64,000 nt of DNA from positions 434,001 to 498,000 of the forward strand of contig NZ_SJPX01000002.1 in assembly GCF_007860175.1 (NCBI RefSeq), written 5' to 3'. Shown here piece by piece: positions 1-64,000 of the stretch. Under the pieces are notes generated by a model. It ran no database searches and was not told where the DNA came from. It worked only from the letters and a program-made list of their open reading frames with translations. Position numbers and translations under genes: made by a program. Source of the stretch: Rubripirellula reticaptiva. Its GTDB lineage: Bacteria > Planctomycetota > Planctomycetia > Pirellulales > Pirellulaceae. The stretch's first letter is position 1; every line of letters starts with the position of its first letter.

Positions 1-450
1 TCCCGGCGTGTGCCAAACTTCGATCTCGAGCGATCCAACCTTGATGATGTCGCCGTCGTTGACTTGGTGTTCGATATCGACCGGCGGCATTTCCAGTTTC
101 AAATTTTGAGCCGTGATCTCGGCCAAGGTGATCAGCGTGTCGCCGGTCCGCAGTGGCTCGACCGCTTTCGGGTGCGCCGTCACGGTTGTCTTCAAGATTG
201 CCTTTGCTTTTGCCAATCCTTGGATGTGATCGACGTCGGCGTGAGTCGCCACCAACGTCTTGCAGCGGGACAGCGGGAAATCGAGTTGGCGGATGATCTC
301 TACGAAACTATCAACGGTTTCTTCGTATCCGATATCGATCAACAACCATTCATCGGCGTCGTAAACCAAGTAGACATTGCATCCCAGCACTTCCCCGGCT
401 TGGAAATTGAGTTCAATGACACCAGGAAAAAGGGGTTTGCGATTCAACAT
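1..450 (-). CDS. MBL-fold metallo-hydrolase, N-terminal part (cut by window edge)
   Basis: The minus strand is open from an ATG at 450 to the window edge, giving 150 residues that begin MLNRKPLFPG. The metal-binding signature THADVDHIQG, at about residues 90-99, matches the HxHxDH motif of the metallo-beta-lactamase superfamily, although here the first histidine is followed by ADVDH. A strand ending LLIDIGYEE precedes it, as expected for the beta-sandwich half that places the active site. The substrate cannot be told; relatives include glyoxalase II-like thiolesterases and other hydrolases. The C-terminal half, with the remaining metal ligands, lies outside the window. It is 112 bp from the SDR gene upstream on the same strand and could be its downstream partner. 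Confidence 0.85.
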   Translation of the reverse strand, partial: MLNRKPLFPGVIELNFQAGEVLGCNVYLVYDADEWLLIDIGYEETVDSFVEIIRQLDFPLSRCKTLVATHADVDHIQGLAKAKAILKTTVTAHPKAVEPLRTGDTLITLAEITAQNLKLEMPPVDIEHQVNDGDIIKVGSLEIEVWHTPG

Positions 451-562
451 ATTGAGCGATCGTCACGAAACATGAAAAGAGATGATAAGGTCAACCGATG
501 GTAGGGCATTGTAGGAAGTTGACCGCTAAAGCGAGAACCCAACACCGGAATGTCGTTATGGG

Positions 563-1426
563 TCACAGCAGATCCGCCAATCCCTCGCAGTAGGTCGGGA
601 ATTTCAACCTTGGCACCAAATCCGACTTCATCCGCCGATTCCAGATCCGCTTGTTGCTGTCCGATCGCATCCGCGGCGAAGCGTCGGCCGGCGGGCTGGT
701 GAACGTGGGCGGGGCGGCCCCGACCTGGATCGCAATTTGCCGGTAAAAAGCCGATCGCTTGACCGGCTTGTCGTCGCTGACCAGATACATCCGCCGACTT
801 CTTGGCTGCCAACTGGCCATCACCGCCGCGGCTCCGTCATGAACGTGAATCAAGTTCAAGTGTCCATCGCCTGGCATCGGAATCGGTCGTTCAGCGATCA
901 CGTCGGCCGACCGAGGCACCCGGCCAGGGCCGTAGATCCCCGAAAACCGCAAAATCGTCCAAGGCGAATCCGGTCGCATGCGATGCAGAAGCGACTCGGC
1001 CTGCAAATGAACACGCCCTCCCGCCCGACTAGGCCAGGCCGGTGACGTTTCGTCGACCCAACGGCCATCGGTTTGATGATAAACCCCGGTGGTGCTGATG
1101 TAGCAAACGTCCGTCTCGGCCGGCAAAACTCGCAATAAATTAGCAAAACCACCGACCTGTGAGTCGAACCGAGACATGCCGCTCGACGCGTCGTAGCTGA
1201 CCGCCACCAAGACTCGGTCGACCTGGGGCAGGTCCACCAATGTCCGCCGATCGGTCCAATCCATTCGCACAGGATGGACGGATGTGCCGCTCATTTCATT
1301 GATTTTTTCCTTTTTTCGCGACGTCGCCCAAACTTGGTCGCCCGACTGGACCGCTAGTTGAGCCACCCTCTTGCCCAGAAATCCGTGGCCGACGATCAGA
1401 GTCCGTTTCGTAGAGTTCGGTTTCAT
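563..1426 (-). CDS. NAD(P)-binding SDR/epimerase-like protein
   Basis: A 287-residue protein with an N-terminal Rossmann motif GHGFLG (residues 13-18) after a hydrophobic strand. STTGVY and SGIYGPGR follow in the positions typical of extended SDR epimerases and the YeeZ-like group. I do not see a clean YxxxK catalytic pair, so it may be an atypical reductase or nucleotide-sugar epimerase relative rather than a classical one. The ATG at 1426 lies inside a 16-bp tandem duplication, which creates a second, out-of-frame ATG at 1442. Cytoplasmic; no signal peptide. The substrate is unknown. Confidence 0.82.
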   Translation of the reverse strand: MKPNSTKRTLIVGHGFLGKRVAQLAVQSGDQVWATSRKKEKINEMSGTSVHPVRMDWTDRRTLVDLPQVDRVLVAVSYDASSGMSRFDSQVGGFANLLRVLPAETDVCYISTTGVYHQTDGRWVDETSPAWPSRAGGRVHLQAESLLHRMRPDSPWTILRFSGIYGPGRVPRSADVIAERPIPMPGDGHLNLIHVHDGAAAVMASWQPRSRRMYLVSDDKPVKRSAFYRQIAIQVGAAPPTFTSPPADASPRMRSDSNKRIWNRRMKSDLVPRLKFPTYCEGLADLL

Positions 1427-1452
1427 GGCGGTTCGGTTTCATGGCGGTTCGG
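1415..1452. repeat. 16-bp tandem duplication over a start codon
   Basis: The unit gttcggtttcatggcg occurs at 1415-1430 and again at 1431-1446, followed by a six-base partial copy. Read on the minus strand, each full copy contains an ATG. The first in transcription order (1442) is out of frame with the SDR gene, and the second (1426) is the real start. Confidence 0.95.
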
Positions 1453-1631
1453 GGGATTGAGCAGAATATTAGGTGAGATGATTCTAGGCACCCTTTTTTC
1501 CAAGCGGCGGGGACCGAGTACAATTTGCAATCAGGATACAATGAGGCGAACCCGTTAGGCACTTCAGTTTTTCGAGAGCATTCTTGCGCTTACTAAGTCC
1601 AACACTATCGACGATTCGACTTGACGCTTCG

Positions 1632-2855
1632 ATGAGCGGCCAGGATGACTTGCACCAGCACGAAGCGGCTTACTCGAAAGCGGCGCGGACCGCCGCGACG
1701 TGGTTGTGGATTGTTGGGATTGTGATCAGCACCGCCGGCTTGTCGCCCGCCGCCGCCCAGACGAATCTCGCGCCGCCGTCGCCCGTACCATCGATAGGAA
1801 TCCCGGACGCGTACCCGCCTGGCTACGGAAACCAACCGTTACCTTCGCCCAACAATGAGTTTGGCCAGCCGAGTGTTTCGCCGCCAGGAATTTCTTCGTC
1901 GAACTTTAACTCAGGTGGCACGTTAGTTTCCGTTCCTGGCGAACTGCAATCACTGCTCAGCTCCGGCGGCGTTCCCTCCAGCGTCGCCCAGTTGCGTTTG
2001 ATGGAAACTCAGCAGACCAAAGTTTCAAAACTTGCAGACTCTTGCACCGTCAGCGTCCAGATTGGACCGGCACAAGGATGCGGTGTCATCATCACCGAAA
2101 GTGGCTTCATCCTGACCGCAGCTCACGTTGCGATGCGTCCCAACAAATTGGCGATGGTGACGATGTCCGATGGACGAACCGTCCGTGCCACCACCCTTGG
2201 CATGAACCGCAACGTCGATGCTGGACTGATGAAGATCGAACCCAACCAGAACGGTGGCCGCCCTTGGCCGCATGCCTCGCTCGGAACAAGCAAAGACTTG
2301 GTCGCGGGAATGTGGTGCATCGCGACCGGACACCCTGGCGGCTACGACCCGGAACGCAGCACAGTGACCCGAGTGGGCCGAATTTTGCGAGTACGCGAGG
2401 GCGCGATCGAAACCGATTGCGCGTTGATCGGCGGCGATAGTGGTGGTCCACTGTTCGACCTTAGCGGCCGATTGATTGCGGTGCACAGCCGAATCGGGAA
2501 CGATGTCGCCGAAAACCTTCACGTTCCAATCGACTTCTATGGCACATCGTGGGATCGAATGCGGCAAAACGATGCCTGGGGTTTTTTGCCCGGGTTCCGT
2601 CCCGTCTTGGGTGTCACGGGCAGCCCGAGTTTAACGCGAGCAGTTATCGAAATTGTTCGCACTGGATCGCCTGCCGAAGAAGCCGGCATGCAGGTGGGTG
2701 ATATTATCGAGCAATTTGGCGACGTCGTCATTAGCGACTTTGCTTCGCTAAAATCAGCGGTCGCTGACACAATGCCAGGAGAGCGAGTCTCCGTTTGGTT
2801 GAATCGTTCGAACGATCGAATACGAGTGAGTGTGGAAGTCGGTCGTGCCGACTAA
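1632..2855 (+). CDS. Trypsin-like serine protease with C-terminal PDZ domain (HtrA/DegP-like)
   Basis: 407 residues from the ATG at 1632; an in-frame TTG at 1584 is a weaker start. An N-terminal hydrophobic stretch at about residues 21-42 ends AAAQ and looks like a signal peptide or anchor, so the protein should act in the periplasm or equivalent. A Pro/Ser-rich linker follows. The protease domain carries a full triad: His165 in TAAHVA, Asp196 in NVDAGLMKI, Ser270 in GGDSGGPLF. A single PDZ domain occupies roughly residues 315-400, with the GSPAEEAGMQVGDII core. It is likely a quality-control or processing protease. The degenerate paralogue starting 40 bp downstream on the same strand is probably cotranscribed and may be a partner or regulator. 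Confidence 0.9.
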   Translation: MSGQDDLHQHEAAYSKAARTAATWLWIVGIVISTAGLSPAAAQTNLAPPSPVPSIGIPDAYPPGYGNQPLPSPNNEFGQPSVSPPGISSSNFNSGGTLVSVPGELQSLLSSGGVPSSVAQLRLMETQQTKVSKLADSCTVSVQIGPAQGCGVIITESGFILTAAHVAMRPNKLAMVTMSDGRTVRATTLGMNRNVDAGLMKIEPNQNGGRPWPHASLGTSKDLVAGMWCIATGHPGGYDPERSTVTRVGRILRVREGAIETDCALIGGDSGGPLFDLSGRLIAVHSRIGNDVAENLHVPIDFYGTSWDRMRQNDAWGFLPGFRPVLGVTGSPSLTRAVIEIVRTGSPAEEAGMQVGDIIEQFGDVVISDFASLKSAVADTMPGERVSVWLNRSNDRIRVSVEVGRAD

Positions 2856-2895
2856 ATCTATCGGACTTCGCACAAGTCAGAGGACCGTTCTGTCT

Positions 2896-3942
2896 ATGAA
2901 AACATCAGCAATCATGAATCTCGTATCAAAACGCAGTCTTCGCTGGATGGTGTCGACGTTGCTGTTCATGGCGTCGTCGACATTGGTAACATCCACGTCG
3001 ACGTCACCAGCCAACGCCGATGAACGCCGCGACAACGCCGATATGACTCGGTTGATTCGGCCGATCTCGGATTCCGTCCAGTACTCGGTTGCCCAAGTCC
3101 TTAGCGGTGGACGCCCAGTGGCACTGGCCACGATCGTTTCGTCAGATGGCTATTTGTTGACCAAACGTAGCGAATTGAGCGGCGATCCGATCCGAATTCG
3201 GCTGTATGACGGCCGTCTGTATCCCGCCCGCGTCGCCGCCGTTCGTCGCCGGAACGATCTGGCCCTGCTTCGCATTGACGCGCCAATCAAGTTGACGCCA
3301 TTGGAGATGGAAGACTACTTGCCACCGGTGGCTAGCTTCCTGATCAGCCCCGGCCGAACCGGGCGCCCCGTGGGGATCGGCGTGCTTGGCGTCCAACCAC
3401 GAAAGATCGAACACAAAGGTCGGCTTGGCGTGTTGCTAGTCGACAACGCGGACGGCCGCGCGCTGGTCGACGAAGTCCATCCGAACAGCGGTGCCGATTC
3501 AGCGGGTGTCGCACGAGGTGACTTGATCGTTGCAATCAACGGTCATCGCGAAGTCAGCAAGAACAGTGTGATGGAAACGCTTCGCGGCATGTTCCCGGGT
3601 GAAGACGTGCGACTGACGATCTTGCGTCCCGGCAAGACCCAAGGACTCGAGACCATGGAAATGGATGCTCGGATTCGTGATTTGAACATGATGCGAGAAT
3701 CCGAAAACGACTCGCGAGTCAACGGTCCGCGAAACGACCGACTCAGTGGATTCGATCGCGTCATCCAGCACGATACGGTATTAGATCCCGATGAGTGCGG
3801 CGGTCCGATCTTGGACACGTCGGGCCGAGTGATCGGCATCAACATCGCCCGCGCCGGTCGCGTTGTCAGCTACGCCCTGCCATCGTCACTCGTCATGACT
3901 GAACTGGCCAGCATGCTGCAAGAAACTCGGCGTGCCGAGTAA
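2896..3942 (+). CDS. Degenerate trypsin-like protein with PDZ inserted in the protease fold
   Basis: 348 residues from the ATG at 2896, which starts a good signal peptide (hydrophobic core RWMVSTLLFMASS, cleavage near ANA). An upstream in-frame start at 2830 would overlap the previous gene. The sequence follows HtrA strand by strand: SSDGYLLTKRSE occupies the place of the His loop but the histidine is Ser92; DLALLRI keeps Asp121; the nucleophile loop reads DECGGP, so Ser is Cys301. The PDZ domain (about 163-255, core NSGADSAGVARGDLI) lies between the Asp and the DECGGP loop instead of after the protease domain, and GRVIGIN plus SYALPS follow at the end. It is most likely a pseudoprotease, scaffold or peptide-binding partner of the neighbouring active protease. 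A cysteine protease is unlikely because the catalytic His is gone. Confidence 0.85.
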   Translation: MKTSAIMNLVSKRSLRWMVSTLLFMASSTLVTSTSTSPANADERRDNADMTRLIRPISDSVQYSVAQVLSGGRPVALATIVSSDGYLLTKRSELSGDPIRIRLYDGRLYPARVAAVRRRNDLALLRIDAPIKLTPLEMEDYLPPVASFLISPGRTGRPVGIGVLGVQPRKIEHKGRLGVLLVDNADGRALVDEVHPNSGADSAGVARGDLIVAINGHREVSKNSVMETLRGMFPGEDVRLTILRPGKTQGLETMEMDARIRDLNMMRESENDSRVNGPRNDRLSGFDRVIQHDTVLDPDECGGPILDTSGRVIGINIARAGRVVSYALPSSLVMTELASMLQETRRAE

Positions 3943-3973
3943 TTTGCCAACACCTATGCGGCATCGCTGACGC

Positions 3974-4543
3974 TCAAAGAATCTTTTGCAGGATCGCTAA
4001 GTCGATCCACTGATTGTCCAGATTGCCGATCTCTTTTTGAACGCCGACCAACTCATAACCGTGGCGGTAATGGAACGCCATGCTGCGTTGGTTCGTCGCG
4101 ATCACACGAGACATCAAATGATGAACCTGACCGTCACGGCATCGCTGCTCGACATCCACGATCAAAGAATTGGCGACACCCTTTCCGATCGCTTCAGGCG
4201 ATAGATAAATCGCCCATTCAAGGCTCATACGAAACCCGTAGCGAATGCTGAACTGGCGAGCAGATGCCCATCCGAGCATTTGTTCACCGTCGACACAAAC
4301 CACCCAGGTCTCGGGCGATTTGATCAGCAGTAATTCACTGACCTGGGTTGCAGTCCAAGGCAATACGTCGAACGTCGCACCACCGGCAAGCACATGATGG
4401 TTGTAAATGTCTGCGATCGCCCCCGCATCGGTATGCACCGCTGCCCGAACGATCCGCCCAGCCGACTGGCCGACACTTGACTGGTGATTGCTTACTGATT
4501 CGCACACGTTGGGGATTCCTTGCCCGTTTGATTCCATAGCCAT
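3974..4543 (-). CDS. GNAT-family N-acetyltransferase
   Basis: A 189-residue protein whose body, from about residue 30, reads as a phosphinothricin-acetyltransferase-like GNAT: VRAAVHTDAGAIADIYNHH at the start, a central strand with GWASARQF, and the acetyl-CoA loop IGKGVAN before the helix SLIVDVEQR. It would transfer acetyl groups to a small amine; the substrate is unknown. The start at 4543 overlaps the end of the upstream alpha/beta hydrolase gene by 52 bp; the second Met (4537) is equally possible. It is the last gene of a metG-hydrolase-GNAT run on the minus strand. The final 3' neighbour is convergent. Confidence 0.85.
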   Translation of the reverse strand: MAMESNGQGIPNVCESVSNHQSSVGQSAGRIVRAAVHTDAGAIADIYNHHVLAGGATFDVLPWTATQVSELLLIKSPETWVVCVDGEQMLGWASARQFSIRYGFRMSLEWAIYLSPEAIGKGVANSLIVDVEQRCRDGQVHHLMSRVIATNQRSMAFHYRHGYELVGVQKEIGNLDNQWIDLAILQKIL

Positions 4544-5325
4544 CGAATTTCTTTTTCAATCAACGCCTCTTGTTCCGGCGACGCGATACCCGCGTGTTTA
4601 AGACCGGAAAGCTTGACGACTCGCCGGTCACCGGCATAGCAATCGATCAGCTCATCTTGAATTGACGGTGGAACCAGTTCATCTTTCTCGGACTGCATGA
4701 AAACGGCGGGCAACGACACCTGCGGCGCGGTTTTCATCGCATTCATCTCGTCACTAAGACTTTCCGCAATCGACCGCACCCTTTGTCCAAGCGGATATTG
4801 GCGAGCGATCCGCATCACCACAGGAATCAGCGGTGGCGGGTTCCGCAACACCAAACCGGCTGACGCATCGCCGCAATCCATCGTCGCCGCGACATGTAGC
4901 GCAACGTTGCACCCGAGCGAATTGCCACACAACCAGATTACACCTGGTACGACGCTACCGGCTTGGACAACATTGCGAAAGAAATGCTGGGCCGCGATCG
5001 CGATCGACTGCAAACTGGCTCGTCCTTCGCTGCGACCGTATCCCGGCGGATTCCATGTCCAGACCTCGCCGCGCACACCGTCCAACATTGAAACCGGCGT
5101 CATCGACGACCGTTCAGCACGACCGGCCGTGCCCGGAAACTTCAAAACCAACAAATCGGCTGGACCGTCGTCGTCGAAATTTCGCTGCACGAAACATTCC
5201 AGCGATCGACCGCAAACATCCATCATCACCCGAGTCTGCACGCCATGCGGGATATGCACTCGTGAAGGGCGCAGCACCATCCGATCGAGCAGATAACGAC
5301 GAAACGATTGAAGCGGCTTGCCCAT
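4492..5325 (-). CDS. Alpha/beta hydrolase
   Basis: 277 residues. The nucleophile elbow is GNSLGC (Ser in the GxSxG context), preceded by strand GVIWLC. The oxyanion strand LVLKFPGT comes earlier, and WNPPGYGRSEG is the typical alpha/beta hydrolase loop. The acid lies in SEKDELVPP and the likely catalytic His in LKHAGIA. No signal peptide, so cytoplasmic; an esterase or acyl hydrolase of unknown substrate. It begins 26 bp after the metG stop codon and overlaps the GNAT gene by 52 bp, so the three are probably one transcript. Confidence 0.87.
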   Translation of the reverse strand: MGKPLQSFRRYLLDRMVLRPSRVHIPHGVQTRVMMDVCGRSLECFVQRNFDDDGPADLLVLKFPGTAGRAERSSMTPVSMLDGVRGEVWTWNPPGYGRSEGRASLQSIAIAAQHFFRNVVQAGSVVPGVIWLCGNSLGCNVALHVAATMDCGDASAGLVLRNPPPLIPVVMRIARQYPLGQRVRSIAESLSDEMNAMKTAPQVSLPAVFMQSEKDELVPPSIQDELIDCYAGDRRVVKLSGLKHAGIASPEQEALIEKEIRWLWNQTGKESPTCANQ

Positions 5326-5351
5326 AGTCGGCTCCGTAGAACCCTTCGGCC

Positions 5352-7403
5352 TTAGTGAACGCGTTGTCCGGGCTTGGCACCCTCGTCGATGCCCAAGACG
5401 TAAACTTCGGCACCGCCAGGGCCGGATGCCGTGACCATCCCCTCGCTTAGTCCAAAACGCATTTTACGCGGTTTCAAGTTAGCGACCATCACGACCAATC
5501 GGCCGACCAGAGCTTCGGGCTCGTAGGCTGCTTTGATTCCCGCGAAGACCTGACGACGCTCGTCGCCACCAAGGCTTAGCGTCAACTTCAACAATTTGTT
5601 CGCTTCTGGCACATGCTCGGCAGCAATCACTCGCGCAACTCGCAGATCGACCTTCGTGAAATCATCAATCGAGATTTCGTCGGCAAGCGGTTCGTCCTTC
5701 AACGGCTGATCGCTGTCGTTGTACTGTGCTGCAGCATCAGCGATCGCGTCACCAGCGGCATCGGCATCCGCAACTTCTTTACTCTCGTCAATCATCTTCT
5801 GTAATTCCTCGGGGTTGAGTCGGTCTAACATGCGTTCAAATTTGGCGACGGGTGTTCCCAGCAGCGGCGTCTTGCTTTGGTCCCAGTGCGTGATCGAATC
5901 ACCCAGCAAGCGTTCACACTGGCCGGCCAATTCAGGCAACACGGGCGCCAAGTAAATCGCCAATTGCCGGAACAAGTTCAGCGCGATCGTGCAGACGTCG
6001 CGAAGTTCGCCTTCACGAGCTGGGTCTTTCTTCATTTCCCATGGCTTGGCGTGTTCAACGAACGGGTTAGCGGCGTCGGCCAGTTCCATGATCTTTCGAG
6101 TTGCCCGGCTGAAGTCACCGGCTTCGTAAGCCGCCGCGATTTCATCGCCCGCTTCGGCGGCATTCTTGAACAGCCCGCCATCGTCAGGATAAGTAGCGGC
6201 CAATCCCGTTTGACCTGCAAACTTGCCCACTCGGCTAGCCAAGTTGACCACCTTGCCGACCAAGTCGCTGTTCACTTTGTCAGCAAATTCTTCGATGCCC
6301 AAATCCAAATCTTCGACGCGAGTCGAAAGCTTGGTTGCATAGAAGTATCGCAGGTACGACGGATGGGCGTACTTCAAATAGCTTTCCGCCGACACAAGCG
6401 TGCCATCACGCTTGGACATTTTCTTGCCATCGACATTCAAGAATCCGTGGATGTGCACCTTCGTTGGAAGACTAAATCCGGCCGTCTTCAACATCCCTGG
6501 CCAAAACAGAGTGTGAAAATACGTGATGTCCTTGCCGATGAAGTGGTGGATTTCGCAATCGTCGCTCTTCCACCAATCGTCAAGTTTTTCGTTGTTGATT
6601 TCGCACCACTGCGCCGTGCTGGCGATGTACCCGATCGGTGCGTCGAACCAGACGTACCAAAAGTTACCTGGAGCATCAGGGATTTCAAAACCAAAATACG
6701 GTGCGGGACGGCTGATGTCCCAGTCGCGAAGCGCGTCGGCCAAAAAGTGGCCTTTCAAATAGTTGGCAATCTCACTTTGCAGTGCATCGCCGGATTCCAC
6801 CCAATCGGCCAAAAAACCGTGCAACTTTTCAAGCTCGACAAACAGGTGATTTGCCGCCTTCATCACCGGCGTCGCACCACTGAGCGTACTCTTGGGATCG
6901 ATCAAATCCGTCGGTGCATAGGTATGACCGTTGTTGCAGTTGTCGCCCGCTTGGTCGGTCAGGCCACACTGAGGACAGGTACCACGGACGAAACGATCGG
7001 CCAGGAACGTTTCGGCTTCGGGGTCGAACAGTTGCTCGATCGTACGTTCGACGATCAGATTCGCATCACGCAGTGACTGCCAAATCTGGTGACACAGATC
7101 GCGGTTCGCTTCGCTGTTGGTGCTGCCGTAGTGATCGAACTCGATGCCAAATCCGGCAAAGTCACGCTGGTGCGACTCGCTCATCGCGGCGATCAATTCT
7201 TCTTCGCTGCGGCCTTCTTTCCGAGCACGGATCATGATCGCGGTGCCGTGCGTATCATCGGCACAAATGTACAGACATCGGTTCCCACGCAGTTTCTGAA
7301 ATCGCACCCAAATGTCGGTTTGGATGTATTCGACCAAGTGACCGATGTGGATCGGACCGTTGGCGTAGGGAAGAGCGCTGGTGACGAGAATTTTTCGTGT
7401 CAT
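5352..7403 (-). CDS. metG: Methionyl-tRNA synthetase
   Basis: A 683-residue class I aminoacyl-tRNA synthetase that charges tRNA-Met. The HIGH motif is intact at residues 19-22 (after ALPYANGPI), and KMSKR with DGT follows near residue 330. A C-terminal tRNA-binding EMAP/Trbp111-like domain starts about residue 580 ([13 protein letters not shown]), as in the long E. coli-type dimeric enzyme of similar length. The zinc knuckle reads CPQCG...GDNCNNGH: three cysteines are kept, and the fourth ligand position has lost its Cys, with a nearby His as a plausible replacement. First gene of a run with the downstream hydrolase and acetyltransferase. Confidence 0.97.
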
Positions 7404-7748
7404 GGAAGTCGCATGTCAATTTCGGAATGAGCCCCGAACGAATTGGGGGATCGGGATTGTAGTCGTCTTGCCCAAACTCGACGACGTGTGTTGTTTTTTG
7501 GCAAAACCTGTTTCTTTCGCGAATAACGCCAGCTTTTCTTGCGAAAAACGTCCGTGAAACACGAAAAAACTAAAGTTCCGCCGACCTCGCGACTCATTGC
7601 ACTTGCCGCGCGGGTACCGCTTGCGGCACTATCGCCGTCGGCACCCGCAAAAGGTGGGTGACTTTTCGGCATTGGGCGATCGGCAGGATGCAGGCCGCCC
7701 AAAACGTTTGAATCGAAATCTCCGACACTGGTCCACGGAGGGACGCAC
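7404..7748. other. Intergenic region between divergent metG and the thioredoxin-protease gene
   Basis: 345 bp that must contain the promoters of both divergent genes. A weak inverted repeat (cgggtacc at about 7610 against ggcacccg about 20 bp later, one mismatch) is visible. I see no convincing small gene; the longer open frames here run antisense into the protease gene. Confidence 0.6.
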
Positions 7749-9182
7749 GTGACGAGGCTGATGTTCGCATGGGCAGCAACTGTAGGGTTGCTCGCCGTCA
7801 CACTGATGAGTTCGGTTGCCACAGCCGCCGACGCCATCTTGATTGAGTTTTCATCGTCGCATTGCGTGCCTTGCCAAGCAATGAAGCCGGTGTTGGCCCA
7901 ACTTGAACGAAGCGGAGTCCCCATCCGTCACGTCGATGTGGCCAGCGAGCCCGCTGTCGCATCGCGTTACGGCATCCGCAAAACGCCGACCTTCATCGTC
8001 GTGTCAGGCGGCAAAGAAGTCACTCGGCTGGTCGGTATCCAAACGTTCGATCAACTGCAACGAGCGATCGCGACCGATCCGTCTGGTCCACTGTTCGCCA
8101 CCGGCGCTGTCAAACGTTCGTTCGATGACATCCCCGCACCGCAGACTCGGCTAGCTCCAGTTGGATCCCAACTTGGATCCTTCCAATCGCGACCAGCACC
8201 GACCGATCCGCTATTTGGACAACCCACCCCCCCTAGCAATCCCAACACGCTCGTTGCCGCGGCCGCCCCAAGCAACAACATACGTAGTGAAGCGATGCCG
8301 AACATGTCCGCGGCCGACGCCGTGCAACGCGCCGAGGCGGCAACGGTCCGGTTGCGAGTCCACGATGGCAAAGGCTACGGCGCTGGCACCGGCACGATCA
8401 TCGATACTCATGGCGAAGACGCCTTGGTGCTGACTTGTGGTCACCTGTTCCGCGACAACGAAGGCAAAGGAAAAATCGAAGTCGACATTTTTGTCGGCGG
8501 CGAAGTTCGAACGGTCTTGGGCGAGGTCATCGACTTTGACGCCGACACTCGCGACATCGCATTGGTCGCGATTCGCCCTGGATTTCCAGTTCACCCGGTC
8601 AGTGTGGTAAGCCTGGACGAATTGCCGCGCAACGGCCAAACCGTGTTCAGCTTTGGCTGCGATCGCGGCGACGACCCATCGCGGCGTGATACAAGAATCA
8701 CCGGCATCAACAAATACAATCAACATCTCGGTGCCTCGAATATCGAAATCGACGGAGCACCGATCGATGGTCGCAGCGGTGGCGGACTATTCGACGAACA
8801 AGGTCGACTGGTCGGCGTCTGCAACGCAGCAGATTACAAGAATGACGTTGGAATCTATGCCGGATCGGGTGCCGTCCAGTGGCAACTCGACCGCGTGAAC
8901 CTATCGCACCTGTATCAGCCCAACCCGGCCGCATCGGTTGCGTCAGCACCCCAAACACAAAACCAGTCACCACAAAATCCGCCGGCCGACCGAATCGCGA
9001 GTCTGCCAAACGGAGTCCAGCAAGATTTTGGACAAGTCATGCAGGCATCGGCGATCAGCAGCGACCAAGAAGTCATCGTCATCGTTCGCGACCGCAACAA
9101 TCCGGGCGCCAAATCCCAAGTGATGACCCTGCGAGAACCAACCGCAGACCTAATGCAAATGATCCAGCGTCACGCCCGTTAA
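7749..9182 (+). CDS. Thioredoxin domain fused to a trypsin-like serine protease
   Basis: 477 residues from a GTG at 7749; an ATG four codons later (7761) is a good alternative. A signal peptide of about 26 residues ends ATAA. A thioredoxin-fold domain follows (about 28-108) with the redox motif CVPC at 39-42 and the cis-proline region RKTPTF. After a low-complexity Pro/Asn linker comes a trypsin-like domain (about 195-375) with an apparently complete triad: His232 in TCGHLF, Asp269 in DTRDIALV, Ser343 in GRSGGGLF. The tail is Gln/Pro-rich. It should be exported and could couple disulfide chemistry to proteolysis, or use the thioredoxin fold only for docking. Both domains look intact. Confidence 0.9.
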   Translation: MTRLMFAWAATVGLLAVTLMSSVATAADAILIEFSSSHCVPCQAMKPVLAQLERSGVPIRHVDVASEPAVASRYGIRKTPTFIVVSGGKEVTRLVGIQTFDQLQRAIATDPSGPLFATGAVKRSFDDIPAPQTRLAPVGSQLGSFQSRPAPTDPLFGQPTPPSNPNTLVAAAAPSNNIRSEAMPNMSAADAVQRAEAATVRLRVHDGKGYGAGTGTIIDTHGEDALVLTCGHLFRDNEGKGKIEVDIFVGGEVRTVLGEVIDFDADTRDIALVAIRPGFPVHPVSVVSLDELPRNGQTVFSFGCDRGDDPSRRDTRITGINKYNQHLGASNIEIDGAPIDGRSGGGLFDEQGRLVGVCNAADYKNDVGIYAGSGAVQWQLDRVNLSHLYQPNPAASVASAPQTQNQSPQNPPADRIASLPNGVQQDFGQVMQASAISSDQEVIVIVRDRNNPGAKSQVMTLREPTADLMQMIQRHAR

Positions 9183-9315
9183 ACGGCTTGAGCAGTTCAC
9201 GGTAAAAAAGAACAGTTCGCACTCATCTGACAAAAACTTGCGGACTTTGGCATGGTAAAGTAATCGCCGTTGGCGGACTAATCCTACTTTTGCCCTGCGT
9301 ACCCCGAGTCATTTC

Positions 9316-10218
9316 ATGCGTTTCGTTTTGCTTGCGGCACTGAGTCTTGTTAGCGTGTTTCTTCATGCCCAAGAAGTTGCCAATATTGTTGCCAGTGATG
9401 CAAAAGTAGAATTGGTGGGTAACGGATACTCGTTCACCGAAGGGCCGAACGCAGATGCCGATGGCAACGTCTACTTCACCGACCAGCCGAACGATCAGAT
9501 TGTCTTCTATGACTTTGCGACGGGGAAAACATCGACCTGGATGCAACCGGCCGGCCGCAGCAACGGTCTGTACTTTGTCGCTCCACATACGTTGATCGCC
9601 TGTGCCGACGGCAACAACGAACTTTGGACGATTGACGTCAACACAAAACAGCCCAAGGTCTTAATTGACCAAGTCGATGGCCGACGCTTTGGTGGTCCCA
9701 ACGATTGCTGGGTCGATTCGGATGGCTCGATCTATTTCACCGACCCATTGTACAAGCGACCTTACTGGACGCACACGATTCCCGATGACAACCCGCGCGG
9801 CGTGTACCGTTTATCAACCGACGGCACACTGACGCGGATCGCCGACGATTTGGTTCAGCCCAACGGCATCATTGGCGACGTGAAAAACCGAACGCTCTAT
9901 GTGGCGGACATCGGCGACAAAAAAACTTACCGATACGACATCGCCGAAGACGGATCTTTGACGAATCGAAAATTATTTTGCCAATCCGGCAGCGACGGTA
10001 TGACCATCGACGTCGAGCGCCGCATCTATCTGACCGGATCGGATGGAGTGACCGTTTATGCCCCTTCGGGTGAAAAGGTCGCAACGATTCCCGTGCCTCG
10101 AGGATGGACTGCGAACGTGACGTTTGCCGGCCCCGAAAACAAGCACTTGTTCATCACGGCGCAAGACAGCGTGTTCACGATCAAAACGACGACGCAAGGT
10201 TTGGCAAAGGGAATGTAG
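9316..10218 (+). CDS. SMP-30/gluconolactonase family protein
   Basis: 300 residues with a signal peptide (MRFVLLAALSLVSVFLHAQ), so exported. It is a six-bladed propeller of the SMP-30/gluconolaconase/LRE type: EGPNADADGNVYFTD, GRSNGLYF, GGPNDCWVDSDGSIYFTD and QPNGII are the recurrent blade motifs, including the metal-ligating Glu and the Asn of GPND. The likely activity is calcium-dependent hydrolysis of sugar lactones produced by sugar dehydrogenases. It is convergent with the kinase gene, with only four bases between the stop codons. Confidence 0.9.
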   Translation: MRFVLLAALSLVSVFLHAQEVANIVASDAKVELVGNGYSFTEGPNADADGNVYFTDQPNDQIVFYDFATGKTSTWMQPAGRSNGLYFVAPHTLIACADGNNELWTIDVNTKQPKVLIDQVDGRRFGGPNDCWVDSDGSIYFTDPLYKRPYWTHTIPDDNPRGVYRLSTDGTLTRIADDLVQPNGIIGDVKNRTLYVADIGDKKTYRYDIAEDGSLTNRKLFCQSGSDGMTIDVERRIYLTGSDGVTVYAPSGEKVATIPVPRGWTANVTFAGPENKHLFITAQDSVFTIKTTTQGLAKGM

Positions 10219-10222
10219 TTTC

Positions 10223-11809
10223 CTAGGCCGACTTTGGTGGCCGATAATGATTCGCTAGCACCGCCAAACTGATCAGCCAAGTCGTACCGAACATGATCGG
10301 GGCATAAGTCGGCGCCAGCGCGGTCAACATGGCCGTGCACTCGAAGGCGACACCCAAGATCGCCGCTCCGCCCCAAATGTGCCCACTCATCGCGATAAAA
10401 CCGAACCCGCTTAGAGCTGACGCGATCGAGAACAAACGGGTTTGGTCGATGTCACCGAGGACAAGCAACACGTTCATCACCGCCAGCGTGGCCAGGTAGC
10501 CCAACCAAATCGAATAGACGGGACGCTCAGCGACGGTTCGCGGTGCCAGCCCACCGCCACGGGCGCGTGAAATGATCGCCAAGATCAAAACGAACATCAC
10601 TAAACGAGGCGACCAGAACGCGAACCACCGCGGATAATCAAGCTCGCCAAGGATGAACATTGCGGCGTGAAACACAAAGATCGTGGCGCCCAACATCAAC
10701 AGCGTCCGGCTCCAGTTGACGAAGTGACTTTGATGTTGGTCCCGGCGAATCTCGCGTGCCACCCGATCGATCAAACCGCTGCCCTCGGCACTGGTCGTTT
10801 CGCCGATCAAGAACTTGTCCAAATCGTCGGCCAGTGCGTCAGCATTGACATAACGCTGGTCGGGTTCGAAACGAATCGCTTTCAAACAGATCCGTTCCAA
10901 GACCGGTGACACATCGCGTCGATAGTGCCGCGGTGCCTCCGGTTCATCTTGCAGCACACTGCGAAGTACTTCGGCAGCGGACGTTCCTTCGTGTGGCGGT
11001 CGCCCCGTCATGAGCGCGTAGAGAATCGCGCCAAGCGAATAAATGTCCGACGACGCTTCGCTGTCGCCTCGCCCACACGCTTGTTCAGGACTCATGTAAT
11101 GGGGTGTTCCCAAAACTTGGCCCGTCCTAGTGACTAACGTTCCTTCGCGGTGCCATTTGGCCAGCCCAAAGTCCGTGATCAACGGCCGGCCGCCTTCGCT
11201 CAATAGGATATTTTCCGGCTTCAAATCACGGTGGACGATTCCGGCGCGGTGAGCGTAAGCGACCGCACGAGCGATGTCGCGAACCGTCCGTGCGGCGATC
11301 TCGTCATCGAAATTTTTGGTGTCGACGCGATGCTGTAAGGTTGGCCCTTCGACCAGCGTCATCGAAAAGTACTCGTAGCCCTCCCAGGATCCGATTTCAT
11401 GGATCGCGATGATTCCGGGATGATGCAGCCGTGCCGCGGCTTCGGCTTCGATGTGGAACCGCGTTCGTTCTTCGCGACTGGCCAAGACACCGCTGCTAAT
11501 CAGCTTCAGCGCGACTGGTCGGTCCAGCCCTTGTTGGCGAGCTCGATAGACGACCCCCATGCCGCCGCGAGCAATCTCGGCCTCGATTTGATAGGGGCCA
11601 ACCCGGGTGCCAGCCAACGAAACCGGTGCCGCTGGCTGTGACTCGCCGAACCATTCTCGATTGCGAAAAAAGCTCTTCAGGTCGGACGAATACTGCGGAT
11701 AGGCACGCAAATAGTCGGCCGGATCGGGTTCCTGGCCCTGCTCAATTCGCTCTAGATAGTCGGCCATGACGGACTCAAAGTCCGGCAATCCCTGCGGCAA
11801 AGTGCTCAT
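10223..11809 (-). CDS. Ser/Thr protein kinase with polytopic C-terminal membrane domain
   Basis: 528 residues. The N-terminal 55 residues (DYLERIEQGQEPDPADYL) are a leader common in planctomycete kinases. The Hanks-type kinase domain spans about 73-335: glycine loop ARGGMGVVY, Lys102 in VALKLI, HRD at 193-195 with KPEN, DFG at 213-215, then GTPHYMSPEQ and SDIYSLGAILY. All catalytic residues are present, so it should be active. About six hydrophobic helices follow from residue 375 to near the C-terminus instead of the usual single TM plus sensor, so the kinase faces the cytoplasm from a polytopic anchor. It is divergent from the giant membrane protein gene. Confidence 0.93.
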   Translation of the reverse strand: MSTLPQGLPDFESVMADYLERIEQGQEPDPADYLRAYPQYSSDLKSFFRNREWFGESQPAAPVSLAGTRVGPYQIEAEIARGGMGVVYRARQQGLDRPVALKLISSGVLASREERTRFHIEAEAAARLHHPGIIAIHEIGSWEGYEYFSMTLVEGPTLQHRVDTKNFDDEIAARTVRDIARAVAYAHRAGIVHRDLKPENILLSEGGRPLITDFGLAKWHREGTLVTRTGQVLGTPHYMSPEQACGRGDSEASSDIYSLGAILYALMTGRPPHEGTSAAEVLRSVLQDEPEAPRHYRRDVSPVLERICLKAIRFEPDQRYVNADALADDLDKFLIGETTSAEGSGLIDRVAREIRRDQHQSHFVNWSRTLLMLGATIFVFHAAMFILGELDYPRWFAFWSPRLVMFVLILAIISRARGGGLAPRTVAERPVYSIWLGYLATLAVMNVLLVLGDIDQTRLFSIASALSGFGFIAMSGHIWGGAAILGVAFECTAMLTALAPTYAPIMFGTTWLISLAVLANHYRPPKSA

Positions 11810-11931
11810 ATTCCGATTATGTCAGATTCCAGCCCCAAATGCGCGAGTGATACCGACGCTGGTGGGCTCTGGCACCTAAGCTTCCCACGACCTTCTTGCC
11901 TTACAAATACGCATCAAACCTGACGACCATC

Positions 11932-14900
11932 ATGGAAATCCTGCTGTTCCTCATTGTGATCTGGGCTTTCGTCACGATAGTCGGGCACGGCAGTTGGGTG
12001 ATGATCCGCGGATTGATCCGACTTTTCACAGTCAAAGAGCCCCAAAACAGCCCGCCAGACGATGCCACGTCCGAGCAGCGTGACCTGGCGGCCACCCACC
12101 GAGTCGTCAGCCGATTGATGGGCAAAGGTTTCATCGACACCGCCCGAGGAATCGAACTGCGAGAAACCCTACGAGACTTGGAATGGAACCGGATCCCAAA
12201 GACCAAGACCAAGACCAAGACCAAGACCAAGACCAAACAGACAACGAAACAAGGTACTGCTGCTGAAACCGTCGATACAACCACTGCAACTGATAACACC
12301 CAATCAACCGCGATTCAGCCAGCTTCAGAATCGATTACTGAAGAACTGCCGATCAACGCCGAGTCGCTCGCCAGTGAAGAAATAGCGAGCGAAAGGATTG
12401 CTGATGTCGAAATCATTGACGCAGTCTTAGTCAGTGATGAAACGAATGAAGAAGCGTTGCCTGCGACGCCTACGCTTTCGATTTCGGAAGTGATCGGTTC
12501 ATTTCTGGCCGCACGAAACATCCGCTGGGGCGAGTTGGTTGCCGGCATGCTGATCGTAATCTGCTCGATCGGGCTGGTCATCAGTCTTTGGAACACCCTG
12601 ATTGAAACGCACCCTGCGATTCCGTCGTTGATTTTCCTAGCCGCCAACGCAGCGATCTACGCCAGCGGTTTCTACACGCTCGGTCGATGGAAGCTGCGAC
12701 ACACCAGCCGCGCCGTGTTGGTGATCGCATCACTGCTAGTCCCGCTAAGTGTGCTAGCGGGTCTGGCCGCGACAGGCACTGGCGGTAGCGCAGTTCACCT
12801 GAACGATCCCGTTACACTGATTACGATTGCGGTCGCGGGATCAATCTACCTTTGGCTGGTGTACCGAGGCGGCAAGGCACTGGTGCGCCGCCACTTGGCG
12901 GCGGCGATGACTTTGGCGGTTGCTGGACCAACCGTGATCCTGCCACTGATGCCAGCGGGCGTTCGTACGTTCGGCGACAACGCCGGCTGGATCGTCGCAG
13001 TTGCCTCGATCGTCGTCGCGATCGCAGTATCACTGGTTGCACGAATGGGACTGCGAAAACCCACCATGGGCACGTCGCACGTTCGATCCCACTTCATGGT
13101 GATCGGGCTCGGCGTGTTCTCGCTCGCCATCGCCGTCGGATACACCATTTTTATAACCGGCCCATCTCAACCGATGGCGATTGCGATCGCAACGATTCCT
13201 GCCCTGGTCGCGATATCCGGCGCCGCACGACTCTTGATGTCATCTGCACGAAGCGCGGTCGGTTCGGTGACTGCTGCGATCATTTGTGTGATTTGCTTGG
13301 GTGGTTCCGTTGCGATTCTGCCACCAGCAATGAAGAGCTCCGGTTGGCTGTGGTGCTGGGCCTTGGCTTGGACGATCAGTGGCTTGATGCTCGGACGCTG
13401 GTTGCGACAGCCACTGATGGTTGCTCTGGCGACAGCACCGATTGGGCTAGCAGCCATGCTGACGTCGCCGACTTGGATCAGTGGCTTGCCGTGGAACGAA
13501 ATTAACTTGTTGCGACGAGTCATCGGCGGGGAACCGATGCTCGTCGCCGCAGGTGTTGGCGTCATCTCAGCCGCGATCGCTTGGGCAATGCGTGCCCGAT
13601 CGATTTCGCGATGGATGAGAGTATCCGCCGGCGGATGGATCGGCTTGGCTACGATTTCAGCCATGTGTTTGTCCGTGTCACCAGCGGCATCGATGGGTGT
13701 CGTTCCGGTTTGGACCGTGACCGCCGCCCTAGCAGTCGGAACACTGGCCGGAGCATGGATTTCGCAAAGTGAGTCACGTGGTCAGCGCCAAGCCGGTCTA
13801 ATCCTGGGCGGTGCGGCGACCGTCCTTGGCTGGATGTCGATTCTGCATCCTTGGTCAATCGGCCAGCAAATGACGATCAATTCGATGTCGATCTGGATGC
13901 AGGTTGGCATCGGTTCGGCCGTGACTTGGATGGCCATTTGCGAGTCCCTAAAATCAATTCGGGCGTCGCGCCGTTGGAATCACATGGCCGTCGGCGCGTG
14001 GACCATCGTCGCTATCGTGGCCTGCGCTACAACCACTCACCACGCCACCGCGTCGGCGGTATCACTGGCCGCGTGCGCCGCAGGATTGCTGTGGTCGGCA
14101 AGTGCCAGCCGATCCAACACAGCACTGCGTCTGTCCCAGATTACAACATTGGCATTCGCCACAGTGATGGGATACGCCTACTGGCCACAAACTCTGTTTC
14201 ACTCCGATGCCTGGCAGTCTGGATTGGCACCTTGGGGTTGGTCAATCACATTGGCCTCGGTGGTCGCCGTTTGGCTAGTCGCCCGTGGACTGACTCGGCT
14301 TGAAAATCCAAAGCTACAAAACCGGATTGGATTTCTGAGAAGACCCGCCGCCCGCTTTGAGTTGATGCCCGACGGCCAAGCTTGGCTGGCATCGATCGGC
14401 TTGGCATTTGTTGGCGCGGTCTGGCCAATGGCAACGATGTTGCTTGCGATTTTCCGCGAAGACAACTTCACTGAATCACCGATCGCACTGCCGATCGTCG
14501 CAATGATTGGCCTAGCCGGCCTCGTTGCCTGGCAAAAGACGCAACGTATTGACCGAGAGCCTAACGCCTGGGAACAAGGTGCCGCAGCCCTCGTTTCCGC
14601 GTCAGCACTGACGTGGTCGATTGGTCGTGGCGTGGCATCGATGCCAATGGGTGCACCGGAGCATTTGGTGCTTGCGACTTCGCTGATTGCGATAACAGGG
14701 TGGTTGGCAGCCTACTTGCGAAGCACCTTCAAAGCGGTCGGTGTTGCCGCGCCGGTGGCGATTGCCATCTCATCAGCCGCGTTGCTGGCCAAGTACTGGT
14801 GGACGCCCATCCTTGCCAGCCAGCTTGCCCCTTGGTTCCCCGCCGTTGCCGTCGGAACTTGGTGGGGAATCAGCGCGATCATACTGTTGAACAAGTCTCG

Positions 14901-17739
14901 ACAACAACAATCGATCCAGTGGTCTGCGGCTTCCGCTGCTCTGACTGCAATTGCCGCGATCGTTTTGTCTGCGACCTTGACCCGATCACCCGTGACCTGG
15001 ATTCAAGTCGCGTCCATTGGTTTGATCGTCTGGTCGACCTTGGCCAGAACGCTTGCGATTCGCTTCCCAGAACCTGCGTCGACTCAAACTTTCGCAGCGG
15101 CTGTCAAAGGAAGCCTTGTTTTGGCCAGCTTGATCGGGATGGGTTCGGCGGTCGGCGTGACGGCAGCCATCCTGACTCGGTCATCGCTACTGTTGCCTTG
15201 GGCCAGCCTATCGGGCTTCACCTTATCATTATTGGTATTGATCATTTTGACGGTACCCAAGACTCAAGAGTTCCTTGGCTTTGGTGGCACGCGTGCCGAA
15301 CTGGCTTGGCCATTTGGCATCACATTGATGGCTGGCCAAGTGGCCTATGCAGCGTATGCGATGGGTTGGTTGAGCGGGCCGCCACTGATTGTGGTGATCG
15401 CCAGCGGCTGGCTGCTTGGCTCGGCCGCCTCCGTTTGCCGGTCGGCCTGGAACTCGCTCTATCGTCCCGATGATCGTTCACCATCAATGCGAACGATCGA
15501 CCTAGTACACACCGCAATGGTTGCCGCCTTGACGTTTGGCTTGGCATGGTCGAGCGGGCGTCTGACGCTGGTTGCCGTGACGCCATGGCTCGTCATTGCT
15601 TCGCTTGCACTGACGGGATTCCAAGTTGCACTGATCCAAACCTGCCAGAACCACGGAACCGCGACGCGACGATTCTCTCAAAGCATCGGCTGGTTCACCG
15701 TGATCGCCAGCTTCCTTGCTTGGCAGAACTTGGTTCCATCGACGTCCGGCGAATGGGTGCTGGTCACCGTCGCAGTGGTCTGGGCGACTGGATGGTGGAT
15801 TGTTTGGCGGATCAGCAGTTGGCGACAAACCAACCCCAAATCTGCTAGCCCTGACGCAGGACTGGTCAGCTTGCTGACGATCGCCGTGATCGGCGAAATC
15901 TCGAACGTTGTGCTGGGCAGTACCGCGTTCCCCGTTTCAGGCTTAGCCGAAATCTCACTTTGGATTCGCTTGGCCGCCTACGCAGCCATCCCCATCGTGG
16001 GCATCGCACTTTCCAAACGCCAGCTTAGCCAGGGAAACTTGGTTGCCGTCGGGGTCGCCTCGTTGACATTGCTGTCTGTTCACACGGCGAATGAGTTCGA
16101 AACCGACATGCAGATCCGCTGGATGGTGGTGGCGCTTTCGTCTGGGTTCGCCGTGGCACTGGTTTCGCACCTGCTGCCGCTGCTCACTGGAAAAGCTTGG
16201 ACGCCAGCATCGCCGGCCACCACCAATCCACAGATGAAGACAACGGTAAACACGTCGCAGGTCGCATCACTGGTCGCAATCACGGGTATCGCCGCATCGG
16301 TTTTCATGATCGCGTTCGACGTCGCCGATCAACGTCACCTTTGGGTCACTCAGTTGACGGTGTTGTCCGTCGCGATGGCAGCTTGGGCGATGGCAGTGCT
16401 TGCCGAAATTTCAATGCAGTCTCGCATGCGACACATTGCTGTCGGGATGGCGATGACAACCGCTGCACTGATGGCCAGCATCGGCACCTCTACCGTGGAC
16501 CATCCGCTGCTAGAAACAGCCATGCGATGGTTTGTCGCTGCCGTCGTTGTGATTCCGATGTGGCTGTTTGCCTTTCCAAAGTTAGCCGGCCAGCAAATCA
16601 GTCAGCGATGGTCGTCCGCGTTTCGCGGCGGTGCGATTTCAGGCGTGGTCGCGGCAATCGGTTCACTTGCGGTCATGCTGGTCATCGAAGCCATTGTGCG
16701 ACAAAGCGGTGAAATTGACGGAGTCTCTCGCACCATGGTCGGCGGTGTCGCGGTCAGCTTGGCGTTACTGAGTGGATTGTCTGGACTGGTCGCCGTACTA
16801 AGTGGCCCAGGGATGACATGGCAGTCGACCTGGAATTTATCAGACCGAACACGACAGTCGCTGGTGATTGCATCGCAGTGCATCGGAGCGATTTGCTGGC
16901 TGCACCTGCATCTTTGCAAGTCACCGTGGGCGCTGATTGGTCTGCGAGCTTACTGGCCCTTGATCGTGATGAGCTTGGCCTTCGCCAGCGTTGGCATCAC
17001 CGAATGGGCTCGTCGGCGTGGCGACCGAGTGATCGAGACGACACTCAAGCAAACAGCACTCTACCTGCCGCTGATTCCGCTGATCGGATTCTGGTTTAGC
17101 GGCGGATTTACCGGCGAATGGGATTGGGCCTTCATCGGCGATAAAGTTCGCTACGACGCCGTGCTTGCCCTGGGTGCGATTTACTACCTTGCCATCTCGG
17201 CGATCTGGAAAAGCACGCTGCCGCGAATCTCGGCCGTCGTGCTGGCCAACGCCGCGTTGTGGGTGATGCTCGTTCAGCAACCGAATTGGGGCTTTCTGAC
17301 TCATCCCCAAGCTTGGCTCATTCCGCCCGCCGTTTGCGTGTTGGCGGTGACGCATTTCTATCGTCAACGATTGAGCCACGCGACGACCTCGGCGATTCGT
17401 TATGCCGCCACCCTGGTGATCTACATCAGCAGCACCGCTGATATGTTGATTGCACAGATTGGCACATCGATCTCTGGACCGATCGTTTTGATCGTCTTGG
17501 CACTGACTGGAATGTTGGCGGGTGTCGTTCTAAGAGTGGCACCGTTTTTGTACTTGGGTGCAATCTTTGTCTTCCTGGGTGCCGCCAGCATGGTCAGGCA
17601 CGCTCAGCAATCTATCGACGCGGTGTGGCCATGGTGGGTGTTCGGAATCACAACCGGCGTTCTCATACTAGTCGGTTTAACGATGCTCGAGAAAAACAAA
17701 CCACGGCTAAAAAGCTACGCTCAGTCTCTGGACCAGTAG
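11932..17739 (+). CDS. Giant polytopic membrane protein of unknown function
   Basis: About 1,935 residues from the ATG at 11932 (MEILLFLIVIWAF, itself a TM helix); an in-frame TTG lies 12 codons upstream. After the first helix comes a cytoplasmic-looking segment with a Lys-Thr repeat (KT six times) and an acidic Glu/Ala/Ile stretch. From about residue 200 to the end the chain is almost continuous hydrophobic helices separated by short loops, several dozen in total, rich in Ala, Trp, Ile and Val. I recognise no enzymatic motif. The segment starting RNIRWGELVAGMLIV recalls uncharacterised large membrane proteins of this phylum. It is divergent from a membrane-anchored Ser/Thr kinase, which might regulate it. 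A transport, flippase or envelope role would be a guess. Confidence 0.85.
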   Translation: MEILLFLIVIWAFVTIVGHGSWVMIRGLIRLFTVKEPQNSPPDDATSEQRDLAATHRVVSRLMGKGFIDTARGIELRETLRDLEWNRIPKTKTKTKTKTKTKQTTKQGTAAETVDTTTATDNTQSTAIQPASESITEELPINAESLASEEIASERIADVEIIDAVLVSDETNEEALPATPTLSISEVIGSFLAARNIRWGELVAGMLIVICSIGLVISLWNTLIETHPAIPSLIFLAANAAIYASGFYTLGRWKLRHTSRAVLVIASLLVPLSVLAGLAATGTGGSAVHLNDPVTLITIAVAGSIYLWLVYRGGKALVRRHLAAAMTLAVAGPTVILPLMPAGVRTFGDNAGWIVAVASIVVAIAVSLVARMGLRKPTMGTSHVRSHFMVIGLGVFSLAIAVGYTIFITGPSQPMAIAIATIPALVAISGAARLLMSSARSAVGSVTAAIICVICLGGSVAILPPAMKSSGWLWCWALAWTISGLMLGRWLRQPLMVALATAPIGLAAMLTSPTWISGLPWNEINLLRRVIGGEPMLVAAGVGVISAAIAWAMRARSISRWMRVSAGGWIGLATISAMCLSVSPAASMGVVPVWTVTAALAVGTLAGAWISQSESRGQRQAGLILGGAATVLGWMSILHPWSIGQQMTINSMSIWMQVGIGSAVTWMAICESLKSIRASRRWNHMAVGAWTIVAIVACATTTHHATASAVSLAACAAGLLWSASASRSNTALRLSQITTLAFATVMGYAYWPQTLFHSDAWQSGLAPWGWSITLASVVAVWLVARGLTRLENPKLQNRIGFLRRPAARFELMPDGQAWLASIGLAFVGAVWPMATMLLAIFREDNFTESPIALPIVAMIGLAGLVAWQKTQRIDREPNAWEQGAAALVSASALTWSIGRGVASMPMGAPEHLVLATSLIAITGWLAAYLRSTFKAVGVAAPVAIAISSAALLAKYWWTPILASQLAPWFPAVAVGTWWGISAIILLNKSRQQQSIQWSAASAALTAIAAIVLSATLTRSPVTWIQVASIGLIVWSTLARTLAIRFPEPASTQTFAAAVKGSLVLASLIGMGSAVGVTAAILTRSSLLLPWASLSGFTLSLLVLIILTVPKTQEFLGFGGTRAELAWPFGITLMAGQVAYAAYAMGWLSGPPLIVVIASGWLLGSAASVCRSAWNSLYRPDDRSPSMRTIDLVHTAMVAALTFGLAWSSGRLTLVAVTPWLVIASLALTGFQVALIQTCQNHGTATRRFSQSIGWFTVIASFLAWQNLVPSTSGEWVLVTVAVVWATGWWIVWRISSWRQTNPKSASPDAGLVSLLTIAVIGEISNVVLGSTAFPVSGLAEISLWIRLAAYAAIPIVGIALSKRQLSQGNLVAVGVASLTLLSVHTANEFETDMQIRWMVVALSSGFAVALVSHLLPLLTGKAWTPASPATTNPQMKTTVNTSQVASLVAITGIAASVFMIAFDVADQRHLWVTQLTVLSVAMAAWAMAVLAEISMQSRMRHIAVGMAMTTAALMASIGTSTVDHPLLETAMRWFVAAVVVIPMWLFAFPKLAGQQISQRWSSAFRGGAISGVVAAIGSLAVMLVIEAIVRQSGEIDGVSRTMVGGVAVSLALLSGLSGLVAVLSGPGMTWQSTWNLSDRTRQSLVIASQCIGAICWLHLHLCKSPWALIGLRAYWPLIVMSLAFASVGITEWARRRGDRVIETTLKQTALYLPLIPLIGFWFSGGFTGEWDWAFIGDKVRYDAVLALGAIYYLAISAIWKSTLPRISAVVLANAALWVMLVQQPNWGFLTHPQAWLIPPAVCVLAVTHFYRQRLSHATTSAIRYAATLVIYISSTADMLIAQIGTSISGPIVLIVLALTGMLAGVVLRVAPFLYLGAIFVFLGAASMVRHAQQSIDAVWPWWVFGITTGVLILVGLTMLEKNKPRLKSYAQSLDQ
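12199..12234. repeat. Hexanucleotide microsatellite (aagacc x6) inside the giant ORF
   Basis: Six perfect copies of aagacc encode alternating Lys-Thr. Because the unit is a multiple of three, copy-number change would lengthen or shorten the basic stretch without breaking the frame. Confidence 0.95.
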
Positions 17740-17771
17740 CAGACAAGATAAAAGCAATGGTCGTCGCACGA

Positions 17772-17790
17772 GTTGCAATCCGGTTGCAAC
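17772..17790 (+). terminator. Hairpin downstream of the giant membrane protein gene
   Basis: Arms gttgcaa and ttgcaac (7 bp, perfect) with a five-base loop, 33 bp after the stop codon. There is no T-run after it, so it is a stem-loop end structure rather than a classical intrinsic terminator. Confidence 0.4.
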
Positions 17791-17881
17791 CCATGTGATA
17801 CCAGCTGGCTTTTGGGCCAAAGGCCGATTGTCGGGTGGGAGAAAATCAAATCACAATTCGATTAGCGATGGGTTATCGACG

Positions 17882-17895
17882 GGCTGCTTGCAGCC
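17882..17895. terminator. Short GC-rich hairpin in the convergent intergenic region
   Basis: ggctgc and gcagcc arms with a two-base tt loop. The surrounding segment (cgacgggctgcttgcagc) recurs with one mismatch downstream of another gene near 31537. Confidence 0.3.
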
Positions 17896-18115
17896 GATCT
17901 CCCAAACGGGGACCAACGCAATGAAAGAATGCGTCAAGCTACGCCACCGCCGCGTCCCAAGCATGGACGAGGCCCCAGCCAAGCCATGACCGCTTGCTGC
18001 GAGATGTTGTTCGCCGCGCAAATTGAGTTGAAGAGGTACGTAGCGAATAGGCAGTGATCGTTTGCAACTGCGTTCAAAGGAACCTGGACTAGAGCGGTTC
18101 CGAGCAGGTTCTGGG

Positions 18116-19504
18116 TCAGGCAATGATATCATCCACGACACGGCCAGCCACGTCCGTTAGTCGGAAATTCCGGCCAGCATGTCGGTGTGTCAGTTGCAGG
18201 TGATCGAGCCCTAATAGATGCAGGATCGTGGCGTGCAAATCATGGATGTGGACTCTGTTTTCGGTCGCGTAGTATCCAAATTCATCAGTCGCTCCGTACC
18301 GAATGCCAGATCGTACTCCGCCACCAGCAAGCCACATGGTGAAGCCTTCCGGATTGTGATCCCGACCGTCGTGCCCCTTTCCCTGGCAGGTGGGTGTCCG
18401 CCCGAATTCGCCTCCCCAAAGCACCAACGTGTCCTTCAGCAACCCGCGTGCTTTTAGATCACGCAGCAGCCCCGCAATGGGCTTGTCGACCTCTTTGGCA
18501 TTCTGCAAGTGACCTTTGCGAAGATTGCCATGCTGATCCCACTGCACCTCGGTGTTGCTATGAGTCACTTGCACAAACCGAACTCCGCGTTCGGCGAATC
18601 GACGAGCCATCAAACATTGACGACCGAAGTCTGCCGTGCCAGGATCGTCGATTCCGTACAGCGAATGGGTTGCCTGAGTTTCATCTGCCAAATCGAGCGC
18701 CGTCGGCATCTCCGTTTGCATCCGAAAGGCTAACTCAAACGACTTGATTCGAGCGTCCAATTGAGCGTTAGGCCCGGTAGTCTCGCGAAAGTTCGCATTC
18801 AACGATTGTGTCATGTCCAGCTGCATTCGCTGCAAATCGCCGGACATGTTTGAGTTCTGGATGAACTTGACTCGGGCTTGATCGGATGACTGACTGGCGT
18901 TTCCCAGGGGTGTACCTGAATGGCTGGCCGGCAGAAACGCGGAACTCCAATTCTTTGTCCCGCCATGCGCCAGCGTGGGGCAGATCGTGATGAAGCCCGG
19001 CAAATTTTCGTTCTCGGTACCCAACCCATACGTGATCCACGAACCCATGCTGGGCCGAACGAAGGTATCGCTGCCGGTATGAATTTTCAGGCATGCACCA
19101 CCATGCGCCGGATTTGATCCGTGCATGGAATTGATGATGCACAAATCATCGACGCACCGAGCGACGTTCGGGAATAGCTCGCTGACCGCGATTCCGCTCT
19201 CCCCGTACTGTTTGAACTTCCACGGCGATGCAAGCAGGTCACCCGTGGGAGCAAACTGGACGCGTGGTTTCTCAAACGGCAACGGCTTGTGGTCGTTCTT
19301 TTGAAGCTGTGGTTTGTAGTCAAACGTGTCCATTTGCGAGGGACCACCTTTCATGAACAGAAAGATGACTCGCTTGGCCTTCGGAGCATGATGCGGCGAG
19401 GACATTCTAGTCGCAGCCGGAGAGTGTTCAGCCAGCAAAGAATCCAATGCCAGCGAACCAAATCCGATGGCAGACCTTTGCAACAGCTGTCGTCGTGAAA
19501 ACAT
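18116..19504 (-). CDS. DUF1501 domain protein (Tat-exported)
   Basis: 462 residues with a twin-arginine start (SRRQLLQRSAIGFG), so probably exported folded. The body has DUF1501 landmarks: FLFMKGGPSQMDTFDYKP near residue 50, IINSMHG, and WGGEFGRTPTCQGKGHDGRDHN near residue 365, the conserved Asp/His/Gly block shared with alkaline-phosphatase-fold sulfatase relatives. The biochemical role of this family is not established. It lies six bp downstream of the PSCyt1/DUF1549/DUF1553 gene on the same strand; this pair is a recurrent planctomycete module thought to act together in polysaccharide breakdown or surface assembly. Confidence 0.93.
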   Translation of the reverse strand: MFSRRQLLQRSAIGFGSLALDSLLAEHSPAATRMSSPHHAPKAKRVIFLFMKGGPSQMDTFDYKPQLQKNDHKPLPFEKPRVQFAPTGDLLASPWKFKQYGESGIAVSELFPNVARCVDDLCIINSMHGSNPAHGGACLKIHTGSDTFVRPSMGSWITYGLGTENENLPGFITICPTLAHGGTKNWSSAFLPASHSGTPLGNASQSSDQARVKFIQNSNMSGDLQRMQLDMTQSLNANFRETTGPNAQLDARIKSFELAFRMQTEMPTALDLADETQATHSLYGIDDPGTADFGRQCLMARRFAERGVRFVQVTHSNTEVQWDQHGNLRKGHLQNAKEVDKPIAGLLRDLKARGLLKDTLVLWGGEFGRTPTCQGKGHDGRDHNPEGFTMWLAGGGVRSGIRYGATDEFGYYATENRVHIHDLHATILHLLGLDHLQLTHRHAGRNFRLTDVAGRVVDDIIA

Positions 19505-19510
19505 GACGTG

Positions 19511-21970
19511 TTATCTCAAGTAAATGAATTCGCTGGACGAAACGATCGACTGGCATAAAGTCTGCCAAGCTTGCGTCTGATCACGAACCGCCGCGTGTTG
19601 TTCCAGTTGTGTCAGGAATTGAGCAACATGCCCCGTTTCGCTTTTGGTTGGCAGTCGCCCATACGATTCTTCGAAAAGTCTTGCGATGCGTGTTTGACGC
19701 GAGGATGGCTTCTTTAACAGTCGCTCTGCCATCGAGGTCGTTACCTCGGTGACAAATTCGGAATTCATCAAAAACAGGGCTTGTGGCGAAAGGGTACTCG
19801 TGTCGCGGTTCCCGGTCAGCACGCTTGCATCGGTGTAGTCGAAAAGTTGAAAAACGTCGTACAGATGATTGCGAATGATGGGGACATAGATGGATCGTCT
19901 CGTCGTATCGTAGCTCGACGCGTCTTGCGAAGTATGGTTAAACACAAGCGTTCGATTAGGTGTTTGCAACACTGGTCCGCCGACCATGCGATCGAGTTGG
20001 CCACTGATCGACAAGAGCGAATCGCGGATCGCTTCAGCCTCCAAACGTCGAATGTCCGATCGCCAATAGAATTGGTTGTCGCCGTCGATCGATGTATTGT
20101 TCGACGCATTGTCCGATGCGTTGTTCGCATCAGCCGAACTTCTACGCTGGTAGGTTTCAGACAGCATGATCGTGCGATGCATCGCTTTGATAGACCAACC
20201 ACCGTCCATGAACTGTCGCGCCAACCAATCCAGCAACTCGGGATGTGTTGGTGGCTCACCCTGTATGCCGAAGTTGTCGACGGTCGCGACAAGTCCTTTG
20301 CCAAAATGCCATCGCCAAATGCGATTGACCATGACGCGAGCGGTCAGGGGATGGTCCCCGCTCGTCAACCAGCGAGCAAATTGCAATCGGCCACTCTGGT
20401 CATCGGGCAGGTTCGGTTGATCGTCATCGGACAGCACACGTGGAAAACGACGCGGGATTATTTCACCCAGCGTCAGATGACTGCCGCGGACATGAATGGC
20501 TGCGTCGGCAATCGTGCCGTCCGAAACAGCCATCGCAGTCGGCATGATGGGCGTGGTTTCTTCAATCTGCTCGAGTTCTTCACGCAGTTTCTGCAACTTG
20601 GACTGAACTGATTCGGGAAACCGCGTCTCGACATCTGTGGGAATCGTTTCGCCTGCTGGCAGCGCCAATTGCTTCGTTGCGATTGCGACTTGATCGGCGA
20701 TCTGTTGTTTTTTTGCTGCCAGACTTGTGTCATTTTCCTGCTTTCGTGCAAGATCGTCGACAGTGGCAATGGAGACCTCGTTCCACCTCGCAACGAGCTT
20801 GAAGGACTCCATTGTGTGGGTGCTTTTAAAGATCCCGGCCAATGCATAGTAGTCATCGTGGCCAAGTGGATCGAACTTATGTGTATGACAGCGGGCACAG
20901 CCAAGCGTCAGACTCATCAACCCTCGGCCAATGGTGTCGATCTGCTCATCGACAATGTCCATTTCCATCTTTTGCCCATCGACTTCCGCTAGCACCTTGG
21001 GCCCAAGTGAGAGGTAGCCCGTCGCGATCAGTCGCTGATGCTTCAGGGCGGTGTCACCTTGCGAGTCGAGTAGATCCCCAGCAAGTTGCTCCGTCAAGAA
21101 TTGGTCGTATGGCTTGTCACCATTGAACGATTGCACGACGTAATCCCGATAACGCCACGCATTGCCGTGTGCTGCATTTTCGTCCAGCCCATTGGAGTCC
21201 GCATAGCGTGCAACATCGAGCCAGTGGCGTCCCCATCGTTCACCATAGTGAGGCGATTCGAGCAATCGATCCACCACGCGACGAAACGCATCGTTTGCCT
21301 TGTCGGCAAGGAAGGCATTGATTTCATCAGACGTCGGGGGAAGCCCAATCAGGTCAAAGGTGGCGCGCCGTATCAACGTACGTTTATCAGCTCTTTCAAC
21401 TGGCACCAAGTTGTGTTGATCCAATGCCCTCGCGATAAACGCGTCGATTGGACTGGAACTGAAGCCCAACGAACCCGGTACATCCGGGGATGCAATCGGC
21501 CGGAAAGCCCAGTGCTTGCGACCGGCTTCGATGTCAATGTTTTCGCGCGACGGGACGAAGTCCACTTCGCCGCTCTCTGGATGCGGGATCCCCATGTCGA
21601 CCCAGCGAGTCAGGTCCGCTACTTGGCGATCGGACAGTGGTTCATCCGGCGGCATGCGTAGCTCACTATCGCGATGACTGACCGCAGTCAACAGCAAACT
21701 ACTCTTGGGCTTACCAGCGACAACCAGTGACCCTGCCGTTCCACCCGTCAGAATTCCAGCTAACGAGTCCAGACGCAATTCGCCCTCTTGGGTTTCTTCA
21801 CCGTGGCAACCGTAGCAATGGTTCGCCAGCAATGGACGAATCGATGTTTCAAAAAACTGTATCTGCTCCGTACTGGGAAGCTCGGGGGCCTTTGCTGCTT
21901 CCTCGGCAAACGCGGACGGCGCATAAGAGAACGCAATCGCCAATGTCGTGAGCGTACAAAATATCTTCAT
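19511..21970 (-). CDS. PSCyt1-DUF1549-DUF1553 planctomycete cytochrome-like protein
   Basis: 819 residues with a signal peptide ending AFAEE. The N-terminal planctomycete cytochrome-c domain (PSCyt1) carries a heme motif CYGCH near residue 52 with GEETQEGELRLDS after it. DUF1549 follows (SPIDAFIARAL, RRATFDLIGLPPT), with a second CxxCH (CARCH) near residue 358. DUF1553 occupies the C-terminal third (GRLQFARWLTSGDHPLTARVMVNR, WRWHFGKGLV). The two CxxCH motifs suggest covalent heme and an electron-transfer role in the periplasm. Transcribed just upstream of the DUF1501 gene, six bp apart. Confidence 0.95.
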   Translation of the reverse strand: MKIFCTLTTLAIAFSYAPSAFAEEAAKAPELPSTEQIQFFETSIRPLLANHCYGCHGEETQEGELRLDSLAGILTGGTAGSLVVAGKPKSSLLLTAVSHRDSELRMPPDEPLSDRQVADLTRWVDMGIPHPESGEVDFVPSRENIDIEAGRKHWAFRPIASPDVPGSLGFSSSPIDAFIARALDQHNLVPVERADKRTLIRRATFDLIGLPPTSDEINAFLADKANDAFRRVVDRLLESPHYGERWGRHWLDVARYADSNGLDENAAHGNAWRYRDYVVQSFNGDKPYDQFLTEQLAGDLLDSQGDTALKHQRLIATGYLSLGPKVLAEVDGQKMEMDIVDEQIDTIGRGLMSLTLGCARCHTHKFDPLGHDDYYALAGIFKSTHTMESFKLVARWNEVSIATVDDLARKQENDTSLAAKKQQIADQVAIATKQLALPAGETIPTDVETRFPESVQSKLQKLREELEQIEETTPIMPTAMAVSDGTIADAAIHVRGSHLTLGEIIPRRFPRVLSDDDQPNLPDDQSGRLQFARWLTSGDHPLTARVMVNRIWRWHFGKGLVATVDNFGIQGEPPTHPELLDWLARQFMDGGWSIKAMHRTIMLSETYQRRSSADANNASDNASNNTSIDGDNQFYWRSDIRRLEAEAIRDSLLSISGQLDRMVGGPVLQTPNRTLVFNHTSQDASSYDTTRRSIYVPIIRNHLYDVFQLFDYTDASVLTGNRDTSTLSPQALFLMNSEFVTEVTTSMAERLLKKPSSRQTRIARLFEESYGRLPTKSETGHVAQFLTQLEQHAAVRDQTQAWQTLCQSIVSSSEFIYLR

Positions 21971-22341
21971 TCAATCGGGGCCCTGCTTCAGACATCACGA
22001 AGGGATCGTTGTGATCCAACTCTGTCATGCTCGGATCAGTCCTTCCAAGCAACCTCCGGAAAATGGCAGCAGTCGTCACGCGTTTTGCTGCCGCCCATCG
22101 GCTTTCGACCAAATCGTAGCGTTGATTGTATCACGTCCGTCATGGCCCCATTGAATTTTGACGCAGCGTAAAACTCAGCGACCACCATCGTGATTGAATC
22201 ACTTTGTTGTGATGCGTGCTTGGGCGAGATAACATGAGCACCCCGCAATGAAGAAGTTCTGCAATCAGCGTTTCTGATGCCTTGCAGTCTCCCGCCTTTC
22301 ATGCGATTCCCTCCCCATTCAGCTCACCTCGGAGAATCCCC
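21971..22341. other. Intergenic region between divergent PSCyt1/DUF1553 and Tat oxidoreductase genes
   Basis: 371 bp carrying the promoters for two divergent transcripts. A 13-bp palindrome gtgattgaatcac sits at 22190-22202 and could be an operator, but there is nothing to tie it to a regulator. No convincing gene. Confidence 0.55.
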
Positions 22342-23685
22342 ATGGCGTCCTTTCCCACCCGACGTCTGTTTCTAAAGTCAGCCGCGATGGCAGGCACTGC
22401 GATTGGCCTGAACGCACTCAGCTATTCGCGAGTTTACGGAGCGAACCGGCGACTACGAATCGCCAGTATTGGAACCGGAGGCAAAGGCTGGAGCGACTTA
22501 AACGGTGTGGCCGCTAGCCCGGCCGTGGACGTTGTCGCGTTGTGCGACATCGATTCGTCCGTCAAACATCTCGGCCAAGCAGCACAGAGGTACGGCGCGG
22601 CTAGGAAATACGCTGACTGGCGAAAGCTGCTTGATGAATCAAACGACATCGATGGCGTGTTGGTATCGACGCCCGATTTCATGCACGCTCCGATTTCGAT
22701 GGCGGCGATGCACTTGGGAAAGCATGTGTTTTGCCAAAAGCCGCTGACGCACACGGTCCACGAAGCCCGGCAGATGCAAACTGCCGCTGCGAAATTCGAT
22801 CTAACAACACAGATGTGCAATCAGATCCAATCCCATTCGGCCTACCGTACCGCGGTGCATTGGGTCCATGGCGGTAAGATCGGAAAGGTCAAAGAAGTCC
22901 ATTCGTGGCAAGGAGGTCAACCGTCTTGGCCGCGGAATATTATTCGACCTCAAGGCAGCGATCCTGTCCCTGCCCATGTCCGCTGGGATTTGTGGCAAGG
23001 CGTTGCACCGGAGCGTCCGTTCAAGCTTGACATGTATCACGCCTTCAATTGGCGCGGCTGGCAAGCTTACGGGACAGGACAGCTTGGCGATTTCGGATGC
23101 CACATTTTGGATCCGGTTTTCAAATCACTAAAACTCACCTCACCTACCAAACTGACCGTCCAAGCGCCAGCGCTGCTGCCGGACTCTTGGACCGACCGTT
23201 CGACGGTGCATTACGAGTTTCCAGGGACCAAGTACACGCTGGATTCGACACTGATGGTCACTTGGTACGACGCAGCAGGTGTGTTGCCGCCGCGCGAAAA
23301 GTTGGGGGACATTCCTGCCAGCTATGACCTTCCCAGCGCCGGATCTGTCCTCGTTGGCGAAAAAGGTTCACTGGTTATTCCGCACGTCGCGATGCCTAGG
23401 CTTTTTCCCGAAGAGAAGTTTCCTACCGACGAATTGCCCGTCATCGAAGGCGTCGATCACTACACGCAATGGGCAGACGCCTGCCTGGGCAACGGGAAAA
23501 CGACTTCGCATTTCGACTACGCAGGGCCGCTGACCGAAACCGTTTTGCTGGGAACCATCGGCATTCGATTCCCTGATCAAGAACTCATTTGGGATGCTCC
23601 GTCCCTCAAGATCACTAACCATGCGGAAGCACAAAAGTGGATCACCAAGCCTTATCGAAAAGGCTGGGAACCATCGTGGGTTTAG
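22342..23685 (+). CDS. Gfo/Idh/MocA family oxidoreductase (Tat-exported)
   Basis: 447 residues from the ATG at 22342, giving a Tat signal TRRLFLKSAAMAGTAIGL; an upstream in-frame start at 22282 would bury the signal. The Rossmann motif is IGTGGKGWS and the dehydrogenase signature is FCQKPLTHTVHEA (the EKP-like motif reads QKP). It should oxidise or rearrange a sugar or inositol-type substrate with NAD(P), carried as a tightly bound cofactor if the protein is exported by Tat. First gene of a plus-strand pair with the FAD oxidoreductase. Confidence 0.92.
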   Translation: MASFPTRRLFLKSAAMAGTAIGLNALSYSRVYGANRRLRIASIGTGGKGWSDLNGVAASPAVDVVALCDIDSSVKHLGQAAQRYGAARKYADWRKLLDESNDIDGVLVSTPDFMHAPISMAAMHLGKHVFCQKPLTHTVHEARQMQTAAAKFDLTTQMCNQIQSHSAYRTAVHWVHGGKIGKVKEVHSWQGGQPSWPRNIIRPQGSDPVPAHVRWDLWQGVAPERPFKLDMYHAFNWRGWQAYGTGQLGDFGCHILDPVFKSLKLTSPTKLTVQAPALLPDSWTDRSTVHYEFPGTKYTLDSTLMVTWYDAAGVLPPREKLGDIPASYDLPSAGSVLVGEKGSLVIPHVAMPRLFPEEKFPTDELPVIEGVDHYTQWADACLGNGKTTSHFDYAGPLTETVLLGTIGIRFPDQELIWDAPSLKITNHAEAQKWITKPYRKGWEPSWV

Positions 23686-23771
23686 TGGCCATGTTTTGCT
23701 GAACTGGTCGAGTCGGCAACATCCATTTTGATTTTCGCGTCGCATTGTTTCTCCAAGGGATCGTTACACCC

Positions 23772-25904
23772 ATGAACTATTTTCGCGTATCGCAAGCGAT
23801 TGCGTTTCTCGCATTGCTATGCCTCATGATTTCGCCCGTGAATGCGAGAGCGGCCGACGACAAGTTGTATGATGTTGTGATCTATGGCGGCACGTCTGCC
23901 GGAATCGCGGCGGCCGTCCAAGTCAAACGAATGGGCGGATCGGTCGTGGTCATCGAACCCAGCCGGAGGATCGGAGGCCTGACGACTGGCGGGCTCGGAC
24001 AAACCGACATCGGCAATAAGGCCGCCATCGGAGGCATCGCCCGCGAGTTCTATCAGCGCGTGCGAAAACACTACCAGCAGCCGGAAAGCTGGAAATGGCA
24101 GGATCAAGATGCCTATCTCGATAGCGGTCAGTCGCGAACCGGCTCGAACGAAGACACGATGTGGACGTTTGAGCCGTCAGCAGCTCTTGCGATCATGCAA
24201 GACTTTGTGCGCGAGCATGAGATTCCGGTAGTGATTGAACAACGGCTTGATCGAACCAGCGATTCGGATACGAGCCGTCGGGTTCGAGGCGTGGTGCTCG
24301 ATGGCCAACGGATTGTGGCGATCAAGACCGAATCCGGTCAAACGTATCGCGGACGTGTCTTTATCGACGCGACTTACGAAGGCGACTTGTTGGCGGGAGC
24401 TGGCGTCTCGTACACGGTGGGACGCGAGGGCAACGATGTCTATACCGAGACGCTCAATGGCGTTCAGACTCGCCATGCCAAACACCATCAATTCGTACCC
24501 GGTGTCGATCCGTACAAAGTGCCTGGCGATGCGTCGAGTGGTTTGCTTCCTGGCATCGATCCCACCGGGCCGGGGAAAGAAGGAAGTGGCGACCGACGTG
24601 TGCAAGGTTTTGGCTATCGCATGTGCCTGACCGATCACCCCCAAAACCGCATCCCATTCGCGAAACCCGCTAGCTACGATCCGCTAGTCTACGAATTACT
24701 GCTACGCAATTTTGAAGCCGGTGAAAAAGGTATGCCGTGGATCAACTCTAGCATGCCCAATCGCAAAACCGACACGAACAATCGTGCGGCTTTCTCGACT
24801 GACTTCGTTGGACAAAACTATGACTACCCCGAAGCGAGCCACGCCGATCGCGAAACGATTCGTCAGCGTCACCGTGAATATCAGCAAGGTCTGATGTGGA
24901 CGCTTGCGAATCATCCGCGCGTGCCCGCCGCTATTCGGAATCAATTCGCCCGCTGGGGAACCTGCCGCGACGAATTTGAACGCGAAGACGGCTGGCAACA
25001 ACAACTCTACATTCGCGAAGCACGACGCATGATTGGCTCCACCGTGATGACCCAACACCACTGCCAAGGAAGCGAGGTCGCCGAGGACGCGATCGGCTTG
25101 GCTGCCTACACCATGGATTCCCACAATGTGCAGCGACATGTTGACGCCAATGGACACGTAAAGAACGAAGGTGATGTGCAGGTCGGTGGCTTTTCACCGT
25201 ATGCTATTTCATACGGATGCTTAACACCCAAACGTGAACACTGCGAAAACTTGCTCGTCCCCGTGTGCTTGAGCGCGTCACACATCGCGTTTGGTTCGAT
25301 CCGAATGGAACCTGTCTTCATGGTCCTTGGCCAGTCAAGCGCGACCGCAGCCATGCAAGCCATCAAGACTGATGTTCCAGTTCAAGCGGTCGACTACGAC
25401 GCGCTGAAGCAGAAATTATTGGCGGACGGACAGGTTTTGGCGTGGACCGGTCCCAAGCGGAAAACTGCCGCATCAATCGATCCTAAAACGCTTGACGGGA
25501 TCGTCATCGATGACGAAGCCGCCAAACGAACAGGCTTTGACGACACAAGCCAGATGATCGGCCCCTTCGTCGGTGTCGGCTATCGGCACGACAACGACAC
25601 CAACAAGGGACACCAAAACCTTCGATTTCCGGTCACGGTCAAGCAAGCCGGAATGTACGAGGTTCGCATCGCCTACTCGCCCAACGCAAACCGTGCGACA
25701 AATGTTCCCATCACCATCTACGCGGGAAGCACAACCTTTTCGGCAAAGGTCAATCAACGCCAGCGGCCCGAACATGGCCCCTTTGCAACGGTCGGAAAAT
25801 TTGCTTTTCCGATAGGCGACGCTGTCGTGGAGATCGGCAACGCCCAAACCAATGGCCACGTGATTGTCGATGCCATTCAGCTCTTGCCGTCGAAACAAAG
25901 ATAG
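23772..25904 (+). CDS. FAD-dependent oxidoreductase with golvesin-like C-terminal domain
   Basis: 710 residues from the ATG at 23772 (signal peptide with core AIAFLALLCLMIS ending ARAA). The FAD-binding motif is VVIYGGTSAGIAAA followed by the GGLTTGG segment typical of the FAD_oxidored group. VFIDATYEGDLLAGAGV is the second conserved FAD motif. The last 150 residues (from about IDPKTLDGIVIDD) form a beta-rich domain like the golvesin C-terminal/xanthan-lyase-like carbohydrate-associated module, ending GHVIVDAIQLLP. An exported flavoenzyme likely acting on carbohydrate derivatives. It starts 87 bp after the Tat oxidoreductase gene. Confidence 0.9.
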   Translation: MNYFRVSQAIAFLALLCLMISPVNARAADDKLYDVVIYGGTSAGIAAAVQVKRMGGSVVVIEPSRRIGGLTTGGLGQTDIGNKAAIGGIAREFYQRVRKHYQQPESWKWQDQDAYLDSGQSRTGSNEDTMWTFEPSAALAIMQDFVREHEIPVVIEQRLDRTSDSDTSRRVRGVVLDGQRIVAIKTESGQTYRGRVFIDATYEGDLLAGAGVSYTVGREGNDVYTETLNGVQTRHAKHHQFVPGVDPYKVPGDASSGLLPGIDPTGPGKEGSGDRRVQGFGYRMCLTDHPQNRIPFAKPASYDPLVYELLLRNFEAGEKGMPWINSSMPNRKTDTNNRAAFSTDFVGQNYDYPEASHADRETIRQRHREYQQGLMWTLANHPRVPAAIRNQFARWGTCRDEFEREDGWQQQLYIREARRMIGSTVMTQHHCQGSEVAEDAIGLAAYTMDSHNVQRHVDANGHVKNEGDVQVGGFSPYAISYGCLTPKREHCENLLVPVCLSASHIAFGSIRMEPVFMVLGQSSATAAMQAIKTDVPVQAVDYDALKQKLLADGQVLAWTGPKRKTAASIDPKTLDGIVIDDEAAKRTGFDDTSQMIGPFVGVGYRHDNDTNKGHQNLRFPVTVKQAGMYEVRIAYSPNANRATNVPITIYAGSTTFSAKVNQRQRPEHGPFATVGKFAFPIGDAVVEIGNAQTNGHVIVDAIQLLPSKQR

Positions 25905-26269
25905 TCAGCGACAATCATCATGCGTTTCAAGTCTCGGTCATATCGACCTCCGTTGAACACGGAAAGACTTGAAAGGAAGTCGATGTCTTTGACCTCAGTG
26001 AACTCCCTGACGGAGGAGCATCGGCCCCGACGTTGCGGAAAGAATCCCAACTGCATCACCAGCCAAAGCCGGATCCCAGTCGTGCGGCACCCCATTGTCG
26101 ACCGCGTGCGCGAGATACGTACCAGGACTCAGTATCGTGACGACGGCCAACGACAGCCCGGCAACGTGCACGCGACAACGGAGACAAGAGAGATACGAAT
26201 GCACGAATCAAATTCTTCCGGTGAAGGTTCTAAACATTCGATTGTTCTGTCCGCGATAGCCGCGACTAG
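25905..26269. other. Intergenic region with possible gene remnants
   Basis: 365 bp between convergent genes. On the plus strand an ATG at 25920 opens a 141-codon frame beginning MRFKSRSYRPPLNTERLERK; the segment ERLERKSMSLTS recalls the LExR-type N-terminal motif of planctomycete surface proteins, but the rest looks random. On the minus strand a 69-codon frame (25995-26204) has a signal-like hydrophobic stretch. Neither is convincing as a functional gene; a decayed surface-protein gene is possible. Confidence 0.35.
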
Positions 26270-27568
26270 TCACCGTTGCTCGGGGACCTTGACCTTTTCC
26301 AGGTCGACGAAGGTGATGTTCGAAGGATTGCCAACGGGGGCGTAGTGTCCTGTGAAGTCGAGTTTTCCTGTAGGACGATCGACGCGAAACGCCGTGACGT
26401 TGTCAGCTCGCTGATTGCAGACATAAAAAAACAGACCGCTAGGATCAAAATTAAAACTGCGAGGATAGTTGCCGCGCGTCCATTCGTTTCCAACTTGGCT
26501 GAGTTCGCCGTCGGGTCCGATGGCAAAGATACCCACGCTATCGTGAAGTCGGTTTCCGCCGTAGACAAATTTGCCGTCCTTGGAAACCAAAATCTCGGAA
26601 CAAAAATTGCTTCCCGCAAAGTTTGCCGGCAATGATGAAATGGTTTGACGAGGACTTAGCTGACCAACTGCCGGATCATAGTCAAACAGCACAATCGTCG
26701 ATCCCTCTTCTTGGATCGAATACAGCCAGCGACCGTTGGGATGGAAAGCAAAATGCCGAGGTCCGTCTCCTGGCGGCAACGAAACACTGGGCGGTTCGTT
26801 AGGAGAAAGCGTTCCTCGTAGCTCGTCAAATTTCCAGACATGAATTTTGTCCAGCCCTAGATCCACATGCAGCACGAATCGCCCAGACGGATCGGCTTGG
26901 ATCATGTGTGCATGGGGACCGTCATGACCGCTGATGGCGAAGCTGCCCGGCGGGGCATGTGTTGCCTTCGTCGGACCGACGATTCCTTCATCCTGTTGCG
27001 CATCCGTGGCTTTCCCCAGCCGACCATCGGACAAAATCGGCAGCACGGCAATCGAGCCACTGAAGTAGTTGGCCACGAACAGAAAATTTCCCGATGGATG
27101 GATGCTGACATAGGTAGGACCGTCACCTTCGGACGCAACCGTGTTGAGCAGTGTCAATTGTCCGCTGACTGGGTCAATCGCGAAAGAACTGACTGATCCT
27201 TGTTCCGCAACGCCAAACCGGTCTGTTTCGTTACTGCTGTAGAGCCGATCACGAGCTTCATTGACCACCAAACAATCTGGACTTGAGCCAATATCAACCG
27301 TCCCGGTGGCTTGCAGCACACCGGTCTCGCGATTGACTTCGAAAAGGTGAATCCCACGACCGTTGCCCGGCGGCAGGTCCACTTGCGTATCCGGAACGTC
27401 GCCCAGTGGTGAACTGAACGTGCCCACGTATGCCATCAATGGTCGCGTCTGGGTAGATTTCGATTGATCCTTTTGAGCCAACAGCGTCCCACTAAAAAAT
27501 GCGGTCGCAATCGTGGCGACCATCAACCATTGACACTTCAAACGAGCAGGCTTTTTGGATGCATACAT
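26270..27568 (-). CDS. Lactonase family (YbhE/6-phosphogluconolactonase-like) beta-propeller
   Basis: 432 residues with a signal peptide (LMVATIATAFFSGTLLA). Repeated blade sequences such as SPDCLVVNEARDRLYSSNE, GPTYVSIHPSGNFLFVANY, GPHAHMIQADPSGRFVLH and GPRHFAFHPNGRWLYSI are characteristic of the seven-bladed lactonase family (PF10282). In cytoplasmic relatives it hydrolyses 6-phosphogluconolactone; the exported copy more likely acts on an unphosphorylated sugar lactone. Its neighbours are an acetylesterase-like and a DUF1080 protein on the same strand. Confidence 0.9.
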   Translation of the reverse strand: MYASKKPARLKCQWLMVATIATAFFSGTLLAQKDQSKSTQTRPLMAYVGTFSSPLGDVPDTQVDLPPGNGRGIHLFEVNRETGVLQATGTVDIGSSPDCLVVNEARDRLYSSNETDRFGVAEQGSVSSFAIDPVSGQLTLLNTVASEGDGPTYVSIHPSGNFLFVANYFSGSIAVLPILSDGRLGKATDAQQDEGIVGPTKATHAPPGSFAISGHDGPHAHMIQADPSGRFVLHVDLGLDKIHVWKFDELRGTLSPNEPPSVSLPPGDGPRHFAFHPNGRWLYSIQEEGSTIVLFDYDPAVGQLSPRQTISSLPANFAGSNFCSEILVSKDGKFVYGGNRLHDSVGIFAIGPDGELSQVGNEWTRGNYPRSFNFDPSGLFFYVCNQRADNVTAFRVDRPTGKLDFTGHYAPVGNPSNITFVDLEKVKVPEQR

Positions 27569-27730
27569 GAAGAGAAGATCTTTTGCGATTTGGCTTGGAA
27601 TGAATTTTAAGAAACCGTCACGAAACGACTTTCGGGTTTGAACAAGCCTGCCAACCCAACGCGTTCACGAAAGAATCGAGTTTACTGCCCCGTCCCGCAC
27701 TCACGCGTCAGGTTATAAAATCGGATCACG

Positions 27731-28495
27731 TTAGGGGACGGTTTGCAGCGAAGGCTTTTCTTTGACATAGGAAGTCAGTTTCGGCACCGCTGATTGAAGT
27801 TCTTTGATGACAAGATCGGCGATGACAGCACCACCCATTCGATTGAAATGAGTCAAGTCGCCTTCCTTGAAATTGAACTTCATGCTCGCTTCGGGACCAA
27901 TGCTGTTGTGCAGTTGAATGCTCAACCGATGAAGGTCAATGAATGGGACATTCAGCTCCGACGCCGCCGACTTCGCGGCATCAGCCCAGGGGGTCAACGT
28001 GGTGCGTATCTTGTCGTCTGCGTCAAATCGACGTCGCGTCACCGAGCTGACAATGACCGGAATCGCTCCGATCGACTGAACCTCCGCGACATATCGCCCT
28101 AAGTTTTCGCGGTAAGACGTCGCCGGATCGGTTTCTCGCGTGGGCCCTTTGCCAGGTTGATCGTTGTGCCCAAACTGAATCAAAACATAGTCTGGCTTGG
28201 ATGCCAAAACCGCTGGCATTCGGTTTCCGTCGTACCAGTTTTTCGAACTGGCGCCGCCTTTCGCGAAGTTCAATACTTTGACATCGTTGGTAAACCGCTG
28301 CCGAAACGGCACGCCCCATCCTGAGGATTCTGCCACCGTTGAATCACCGATCAACGCGATCGTGATTGGCAGCTTCGGTTCGCTGCTCTGTGCGAAAGTA
28401 ATATTCGTCATGATTAACGTCATGACCGGTAGGCAACACTGCACCACCAACTTGAACACAAGCTTGATTTTCATTTGAGCCACATCAGTTACCAT
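27731..28495 (-). CDS. SGNH hydrolase, rhamnogalacturonan acetylesterase-like
   Basis: 254 residues from the ATG at 28495, which shares its A with the TGA stop of the upstream DUF1080 gene (TGATG), a sign of translational coupling. A second ATG at 28474 starts exactly at the signal peptide (MKIKLVFKLVVQCCLP) and is an equally good start. Block I is IGDSTVAESSGWG (nucleophile Ser), block III is FGHNDQPGKG, and block V is DLTHFNRMGG with the catalytic Asp and His. This is the layout of rhamnogalacturonan acetylesterases, which deacetylate pectin side regions. Exported. Confidence 0.9.
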   Translation of the reverse strand: MVTDVAQMKIKLVFKLVVQCCLPVMTLIMTNITFAQSSEPKLPITIALIGDSTVAESSGWGVPFRQRFTNDVKVLNFAKGGASSKNWYDGNRMPAVLASKPDYVLIQFGHNDQPGKGPTRETDPATSYRENLGRYVAEVQSIGAIPVIVSSVTRRRFDADDKIRTTLTPWADAAKSAASELNVPFIDLHRLSIQLHNSIGPEASMKFNFKEGDLTHFNRMGGAVIADLVIKELQSAVPKLTSYVKEKPSLQTVP

Positions 28496-29787
28496 CACTC
28501 GCCATTCCGTTCGATCAGTTTCATCATGTCAGCGGTGATCGGCATGACTTCAAAATCTTTAAAGAACATTTCGCAGTCGGTGCCACCGTGCATCTGCAGC
28601 CCTAGCTTACCCGTCTTCTCGCACTCTTCATCGACGATATCCGACGTGCAAAATCCATTCAGCGTCTGGACCAAACGGTCGCCATACGCCGCAGTACAGG
28701 TGGTGTTCCACTGATCGTTCTTGTTGCGAACCTTTTCGATGAGCTCGTCGTTATTGACGATCCAACCTCGACCGGGGATCTTCTCGCCGTCCACGATGCC
28801 CGCGGTATGCCAAAGAGCAGAGTCCTTGCCGTTGTTGGCTATTTCATTTTGAAATCCACGCAGCACCCACGGTGCACTCGTTTCTTCGGCTCGGAAATAC
28901 AACGCGCTGTTTCCGCCGTGCATCCGATACGTGACGCGAGCAATGAAGTTGTCGTAATCCTTGGTCGAGATGACCAGCCCGTCCTTGCCTTGGCTTTTGG
29001 AATGGACGCCGTGCAGCACACCGTCCTCGGTGAAGGACCACTCTTCGGGCAACACGAACTTAGCGTCCGCGAGCTGGTATCCGCCGTCGTCGCCTTTGAC
29101 GAAGAACGATTCCCAATTACTCTCTCCCAGATCTTTCACGCGGATATTCTTCCAAGCGACGCTGCCAGATTTCCCCGCATGAATCTGCAGTCCAAAAAAT
29201 CCCTTCATTGAAAAGCTGTCGAACATATCGACAACTAGTTTGCCGTTCAGCCAAGTCTTGATCGACGGTCCGATGCACTGAATTTCGATATCGTTCCACT
29301 GACCATCACGACTACTTGCCTGAGCGGCATCAAGACGAGCCTGCGGAGTGTGCGCGTCCAACCAAATCATGCCATGTTTGTGACCACGGCGTCCTTCGTC
29401 GTAGATGCGGCCCGTCTTGTCGCCACCAGGAGTCATTTCGAACTGGTAGCCGAAGACGCGCTCACCATCACCCTCAGGTCGCGCCGCAGATCGGAATTGA
29501 ATTCCCGAATTTCCATCTTCAAGAAATTTATACTGCAGCTTGATGACGAAATTTCCAAATTCCTGTTCCGAACACAAAAACGTGTTGCCCGGAGTGTTCG
29601 GAACGCACTTCCCAACGATCGAACCGTCCTGGACAGAGTACTCTGCGGCCCCGCCACGTTTGACCCAACCATCCATGTCCTTGCCGTTGAACAGGGAAAC
29701 GAATCCCTCTTCGTCCGCCGCTGACGCAGTCAGACCGCAGGACACGAATAGCCCGAACATCATCATCGCTGCAAAACATCTTCGCAT
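28495..29787 (-). CDS. Tandem DUF1080 (3-keto-disaccharide hydrolase-like) protein
   Basis: 430 residues from the ATG at 29787 (MRRCFAAMMMFGLFVSCGL signal peptide, weak purine-rich AGAGAGA upstream); an upstream open frame to 29904 lacks a signal. Two concanavalin-like DUF1080 domains follow: the first from about residue 27 (GFVSLFNGKDMDGWV, GNSGIQFRS), the second from about residue 220 (DGVLHGVHSK, GNSALYFRAEE). DUF1080 proteins bind or cleave glycans, and some are 3-keto-glycoside hydrolases. It is the upstream gene of a coupled pair with the acetylesterase-like gene. Confidence 0.92.
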   Translation of the reverse strand: MRRCFAAMMMFGLFVSCGLTASAADEEGFVSLFNGKDMDGWVKRGGAAEYSVQDGSIVGKCVPNTPGNTFLCSEQEFGNFVIKLQYKFLEDGNSGIQFRSAARPEGDGERVFGYQFEMTPGGDKTGRIYDEGRRGHKHGMIWLDAHTPQARLDAAQASSRDGQWNDIEIQCIGPSIKTWLNGKLVVDMFDSFSMKGFFGLQIHAGKSGSVAWKNIRVKDLGESNWESFFVKGDDGGYQLADAKFVLPEEWSFTEDGVLHGVHSKSQGKDGLVISTKDYDNFIARVTYRMHGGNSALYFRAEETSAPWVLRGFQNEIANNGKDSALWHTAGIVDGEKIPGRGWIVNNDELIEKVRNKNDQWNTTCTAAYGDRLVQTLNGFCTSDIVDEECEKTGKLGLQMHGGTDCEMFFKDFEVMPITADMMKLIERNGE

Positions 29788-29970
29788 TGCTGTCTCTCTT
29801 GGAAGTGGTAGGTATGGATGCAATAACAGCGGTCCAATCGCGCTGAATTTCGGTTCGTCAACGAGGTGCGTCAAGCTTCGATTGCCAACATTGCCGAGAA
29901 CCAATGTATCATGAAGCCGCCAAAGCCTTTGCGTTTTAAAGTGCCTAATTGCTGCGTGATCACCAGTGCC

Positions 29971-31488
29971 ATGTTTCAGAAACGAATTTTTCTATCGGTT
30001 GCGATCACCTCGATCGTCACCGTTGGACTCATTGCCGTGAAGGGACAGGGGACGGTGGGCGCCGCTGATTCCCGGCCAGATGAGTCACGAGTGCATGTGG
30101 TTGGCGGCCTTGGTTTGTGGGATGCGGTGATGCCATTGACCAATTCTGACGAGCTACTTCTGCGACGCGAGGATCGGTTGTGGCGACTGGACATGAGCGG
30201 GTCGAGACCACCGATGGAAGTGCTGCAATCAAAGTTGCTTCGCCAGGCGGAATTTGTGTTCACGGCCGACGCGGGCCAGCGGCAATGGGTGTTCTGCAAT
30301 TCGAAAGCAGCTTCCCCGTTCGCAATTGCGATCGATGGCAAACGGACGGCTGAATTTTTGATTCCCGACTTGGCGATTTCCGGCGAACAGACGCCCGTGA
30401 TTCAATCGCACGTTTGGGTACCTCATTGCAACGCAGCGATCTTGATGGTTGCCGGAGGCGATAAGCAGACATGGCCGCGAGACGGCAACCGACCCGTCTA
30501 CTTTTGGATTTCGTTGGAAACTGGAAAAGTCGTCCGCTTCCCGATTGGATGGGACCTGGACTACTTTTCGGCCGACCAACGGGTTGCTGTTTTTGGCGCG
30601 CTCATCGAGGAACGATTTCAGCCACGGCAACTGCGGGCCATTTCGATGGTAAGCAGCGAAGCGATCGCCAATCCGCCCGACAAAGCGATTCACCCGTACG
30701 TTCCCTTTCATTGGACAAATACTCAGTTAGTCCAGCCCGTGTTTGAACGGAATGATGAAGCCATGTCCCGGCGACGTCTGATGGGACTAACGACCGGCGG
30801 CGCCGTGCATGCTCTACCCGATACGCTGCCACCCGAAAGTCACTTGGAAATGGCCAAACATCGCGGCGACAACGTGGGAATGCGAATTAGCGATGGCAAC
30901 CGCTATGTAGGCGTGCCCTGCGACTATTCGGTACTATCGATCACCGACAAAAATCGCCAAAAGACGATTGCAAAGAATGTGACCGATTTTTCATTACTGG
31001 ATCAAGGGCGTAGTGTGGCGGTCATTTCACCAATGGAAACACAGCAATCCTTGACCGAGGCTTGGCTGCTTTCGCCGGACGTGGCGCTACGCCAGGATCT
31101 GCTCAGCGGTGTCGAACAACCACCCCCGTTACCGCAAAGGTTGGCACAGAAATCGTACATCCGCAATCGTCGTACGGTCTTGATGATTCCAGGTTTTGGC
31201 ACTGGTGCATCAATTGTGCTTTGCTTGTTCACTCATGACCGTTGGGACATGCGGTCACTTCCGAATCCACTCGACGAATCGATTACCCCGCTGTTCTGGC
31301 GTCGCGCACTGTTGGTCGAATCGACCGGCAAGCGGAAGTTGCTCGATGGTTTTCGCGATCGCGACAGCCCCGAATCTTTTTGGCTGCACAATACGGGACG
31401 TCTGTTGACTGGCGCGACGCGATACATCGATGAAAACGGACAAGAAATTCGAAAGATCGAAATCCGTGAATACTCAATTAGGGATTGA
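29971..31488 (+). CDS. Exported protein of unknown function
   Basis: 505 residues from the ATG at 29971, which begins a clear signal peptide (KRIFLSVAITSIVTVGLIAV); in-frame ATG at 29911 and an earlier start at 29866 are possible. The mature part is soluble, with repeated beta-strand-rich segments such as DELLLRREDRLWRLD, QLVQPVFERNDE, YVGVPCDYSVLSI and DRWDMRSLP, suggesting a beta-propeller-like fold. I recognise no catalytic motif. It is divergent from the DUF1080 gene and convergent with a DUF1559 gene. Confidence 0.72.
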   Translation: MFQKRIFLSVAITSIVTVGLIAVKGQGTVGAADSRPDESRVHVVGGLGLWDAVMPLTNSDELLLRREDRLWRLDMSGSRPPMEVLQSKLLRQAEFVFTADAGQRQWVFCNSKAASPFAIAIDGKRTAEFLIPDLAISGEQTPVIQSHVWVPHCNAAILMVAGGDKQTWPRDGNRPVYFWISLETGKVVRFPIGWDLDYFSADQRVAVFGALIEERFQPRQLRAISMVSSEAIANPPDKAIHPYVPFHWTNTQLVQPVFERNDEAMSRRRLMGLTTGGAVHALPDTLPPESHLEMAKHRGDNVGMRISDGNRYVGVPCDYSVLSITDKNRQKTIAKNVTDFSLLDQGRSVAVISPMETQQSLTEAWLLSPDVALRQDLLSGVEQPPPLPQRLAQKSYIRNRRTVLMIPGFGTGASIVLCLFTHDRWDMRSLPNPLDESITPLFWRRALLVESTGKRKLLDGFRDRDSPESFWLHNTGRLLTGATRYIDENGQEIRKIEIREYSIRD

Positions 31489-31559
31489 GCTTTCCAGGGT
31501 CAGCGGACGCGATCGAGAAGACGGAATGTACCGGAACGACGGGCTGCTTGCGGCACAAC

Positions 31560-31576
31560 TCAGGCTCGCAGCCTGA
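31560..31576. terminator. Hairpin between convergent genes
   Basis: Perfect 7-bp arms tcaggct/agcctga with a three-base loop, placed between the convergent ends at 31488 and 31598. No T-run, but position and symmetry suit a bidirectional stop structure. Confidence 0.45.
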
Positions 31577-31597
31577 ATTACACACACGCGTTGCTGA

Positions 31598-32611
31598 TCA
31601 CTCTGGAACGGCGACGACTTCGTGGCCGGCACGAGTGGACAGATCTTGCCAGAGGTCGCGGTCAATTGAATCGCTGAAGGTCTTGACGGCCCCGTCCAGC
31701 ATCCCGACCGTCACGCCGCCGATGTGGTAACTGCGAGATGTGACCGCGGCGTAGGTTCGTGGGATTGGTGATCCGGACGATTTGCCTTCGCGAAAGTTGG
31801 TGAAGTCAACGTCGAATTCCACGCCCGACTCAGTACACAAAATTTTCTTGTTCGGAGTGAACGTCGTCGTGAATCCGGCTTGATGAACTCGGCCGTCGAC
31901 CCATTCGGTATGCCCCGTATTATTCTTGAAGGATCCGGCCAACAAGCAAATGTCGGATTCGATCTGTGGCATGCTCATGTCACCGGCGACCGATGCATCC
32001 CGGTAATACGGGTTCCAGGCTTTGACTTCAGCAAACGCAAGTGTGTTGCTCAATCCATCCAAGCAGTCACGAAACGCTCGCGGTCGTCCTGACGTGAACA
32101 TGCCTTCGCCAACCGTTTGGTCATTGGCGTCGTAAACAAACCAAGTACCGCCGTTATAGGCATAGCTGAGCGGATAGTGCTCGGGGCCGCTGGTTCCGAT
32201 GCGCGGGGTGTCGTTGACTTCGCTTGGGCACTGATAGGTCGGAACTCGAAAGCTTGACACAGGAATATCAGCGCCGTCCACATGCAGAGTCGCGTTACCG
32301 TAGCCATCCGCAAAATTGACCGCTGACGACAAAGCCATTGCCTCGATGAATGGCAGAATACGAGCTTGGGCTGACCAGCCGTCGCCCGACACCGCAGGTT
32401 TCGTCCAAGCCGCGGGCAGTTTCTTGTTAGCCGACTCGTAATTGTGGACCGCCAACACAATCTGTTTCATGTTGTTTTGGCAGCTCATTCGCCGAGCCGC
32501 CTCGCGGGCAGCTTGCACCGCCGGCAACAACAACCCAACCAGCACCCCAATGATCGCGATCACGACCAGCAGTTCGACCAGGGTAAAAGCATGACGGGAG
32601 GGGGAACGCAT
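31598..32611 (-). CDS. DUF1559 prepilin-like protein
   Basis: 337 residues from the ATG at 32611 (an in-frame start at 32635 adds eight residues). The N-terminus is a type IV pilin/type II secretion-like processing site: RHAFTLVELLVVIAIIG with the phenylalanine and Glu five positions later, then the AVQAAREAARRMSC helix. The C-terminus ends GGVTVGMLDGAVKTFSD, the DUF1559 hallmark. These proteins are very abundant in planctomycetes and are presumed to be pseudopilin-like, anchored to the cytoplasmic membrane after peptidase cleavage. Confidence 0.95.
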   Translation of the reverse strand: MRSPSRHAFTLVELLVVIAIIGVLVGLLLPAVQAAREAARRMSCQNNMKQIVLAVHNYESANKKLPAAWTKPAVSGDGWSAQARILPFIEAMALSSAVNFADGYGNATLHVDGADIPVSSFRVPTYQCPSEVNDTPRIGTSGPEHYPLSYAYNGGTWFVYDANDQTVGEGMFTSGRPRAFRDCLDGLSNTLAFAEVKAWNPYYRDASVAGDMSMPQIESDICLLAGSFKNNTGHTEWVDGRVHQAGFTTTFTPNKKILCTESGVEFDVDFTNFREGKSSGSPIPRTYAAVTSRSYHIGGVTVGMLDGAVKTFSDSIDRDLWQDLSTRAGHEVVAVPE

Positions 32612-32740
32612 CTCGGGAAACTCCGTGTAGGGCACAACTTCGACAGGATCCTGCTACTGAGAATCAATCGCAACAAGGCCAGTTCTACACAAGATTCCGA
32701 TTAAACACAATGAGCACAGCGAAAAATCGAACGAATCGAT

Positions 32741-33274
32741 TTACTCGGGGTTTTCCTGCATCCAGAGCTCGACGGCGATCCGGTTGGATTCGAACGCCAT
32801 ATTGCCAAGATGTTCGGCGCCGGGGCGGACCCAAATGTGGTGGTCCAGTTCGTCGGCAGCGAGAGAAAGGTCTACCAAGGAGTGAACCTGGCACTCAAAA
32901 AAGAAGTCCACCACGGGCGAGATCATGCCGCGGTAGGCATAGCGATTAGGCCGCGACATCAGATAACGAGCCTGACGCACTTTGAGGCTGGTTTCCTCGA
33001 GCACTTCCCGAGCGAGCGCCTCTTCGACGCTTTCATCGCGATCAACAAAGCCGCCCGGCAGCCCCCATTTTCCAAGGCCCGGGTTCCGTGCCCGGCGGAC
33101 AAACAAGAGTTCATTCCGCTGGTTGACGATCAGTCCGCCAACGGCGGCGACGGGTCCGAAGAACAATGTCGCCTCGCACGATGAACAGTGGAACGGAATC
33201 GATCCAATGTCATTGTTTTCGATGCCACAACGAGGACAAAAGGCATATGCTGCTTCGACCGGGATGTCACTCAT
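32741..33274 (-). CDS. NUDIX hydrolase with N-terminal zinc ribbon
   Basis: 177 residues. A CxxC pair near residue 13 (FCPRCG) and another near residue 31 (CSSC) form a zinc ribbon like that of NudC-type NADH pyrophosphatases. The Nudix box begins GFVDRDESVEEALAREV and ends LEETSL, with all the conserved Glu residues. It hydrolyses a nucleoside diphosphate linked to another moiety, with Mg2+. The start lies 16 bp after the stop of the BamA-like barrel gene, so it is the third gene of that transcript; no functional link is obvious. Confidence 0.93.
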   Translation of the reverse strand: MSDIPVEAAYAFCPRCGIENNDIGSIPFHCSSCEATLFFGPVAAVGGLIVNQRNELLFVRRARNPGLGKWGLPGGFVDRDESVEEALAREVLEETSLKVRQARYLMSRPNRYAYRGMISPVVDFFFECQVHSLVDLSLAADELDHHIWVRPGAEHLGNMAFESNRIAVELWMQENPE

Positions 33275-33290
33275 TGATTAGCACCACGGG

Positions 33291-34931
33291 TTACCGAACC
33301 AGGCTCATGTAGAAACTAAACATGCGTTCGTCGTCAGTATCAGCCTTGGCCACGGGGAAGGCAAAGTCGAATGCCAGAGGAGCTGGCCCCAACATTGGAA
33401 TTGCCACTCGCAAACCAAATCCCGGTGCGACCCGGAAACTTTCCGAGTTGATTTTCAGTTCTTCTTCGACCGTTCCGAAGTCGACGAACGTCACGCCGCG
33501 AAACGCATCGTCAGCGGTAATCGGAAACATGTACTCGACGGTGTTGAGCCACTGGAAGCGACCGCCAAGCTCAACACCATTAACCGGATCGACCGGTCCA
33601 GCACCACGGAAGTCGAAACCACGCATGGTCGCATAGCCACCGGCAAAGAAGTTTTCAAAGATCGGTGTGTTGTCGCCGCTATACCCGAACCGTGTCGAGA
33701 ACGAAACGGTTTGTTTCCCGGAACCGTCGGCCCGTTCGCGAACCAACCAGTATTGGCGGAACTCGGTTTCAAAGCGAGCGTAATCGAAATCGCCGAAGGA
33801 CTCTTCAAATTTGAATTGAAAGTAGTGTCCGCGACTGGCTTGGATAGGACTATTTCGCGTGTCGTGAGTCAACGAAAATTCACCCGAATACAACGCGTTG
33901 TCGCCGATCACATCGGTCAACTGCGTTGGCCCTGTGCGATTGGTCTGCAAGTCAACATTTTGTCCGGTGACACCAACGGTCAACGACAAGTCGGGCGTGA
34001 CTCGGTAACCGAGTGCCAAGCGTCCACCCAACCGTTCTTCGTCCCAGTCATTGAATCGTCGGTCATACCAAAAACCGCTGACGGACAAACTAATCGGAAG
34101 GTATCCGAACAGGTTCGGATCAACAAACTGTGCGGTATATCGTTTGAATTGTGATCCGGGTGCGGCTTCAATTCGGAAGGTTTGACCGGCACCACGAAAC
34201 GCGGTTCCGCTGAACAAGTCTTGAAATGACCGTGGGAAGCGAGTGATGTCAAAGTTGCGTTCGTCGATTGTGATCTGTCCGGTCACGCCGGCGTCACTGT
34301 TGACGGCACCACCCAACATGATCCGACCTGTCCGAGCAGGAAAACCGTTGATGACCAAGTCAGCTTCGCGAACGCGTGGTCCTTGCACGGCTTGACCGAT
34401 CGAACCGTACGGCAATACAGGCGCGTAAGGATCGACCATCCCGGTTCCGCCGAGCGAATTGGCTTGCGGCGAGGTGTAGTCGCTGTTGGGTGCGAGGTTT
34501 GGCCCAGGGACGCCGTATTGTGGCGCGCCATACTGGGGCGATGCGTTGTACTGGGGTGCCGCGTTGTACTGAGGTGCACCGTTGTTGATAGGTGCGCCAT
34601 ACTGCACCGGAGCGACCGTTTGTTCTTGCGGAAACTGACGGGCCGAATAGACACCGCTGACGCCGGGCGATGCCACTTGAGTGAACCCAGCTTGTTCCAT
34701 CGTGCCAGCAACCGCCGACGACGGCGTGCCGGGCTGTGCAAAATTGTTGTTGGGTGCGTAATTCGTCGCAACACCGGGCGTTGCCTGCGTTTGCCAATTC
34801 GACGGTGGTGCCGAAACCGACTGAAGCTGGGCACAGCCAGTCATTCCCACCAGCGAGCTGCCGAGCGCGAGCCAGGCGAGCGCAAGCCAGCCCAGACGGC
34901 AGGCAGCGTCGCAATGGTTGTGTTCCTTCAT
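33291..34931 (-). CDS. BamA/Omp85-like beta-barrel encoded separately from its POTRA domains
   Basis: 546 residues from the ATG at 34931, which gives a short lipoprotein signal ending LVGMTGC (lipobox, Cys33). An upstream ATG at 35024 shares its A with the stop of the POTRA gene (TGATG) but would put the Cys at residue 64, too far for a signal peptide. After a Pro/Gln/Asn linker with APQYNA-type repeats, the 16-stranded barrel family (Bac_surface_Ag) begins near VREADLVINGFPARTG, with FDPNLF-type strands, the loop-6-like motif GGYATMRGFDF and FGLRVAIPM near the end. No POTRA domain is present. It presumably inserts outer-membrane proteins together with the POTRA protein. Confidence 0.93.
   Translation of the reverse strand: MKEHNHCDAACRLGWLALAWLALGSSLVGMTGCAQLQSVSAPPSNWQTQATPGVATNYAPNNNFAQPGTPSSAVAGTMEQAGFTQVASPGVSGVYSARQFPQEQTVAPVQYGAPINNGAPQYNAAPQYNASPQYGAPQYGVPGPNLAPNSDYTSPQANSLGGTGMVDPYAPVLPYGSIGQAVQGPRVREADLVINGFPARTGRIMLGGAVNSDAGVTGQITIDERNFDITRFPRSFQDLFSGTAFRGAGQTFRIEAAPGSQFKRYTAQFVDPNLFGYLPISLSVSGFWYDRRFNDWDEERLGGRLALGYRVTPDLSLTVGVTGQNVDLQTNRTGPTQLTDVIGDNALYSGEFSLTHDTRNSPIQASRGHYFQFKFEESFGDFDYARFETEFRQYWLVRERADGSGKQTVSFSTRFGYSGDNTPIFENFFAGGYATMRGFDFRGAGPVDPVNGVELGGRFQWLNTVEYMFPITADDAFRGVTFVDFGTVEEELKINSESFRVAPGFGLRVAIPMLGPAPLAFDFAFPVAKADTDDERMFSFYMSLVR
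34509..34580. repeat. Imperfect tandem repeat encoding APQYNA/APQYG units
   Basis: About four units of 15-18 bp coding PQYNA-, PQYNA-, PQYGA- and PQYG-like segments in the linker between the lipobox and the beta-barrel of the BamA-like protein. Units differ by a few bases. Confidence 0.8.
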
Positions 34932-35023
34932 ACGGTCAGCTTCGACGGAGGAGATATAGTTAAGCGGACGAGTCTTGAGCGCAGTGGACGCGAGCTCGAA
35001 CAGATTTTTTGCGGCAGTTTTCA

Positions 35024-36487
35024 TCAGTAACGCTTGCCGCCTTCATCAGTGGGCACGACTTTGATATCCGGTGGCTCGGCAATTTGCGGATTCGTTTCAA
35101 GCAACTGGCTGCGTTCTAACCGCGAGCGGTTGGTTTCTAACGCGCGTCGATCGATCCAGTCGCCTTCGCGCAGGTCGATCAGATTCAACATCGTCGTTTC
35201 TTTCATCAAGTGCGGTTCGCCGTCAATGTTGACGCGAATTTTGCCGACCTTCCAGCGATCGCCTTCGGTGATTTTGTAAACCAAGTCAACGATATTGGCT
35301 TCGTCTCGCATCACCGTTTGCGGTTCGATCTCGGCATAGATAAAACCAAGTTCACCGTACGCGTAAACCATCTCGCCAACATCTTGCCGCAACTTGGTTC
35401 CGTCGAAGGTATCACCAGCGTTTAGCTTTAGGCGTTCTCGCAGCGATGACTCGATCGCGTATTGATTGCCAACGATCTGAACTTCGTTGACTTTGAATTG
35501 CGGACCTTCGTTGACGACGAACACGACGTCGACCCACTTGCCGTCTTTACGGTACTTCCAAGTGCGCCCGACCGTCGCAGTCAAAAAACCAAGGTTGTGA
35601 TAATAGGCCGCCAAAATGTCGACATCTTGATCGAGCTTTGCGATATCAAACGTGTTGCCGATGTAGGGGACCCAACCACCAGCAAAGCCATCACTGCTCT
35701 TGATGACCGTTTTGAGTCGTGCTTCGGAAACGATCGTGCTGCCGTTGATCGCGATACTTGCAATCCGTTCTTTGGGGCCTTCGTTGATTCGAAAAACAAC
35801 CGCCGATGCATCATTCGGAAGGCCGACCGAGCTAAGAACAGAAACTTGGTTGAAGCCTTCTTCGCGGTAGTAGTCGCTGAGTCGTCTGCGCGCCGATTCG
35901 ATCGAAAACTCGCTCAACGGGTCATTGGGATTCACGCCCGCGCGCCCTTTCAGCTCGCGTTCATTCATCGCTCGGTTACCGTGAAAAACAACTTGTGAAA
36001 TCGTTGGACGTTCGTGAACGATGAACGTGACGCCAACGCCACTGGGTTGCTCATTCAGTTTGAAAGTGACGTGATCGAACGAGCCAAGATCGTTTAGCCG
36101 GCGGACGTCGCCCAGCACGGTTTCGTAGTCATAGAAGCGATCTTTGCGGGTCTGGACCTGCTGTAAGATTCGGTGCATGGTGACGCGTTTGTTTCCGACG
36201 ACGCGAACATCAAGCACGATCGCGTCACCTTTTTCACGTCGGACTGCGATACCATCGCCATCGTGGACAAATTCGCGAAACTTGGGTTTGCTGTCGGGGC
36301 CGGGCGCACTCGCGCCGCCTCCACCTCCACCGCCCATGCCACCACCACCACCACCACCGAACTGCCCCAGCGCGGGCAACGACAACGGTGCAGAAAGCAA
36401 AATGGCCAACATGCAGCGGCGATACCCAACCGAATGGGAACCGTATACGCGGCAATGTGACAACGAATGGGGCATACGTGGTGGCAT
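35024..36487 (-). CDS. Five-POTRA periplasmic protein, N-terminal half of a split BamA
   Basis: 487 residues from the ATG at 36487 (ATG at 36475 and a TTG at 36505 are alternatives). A signal peptide with core MLAILLSAPLSLPALG is followed by two poly-Gly runs. Five POTRA repeats follow at roughly 91-160, 161-238, 240-328, 331-408 and 411-487, each with the strand-helix pattern (VVGNKRVTMHRIL, VFHGNRAMNERELKG, AINGSTIVSEARLK, QIVGNQYAIESSLRE, RVNIDGEPHLMKET). In normal BamA the barrel follows POTRA5 directly; here the chain ends at POTRA5, and its TGA overlaps an ATG of the barrel gene. It probably binds nascent outer-membrane proteins in the periplasm. Confidence 0.93.
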   Translation of the reverse strand: MPPRMPHSLSHCRVYGSHSVGYRRCMLAILLSAPLSLPALGQFGGGGGGGMGGGGGGGASAPGPDSKPKFREFVHDGDGIAVRREKGDAIVLDVRVVGNKRVTMHRILQQVQTRKDRFYDYETVLGDVRRLNDLGSFDHVTFKLNEQPSGVGVTFIVHERPTISQVVFHGNRAMNERELKGRAGVNPNDPLSEFSIESARRRLSDYYREEGFNQVSVLSSVGLPNDASAVVFRINEGPKERIASIAINGSTIVSEARLKTVIKSSDGFAGGWVPYIGNTFDIAKLDQDVDILAAYYHNLGFLTATVGRTWKYRKDGKWVDVVFVVNEGPQFKVNEVQIVGNQYAIESSLRERLKLNAGDTFDGTKLRQDVGEMVYAYGELGFIYAEIEPQTVMRDEANIVDLVYKITEGDRWKVGKIRVNIDGEPHLMKETTMLNLIDLREGDWIDRRALETNRSRLERSQLLETNPQIAEPPDIKVVPTDEGGKRY

Positions 36488-36715
36488 ACCTGGCAAACCA
36501 ATCAAACGAACAGGCTACTAATGTTGAGTCCCAACCTCCCGCAAACAGGAGACTCGGCTCACTTCCATCGGTAACTACCAATGGCGGACCGACTGCCACA
36601 AGTCGGATTCACTAGCAACGTGAATGATTTGCAAAGAAATTGCCGCGTGAAACTCGCGCGGCGAGGCCAAAGCGGGAATTTCCCAGGCGTTGAATCGTAG
36701 AAGCGAGCTGTTGGA

Positions 36716-37186
36716 TCAGTTCTTGACGATCGACTCAGATTGGTCCAGCGTCACGTCAATCGCATCAATAGGAAGCTCTAGCCAATCAGTGATCAATACT
36801 CGTTGCACGAGTGGTTCGTCCAAGTGTTTCAGCACAATCTCCATCAATCGTTCGCGAATCTGTGTTTGCGAGGGATCTTCCAGCCACTTGGGGTCGACTT
36901 GCCGCAGAAGCTGTTCGGAAGCTTCGCGTATCTCCATCTGCATCTGGGCCATCCGTTCTTTGCCACGATGCAGCTTCGATGGGTCCAAGACCGCATGTAG
37001 CCGAAAATGGTAAACCGTCGACAGATCTGCGACGCTTTGAAACCGAAAATTGCCAACTTCCATCGCGGTCGTCTCCATACCGCTTAGCCGAGCGACACGG
37101 CTGCGAACGTATCCGATCACGGCTGCGTGAATCGCAACCATCAATAGGATCAGTCCGGCGCCCCAGTAACGTCGTAACAATTTCAT
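36716..37186 (-). CDS. Single-pass membrane protein, weakly FliL-like
   Basis: 156 residues with one N-terminal TM helix (AGLILLMVAIHAAVIGYV) after MKLLRRYWG, so an inward basic N-terminus and an outer soluble domain. The soluble part ends in an amphipathic helix and a strand, RERLMEIVLKHLDEPLVQRVLITDWLELP, which has the shape of the FliL C-terminus, where a similar helix precedes a V-F/I-T-D-F strand. The match is by eye and weak. It is 228 bp upstream of the POTRA gene on the same strand. Confidence 0.7.
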   Translation of the reverse strand: MKLLRRYWGAGLILLMVAIHAAVIGYVRSRVARLSGMETTAMEVGNFRFQSVADLSTVYHFRLHAVLDPSKLHRGKERMAQMQMEIREASEQLLRQVDPKWLEDPSQTQIRERLMEIVLKHLDEPLVQRVLITDWLELPIDAIDVTLDQSESIVKN

Positions 37187-37444
37187 CGAAACAGGCTCTC
37201 TCGTTGGATGGAAACCAATTGACCGAGGAGCGTCTCGACGTTAATCCGATCCAATTGAACCGATGATGTCGATTTTGACGCCCCTAGGCAGCCAGATTCC
37301 ACAAACCGTGCTCACAGAATCTGCCTAAGAAAAGGGTAGGTCGAGATTTGCACACGGACGACGCGAAAGACGATAAAACGTTAGCCAGAATGCTATTTAC
37401 GACTCATTCCTGACCAGCTCCACCGCCCGCCTCCCGAGACTCAT

Positions 37445-38380
37445 ATGAACCGACTAGATCCCAAACACGCGACGTCGGTGATCATCTTCACCAGCCCCAA
37501 GGCGGGCAGCGGAGCGGGACGGGATCAGCTGCCGAAACTAACCGCAGGTCTACAGCAAATCGGCATCGACGTCCAAACAGTCGGTACCGTCATCGACTTG
37601 CAAACTGAAACCCAGCGAGCTCACAATCCAATCGTGGTGGCCGCAGGTGGCGATGGAACGCTGGCGCTTGCCGCTGCATCGATCGCGGCTAAAGTCCCGC
37701 TCGTACCGATGCCAATGGGCACCGAAAACTTGCTGGCAAAACACTTCGGATACCGATGCGACGCCGCGTTCGTTATCGAGACCCTTCAGTTCGGTCAAGC
37801 CAAACGTATCGACGTGGGCACGGCGGCCGGCAAACCGTTTTTGATCATGGCAACATGTGGCTTCGATGCCGAAGTGGTGCGAGCGATGCACTTAACACGG
37901 CGTGGTCACATCAACCGTTTCAGCTACTTTCGACCGATCTCTCGAGCCATCTCGCGATATCGATTTCCTGAAATTCAAATTCGAGTTGACGGGGCTCCAC
38001 CGATCCGAGCCGGATGGGCGATGGTGTTTAACTTGCCTCGCTATGCGGCGTCGCTAGCAATCGAGCCAAATGCGATTCCGGATGATGGGATGTTGGACTT
38101 GATCGCGTTGCAAGGCCGCTCGGTTGCCAGAGGATTGGTCTACTTGGCTGGCATCCAAACGGGCCAGCATCTGAAGTTCTCGGACGTCGTTCGTTTACGC
38201 GGCAAGTCGTTTGAAATTTCCGCCTCCGACTCAACAGGACCAGACTTGCCAGGCCCCGAAACCCCAGCGTGCCGAATCCCTTATCAGGTCGACGGTGATT
38301 ATGCCGGTCGTTTGCCGTTAAAGATCGAAACGATGCCTGGCCGAGTCCAACTGTTGTTACCGTCGCGGGGAATTGCCTGA
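37445..38380 (+). CDS. Diacylglycerol/lipid kinase family protein
   Basis: 311 residues. The DAGK catalytic motif AAGGDGTLALAA is at about 62-73, and PMGTENLLAKHFG follows in the position of the GTxNdLA motif; the N-terminal strand FTSPKAGSG is the phosphate-binding-like first motif. It phosphorylates diacylglycerol or a sphingoid-type lipid with ATP at the inner face of the membrane. Its start is well separated from upstream genes, and kdsA follows 27 bp downstream, so both may share a transcript concerned with envelope lipids. Confidence 0.92.
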   Translation: MNRLDPKHATSVIIFTSPKAGSGAGRDQLPKLTAGLQQIGIDVQTVGTVIDLQTETQRAHNPIVVAAGGDGTLALAAASIAAKVPLVPMPMGTENLLAKHFGYRCDAAFVIETLQFGQAKRIDVGTAAGKPFLIMATCGFDAEVVRAMHLTRRGHINRFSYFRPISRAISRYRFPEIQIRVDGAPPIRAGWAMVFNLPRYAASLAIEPNAIPDDGMLDLIALQGRSVARGLVYLAGIQTGQHLKFSDVVRLRGKSFEISASDSTGPDLPGPETPACRIPYQVDGDYAGRLPLKIETMPGRVQLLLPSRGIA

Positions 38381-38407
38381 CGCGGCAGAATCGTCGAAGA
38401 TTCAGGC

Positions 38408-39268
38408 ATGACTGAAACTAATTCACCACCGCCCGTCACTTCCGTTCCCGTTGGTCCTTATCAGTGTGGCCCTGGACAACCGCTATTGCTGATCGCCGGA
38501 CCGTGCGTATTGCAGACGCCGGATCTTGCGATGCAGATTGCCGATGTCCTGTGCCGGATCAACCAACGCGACGACGTTAACGTAGTCTTCAAAGCATCGT
38601 TCGACAAAGCCAACCGGACATCGCTGTCGGCCAAACGCGGCCCAGGGATCGACGAAGGACTCAAAATGCTGGCGGATATCGGCCAGCGGTCGGGCCTACC
38701 GACGACGACCGACCTGCACTTGCCGGAACAAGCTGCGGCCGTTGCCCAGGTCTGCGATTTGCTTCAGATCCCTGCATTTTTGGCTCGACAAACCGATCTT
38801 TTGGTCGCGGCGGCCGAAACGGGACGCCCACTGAACGTCAAAAAGGGCCAGTTCATGTCGCCCGAAGACATGCTGTATGTCGTCCAGAAAGTCCGCGGCA
38901 GTGGCGATGGCGGAGTGATGCTGTGCGAGCGGGGCACCTTTTTTGGTTACGGGCGATTGGTCAACGACATGCAATCCCTGCCAATCATGCAGGGATTGGG
39001 AGTTCCGGTCGTTTTTGATGCCACTCACAGCGTCCAGCGACCCGGCGGATTGGGCGGCGCGACCGGCGGAAACCGTGAAATGGTTGAACCATTGGCTCGC
39101 GCGGCCGTAGCAATCGGTACCGACGCGTTGTTTTTCGAAACGCACCCGACACCCGACACTTCGCCAAGCGACGGCGCCAACATGATTCCACTGGGTCAAT
39201 TCGAGGCGACGATAGACCGGTTATTGGTGATCCGAAAAACGATCTCGCAAATCGACTCTGCGGTCTAA
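38408..39268 (+). CDS. kdsA: 3-deoxy-8-phosphooctulonate synthase (KDO-8-P synthase)
   Basis: 286 residues, the usual length for KdsA. Motifs present: IAGPCVLQ at the PEP-binding N-terminus, [26 protein letters not shown] and [15 protein letters not shown], then [14 protein letters not shown]. The enzyme condenses phosphoenolpyruvate with arabinose-5-phosphate to KDO-8-phosphate, the first step to the KDO of LPS. This implies an LPS-type outer leaflet, in line with the BamA and kinase genes nearby. The first dozen residues are a non-homologous extension. Confidence 0.97.
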
Positions 39269-39338
39269 GTCGCACCAGAACGCGGATTTGACCTAGCTCG
39301 CTGAATTCATTCCTATCCGACAAAGACATACTGCTGCG

Positions 39339-41078
39339 ATGGTTGCATTCCCCCGGTTGGTCCTTCCCGTCGTAGCAGCGACGTTGATTACGGTTCTTGG
39401 CGGTTGCTCAGATGATGCCGACGCGATCCGACGAATTCGATCTCAGCGACAAGCCAAGATGCAGTCGCAAACTCAACAAGATCACATCGGCGAAACGTTC
39501 AGTCTGCTAAACCGACTGGTCGACCTGAATCCTGATGAAGCCGAACGCCAGATCGCCTACCACTTGAATCGGTGGTCCGAAGACCGTGACGAGGTCAAGG
39601 CAGACGACATCTCGGAATTGTTACGAACGATCAGCGACGTGTTGCCGCCCGAAGCGGTCCAACAGCGAATCGATCGCAAGAATTTCACACGTGACGACAC
39701 GGACCATTTACGAGACAGCTACCTGTTCAAAAAGATTTCCGACTGGGTCAACCGCGAATCGAGCGACGATCCCGTTTTAACCGATTGGTTGACGGAACAG
39801 GAAAAGAAGTCGAGTGAGGCTGCGTTGCAGATTCGCACAGCCGCGCGTTTATTCGACTGGACGGTTCGCAACATTGCGTACGAGGCCAAAATCCCCGTCG
39901 TGCCGGCGCCACCGGCACCGCCCATGTCGATGGGCATGACATTCCAAGGTGCCGGTTATCGTCAAACAGATTATGAGACCGTATGGCGAGGCACCGGTGA
40001 CGCACTTCAACGAGCCGGTGTGTTCACTCAGCTTTGCCGCCAATCCGGACTGACCGCTTTCGTGCTGGCGATCCCTTCGACCGATGATGGTTCACTTGAT
40101 CCGTGGTGCGTCGGTGTGCTGATCGACAAAGAGATCTACCTTTTCGAACCTGAACTGGGCGTCTTCATCCCGGGGCCCGGACAAGTTGGCGTTGCGACAC
40201 TCAGCGACGCTCGCAAGGATGCCTCGGTGCTGAGACGACTAAACGTCCCCGGCTTCTTTGACTATCCGTACGCCAAAGATGACATTCAGCAAACCGTCGC
40301 TCTACTGAACGTCGTTCCAGAAGCGATCAGCCCGCGAATGAAGGAATTACAGTCGGGTTTGGCGGGCGATCGCCGAATGGTGACCTACGTCGACGCGCCT
40401 TCGCTAGCCAAACAGATCGACAGCATCAGCGGCATTTCAGGCGTTCGTCTTTGGAATGTCCCGCTTCTCGCGGAAGCCTACCGCACGGATATGGAAACCG
40501 CGGCCTCGCGAGATCCAGTGTTCCAATTCTGGTATCAGTCCCGATGGGCGATTTTGGAAGCCGACATCGACACTTCGCGACAACTTGCAGTTGCACGTTG
40601 GAACCATTTGCTCGGCAAATTTGACAACGACGAGTCAGACGATTCCAAAGGCGCCCGAGTGTTGTACTTGGCAATGCGAGCCCCGGAGTTTGAGATCGCT
40701 GACCTGAGAATCGACGTCAATTTGCAAATTGCTTATGGCATTCGGCGCGAACGCGGGACCGAGTCCGAAGTCTATGACCGCCAAGTTCAACAGGTCCAAG
40801 CGATGATGCGCCAAGGCAAACGCAGCGCGACCTACTGGATCAGCCTAATTCAATACGACGACCAACGCTACGAAACAGCCGAAACCTGGTTCGCCAAACG
40901 CGTTCTCGACGAAAACCAGCCGTCTCTGTGGATTCCCGCTGCCCGATACAACCTTGCCCGCACGCAAGAACTGCTCGGAAACCTCGACAGCGCCGTCGAA
41001 CTGTACAAAACCGTCGGTTCGCCTCAAGAACACGGCAACCGTATCCGTGCTCGCTTGATCCAGAAACAAACGGATTGA
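39339..41078 (+). CDS. Lipoprotein with degenerate transglutaminase-like domain and C-terminal TPR-like repeats
   Basis: 579 residues. The lipobox is VLGGC at about residue 24 after a hydrophobic signal, so a membrane-anchored lipoprotein. In the middle (about 215-290) a segment RAGVFTQLCRQSGLTAFVL then WCVGVLIDKEIYLFEPELG follows the layout of transglutaminase-like domains, but the nucleophile and His positions do not carry the expected residues, so it is probably inactive (my inference). The C-terminal 100 residues have a TPR-like feel (YDDQRYETAETWFAKRVL, ARYNLARTQELLGNLDSAVELYK). It follows kdsA by 70 bp. Its function is unknown. Confidence 0.85.
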   Translation: MVAFPRLVLPVVAATLITVLGGCSDDADAIRRIRSQRQAKMQSQTQQDHIGETFSLLNRLVDLNPDEAERQIAYHLNRWSEDRDEVKADDISELLRTISDVLPPEAVQQRIDRKNFTRDDTDHLRDSYLFKKISDWVNRESSDDPVLTDWLTEQEKKSSEAALQIRTAARLFDWTVRNIAYEAKIPVVPAPPAPPMSMGMTFQGAGYRQTDYETVWRGTGDALQRAGVFTQLCRQSGLTAFVLAIPSTDDGSLDPWCVGVLIDKEIYLFEPELGVFIPGPGQVGVATLSDARKDASVLRRLNVPGFFDYPYAKDDIQQTVALLNVVPEAISPRMKELQSGLAGDRRMVTYVDAPSLAKQIDSISGISGVRLWNVPLLAEAYRTDMETAASRDPVFQFWYQSRWAILEADIDTSRQLAVARWNHLLGKFDNDESDDSKGARVLYLAMRAPEFEIADLRIDVNLQIAYGIRRERGTESEVYDRQVQQVQAMMRQGKRSATYWISLIQYDDQRYETAETWFAKRVLDENQPSLWIPAARYNLARTQELLGNLDSAVELYKTVGSPQEHGNRIRARLIQKQTD

Positions 41079-41088
41079 GTGCCGTGAT

Positions 41089-41715
41089 TTAGGACCCGTC
41101 CGTTGGCAAGCACTGGACGCGAATGTGTCGCACATGCGGCGCAATTAAGCGTGTCGCTTTGTCAACCACACCATCGTCGATCAACTGATCGAGCGTCCGG
41201 CCGGGATCAACGTCGCACGACTTTAGCATCACCAATTCGTCGGCGTTAACGCAGACGGCCAGATAGGCGGCGATGGCATCAGTTGTCGTTCGCCAGTCTT
41301 CGGGCAAAGACGCACCACAATATCGATGATAAAAAGAGGCAACCGAAATTAACGTCGTTTGATCCCTCGAGAAACCGCGTTCGACTCCACCGCGAAACTG
41401 AATTGTCGTCGAAACGGTTTTCCAAGCTGGCGACAATTGTTGCACCATTCGGTGAGTCGACTCTAGCAATTCGACACACAACCAGTGAATTTCTTCCGAA
41501 TCGAGCGAGTGCACTGCATCCAATTCACGAACCGCTTCGACCAAGTTGCCTCCGCCAACGATTAGCAAATTCTCCGCCGGCGATTGAGACCCGATCCAGC
41601 GATCAAGCTGATCCTTCAAATTCGGTCGTAACAGCAGACTGCCGCCGACCTTTACGACACGTCGCAAGAGGGCCGCCCTTTGCGAACCAGGGCCGCTTTC
41701 GATCGATCGGCCCAT
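41089..41715 (-). CDS. Amino-acid-kinase-fold protein, MfnE-like
   Basis: 208 residues from the ATG at 41715; start uncertain, since an ATG at 41745 and a TTG near 41667 are in frame. The motif VVKVGGSLLL is the nucleotide-binding N-terminus of the amino-acid kinase fold, followed by LLIVGGGNLVEAVREL, the GGG loop. Within this fold, the company of an ATP-grasp ligase and a TIGR03123-like protein points to MfnE, the archaeal kinase that phosphorylates the aminomethylfuran intermediate of methanofuran. It is last in a three-gene run and overlaps the MfnF-like gene by 64 bp (from 41715). Assignment rests on context plus fold. Confidence 0.78.
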   Translation of the reverse strand: MGRSIESGPGSQRAALLRRVVKVGGSLLLRPNLKDQLDRWIGSQSPAENLLIVGGGNLVEAVRELDAVHSLDSEEIHWLCVELLESTHRMVQQLSPAWKTVSTTIQFRGGVERGFSRDQTTLISVASFYHRYCGASLPEDWRTTTDAIAAYLAVCVNADELVMLKSCDVDPGRTLDQLIDDGVVDKATRLIAPHVRHIRVQCLPTDGS

Positions 41716-42734
41716 AGATTTGCCACCGCCCACGACGGCGCACACCGAGAAATCTCGCCACCTAACTCGGTCGACAAATCGATCACTTCACGATCCTCCG
41801 GCACATCAAACAGATCGCGTCCATGTCCACTGATGACAATTGGGCCCCTCGGCTGATCGATGGCATCGAAAGCCGAGTGAATTTCACGCTTGGCCGAGTC
41901 CATGATCTGAACAGCCAACTTTGCAGCCTGCTCGACCGACACGAAGGTTTGATCAAGGCCGATCATCCGAGCGATTCGGTTTGCCGATCGGGCGACCGTC
42001 CGTGGGGCACCGTCAGCGGATTCACAGTCGTCAGGATGTTCTGGCTCGATACCCAACACGATCCGAGCATCATCAATCGTAGCGAACCATTCATTCATAA
42101 TTCGGCTCGACGCGCCATTGAACCAAAGTCGATCCACCAATGCACAAACCGGCGTGCGGCGACAACCGATGTAAACCAACGACTGTCCAACCAACCGCTG
42201 AAAGTCCGTCATCGAGGACGTCGCAACTCGCCCCTTTCGCAAAGGAATGATATCAGTGGTCGTCGAACCGATGTCGACGAGTGTCGCGTCACCCGCAATG
42301 GTTTTTGCAACTTGACTAGCCAAGGCGTGCCAATTCGAGGCCGCAACGACTTCGAACAAACGCTTTGCGTCGTCCGCTCGATGGAAGCGACCGTCCACTC
42401 CATAGAACCGGATCTCGGGTGCAAATGATGGCTGCGAACCGATCCGGCGAGCAGCTTCGCAAACCGCATCCACAATGAACTCGACACCCGTCTTGCGATC
42501 CAAAAAACAATCGGCCAACTCGCCAGTCATTGTGACGGCCCACGAACTTGCAGGCAGAAACTGGGACAGATGGTCAACGAGCGATGACGTCAACTCGCTT
42601 GAACGATTCCACATCGCAAAGGGATAAGACGCAGCGTTTCCATCAGTGCAAACATACTTAAGATTGGCACCGCCGATATCGATCCCAATGGTCCGGCGAC
42701 CTTCCGATGCTGGTTTCACTGGTCGTCGACCCAT
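41652..42734 (-). CDS. H4MPT-linked C1 pathway protein, MfnF-like
   Basis: 360 residues from the ATG at 42734, which overlaps the end of the ATP-grasp gene by 19 bp. The protein begins TIGIDIGGANLKYV and has VDIGSTTTDIIPL near residue 155, the two phosphate-binding loops of the ASKHA/hydantoinase-like fold. This is the pattern of the family annotated as H4MPT-linked C1 transfer pathway protein. Its archaeal member MfnF couples the furan phosphate to glutamyl-tyramine in methanofuran synthesis. Here the donor may be tyrosine-based, as in bacterial methylofuran. The overlaps suggest translational coupling with its neighbours. Confidence 0.83.
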   Translation of the reverse strand: MGRRPVKPASEGRRTIGIDIGGANLKYVCTDGNAASYPFAMWNRSSELTSSLVDHLSQFLPASSWAVTMTGELADCFLDRKTGVEFIVDAVCEAARRIGSQPSFAPEIRFYGVDGRFHRADDAKRLFEVVAASNWHALASQVAKTIAGDATLVDIGSTTTDIIPLRKGRVATSSMTDFQRLVGQSLVYIGCRRTPVCALVDRLWFNGASSRIMNEWFATIDDARIVLGIEPEHPDDCESADGAPRTVARSANRIARMIGLDQTFVSVEQAAKLAVQIMDSAKREIHSAFDAIDQPRGPIVISGHGRDLFDVPEDREVIDLSTELGGEISRCAPSWAVANLWADRSKAALVRKGRPSCDVS

Positions 42735-43726
42735 ACATCGCCATCTGGCGTCCAGCGAACCGCGTCTACCGACGCGCAACAGGAAACGGGACCTGATTCC
42801 AAGTCAAAGAGTAAAGCCGCCAAGTTGCTGTTGATCATCCGGCGAAGTCCAACGTACGAAGTCGTTAGTCGCGGATTGATTTCGATCACGAAGTCTTCGC
42901 TGGGGCGGTCACCAAGTAGCAAATCGAGACCGATGAAGCCTCGAACGGTCGGCGGCATCGCTGCGATGGCTCGTGTCGCCAGCGCCGCAGCACGACGCTG
43001 GGCATCGTCGTCAAGCGGCCCTTGTCCGCCCTCATATTCACAGGTGTCGTCCGACAGACCCTGCGAGACCGCTGGCAGAAAAACACTCTGAGTATCCGAG
43101 GCGACCATTGCAATCGAAATCGCGCGTCCCGGCATCCAAGCTTGAAGCAACTGGTTCGATTCCAACGCAGCCTGTGCATCGGCGAAGCAATCAAACTTTT
43201 TGATCTCCTTTGTTCCGCAGCCATCACGAGGCTTCACTACAAAACGCTGAAACTCTTTAAGTGGTTTCAGAAACCGTTTGTCACTCAACGCCATGTACAT
43301 CGGATGAGCGACTCCTGCCGCGAATAGACTCTTTGCGGTCAGCAGCTTGTCGCTGGCGACTCGCAAAAAATCACCGCTGCCGGCAATCACATCAACACCG
43401 CCGGCTCTCAGCATCGCAACCGCTTTGGCTAAGACACCATCACTTTCTGGAGCAATGATCAACGCAGCATCACACGTCTTTGCCGCTGCGATCCACTGAT
43501 TCCACAGTGGAGCCGCGGGATCCATCGAGACTTTCTCGGCGACATCCAGCGTCAACGACTCAAATCTTGGATCGATGGGGACGACCGTTTCAGCGATTTT
43601 GGACATATCCGCCGAAACGGCTCTTAGCATCGCGGCGCCTTCTCGTCGCAGACCGGCAGGAATCCGGTCCAACGTTTGCCCGGCTAAACCGCCGCCACAA
43701 ACATATTCGCCAACGAAGATACGCAT
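42716..43726 (-). CDS. ATP-grasp ligase, MfnD-like
   Basis: 336 residues from the ATG at 43726 (MRIFVGEYVCGGG); in-frame starts up to 43801 lie 75 bp upstream. The ATP-grasp core shows VVKPRDGCGTKEI (Lys and the glycine loop), GFIGLDLLLG, and the Mg-binding FVIEINPRLTTSYVGL, the terminal block also seen in the archaeal tyramine-glutamate ligase MfnD. It probably joins glutamate to the amine side of the methylofuran precursor. It follows sufT by 84 bp on the same strand, and its 3' end overlaps the MfnF-like gene. Other ATP-grasp ligases cannot be excluded without a search. Confidence 0.8.
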   Translation of the reverse strand: MRIFVGEYVCGGGLAGQTLDRIPAGLRREGAAMLRAVSADMSKIAETVVPIDPRFESLTLDVAEKVSMDPAAPLWNQWIAAAKTCDAALIIAPESDGVLAKAVAMLRAGGVDVIAGSGDFLRVASDKLLTAKSLFAAGVAHPMYMALSDKRFLKPLKEFQRFVVKPRDGCGTKEIKKFDCFADAQAALESNQLLQAWMPGRAISIAMVASDTQSVFLPAVSQGLSDDTCEYEGGQGPLDDDAQRRAAALATRAIAAMPPTVRGFIGLDLLLGDRPSEDFVIEINPRLTTSYVGLRRMINSNLAALLFDLESGPVSCCASVDAVRWTPDGDVWVDDQ

Positions 43727-43810
43727 CAGAACTTCCCCAAAGGGAATGAGAGGACAGCCCAACAAAGGTTCGGCTTTCATGATAACGGATGAACCAGCCA
43801 TCCGCAGCGA

Positions 43811-44131
43811 TTAGAAAATTCCCAGGTGATCCCGTGCGTCGTCCGTCATCATATCTTGGCTCCACGGCGGTTCCATGACGACCTTGACTTCGCAAGTGTC
43901 AACTTCTTCCATGCCTTCTGCGGCTCCCTTGACTCCGGCGACCAATTGCGGCCCAGCCGGACACATGGGGCTGGTCATTGTCATGTCGACTTTAACGTCG
44001 TGCCGGCCATTCTCGTTTTCCTCACCGACATTGATGACGTACACCAATCCCAGGTCTACGATGTTAACGTAAAGTTCCGGGTCAATCACCTGTTTCAAGG
44101 CTTCGCGAACCTTGTCTTCAGCAAGCGCCAT
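43811..44131 (-). CDS. sufT: SufT/MIP18-type Fe-S cluster assembly factor (DUF59)
   Basis: 106 residues, DUF59 family. It contains DPELYVNIVDLGLVYVI (the DPEL...DLGLV motif), MTMTSPMCPAG with the conserved Cys, and EPPWSQDMM near the end. SufT-type proteins help mature Fe-S proteins and often sit at the end of suf operons, as here, 44 bp after sufD. Confidence 0.95.
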   Translation of the reverse strand: MALAEDKVREALKQVIDPELYVNIVDLGLVYVINVGEENENGRHDVKVDMTMTSPMCPAGPQLVAGVKGAAEGMEEVDTCEVKVVMEPPWSQDMMTDDARDHLGIF

Positions 44132-44175
44132 ATTTGTTTCTCCGTCGATTGCTTAGCAAATATTTAGGGGTTGAA

Positions 44176-45492
44176 TCACTCGTACTCACGAACTTGGCGT
44201 GCGATCGCGTCACCAAGTGCGTTACGGACACTTTCGATTGAAATCCGATCGAAGATCTGCTGAAAGAACCCGATCACGATCATACGAGTGGCTTCCTTTT
44301 GAGTGAAGCCGCGGCAACGAGCATAGAAGACTTGCTCGGCATCGACCTGCGCGGTTGTGCTGCCGTGCGTGCAACGAACGTCGTCGGCTTCGATCTCCAA
44401 ACCTGGGATCGAGTCGGCACGCGAATGATGCGACAGCACCAAATTATCGTTGCGCTGGTAACCGTCGGTTTGCTGAGCGATCTTGTCGACCTTGATCATG
44501 CCCTTCCAAACAGTCCGACTCTTGTCTTGTTGAGCCGACTTGTACAGAAAGTCACTGTGGCACTGGGGTGCACGGTGATGCTGTTGCGTATGGTAGGCAA
44601 GATGCTGGCGTCCCTCGGTAAACATGACGCCGTTGACTTGAGCATCCGCACCGCGTCCGACCATGTCGACCGTTTGATTGACCTTGGACAACATCGACCC
44701 CATCGCAGCGATCGTCCACTGCAAAGTTGAATCACGATCGATGACAGCTTTTTGGTGTGCAAAGTGGTACGTCTTCAAACCCCACTCTTGCAGGTTCACG
44801 TATCGCAAATGCGAGCCAGGCTTTTGAACCAATTCAACACACCCGATGTGCAACCCGGATGCGTTTTCGGAAACGCTATTCGATTCGTGCAACACCGTCG
44901 CTTCGGCGCCTTCATCGAGCACGATCAGCGTATGAGTCGTATCCGTTCCGCCATCGGTCAAGATTGATCCGATGTGGATAGGACGGTCAACCACCACACC
45001 ACGCGGCACGTACAGGAATTGTCCGCCCGACCAAAATGCTGCGTGCAGAGCGGCAAACTTGTCGTGGTCAGGATCGAACGCCGTAAACAAATGCTTACGG
45101 ACCAAATCCGGATGCTCGGCGGCAATCCGTTCAAGGCTGCCGAAGACGACGCCCTTGGCGGCCAAAGCCGGGTCAAGATTTTCAGCCGTGATACAGCTAT
45201 CGACGGTTTCTAGGGATCCGCCCAGATCGACGCCCTCGATCAGTTGGTGATATTGCCGAGTGTCGAACGAGACTGGGTCGCTCGACACGTTGGGTGCCGA
45301 AAACTTTTTGATTTGAAAAGCGCGGATGTCGGTGCGGATCCACTCCTCCGCACGCCGCTCGGGCCACTGCATTGCATCGGCGTGTTGCCATGCTTCGCGG
45401 CGCATGTCCGTCAACCAATCAGGTTCAGTGCGTGATTCGATGAACGAATCAAAACCCGCGGCGTCAAAAGAAAGTTGGGTGGTAGCAGTCAT
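44176..45492 (-). CDS. sufD: Fe-S cluster assembly protein SufD
   Basis: 438 residues of the SufB/SufD beta-helix family, the SufD member: GDKFAALHAAFWSGG-like segment with VPRGVVVDRPIHIG, then LDEGAEATVLHES, and the C-terminal VDAEQVFYARCRGFTQKEATRMIVIGF with the late cysteine. It forms the SufBC2D scaffold with SufB and SufC. It is separated from sufB upstream by 177 bp, a stretch that contains a strong hairpin. Confidence 0.97.
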   Translation of the reverse strand: MTATTQLSFDAAGFDSFIESRTEPDWLTDMRREAWQHADAMQWPERRAEEWIRTDIRAFQIKKFSAPNVSSDPVSFDTRQYHQLIEGVDLGGSLETVDSCITAENLDPALAAKGVVFGSLERIAAEHPDLVRKHLFTAFDPDHDKFAALHAAFWSGGQFLYVPRGVVVDRPIHIGSILTDGGTDTTHTLIVLDEGAEATVLHESNSVSENASGLHIGCVELVQKPGSHLRYVNLQEWGLKTYHFAHQKAVIDRDSTLQWTIAAMGSMLSKVNQTVDMVGRGADAQVNGVMFTEGRQHLAYHTQQHHRAPQCHSDFLYKSAQQDKSRTVWKGMIKVDKIAQQTDGYQRNDNLVLSHHSRADSIPGLEIEADDVRCTHGSTTAQVDAEQVFYARCRGFTQKEATRMIVIGFFQQIFDRISIESVRNALGDAIARQVREYE

Positions 45493-45578
45493 CAGAGTCT
45501 ATAAAAATTAAATTGATTGGACGGGTGGGCCAGGTCGAGCCCTGACGCTCGGATCGTGTGGAAATACGTTCTGGCTAT

Positions 45579-45602
45579 CACTCTCCCTTTGGAGAGTGTT
45601 TT
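45579..45602. terminator. Strong hairpin with T-run between sufB and sufD
   Basis: Perfect 8-bp arms cactctcc/ggagagtg with a cttt loop, followed on the plus strand by tttt. As an intrinsic terminator it would act on plus-strand transcripts. For the minus-strand suf transcript it is a stem-loop without a T-run, more likely an RNA processing or stability element. Confidence 0.5.
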
Positions 45603-45669
45603 GAACATGCAAAGGCTGGAGCGATTCAACGGCAGACCCGAGGCAAGGCCGGCGTCTGCGATGAACGTC

Positions 45670-47082
45670 TTAACCAACGCTGCCTTCCATCTGCAGTTGG
45701 ATCAGCCGGTTCATTTCGACGGCGTATTCCATCGGCAACTCTTTCACGAGCGGCTCAATGAAACCGTTAACGATCATCGTGCTGGCTTCCTGCTCGGACA
45801 ATCCGCGGCTAAGCAGATAAAACATTTGCTCTTCACCGATTCGCGACACGCTAGCTTCGTGACCGATCTGAACGTCTTGTTCGGCAATTTCGATGTAAGG
45901 ATACGTGTCGCTGCGACTTTCCGGATCCAAAATCAGTGCGTCACAGACCACACTGTTCTTGCTGTTGTGTGCTCCTGGTTCGACCTTGACCAAACCACGA
46001 TAGCTGCTGCGACCACCGTTTTTACTGATCGACTTGCTAACGATTTGACCAGTCGTGTTTGGTGCCGCGTGAACAAGTTTCGCACCGGCGTCCTGGTGTT
46101 GACCGGCGCTCGAAAACGCGATCGACAGGATCTCGCCGCGGGCGCCTGGTTCCATCATGTGAACAGCCGGATACTTCATCGTCAGCTTGCTGCCCAGGTT
46201 ACCGTCGACCCATTCCATCGTTGCATCGCCGTACGCGTAAGCACGCTTGGTGACGAGATTGTAGATGTTGTTGGCCCAGTTCTGGATCGTTGTGTAACGG
46301 CAACGTGCGTTGCGTTTGACAACGACTTCGACAACCGCGCTGTGTAGTGATTCCGTCGAATACATCGGAGCGGTACAACCTTCGACATAGTGAACGCTGG
46401 CACCTTCGTCGACGATGATCAAAGTTCGTTCGAACTGCCCCATGCTTTCCGCGTTGATGCGGAAGTACGCTTGCAACGGGAATTCGATGTGAACGCCCTT
46501 GGGGATATAAATGAACGAACCGCCCGACCAAACGGCACTGTTAAGAGCCGCAAACTTGTTGTCGTTGTTCGGAATGATTTTGCCAAAGTACTCACGCAAC
46601 ACTTCCGGATGCTCGCGAACCGCAGTGTCCGTGTCGGTGAATAACACGCCTTGCTTGGCCAGGTCTTCTTCTAGCGAACCGTAGATCACTTCGCTTTCGA
46701 ACTGCGCTTTCACGCCTGACAAGAACTTTCGTTCGGCTTCGGGAATGCCGAGCTTTTCAAAAGTGTCTTTGATTTCTTGCGGGACATCGTCCCACGACTT
46801 ACCCTGACCGGCAGTCGGCTTGAGGTAATAGAAGATGTCTTGAAAATCGATGTCGATCGCGCCGCCCCACTTCGGCATCGGCCGTTCGTTGAAGATCTTC
46901 AACGATTCCAGACGATACTGACGCATCCAGTCAGGTTCGTTCTTGATATCCGAAATTTGATTGACGACTTCTTCGTCCAAGCCTTTTTTGGCTTTGAAGA
47001 CGCCCGTGGTTTCGGTGCGGAAGTTGTACTTATTGATTTCGCCGACTTCATCGGCTTCGTTTTCAGTGATGTCTGTGGCCAT
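45670..47082 (-). CDS. sufB: Fe-S cluster assembly protein SufB
   Basis: 470 residues. The scaffold protein of the SUF system: [44 protein letters not shown] with the conserved cysteine, [20 protein letters not shown], and [18 protein letters not shown] with the His region. Together with SufC and SufD it assembles Fe-S clusters. The window has no sufS/sufE/sufU, so the sulfur donor is elsewhere. Confidence 0.98.
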
Positions 47083-47180
47083 GTCGTTTTCCTAGGTCTT
47101 TGAATGGTTGTAAATATGAAAGAAATGACACATTGGAGACCACCGCTGAAAATCGCGAGGATCGCTGTGCCATTTTCTTC

Positions 47181-47996
47181 CTAGACCGCAGCTTCTTCAG
47201 CCAACATTTCTTGGTTTACGGCGTCAGCGTCCGGATAAGCCGTGCGAATTCGCTCGTATCCCTTCTCGTGCAATTCCTCGGCAAGTTCCTTGCCGCCAGT
47301 TTCGACCAAACGGCCACCCAACATCACGTGAGTGAATTCGGGTGGATTGTGTTCGAGCAATTTGTCGTGGTGCGTGATGATCAACAGCCCCATCTTTTGG
47401 TGCCCGATATCAGCGATCGACTCGCTCGCCAAACGAACAGCGTCCGCATCTAGACCGCTGTCGGTTTCATCCAAAATCGCAAACTTGGGTTGCAACATTG
47501 CCAGTTGCAGAATCTCGGCTCGCTTCATCTCGCCACCCGAGAAACCGTCGTTGACGTAACGACGAGCAAACTCGACGTCCATCTTTAGGTGAGCCATCTT
47601 TTCTTTCAGCTCTTTGCGGAACTCCCGCATCGGGATCAATTCCTCGCCTTCCTTTCGGTCGGGACGACGCACGTTGGTCGTTGCATGACGCAGAAAGTCG
47701 GCCATCTTTACGCCGGGGATCGCCATGGGACGTTGGAAGGCCATGAAGATGCCTTTTCGGGCGCGGATGTCTGGTCCCATCTCCAACACGTCTTCACCAT
47801 CAAGCGTGATGCTGCCGCCGGTCACGGTATAACCAGGGTGACCCATGATCGCCAAACCGAGCGTACTCTTGCCGCTGCCGTTGGGGCCCATCAGAGCGTG
47901 CGTTTCACCGTGGTTAATCGTCAGATTGACACCGCGAAGAATCGGTTTGTCGCCAACGGATACGTGCAGGTCTTCGATTTTCAATACGTGAGTCAT
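47181..47996 (-). CDS. sufC: Fe-S cluster assembly ATPase SufC
   Basis: 271 residues. ABC-type ATPase: Walker A GPNGSGKSTL, Q-loop FMAFQRPM, signature FSGGEMKRAEIL, Walker B KFAILDETDSGLD and the H-loop LIITHHDKLL. It energises the SufBCD scaffold. In this array sufC precedes sufB, the reverse of the common sufB-C order. It lies 58 bp after sufR. Confidence 0.98.
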   Translation of the reverse strand: MTHVLKIEDLHVSVGDKPILRGVNLTINHGETHALMGPNGSGKSTLGLAIMGHPGYTVTGGSITLDGEDVLEMGPDIRARKGIFMAFQRPMAIPGVKMADFLRHATTNVRRPDRKEGEELIPMREFRKELKEKMAHLKMDVEFARRYVNDGFSGGEMKRAEILQLAMLQPKFAILDETDSGLDADAVRLASESIADIGHQKMGLLIITHHDKLLEHNPPEFTHVMLGGRLVETGGKELAEELHEKGYERIRTAYPDADAVNQEMLAEEAAV

Positions 47997-48054
47997 CGTG
48001 AATAACTATGTTGCAAAGAGTGAAATAAGTGAACAGTTAGATGCTTGATCGAAG

Positions 48055-48786
48055 TCAAGACTTGTCTTCGGTGTTTGGCGATGAAACACCAGTGTGTGCT
48101 GAAGCCGTCGCAGTTGAACGGGGCGAAGCATCGCTGGCCGCTGAAAATTGACAGCACGAATCGCCGTCCAATCGGCAACTGCTCAGGTGTACCTGAGTCC
48201 CCAGCGCTTCGGAAATCATTTCTTCTTCTAGTCGGCACATTGCACGGTCCGACGACGCATCTGTCATTGCCGGATAAGGGCATGACCCAATATCCAACAC
48301 TGGCAACTCACCGCTGTGAGTCATGCAGGCCGACATGTGCCGAGCAGTCATCATCTCGGACAATTTTTCGATTCGGCTTTCCAGGGTTCCGCCAGCTTCT
48401 TCGGACGAAAGCTGGCTTGCGAACTGGCGACCCAATCTAGCGGCGATCCCGCTTAGCAATTTGCTGCGAATTTCAACATCATCAATCGCCTGGATCTCGC
48501 GCCACATCGCATCGGCCAAGTCCACCGAATTGGCTCCGGCACTCCGGTGCCCAGCCACCGTCAAATGGTATTGGTACGTTGGACGTCCACGACCCGCGAC
48601 AATCTTTTCTCGATCGATCAAACCAATCTCTAAGAGACGCTCGATCCGTTGGCGAATTGCTGTCGCGGTGACGCCTAACTGGTCGGTCAATTCGCCGATC
48701 CCAAAAGCGTCGCCGCCGCGCATCACCATCAACAACTTGCGATCGACCGATCGCAGCTCTTCGTGGTGGATGACGGGTGAATTCAT
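48055..48786 (-). CDS. sufR: SufR-like Fe-S-sensing transcriptional regulator
   Basis: 243 residues from the ATG at 48786; longer in-frame starts lack homology-like sequence. An N-terminal winged helix-turn-helix (IGELTDQLGVTATAIRQRIERL, then GRGRPTYQYHLT) is followed by a C-terminal Fe-S-type cysteine set: Cys in CMTH, CPYP, MCRL and SSCR, plus CC near the end. This is the arrangement of the SufR/DeoR-like family whose cluster controls DNA binding. It is first in the suf array and most likely represses or tunes it. Confidence 0.9.
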   Translation of the reverse strand: MNSPVIHHEELRSVDRKLLMVMRGGDAFGIGELTDQLGVTATAIRQRIERLLEIGLIDREKIVAGRGRPTYQYHLTVAGHRSAGANSVDLADAMWREIQAIDDVEIRSKLLSGIAARLGRQFASQLSSEEAGGTLESRIEKLSEMMTARHMSACMTHSGELPVLDIGSCPYPAMTDASSDRAMCRLEEEMISEALGTQVHLSSCRLDGDSCCQFSAASDASPRSTATASAHTGVSSPNTEDKS

Positions 48787-49084
48787 GCTTGCCAAATTTG
48801 GAACGAGGTGTTGATCTACCTCACTTTTACGCCTTTTCCCATTTTTGACAACCATCGCAGCGAAAAAGAATTGAACTTCGCCAGGATTCGCTTCCCTCAA
48901 GAGCCGATAGTGGAAAGCTGACACCCCCAAAGAAATGAAACCTGCCAAAATCAAGCAGTGCACAAACGAACAGATCCCCTCTCACACAAACCGGACTTGG
49001 CTGATACGATTCCTTCCCGAGCAGACCAAAACTGCTACCCCTAGCAATTCTTAACTCCCCTTCAAGTTGTCTCCTGAGTTTGCA
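48787..49084. promoter_or_regulatory. Divergent promoter region of sufR-suf and glucose dehydrogenase genes
   Basis: 298 bp between divergent starts. Closest to sufR is a dyad at 48805-48822 (gaggt, eight bases, acctc), 19-36 bp upstream of its ATG, a possible SufR operator. No coding frame of interest. Confidence 0.45.
48805..48822. promoter_or_regulatory. Candidate operator dyad upstream of sufR
   Basis: The inverted repeat gaggt-N8-acctc is 18 bp long. Its arms are short, so it could be chance, but it lies where an autoregulatory SufR site would be expected. No confirmed SufR consensus is claimed. Confidence 0.3.
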
Positions 49085-50188
49085 ATGAAAGCCGTCGCGG
49101 TTACTCCTGGCACCCCCAACAGTGTCCATTTGACTGAGATTGAAAAGCCCTCGCTGGATCAAATCCAAGACGGATTGGGGGTTTTGGTGCGGGTATTGAA
49201 GGTCGGCGTGGATGCGACGGATCGTGAAATCAACGAGGCTTTGTACGGCAACGCGCCTGACGGCGACAACCACTTAGTGATCGGACACGAGAGTTTTGGG
49301 ATCGTTGAAGCGGTAGGGCCGAACGTCAAACGAGTCAAGGTTGGCGACTTTGTCACCGCTACGGTTCGTCGTCCTGGCAACTCGATCTATGACCAGATCG
49401 GCACCAACGACATGACCAGCGAGGAAACTTACTACGAGCGCGGCATCAACCTGCGTCACGGTTTCATGACCGAGTACTTTGTCGACGAAGAAGAATATAT
49501 CGTTCGTGTTCCGGCCGGACTGAAGCACTTGCACGTGCTGATGGAACCGATGAGCTGTGCGGCCAAGGCAATCTACCAAGCCTTCGAAGCCCAGCGCCGA
49601 ATGAAAGTTTGGCGCCCGAAACTGGCCTATGTCCAAGGCGCCGGACAGATCGGTTTGCTAGCGACGTTGGTGTTGAAACTGCAAGGCATTGAGGTCTACA
49701 CGATCGCTCGCGGCGAAGGACCTCACCTGAAATCAGAAATCGTCGAAGGCCTGGAAGCTACTTACGTCAGCACGAAACAAACGCCACTTGCAGAGCTCGT
49801 CAAACAGACCGGTCGCCCCGACTTAATCGTTGACGCGACCGGCAGCAGCCGCTTGGCGTTCGAAGCCATGGAACACGTCGGCCACAACGGCGTCGTGGTT
49901 TGGACCGGCATTACCGGCGGCGTCAAAGTTTCTGAGGTTCCCTCGGACAGCATCAACCTGAACTGGGTTTTGGGAAACAAACTGCTGCTAGGCAGCGTCA
50001 ACGCAAACCGAACTCACTTTGAAATGGGCATCAAGGACCTGGCACTTGGCGAGATGATGTACCCAGGCGTGCTTGAGCGAATCCTGACTCATCCAGTCGA
50101 CGGCATGGACAACTATGCCGAGATGATGCGGTACTTGGTTGAAGACCCTGACGCTTTGAAGGTCTACGTCAACGTCGCCAACGAGTGA
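49085..50188 (+). CDS. Archaeal-type glucose 1-dehydrogenase (MDR family)
   Basis: 367 residues from the ATG at 49085, six codons inside the longest frame. Medium-chain dehydrogenase/reductase: [10 protein letters not shown] near residue 40, GHESFG (catalytic His and Glu), a glucose-dehydrogenase-like [14 protein letters not shown] segment, then the nucleotide loop [10 protein letters not shown] near residue 180. It would oxidise glucose or a similar aldose to the lactone with NAD(P), the substrate for lactonases such as those elsewhere in the window. The zinc site has Asp where many members have Cys, and the structural-zinc cysteines are missing. It is divergent from sufR. Confidence 0.9.
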
Positions 50189-50211
50189 GCCAAGCGCGGC
50201 TAACCAACGGA

Positions 50212-51354
50212 TCAGCCGCAAGCCAGCTTTCGTAGACTGTCGATTGCGTCTTTCATCGCGGCTTCATCAATTTCGTGAACATTGATGGGGTCGCCGATGG
50301 CTCGCAGCATCGTGATCGTCAATCGACCGCCCAGATGCTGGCGAAACTCTTCAAGCCCCGTCATCAATCGCTCGATCGGATCGAGCGATTGATGCCACAG
50401 CCGCATCCCCATCGCGGTCAAACACCTGATCACACGATCGGTATCAGCGGCGGGAAATCCAAACTTCATGGTCGAATAGATACAGTCAATCGCGACACCG
50501 ATGGCGACCGCTTCGCCGTGCCGAATGGCATATTCGGTTAGCGGTTCTAAACGGTGAGCCGACCAGTGCCCAAAATCGAGCGGCCGTGCTTCTAACATCT
50601 CAAATGGATCACCACCTTCGGTAATGTGCCGCAGGTGAGCCAAACAAGATTGGTGGATCGCCGTTTTAGCGGTTTTCATGTCACGCTGGCGAATCGCATC
50701 CGCATGATCGCAAAGCCACAAAAATTGACCACGATCCTTTAGCAGCGACACCTTCACGGCTTCGCTGAAACCACTGAAGAAGTCTCGATCGGGCAGCGTC
50801 TTCAGTAGCGTCGTGTCGTTGACGACTGCCCAGGGAACCGCAAACGTTCCAATCCAATTTTTCTTGTCAAAGTAGTTGATTGCGTTTTTAACGCCGACGC
50901 CTGAATCAGCTTGAGCCAACACCGTCGAAGGCAATCGAATCAAGCGAATGCCACGATGAGCGATCGCGGCCGCAAAGCCAATCGCATCCAGCATCGCGCC
51001 GCCACCAACCGCCACGATGTAGCTGCGTCGATCGAGCCCAAAATGGTTGACTTTGTCCAGCAAACCTCGCAGCACCGATTCGCCGTTCTTGATCGCCTCG
51101 CCGCCCTCGACAATCGCCGCCGGCGCAACCAACTCGACACCATCAACCGAGGACAGTTTTTCTGACAATCGATGCACGTGATCAGCAAGCGACGATTCAC
51201 CCACCAGCAAGACACGAGCTCGCGTTGTAGCATCAGTTTGCAGCAGTTCCAACAATGCACCAAAGTCACCGCCGGCAACGTCATCGGTCACCCTCAAGCG
51301 GTGCACAAAGGGCACGGCAAAGGCGACATCGGTAGAAAGAGTAGAATCCGGCAT
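50212..51354 (-). CDS. 3-dehydroquinate-synthase-like sugar phosphate cyclase
   Basis: 380 residues from the ATG at 51354, which shares a base with the TAA of the upstream esterase (TAATG). DHQ-synthase fold: VGGGAMLDAIGFAA (NAD loop), LPSTVLAQADSGVGVKNAIN, and metal ligands in GFSEAVKVSLL (Glu), FGHWSAHRLE (His) and IRHGEAVAIG (His). The active site is complete, but the sequence departs from AroB (GVKNAINYF, GHWSAH), so it is more likely an EboD/2-epi-5-epi-valiolone-synthase-type cyclase than the shikimate enzyme. It would convert a sugar 7- or similar phosphate to a cyclic ketone. Confidence 0.9.
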   Translation of the reverse strand: MPDSTLSTDVAFAVPFVHRLRVTDDVAGGDFGALLELLQTDATTRARVLLVGESSLADHVHRLSEKLSSVDGVELVAPAAIVEGGEAIKNGESVLRGLLDKVNHFGLDRRSYIVAVGGGAMLDAIGFAAAIAHRGIRLIRLPSTVLAQADSGVGVKNAINYFDKKNWIGTFAVPWAVVNDTTLLKTLPDRDFFSGFSEAVKVSLLKDRGQFLWLCDHADAIRQRDMKTAKTAIHQSCLAHLRHITEGGDPFEMLEARPLDFGHWSAHRLEPLTEYAIRHGEAVAIGVAIDCIYSTMKFGFPAADTDRVIRCLTAMGMRLWHQSLDPIERLMTGLEEFRQHLGGRLTITMLRAIGDPINVHEIDEAAMKDAIDSLRKLACG

Positions 51355-52271
51355 TAGAAAGTTTCGTCCTTCCATCCACGCCACAGCCATCGCAACGAAT
51401 CGGGGAAAATCGCGCCGCCATGGATGCCATTATGAGCACCGGTGCCGTACACGAATTTGTAGTCGTATCCTTTAAACGCCAATGATTTAGCCAGCGTCTG
51501 ATTCGCCAGCGGCCAATTCCCATGCTCATTGTCGAGGTCACCCGAACCATCCTGCAACAGGATTCGAATCGGCTTCTTAGGTGTCTTTCGGACTTGCGCT
51601 TCGTAGTCGTGACCGCCTCGGATATTAGTGAAGCTGCCGATATGCGACAGCACTTTACGGAACGCATCGGGACGATACCAAGCAACCGAAAACGCGCAAA
51701 TCCCGCCACTGCTGTTGCCACATACAGCACGCAGTTCGGGGTTCTCAGTGATCCGGTAATCCTTTTCGATTTCCGGCAACAACTCGGTCATCAAGAACTC
51801 GGCGTAATCTCCACTGACGCTGTCGTACTCAAAACTACGGTTCGACGGCGTCGGTTTCCAACCACGCTTTTCGCCAAGCTCGCCCTTGTGTCCCGGATCC
51901 ACCATCACGGCAATCGTGATCGGCATATCGCCCTTGGCGATCAAGTTGTCAAACACGACGGGCAAACGAAAGTCACCGGTCTTTCCTTCGAACGCATGGC
52001 CGTCTTGGAAGACCATCAATGCGGCAGGTGACGAACCATCGTATTGGGCCGGAACGTAAACCGAATAACGACGTTTTGTGCCGGGGAAAATTTCACTTTT
52101 GGCAAATGTGTGCTGAGTCACTTTGCCGTTCGGGACCGCATCCGAGGGCATCGAATCGGGACCGTGCTTGTACAGCTCATCAGCCGCAAACGCTCGAACA
52201 TTCGGCATGGAAAAACCGAGCACAACCGCCGCGGCAATCATGGCCGGACGGAGCAAACAAGTATTCTTCAT
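51354..52271 (-). CDS. Exported esterase (Fes/esterase D-like alpha/beta hydrolase)
   Basis: 305 residues with a signal peptide (PAMIAAAVVLGFSMPNVRAFAA). The domain resembles enterochelin-esterase/esterase-D proteins: RRYSVYVPAQYDGS, VFQDGHAF, then the nucleophile in CGNSSGG, LLQDGSGD for the acid side and YGTGAHNGIHGG for the His. It probably releases acyl groups from carbohydrate or other esters. Its stop codon overlaps the start of the cyclase gene (TAATG), so the two are translationally coupled. Confidence 0.9.
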   Translation of the reverse strand: MKNTCLLRPAMIAAAVVLGFSMPNVRAFAADELYKHGPDSMPSDAVPNGKVTQHTFAKSEIFPGTKRRYSVYVPAQYDGSSPAALMVFQDGHAFEGKTGDFRLPVVFDNLIAKGDMPITIAVMVDPGHKGELGEKRGWKPTPSNRSFEYDSVSGDYAEFLMTELLPEIEKDYRITENPELRAVCGNSSGGICAFSVAWYRPDAFRKVLSHIGSFTNIRGGHDYEAQVRKTPKKPIRILLQDGSGDLDNEHGNWPLANQTLAKSLAFKGYDYKFVYGTGAHNGIHGGAIFPDSLRWLWRGWKDETF

Positions 52272-52466
52272 TAGGTGGGCAGATCGAGGCGGGGAGGGAA
52301 GAGTCGTGGCGGGTAGGACGCAGACGCTTCACGCCCACGGCTTTCACTATTTTACCAGCACCTTATTCTAACCGCGACGGGATCACGTGCAGCGATGCAG
52401 CTTCGTTTTTCGAGTGATCGGCGTTTTACACCTTTCAATCGTCTCTTAACCCCAATAATCGATTCA

Positions 52467-53504
52467 ATGCAACAACGACGACTTGGCGCCAGTGGAATAG
52501 CCGTTTCCGACATCTGCATGGGGACCATGACCTTCGGATCCCAATGCGATGAAGCCACCAGCCATGCGATTTGTGACCGCGCACGGGACGCCGGAATCGA
52601 CTTCTTTGATGCCGCCGAGATTTACCCGGTGCCACCGCGAGCCGACACGGTCGGAGATACCGAAACGATATTTGGCCGCTGGCTAAAAGACCAACCTCGC
52701 GACTCGGTGATCGTGGCATCCAAAGTCACTGGCCCTGGTCACGGATGGTTCACGCCGCCGGTTCGACATGGCAAAACGGCGCTGGACCGCCGGCAAATCG
52801 TATCGTCCTGCGAAGACTCGCTCAGGCGTTTAGATACCGACTACATCGATCTGTACCAAATCCACTGGCCCGACCATGGTTTGCCCTACGAAGAAGTGCT
52901 TGGCGTTCTTGGCGAATTGCGTGACCAGGGCAAAGTTCGCGTTATCGGTTGCAGCAACGAAACGAGCTGGGGATTGATGAAGAGCTTGTGGGTGGCCGAC
53001 GTCTACCACGTTGATCGCTACCAAACGGTGCAAAACAATTTCAGCCTGATCAATCGCCGCTGCGAAAGCGAATTGGCACAAGTTTGCCGCCGCGAGAATG
53101 TCAGTCTGCTGCCGTACTCGCCACTTGGCGGCGGAGTCCTAACCGGAAAGTACGAAAATGGGCCACCGCCCGGAGGCCGTTTTTCGGCTTATTTGACCGA
53201 CGGAGACGACCGCCAAAAGCGAATGGCTCGCCGCTTCGTCAACGAGCGTACCGTCGAAACAACTCGCCGTTTGGCGGAAATCGCCGACTCAATCGGTGTC
53301 ACCGTGACTGCACTCGCACTCGCGTGGAGCCGCCAACACGACTTTGTCGCCTCGACAATTGTGGGTGCTACCTCGATCGCTCAGCTCGACGAATCACTGG
53401 CGGCCAAAGATTTGATTTTGGACGCTGAAACGTTGGCACGAATCGATCAAGTCGATATCGACATCCCGACGCCGATGACAGAAGACGGGTTACGACGACT
53501 GTAG
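52467..53504 (+). CDS. Aldo/keto reductase
   Basis: 345 residues from the ATG at 52467 (MQQRRLGASGIAVSDICMG). TIM-barrel AKR of the Tas/yeast YakC-type group: LGASGIAVS start, MGTMTFGSQ, catalytic Asp and Tyr in FFDAAEIYP, Lys in IVASKVTGPG, His in LYQIHWPDH, and RFVNERTVETT near the C-terminus. NADPH-dependent reduction of a carbonyl, substrate unknown. Cytoplasmic. It is divergent from the esterase-cyclase pair. Confidence 0.93.
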   Translation: MQQRRLGASGIAVSDICMGTMTFGSQCDEATSHAICDRARDAGIDFFDAAEIYPVPPRADTVGDTETIFGRWLKDQPRDSVIVASKVTGPGHGWFTPPVRHGKTALDRRQIVSSCEDSLRRLDTDYIDLYQIHWPDHGLPYEEVLGVLGELRDQGKVRVIGCSNETSWGLMKSLWVADVYHVDRYQTVQNNFSLINRRCESELAQVCRRENVSLLPYSPLGGGVLTGKYENGPPPGGRFSAYLTDGDDRQKRMARRFVNERTVETTRRLAEIADSIGVTVTALALAWSRQHDFVASTIVGATSIAQLDESLAAKDLILDAETLARIDQVDIDIPTPMTEDGLRRL

Positions 53505-53591
53505 CGATCACATCAGCGGCAAACGCAGATCCGAAGCGAATTCTTTTCGATTCGGACGCGTGATCGCAAAACGCGAACTACGTTGGCGTTC

Positions 53592-54224
53592 ATGCGCCAC
53601 CTTTTCCAACTTATCGCCGCTTTCCGGTTCGTCGCCACTCTCGCATTGGCGACCGTAGCGATTCACGACGCTTCCGCATCGAACTGGCTGACGATGCCCA
53701 GCACGTTCACGCATGACCCAGTCACTGGCACCCGCGTCAGCCAATACGCTCCGATCGCGGGACCATCGGCACCGCAAGTACCGAACTTCCAATCCAGCGG
53801 TTACACACACACTCGCAGTTCACTGGCCTATGGGCAATCGGCTGACAACTACCATCGCGTCGAAACCTGGGGTGCCCCGGTCCGACCTTACGGCGAATGG
53901 AATTTTCCGAACCGTCCGTTCAGCGCTCCCTACCAGAACTGGGGGCCGCCCTACGCCGGGCTGAATCTTGGACTTGGTACAGCCTATCCAGGGTTTGGAC
54001 ATGGATATGGTCTAGGTTACGGACAGGGGCAGGGTCCTGGTTACGGAACTGGTAATGGAACTGGTAATGGAACTGGTAATGGAACTGGGCCATCAAATCA
54101 TCGTGGCCAGCCCAACTCGCCCGTCGGCAACGCCAGCCCTTTCAATCCGTACCCGGCCGGTCCCGGCACGCCTTACCCCGTGGCTCCTTATTACGACGGC
54201 TACCATCCGGTTTACCGCGAATAG
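53592..54224 (+). CDS. Secreted Gly/Pro/Tyr-rich protein with GTGN repeat
   Basis: 210 residues from the ATG at 53592 (an in-frame TTG at 53583). The signal peptide (LIAAFRFVATLALATVAIHDASAS) ends at ASAS. The mature part is rich in Gly, Pro, Tyr and Asn with aromatic spacing (GPPYAGLNLGLGTAYPGFG) and the perfect GTGN repeat. It resembles wall- or matrix-type structural proteins. No enzymatic motif. Confidence 0.75.
   Translation: MRHLFQLIAAFRFVATLALATVAIHDASASNWLTMPSTFTHDPVTGTRVSQYAPIAGPSAPQVPNFQSSGYTHTRSSLAYGQSADNYHRVETWGAPVRPYGEWNFPNRPFSAPYQNWGPPYAGLNLGLGTAYPGFGHGYGLGYGQGQGPGYGTGNGTGNGTGNGTGPSNHRGQPNSPVGNASPFNPYPAGPGTPYPVAPYYDGYHPVYRE
54045..54088. repeat. 12-bp tandem repeat (ggaactggtaat) in the secreted Gly-rich gene
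   Basis: Three perfect copies and a partial fourth encode GTGN. The unit is a multiple of three, so slippage would change length without breaking the frame. Confidence 0.95.
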
Positions 54225-54537
54225 TTTCGCGATATCTATCCCTCGGAATGCCGCAAATTGGCAAGTTCGCAGCCGTGCGGATGACAGACAAAGGCTGAAA
54301 CAGGTGCAACCGCGCGCCGAGACTCGCCAAATTCGGCTGAGGTCGACGGTGCCTCTATCGGAACCAGCACGAGCGGATAAACAGGCGACCGTCAAGCTCG
54401 GGTGGTGTTGCCCAGATCCGTTGCGTTACTCTTCTGTGCTCGACCACGGTTAAGACCGCAGGAAGCGATTGAATACGTCGTCGCCGGTTCCTGGCCCGCT
54501 TCCTGTTGAATCTTTCGCCCTCAACGAAGACCGCACG
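54225..54537. other. Intergenic region between the Gly-rich gene and the polyprenyl synthetase
   Basis: 313 bp. The last part is in frame with the downstream polyprenyl synthetase from a TTG at 54469 but looks non-homologous. Otherwise nothing identifiable. Confidence 0.5.
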
Positions 54538-55662
54538 ATGGATCTGACTTCCGCTCCGCAAACCCACTCGACCGCCCCTGCCACCGCTCGCGATTCCGCG
54601 GCCGAAGCCCTGGACGTTCAAGAATGCTCGCAGAACCGGTCTTCGGCATCGCCGAGCCCGACCGTAGCGGTAAATGGAGCCACGTCGCCTCGCGAGTTTT
54701 TTGGGCGTTTGTATGGGCCAATCGAACAACCCCTGGCGGCTGTCGAAAATCGCATCGCTCAAGAACTGCAAAGCCCCTACGAGGCCGTTGGCGAACTGCT
54801 GCGACATGGAACCCAGCTTGGTGGCAAGCGACTGCGTCCGGCCTTGGTCCTGTTGACGGGATCCGCCTTAGGCAACGTTACGGATGATCACATCGTTCTT
54901 GGCACCGTGATTGAAATGGTCCACACCGCAACACTTATTCACGATGATGTGTTGGACGAAGCTGAAACTCGGCGGCACGTGGCGACGGTCAACGCCCAAT
55001 GGAACAACCACACCAGCATCCTTTTGGGCGACTACCTCTTCGCCCAGAGCTATCGGCTGGCCGCCACACTTTCGTCGACCACAGCATGCCAGTGGATCGG
55101 TGAAGCGGCCAGATTGGTTTGTGAAGGCGAGATGCGTCAAGTGCTTGGCCGAGACTTATTGGATATCGACGAAGACACCTATTTTGGAATGATTCGCGGC
55201 AAAACCGCTGAACTCTGCCGTGTGGCTTGCGAACTGGGAGCCCACTACAGCGGTGCCAGCGAGGACCAAGTCGCTTCGTTCGGACGCTACGGAAATGCGG
55301 TCGGAATCGCTTTCCAAATCGCAGATGATTTCCTCGACCTTTGGGGCGATGACCAAGTCGTTGGCAAGACGCTGGGCACAGACGTCGAGCAAGGCAAAAT
55401 CACGTTGCCGCTGATCCGGTTGTTGGCAACGGCAAGCGATCAGGATCGAATTCGAATCGAACGGATCTTGCGTGGCCCGGCGAAGGAACGTGTGGACGGG
55501 ATCCGCCCGTACCTGCAAGCCAGTGACGCGCGACAGTACACCGAATCCGTGGCTCAGCGGTTCCGCAGTGAAGCGATTGCCGAACTGCAATTTTTAGCGA
55601 GATCACAAGCAAAAGCGTCGCTCGTATCAATCGCGGACTTCAGCGTCGATCGTCGTTTTTAA
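54538..55662 (+). CDS. Polyprenyl diphosphate synthase (trans-isoprenyl)
   Basis: 374 residues from the ATG at 54538; a TTG at 54469 would add a low-complexity N-terminus. GGKRLRPALVLL, then the first aspartate-rich motif LIHDDVLDEAETRR (DDxxD) and the second IADDFLDLWGDD identify a head-to-tail synthase. It extends allylic diphosphates with isopentenyl diphosphate; the length of product is not predictable, probably a longer-chain quinone or lipid-carrier tail. About 70 N-terminal residues (PQTHSTAPATARDSA...) are non-conserved. Confidence 0.93.
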   Translation: MDLTSAPQTHSTAPATARDSAAEALDVQECSQNRSSASPSPTVAVNGATSPREFFGRLYGPIEQPLAAVENRIAQELQSPYEAVGELLRHGTQLGGKRLRPALVLLTGSALGNVTDDHIVLGTVIEMVHTATLIHDDVLDEAETRRHVATVNAQWNNHTSILLGDYLFAQSYRLAATLSSTTACQWIGEAARLVCEGEMRQVLGRDLLDIDEDTYFGMIRGKTAELCRVACELGAHYSGASEDQVASFGRYGNAVGIAFQIADDFLDLWGDDQVVGKTLGTDVEQGKITLPLIRLLATASDQDRIRIERILRGPAKERVDGIRPYLQASDARQYTESVAQRFRSEAIAELQFLARSQAKASLVSIADFSVDRRF

Positions 55663-55781
55663 GTATTTCGGCGAAGGAACCGTGACCTTCAGAATGAGTG
55701 ATACAAATCTGGGCCGTTACGTGGCATAATGGGCGGTGAAGTTTCCCTTCCCGCCCTTTATCTCACCCCCAACGGTCTGCC

Positions 55782-57305
<1,524 letters not shown>

Positions 57306-57323
57306 CTGAGACAGCAAGAAAAT

Positions 57324-57351
57324 CGTCGCACAGGCTTCGACCTGTGCGACG
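57324..57351. terminator. Perfect 11-bp hairpin between convergent genes
   Basis: Arms cgtcgcacagg/cctgtgcgacg with loop cttcga, 19 bp after the stop of the oxidoreductase gene. Very stable; likely a bidirectional termination or mRNA-end structure with the second hairpin next to it. Confidence 0.6.
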
Positions 57352-57364
57352 ACAGGTTCCAGTC

Positions 57365-57381
57365 CCGCAGCGGTGCTGCGG
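57365..57381. terminator. Second hairpin between the convergent genes
   Basis: Arms ccgcagc/gctgcgg with a three-base loop, 13 bp after the first hairpin and nine bp before the convergent gene's stop. Confidence 0.5.
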
Positions 57382-57390
57382 CCGACGGTA

Positions 57391-58041
57391 TTATGTCAGC
57401 GGAATTGGGCTGGCGACCAGCTCGCTCCAGCACGTGGTCAGCTCAGCCTCGGTCGGCAGCGTACCGCTGCGGTCAATCACGATCCACGGGCGAGCACGTC
57501 GAATGACGCCCTTCTCCAAAAAATCGCCGAATAATCGCAATCGCAACATGGCATCGGTCGAGTGATTGGTCGTGAACGGGCTGTCGTGCGATCCCAACAA
57601 CACCGAAACCGAATTGTGCTTTGATTTGGCGAGCGAAATTGGTGCGCAACCGGCCCCCGCGACCTCATTGTGGCCCCATTCGTCCATGGGCACAAATGAA
57701 TCAATGTCGTCGCACGTCGCTTCGACATCGATTTTGGGATGCGTGTCCAGCAAGTCCGTTTGGATCGACGTGCAGACTTCGATCACCAATCGATTGGCCG
57801 ATGAGTGAATCGGATTGAATACCAACCGCAGGGCGAATGAACCATCGCCTTGGGGATAGTTGATATGCCACTGGTCGCCACGAACGAATTGTTCGGCGGC
57901 GACGGGCAATCGGTCGTCGCCAACGCTGGCGAGCGCAACTCCGGTAAAGGAGATTCCCGAGTCTCCGCCACGAGCGTCGAAGTCCCAACTTTGACCATCG
58001 CAATGCAGTTGGGCTAAGCCCAGTTCATTGGTTGTCCACAT
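57391..58041 (-). CDS. Protein of unknown function
   Basis: 216 residues starting MWTTNELGLAQLHCDGQSWDF with no signal peptide. A mixed alpha/beta soluble protein by composition (WHINYPQGDGSFALRLVFNPI, VIEVCTSIQTDLLD, AMLRLRLFGDFLEKGVI). I do not recognise the family. It lies 84 bp upstream of peroxiredoxin's 3' side on the same strand. Confidence 0.7.
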   Translation of the reverse strand: MWTTNELGLAQLHCDGQSWDFDARGGDSGISFTGVALASVGDDRLPVAAEQFVRGDQWHINYPQGDGSFALRLVFNPIHSSANRLVIEVCTSIQTDLLDTHPKIDVEATCDDIDSFVPMDEWGHNEVAGAGCAPISLAKSKHNSVSVLLGSHDSPFTTNHSTDAMLRLRLFGDFLEKGVIRRARPWIVIDRSGTLPTEAELTTCWSELVASPIPLT

Positions 58042-58125
58042 CGTCGTCTTCGCTCGGGTGAGGGTTCGGTCGTCATATTAAAATTGGCCCGGCTAAGTTG
58101 ATGCCCGGGCGCCAACACACTCGTC

Positions 58126-58719
58126 TTACTTGGCGTATTCTGCGCCAAAGAATTCCTTGCTCTTCTCGACGTCTGGCTTGATCGTGCGGCTGCCTTCTTT
58201 CCAATTCGCTGGGCAAACTTCACCGTTCTTTTCGAAGTACTGAAGTGCCTGGACCATTCGCAGTGCTTCGTCGACGCTGCGACCGAGCGGCAGGTCGTTG
58301 ACGACTTGGTGGCGAACGACGCCGTCCTTGTCGATCAAGAACAACCCGCGAAGAGCCACCCCACCGTCAAGGAGCACGTCGTAGTCGCGTGCGATTTGCT
58401 TATTCAAGTCCGCGATCAAAGGGTACTGGGTCTTGCCGATTCCGCCCTGTTCACGCGGCGTGTTGGTCCAAGCCAAGTGAGTGAAATGGCTGTCGATCGA
58501 AACGCCCAAAATTTGGACGCCAAGATCGGCAAAGTCTTTCGCCCGGTCGCTGAACGCGATGATCTCGGTAGGGCACACGAACGTGAAGTCCAAGGGCCAG
58601 AAGAAGAGCAAAACAGGCTTGCCCTTATAATCGCTCAACGAAATGTCCTTGAACGTACCGTCGGGCATGACGGCGGTTGCTTTGAAGTCGGGAGCTTGCT
58701 GGGTCACCAGAACTGACAT
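58126..58719 (-). CDS. 2-Cys peroxiredoxin (AhpC/TSA)
   Basis: 197 residues from the ATG at 58719. The peroxidatic Cys49 lies in FTFVCPTEI, the resolving Cys169 in GEVCPANW, and the conserved Arg in LRGLFLID. It reduces hydroperoxides in the cytoplasm with electrons from thioredoxin or a similar donor. Downstream on the same strand is the unknown 216-residue gene. Confidence 0.97.
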
Positions 58720-58882
58720 GGCTATATCTCTTGCGTTTTTGTTGTTGTAAATCGGCCAAAACGTATGAAACGACACTATTGGACGAAGCGAGCTTTTCGA
58801 CAACCCGTCCTCAGGATCGAGGCCGTTTTTTTCGCAAAACCTCTCGTGATTTGCCGGTCCACCACTTTATTGGATCCATTTT

Positions 58883-60412
58883 TCACCGAATCAATGCATT
58901 CGGATCAATCAGGTTCTCTTCCCAATAAAATCCATCTTCCCGCTCTTCTAAGACACGGTGCGCACTTCCTCTTGCTAACGCTCGCTGGTCCTTCGGCAAC
59001 CAAGCCGCCAAACGATCCGCGGTGTTTCGATGCTGTTCCGAGGCAGCATCCCCCGCCATCAAGTTATGGAACTCATCCGGATCGCTCGTGAGATCGTAAA
59101 GTTCTTCGCTGCCGTCGGCGTAGACGACATACCGCCAACGATTGTCGCACACCGAATGGTTTCCCACGTTATGCGTACAAATCGCCGGACGCTGGCGGAC
59201 AGCAGTAGGCGACTGGATTTGACGGCGCAGACTGAGCCCCTCCAATCCAGGTGCCTGAGGCAATCCGGCCAATTCCGAAAGCGTGGGATAGATGTCCAGC
59301 AATTCGGCGGGCTGGCTGCAACGGAGGCCGCCATCGATGCCTGGTCCTGCGAAAATGAGCGGCACGCGAGTCGATCGCGCCCACAGACTGTTCTTTCCCG
59401 AGATCCCTTTTTCGCCAAGATGATATCCATGATCGCTCCACAACACGACAATCGTGTTGTCGGCATAAGGAGATTTTTCCAGAGCATCAAGCACTCGCCC
59501 CACTTGGCTGTCGACGAAACTAACGCATGCCAAGTATGACCGCACCAACGGGCGAAGCTGGTTATTCTCTTTCAACCAACTCGTTCGAGGCTCTGGCAGT
59601 TCCCAGTGAACGAACCAGGACGCCAGCGGTGTATCATCGCGGTCATCCGCCAACATCGGCGGCATCACTAACGACTCGTCGGGATACATGTCGAACCACT
59701 TCTGAGTTGCAAAGCACGGCACGTGTGGCAGAAAGAAACCGACCGATAAAAAGAACGGCTGCTCGGCTGGCGCGGTCGCCATGGTTTCAATTTGGTCGAC
59801 AGCCCACGAAGCCACCTTCCAGTCGCCTTTGTCTTCATCACGATGATCGAAAGTGCCCCAGTCCATCAGCGGATGGTTACCACCCGGCGTTGGTGGGATC
59901 AACTTGCTTGGCGGCTTCGCACCGACACTCGCGTTAAGCCCCCAAACATCGCATTCGTTCTGGGCACCTTTTCCGCGACCGTAGCCACCATGATAGATTT
60001 TGCCGCCAATTAGCGTTCGATATCCATGGTCGTGAAAATGCTGTGGCAACATCCGAATGTCCGCAAATTCGGGCGAATCGCGAATCCACGGTGACAGACC
60101 GTAAACACCGGTCGATGTGGGACGTCGTCCTGTCATCAGCGACGTGCGACTGGGATTGCAAAGCGGCGCCTGACAATGCGCGTTGGTAAACGTGATCCCT
60201 CGCTGGGCCAATCGCTGCATGGCGGGTGTCTGCACCTGGGGATGCCCACCGAGCGGTTCGACCCAATCATTCAGATCGTCAATGGCGATCATCAAGATGT
60301 TTGGGCGATTGGCTTGACCCATCGCCGGGAAAATTGGCATCCCGGCAAAGACGATCAACGCGGCGGAACGAATGATCGTCAAGAACAGGGGCCGTGATGC
60401 AATGGGTTGCAT
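58883..60412 (-). CDS. Type I sulfatase
   Basis: 509 residues from the ATG at 60412 (MQPIASRPLFLTIIRSAALIV signal); in-frame starts at 60439, 60454 and 60481 are possible. Sulfatase fold: NILMIAIDDLNDW with metal-binding Asp-Asp near residue 45, then the formylglycine site CNPSR at Cys85 followed by TSLMTGRRP. WSDHGYHLGEKG supplies the second metal site (DHG). The formylglycine-type motif indicates an active sulfatase that removes sulfate from sulfated polysaccharides; the pattern resembles iduronate-2-sulfatase-like enzymes. Needs a formylglycine-generating enzyme, not seen here. Confidence 0.95.
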   Translation of the reverse strand: MQPIASRPLFLTIIRSAALIVFAGMPIFPAMGQANRPNILMIAIDDLNDWVEPLGGHPQVQTPAMQRLAQRGITFTNAHCQAPLCNPSRTSLMTGRRPTSTGVYGLSPWIRDSPEFADIRMLPQHFHDHGYRTLIGGKIYHGGYGRGKGAQNECDVWGLNASVGAKPPSKLIPPTPGGNHPLMDWGTFDHRDEDKGDWKVASWAVDQIETMATAPAEQPFFLSVGFFLPHVPCFATQKWFDMYPDESLVMPPMLADDRDDTPLASWFVHWELPEPRTSWLKENNQLRPLVRSYLACVSFVDSQVGRVLDALEKSPYADNTIVVLWSDHGYHLGEKGISGKNSLWARSTRVPLIFAGPGIDGGLRCSQPAELLDIYPTLSELAGLPQAPGLEGLSLRRQIQSPTAVRQRPAICTHNVGNHSVCDNRWRYVVYADGSEELYDLTSDPDEFHNLMAGDAASEQHRNTADRLAAWLPKDQRALARGSAHRVLEEREDGFYWEENLIDPNALIR

Positions 60413-60716
60413 CGGAGATTCGAAGGGAGTTGAGGTCATCGGTATGGTGGGCATCGAGGCAGGCGGGCGGGGAACAATCAATCAGACATCTTCCCAATTG
60501 TAGGGTTTCGCCGAACCACCTGCACAATCCCACCAATCGACATGACCGTTTCATATTATCGCGTCCAGGGGGTGCTTCGGCGTAACCCACCGAGACCATC
60601 CGGCGCCGGCGTTCACTTTGGCGTACGTTTTTGCGATGCCTTGGGTGTTTTGCGACGACAAAACGGTTTGTTGATCGCGTTCCCACCTTGAATTTTGCCC
60701 GCACGAAACCTATTCC
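60413..60716. other. Intergenic region between sulfatase and polysaccharide deacetylase
   Basis: 304 bp between divergent genes; promoters expected. The first 69 bases are in frame with the sulfatase and could be part of a longer N-terminus. No other gene seen. Confidence 0.5.
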
Positions 60717-61616
60717 ATGCGATCGATCAAGCTGGCCGCCCTGAACGCTGTCACCTCTCTGACGCTGCCGTCGCGACGCGCCAGATTACGCCAAGCTGCA
60801 AATAAGGGCACGGCTCCGATCTCGGTTTCGTTCTACCACCGCGTTGCTGACACCAGCCCAAACGACTGGACCATCAGCCAACAGAAGTTTCGCCAGCACA
60901 TTGACTACTGCCAGGCGAATTTTGAAATGATCGGCCTGGACGAAGTTCAACGTCGGGTCCGGTTCAACGACTCGCGAACCGCTGCTTTGTCGATCACCTT
61001 CGATGACGGCTACCGCGACAATTGCGATTTCGCGATCCCGCTGCTACTCGAACGCGGCATCCCTTGTACCTATTTTGTGACCACGTGCAACATCCAAGGC
61101 CAAAAACCGTTCGAACACGACGTGCTTCATGGCGATCCGTTGCCACTGAACACAGTGAAACAAATCCGAGAGATGTCAGATGCTGGTATCGAAATTGGCT
61201 GCCACACTCGTCACCACGTTGATTTTTCGAAGGTCCACGACCCAGCCATCGTTCGCGATGAAATCGTTCATGCGAAAAGCGACTTAGAACAAATCACTGG
61301 CCGAGAGGTTCGTTACTTTGCATTCCCGTTTGGCATGCCCGCTCAATTGACGCAGGCAGCAATCGAAGTCATTGACGAAGCGGGATTCGATGGATTCTGC
61401 AGTGCCTACGGCGCTTACAACTTGGCCGGTCGCGACTGGTTTCACATCCGACGATTTCACGGTGACCCCGAATTCGTTCGGCTGAAGAATTGGCTAAGCA
61501 TTGATCCGCGGAAAGTTCGCCAAGAGCCCGAAGTCCGATACTTCTTTCCACCAGCGATATCGTTCCAGGAAACGTTTCCCATGATCGGTCGCCCGGCACC
61601 GACGATGGCGCACTAA
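60717..61616 (+). CDS. Polysaccharide deacetylase family protein
   Basis: 299 residues. NodB-fold carbohydrate esterase 4: SFYHRV start, TFDDGYRDNCD with metal Asp residues at 96-97, and the histidine pair HTRHH at 163-167, then FAFPFGMP and a Asp/Gly-rich FGSAYG-like end. It probably removes acetyl groups from a cell-surface or exopolysaccharide. It stands 69 bp upstream of a GT4 gene on the same strand, so both may belong to glycan synthesis. Confidence 0.93.
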   Translation: MRSIKLAALNAVTSLTLPSRRARLRQAANKGTAPISVSFYHRVADTSPNDWTISQQKFRQHIDYCQANFEMIGLDEVQRRVRFNDSRTAALSITFDDGYRDNCDFAIPLLLERGIPCTYFVTTCNIQGQKPFEHDVLHGDPLPLNTVKQIREMSDAGIEIGCHTRHHVDFSKVHDPAIVRDEIVHAKSDLEQITGREVRYFAFPFGMPAQLTQAAIEVIDEAGFDGFCSAYGAYNLAGRDWFHIRRFHGDPEFVRLKNWLSIDPRKVRQEPEVRYFFPPAISFQETFPMIGRPAPTMAH

Positions 61617-61685
61617 CGCCAACTTCCCAAAACCTTTCAATTCATTTGCTCGGACATCACCGGGCCTCCCCACGCTTGAATCAAC

Positions 61686-62915
61686 ATGCTGCTTGCACGA
61701 AATCGACCTTGGCGAAACGTCCCCAAACGAAGCGAGGCCGGTCCGCTTCGATGCGTCTTTATCATCACCAGCATGCCGGTTGGCGGCGCCGAAACTCTGC
61801 TCGTCAACATGATGCGGAAGATGAATCCTAGCGTGATTCGTCCGCAGGTCATTTGTCTGAAAGAACCCGGTCCCTTGGGCGAATCGATTGCTGACGAGTT
61901 TCCGGTTCACAGCAATCTGTTGTCTGGAAAATTCGATCTCAGGATCCTGCCTCGACTAGCCAAGCTACTGCATCGGATCCGTGCCGACGTGGTGGTTACT
62001 GTCGGTGCAGGCGACAAAATGTTCTGGGGACGATTGGCGGCTCACGTCGCAGGCGTTCCAGTGATCACATCAGCACTCCATTCAACCGGGTGGCCAGATG
62101 GCGTTGGCAAGCTGAACCGAACGTTGACTGGCGTGACCGATGGTTTCATCGCTGTCGCAGACTCGCATGGAGAGTTCTTGCATGAATTCGAGCGATTTCC
62201 TAAGTCAAAAGTCCATGTGATTCGTAACGGCGTCGATTGCACACGATTCGCTCCCGATGCGAAAGCGCGCGAAGAGGTACGACGCGAACTTGGACTTGCA
62301 GCGGAGACGCCGCTGCTAGGAATCGTGGCCGCGCTACGAAGCGAAAAGAACCACAGCATGCTGGTACGCGTCGCCGCCAAGGTTCGCGGCACACACCCTG
62401 ACGCTCACTGGCTGATTGTCGGTGATGGTCCCGAACGCCCCGGCATCGAGTCGCTGGCAAAGGAGCTCGAGATCGCGGATCGAATTCACATGCTGGGAAC
62501 ACGTCACGACACGCCACGTTTGGTTGCGGCGCTTGACATCTTTACGCTGTGTTCACTCAATGAAGCATCTCCAGTTTCGATTCTAGAAGCACTCGCGTGC
62601 GAGGTTCCCGTCATCGCGACCGATGTCGGATCGATTAAGGAATCGGTCATCAACGCCGAAACGGGATGGATGGTTGAATCCGAAGATTTGGACGCGATGG
62701 TCGACCAAGTCAACCAACTGTTGTCCCGTCCAAGCGAGCGGCAAGCAATGGGAGCGGCTGGCCGCGCATTGGTCCAACAAACCGGTTCGCTCGATTCGAT
62801 GGTCGCAGGATACACGCAATTGGCGATCGAACTCTACGATGCTCGCGTTCGCCAAGCAGCAAGCGCGAAAGTGATTGCCGAAGAGCGTGTCTTGAACGTG
62901 AAATCTCAGGCCTAA
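61686..62915 (+). CDS. GT4-family glycosyltransferase
   Basis: 409 residues. GT-B fold glycosyltransferase: IITSMPVGGAETLLVNMMRKM at the N-terminal side and VGDGPERPGIESLAKELEIADRI at the start of the donor domain, then the EX7E motif in LNEASPVSILEALACEVPVIATD. Uses a nucleotide-sugar donor and builds a surface polysaccharide or glycolipid. The stop codon lies within a hairpin that ends the transcript. Cotranscription with the deacetylase 69 bp upstream is likely. Confidence 0.95.
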   Translation: MLLARNRPWRNVPKRSEAGPLRCVFIITSMPVGGAETLLVNMMRKMNPSVIRPQVICLKEPGPLGESIADEFPVHSNLLSGKFDLRILPRLAKLLHRIRADVVVTVGAGDKMFWGRLAAHVAGVPVITSALHSTGWPDGVGKLNRTLTGVTDGFIAVADSHGEFLHEFERFPKSKVHVIRNGVDCTRFAPDAKAREEVRRELGLAAETPLLGIVAALRSEKNHSMLVRVAAKVRGTHPDAHWLIVGDGPERPGIESLAKELEIADRIHMLGTRHDTPRLVAALDIFTLCSLNEASPVSILEALACEVPVIATDVGSIKESVINAETGWMVESEDLDAMVDQVNQLLSRPSERQAMGAAGRALVQQTGSLDSMVAGYTQLAIELYDARVRQAASAKVIAEERVLNVKSQA

Positions 62916-62930
62916 CAACCCAGGCCTGAG
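62905..62930. terminator. Hairpin enclosing the glycosyltransferase stop codon
   Basis: Arms ctcaggcct/aggcctgag (9 bp, perfect) with an eight-base loop; the TAA stop begins at the last base of the first arm. A second short hairpin (caggaa/ttcctg) at 62944-62957 follows. They separate the convergent glycosyltransferase and SOD genes. Confidence 0.55.
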
Positions 62931-63002
62931 GTTCCCCTGATACCAGGAATCTTCCTGATATACGCCCTCATTCGAACTTATTCGAGACGCGACGTCGCCG
63001 AA

Positions 63003-63626
63003 CTACTTAGCGGCAGCGAATCGTGCAGCGACAGCATCCCAATCGACCACGTCCCAGAATGCCGTGACATAGTCAGGACGACGGTTTTGGTAGTTCAGGT
63101 AGTAAGCGTGCTCCCAAACGTCCAAGCCCAACACAGGCGTTCCGCCGATACCGGCAACTGCAGCGCCCATCAGCGGACTGTCTTGGTTAGCGGTGCTGCC
63201 AACCTTCAACGTGCCGCCTTCGACATACAACCAAGCCCAGCCGCTTCCAAAACGAGTTGCGGCAGCGGTTGCGAACAGTTCTTTCATCTTGTCGAGCGAT
63301 CCAAATGCCGAATCGATCGCAGCGGCCAAGTCGCCCGATGGAGCGCCGCCCTTGCCGGGGCCCATCACGGTCCAGAACAACGAGTGGTTTGCGTGACCAC
63401 CGCCATTGTTGCGAACGGCACCTTTCTTGTCATCCGGAACCGATCCCATGTCGGAGATCAGTTCTTCGATCGACTTGCTTTCCAGCGGCGAGCCGCTGAT
63501 CGCATCGTTGACTTTGGTGATGTACGCCTGATGGTGCTTGGTGTGGTGAATTTCCATCGTCTTAGCGTCAATACTTGGCTCGAGAGCGTTGTACGCGTAA
63601 GGCAGTTGGGGCAGTGTATAGGCCAT
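63003..63626 (-). CDS. sod: Fe/Mn superoxide dismutase
   Basis: 207 residues from the ATG at 63626; a long in-frame extension upstream lacks homology. The metal ligands are His27, His81, Asp169 and His173, in the expected spacing ([26 protein letters not shown]). It disproportionates superoxide in the cytoplasm. The metal (Fe or Mn) cannot be fixed by eye. Convergent with the glycosyltransferase gene. Confidence 0.97.
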
Positions 63627-63821
63627 GGCCGAGAACTCTTGGGTTAGGACAGTTGAGCAGAGTTGTGCTGAGGATTCAGCACCGGCATTTTCTGTGCCGA
63701 CTCTCTTAGTGTCCAGTACAGTAGCCCGCCGTCCAGCCCCCAAGCCTTGACGCCTACAATCCCGCGACAAAAGCAACCCGATCGTGAGGCTATCGTGATT
63801 TAGCCCAACCAGACCGCGTAT

Positions 63822-64000
63822 TTAGCTAAGGTCCGACCGTTTCAGTTCGCCCATCAAGTAGCTTCGCAGACTGTTGATGACTTGCGAAAAACAGATCGCG
63901 ACTTCTTGTCCGCGTCGATCGCGGTTTCGAATCGGCTGCAATTGAGCATGGACATTGGTGCGAATGCGTCCACGTCGTGCCGAGGATTCTTCGCGTCCTT
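63822..64000 (-). CDS. C-terminal end of an unknown protein (cut by window edge)
   Basis: A minus-strand frame is open from the window edge to a TAA at 63822-63824 and gives about 58 residues rich in Arg and Gln (RRGRIRTNVHAQLQPIRNRD, VINSLRSYLMGELKR). The ending looks like a real protein end, but the family cannot be recognised from this piece. Confidence 0.45.
   Translation of the reverse strand, partial: GREESSARRGRIRTNVHAQLQPIRNRDRRGQEVAICFSQVINSLRSYLMGELKRSDLS

Follow-up and report, generated by a model that had tools for sequence, protein, structure and literature searches.

BamA of the family to which Rubripirellula reticaptiva belongs is encoded as two proteins, the first carrying the POTRA domains and the second the Omp85 barrel, and the evidence strongly supports this split of bamA as genuine and family-wide (all 79 testable family loci). 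To our knowledge, BamA is close to universal among diderm bacteria as a single chain. On balance, we lean towards a reading in which BamA was broken repeatedly within one order at one place inside POTRA5 and would work as a two-protein machine, with a barrel that is usually a lipoprotein and is docked by strand complementation, and with one POTRA protein of genus g262 perhaps serving two barrels.

The window, i.e., the whole 64,000-nucleotide stretch of R. reticaptiva DNA that was analysed, carries both genes on the minus strand. The POTRA-only gene, which corresponds to the N-terminal half of bamA, lies at 35024..36487, with a likely ATG at 36487 in a frame that opens at TTG 36505, and its product begins with what is by inspection an SPase I type signal (..LPALG-QF), followed by a Gly-rich stretch. 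POTRA1-4 (35267..36220, minus) are all complete beta-alpha-alpha-beta-beta units in the AlphaFold2 model (mean pLDDT 92), and after them comes an incomplete POTRA5 (35051..35266, minus), which consists of a beta1 segment, two helices and a beta2 segment without beta3, and the sheet of which is absent from the model. A 92-nt gap (34932..35023, minus), where substitutions have no codon pattern, separates the POTRA stop codon from the likely start of the barrel gene, the C-terminal half of bamA (33291..34931, minus; 546 aa from a conserved ATG). The barrel protein starts with a predicted lipoprotein signal peptide, MKEHNHCDAACRLGWLALAWLALGSSLVGMTG followed by Cys (34833..34931, minus; Cys codon 34835..34833), assigned from the sequence and from rule-based calls in relatives. 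It continues with a weakly conserved Pro/Gln/Tyr-rich linker of ~158 aa (34362..34835, minus), the counterpart of which in the fused homologue is disordered (pLDDT <50), with the POTRA5 strand beta3 (DLVINGFPA; 34335..34361, minus), the homologue of strand 541-549 in the model of the fused protein (pLDDT ~92), and with the Omp85 barrel including the MRGF motif of loop L6 (33294..34334, minus).

The preliminary description had proposed a POTRA-only protein with five POTRA repeats beside a barrel protein without POTRA, and Pfam mapping confirmed this layout: the first ORF has five PF07244 stretches and no barrel match, and the second matches the Omp85 barrel PF01103 (E 5e-49) with no POTRA match. 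The lipobox and the Pro/Gln/Tyr-rich linker that it had assigned to the barrel protein are likewise present in the sequence. In a Foldseek search, the model of the window POTRA protein matched E. coli BamA (E 4e-29), and the barrel searched on its own against the PDB gave TamA/BamA matches, all of them weak. Immediately 5' of the POTRA gene, a minus-strand gene (36716-37186) encodes a 156-aa protein with an N-terminal hydrophobic segment and no Pfam match. Near the bamA halves, there is also a plus-strand gene of the DAHP synthetase I family (38408-39268), by inspection similar to KdsA of the KDO pathway of lipopolysaccharide.

The stop codon of the POTRA gene forms part of a TGATG at the junction, which had earlier been taken as a sign of coupled expression. 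The letters are there, and a barrel gene begun at this ATG (35024..33291, minus) would encode 577 aa, but this ATG lacks conservation, and the ~90 nt behind it evolve like non-coding DNA among near relatives. In the same relatives, the stretch between the POTRA stop and the internal ATG is variable in length and lacks a codon pattern, most of them share a GACCGNATGAA context at the internal ATG, and a recurring context of the GCNGACCGNATGAA type surrounds ATG 34931 of the window. We regard the TGATG start as probably unused; ATG 34931 fits better, hence translational coupling of the two genes is doubtful.

By its profile matches, the pair is the genome's BamA, with a predicted function as insertion factor for outer-membrane proteins, because it holds the sole POTRA and Omp85 matches and because the BamA profile TIGR03303 (741 positions) is covered by both halves together. 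The first protein matches positions 2-372 of this profile and the second 396-738, i.e., jointly nearly end to end, with separate scores of 219.9 and 151.7 bits; neither half reaches the curated cut-off of 297.15 bits, which a single BamA protein is expected to exceed. In agreement with BamA, the pair comprises a barrel with the L6 motif, which is present as RGF/RGY in 142 of 143 barrels, and five POTRA stretches (POTRA5 incomplete), and it is the sole Omp85-type factor of the genome, but the POTRAs and the barrel, which BamA holds in one chain, are distributed over two ORFs with two signal peptides. That the pair is a minor paralogue of an intact BamA encoded elsewhere, a case against which the preliminary description had cautioned, is hardly conceivable, since no further PF07244 or PF01103 match lies outside the pair in the whole 7.85-Mb genome, which is 99.9% complete. 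The search of the window genome for BamD returned TPR-type matches only, mostly within one 1117-aa protein, and thus gave no clear BamD.

The barrel was found in 147 of the 149 genomes of the window's family (63 genera), and the family barrel frames listed are all at most 720 aa long, compared with at least 937 aa in those fused homologues of the order that are complete. Among 81 family loci read, the POTRA ORF lies directly upstream on the same strand in 79, and in the other 2 the contig ends first. Named relatives, a set including Rubripirellula obstinata, Rhodopirellula baltica, Stieleria, Neorhodopirellula and two closed chromosomes, have 48 of 50 loci split, 2 at a contig edge and none fused. 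Differences by codon position amount to ~0.25/0.17/0.57 for POTRA1-5 and 0.19/0.10/0.57 for the barrel, and both halves are under purifying selection. A sequencing frameshift, the other objection foreseen in the preliminary description, or recoding by frameshifting or reinitiation that would give one chain, could find some support in the window's TGATG, where the stop overlaps a possible start. Such an origin is extremely improbable given that the split is kept across 63 genera and in closed genomes, that family members differ in the offset from the POTRA stop to the barrel frame (about -370 to +106 nt), and that separate signal peptides follow the break, against 0 of 40 fused linkers containing one.

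It had been stated earlier that the first protein stops right after POTRA5; models and alignment correct this, placing its end inside POTRA5, before the third strand. In the AlphaFold2 model of the fused homologue L198, which matches BamA structures (Foldseek E 2e-49), POTRA5 has beta1 at 324-333, then helices, and beta2 at 385-388, followed by a disordered linker at 395-536 (mostly pLDDT <50), beta3 at 541-549 (~92) and the first barrel strand at 553. As this model puts beta3 of POTRA5 after the linker, and DLVINGFPA of the window barrel protein aligns with it, the folded part of the split barrel protein begins with beta3. The window model of POTRA5 contains helices 348-357 and 368-380 with no strand after them, a beta1 of one residue and no sheet; in such a model the missing sheet is expected without beta3 and does not prove that beta3 fills the gap. 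The alternate-position hydrophobicity of beta3 is 84/92/91/66% after the split, in a sample of 91 barrel frames without attached POTRA that includes a few cut by contig ends, versus 92/97/86/89% in fused proteins. The distance from beta3 to the barrel is fixed in those 91 frames, and the residues just upstream are Pro-rich and unconserved. The position of the cut matters because a strand remains that could rejoin the halves.

The window barrel protein has the bacterial lipoprotein signature LVGMTG-C behind a hydrophobic stretch, and both lspA and lgt are found in the genome. Rule-based calls assign a lipobox to 54 of 89 split-barrel N-termini by a strict rule and to 75 of 89 by a looser one, and the strict rule finds it in 14 of 85 split POTRA N-termini, 3 of 44 fused-protein N-termini and 0 of 40 fused linkers. 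The predicted lipid anchor of split barrels is therefore common (~60-85% by rule strictness), not universal. In Rubripirellula obstinata, the Rhodopirellula and Stieleria species shown, and others, the barrel carries an SPase I type signal instead, which rules out the lipoprotein barrel as a universal trait and makes a membrane tether usual rather than obligatory. The proposed lipid anchoring of the barrel thus holds as a prediction for the window and is not universal among its relatives. The POTRA protein also seems to bear a lipobox in some split family loci (L118, L128, L130, L138, L153, L159 and L178). Two split POTRA-barrel loci (L090 and L091), both with SPase I type signals, were seen in genome G452 of family f81, where the second locus is uncertain owing to ~6% contamination of the assembly.

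We consider it likely that the two proteins are rejoined in trans into a working BamA by beta3 completing the partner's POTRA5, the reassembly being what we infer from the conserved parts. The POTRA protein would reach the periplasm by its SPase I type signal, and the barrel protein would be exported by its own signal, the usual lipoprotein type of which is predicted to tether the N-terminus to a membrane. Beta3, as the first folded strand of the barrel protein, would then insert into the partner's incomplete POTRA5 and complete the sheet, while the linker and the lipid would keep the free end near the outer membrane. In chaperone-usher pili, a strand of one chain completes the sheet of another chain by donor-strand complementation; the proposed docking of beta3 resembles it by analogy only, as the sequences are unrelated. 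In a clade with an altered beta3 (GxPARTG type), POTRA5 of the partner is altered too (16 genomes by the strict count, 7 more by the loose one), a co-change that is not independent evidence because it concerns a single clade. In genus g262, two barrel genes stand behind one POTRA gene, and such tandem barrels were seen at L118 (3127-6406, in G397), at L119 (G379) and also in G427. The two barrels, of which the first has a lipobox and the second an SPase I type signal, are ~57% identical and both under purifying selection, which would fit exchangeable barrels.

The linker, which is disordered and otherwise unalignable, contains a strongly conserved RGQSPD motif (also VRGQ/VRAQ; residues 407-409 of L198). 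RGQ occurs in 37 of 40 fused linkers, compared with 3.5 expected after shuffling, and after the split one RGQ-type copy is often found in the POTRA tail and another in the barrel N-terminus. With this conservation the linker may bind something, and the motif is a possible docking motif.

Rejoining through beta3 has to be weighed against an experiment on E. coli BamA cut after POTRA5, the separate parts of which did not catalyse folding in vitro, so that contiguous POTRAs were required (PMC5692476). This result counts against rejoining, though a cut after POTRA5 leaves no strand to share. The halves might function without meeting, the POTRA protein as a chaperone free in the periplasm and the barrel inserting alone like Sam50 minus POTRA; Omp85 proteins that lack an N-terminal extension are reported by Heinz and Lithgow, who also refer to a Sam50 that functions without POTRA (PMC4104836), and the barrel does have its own signal peptide. 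We find this unlikely, as beta3 and the remainder of POTRA5 stay conserved, although proteins acting separately in this way should have no use for them, and the genes are adjacent in all testable loci of the family. The halves could also rejoin mainly via the barrel rim, the linker motifs or other BAM subunits, with beta3 contributing little. Conservation of the RGQSPD/VRGQ motif within a variable linker speaks for such contacts, which are nevertheless quite unlikely to dominate, given the strongly conserved beta3 pattern and the loss of the canonical linker motif from the window's two proteins.

As suggested in the preliminary description, planctomycete genomes were searched for the fused and the split form: the window's family is split, related families are fused or split, and other classes are fused. 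In these other classes of the phylum, BamA is one standard chain with 6-20 aa joining the POTRA and barrel parts, while fused members of the window's class have a Pro-rich linker of 106-497 aa at the same point. Within the order, the split also occurs in families f79, f80, f81 and f85 and in one f2 genome (G489), and the other families read are fused; G473 and G482, considered as further cases on account of their short frames, were left out of the split count because these frames are open at the contig end. A maximum-likelihood tree built from concatenated domains, linker excluded, has 5 changes between fused and split forms (5-6 over bootstraps), of which 3 are forced by well-supported branches. 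A single origin of the split is not supported, with 0% of bootstrap trees having one change. The split would thus have arisen several times, at least 3 of them firmly, and repeated splitting is the simplest reading because the outgroup class is fused, although an ancestral split may have been followed by re-fusions instead. Judging by the comparison, a long disordered linker was inserted in POTRA5 between beta2 and beta3 in an ancestor of the class, and a stop codon together with an additional signal peptide later arose within this linker in the window's family and several more times in the order.

The pair shares five POTRAs and an RGF-motif barrel with BamA/Omp85 (TIGR03303; the BAM of E. 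coli and Neisseria), and the fused homologues fold like BamA, but the window differs in its two genes, the cut inside POTRA5, the second signal peptide and the long disordered linker. Where other families in the order and class have a fused BamA, it has the same domains, the same linker position and the RGQSPD motif in the linker, and differs from the split form in being one chain with a linker that lacks a signal peptide (0/40). The TamL/Omp85 lipoproteins of Bacteroidetes/Chlorobi likewise combine an Omp85 barrel with an N-terminal lipid anchor; however, they carry the lipid ahead of POTRA1 and three POTRAs in one chain (PMC4104836), whereas the lipobox of the window is on a barrel-only protein without a complete POTRA, and the TamL model score is far under its cut-off. 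The noNterm Omp85 group also has a barrel without attached POTRAs (PMC4104836), but the window's barrel keeps beta3 of POTRA5, and the neighbouring gene encodes a POTRA protein that matches it. The split is not described in the accessible text of Heinz and Lithgow 2014 (PMC4104836), Speth 2012 (PMC3422733) or a 2026 BAM review (PMC13067283); as far as its accessible part goes, PMC3422733 lists R. baltica strains, Blastopirellula and Pirellula staleyi with a single BamA accession each and leaves the split uncommented. Targeted literature searches did not find the split either, and since subscription journals and preprints were mostly outside their reach, priority is not certain.

The split may account for the weak or partial BamA matches in the annotation of Pirellulaceae. 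Models of BamA gating give a central place to the way in which POTRA5 is coupled to the barrel. The family would offer a natural system for the study of this coupling, of the reconstitution of BAM from parts and of the role of a lipid anchor on the barrel. Since a whole family lives with a BamA that is cut inside POTRA5, a covalently continuous chain may be dispensable if the third strand accompanies the barrel.
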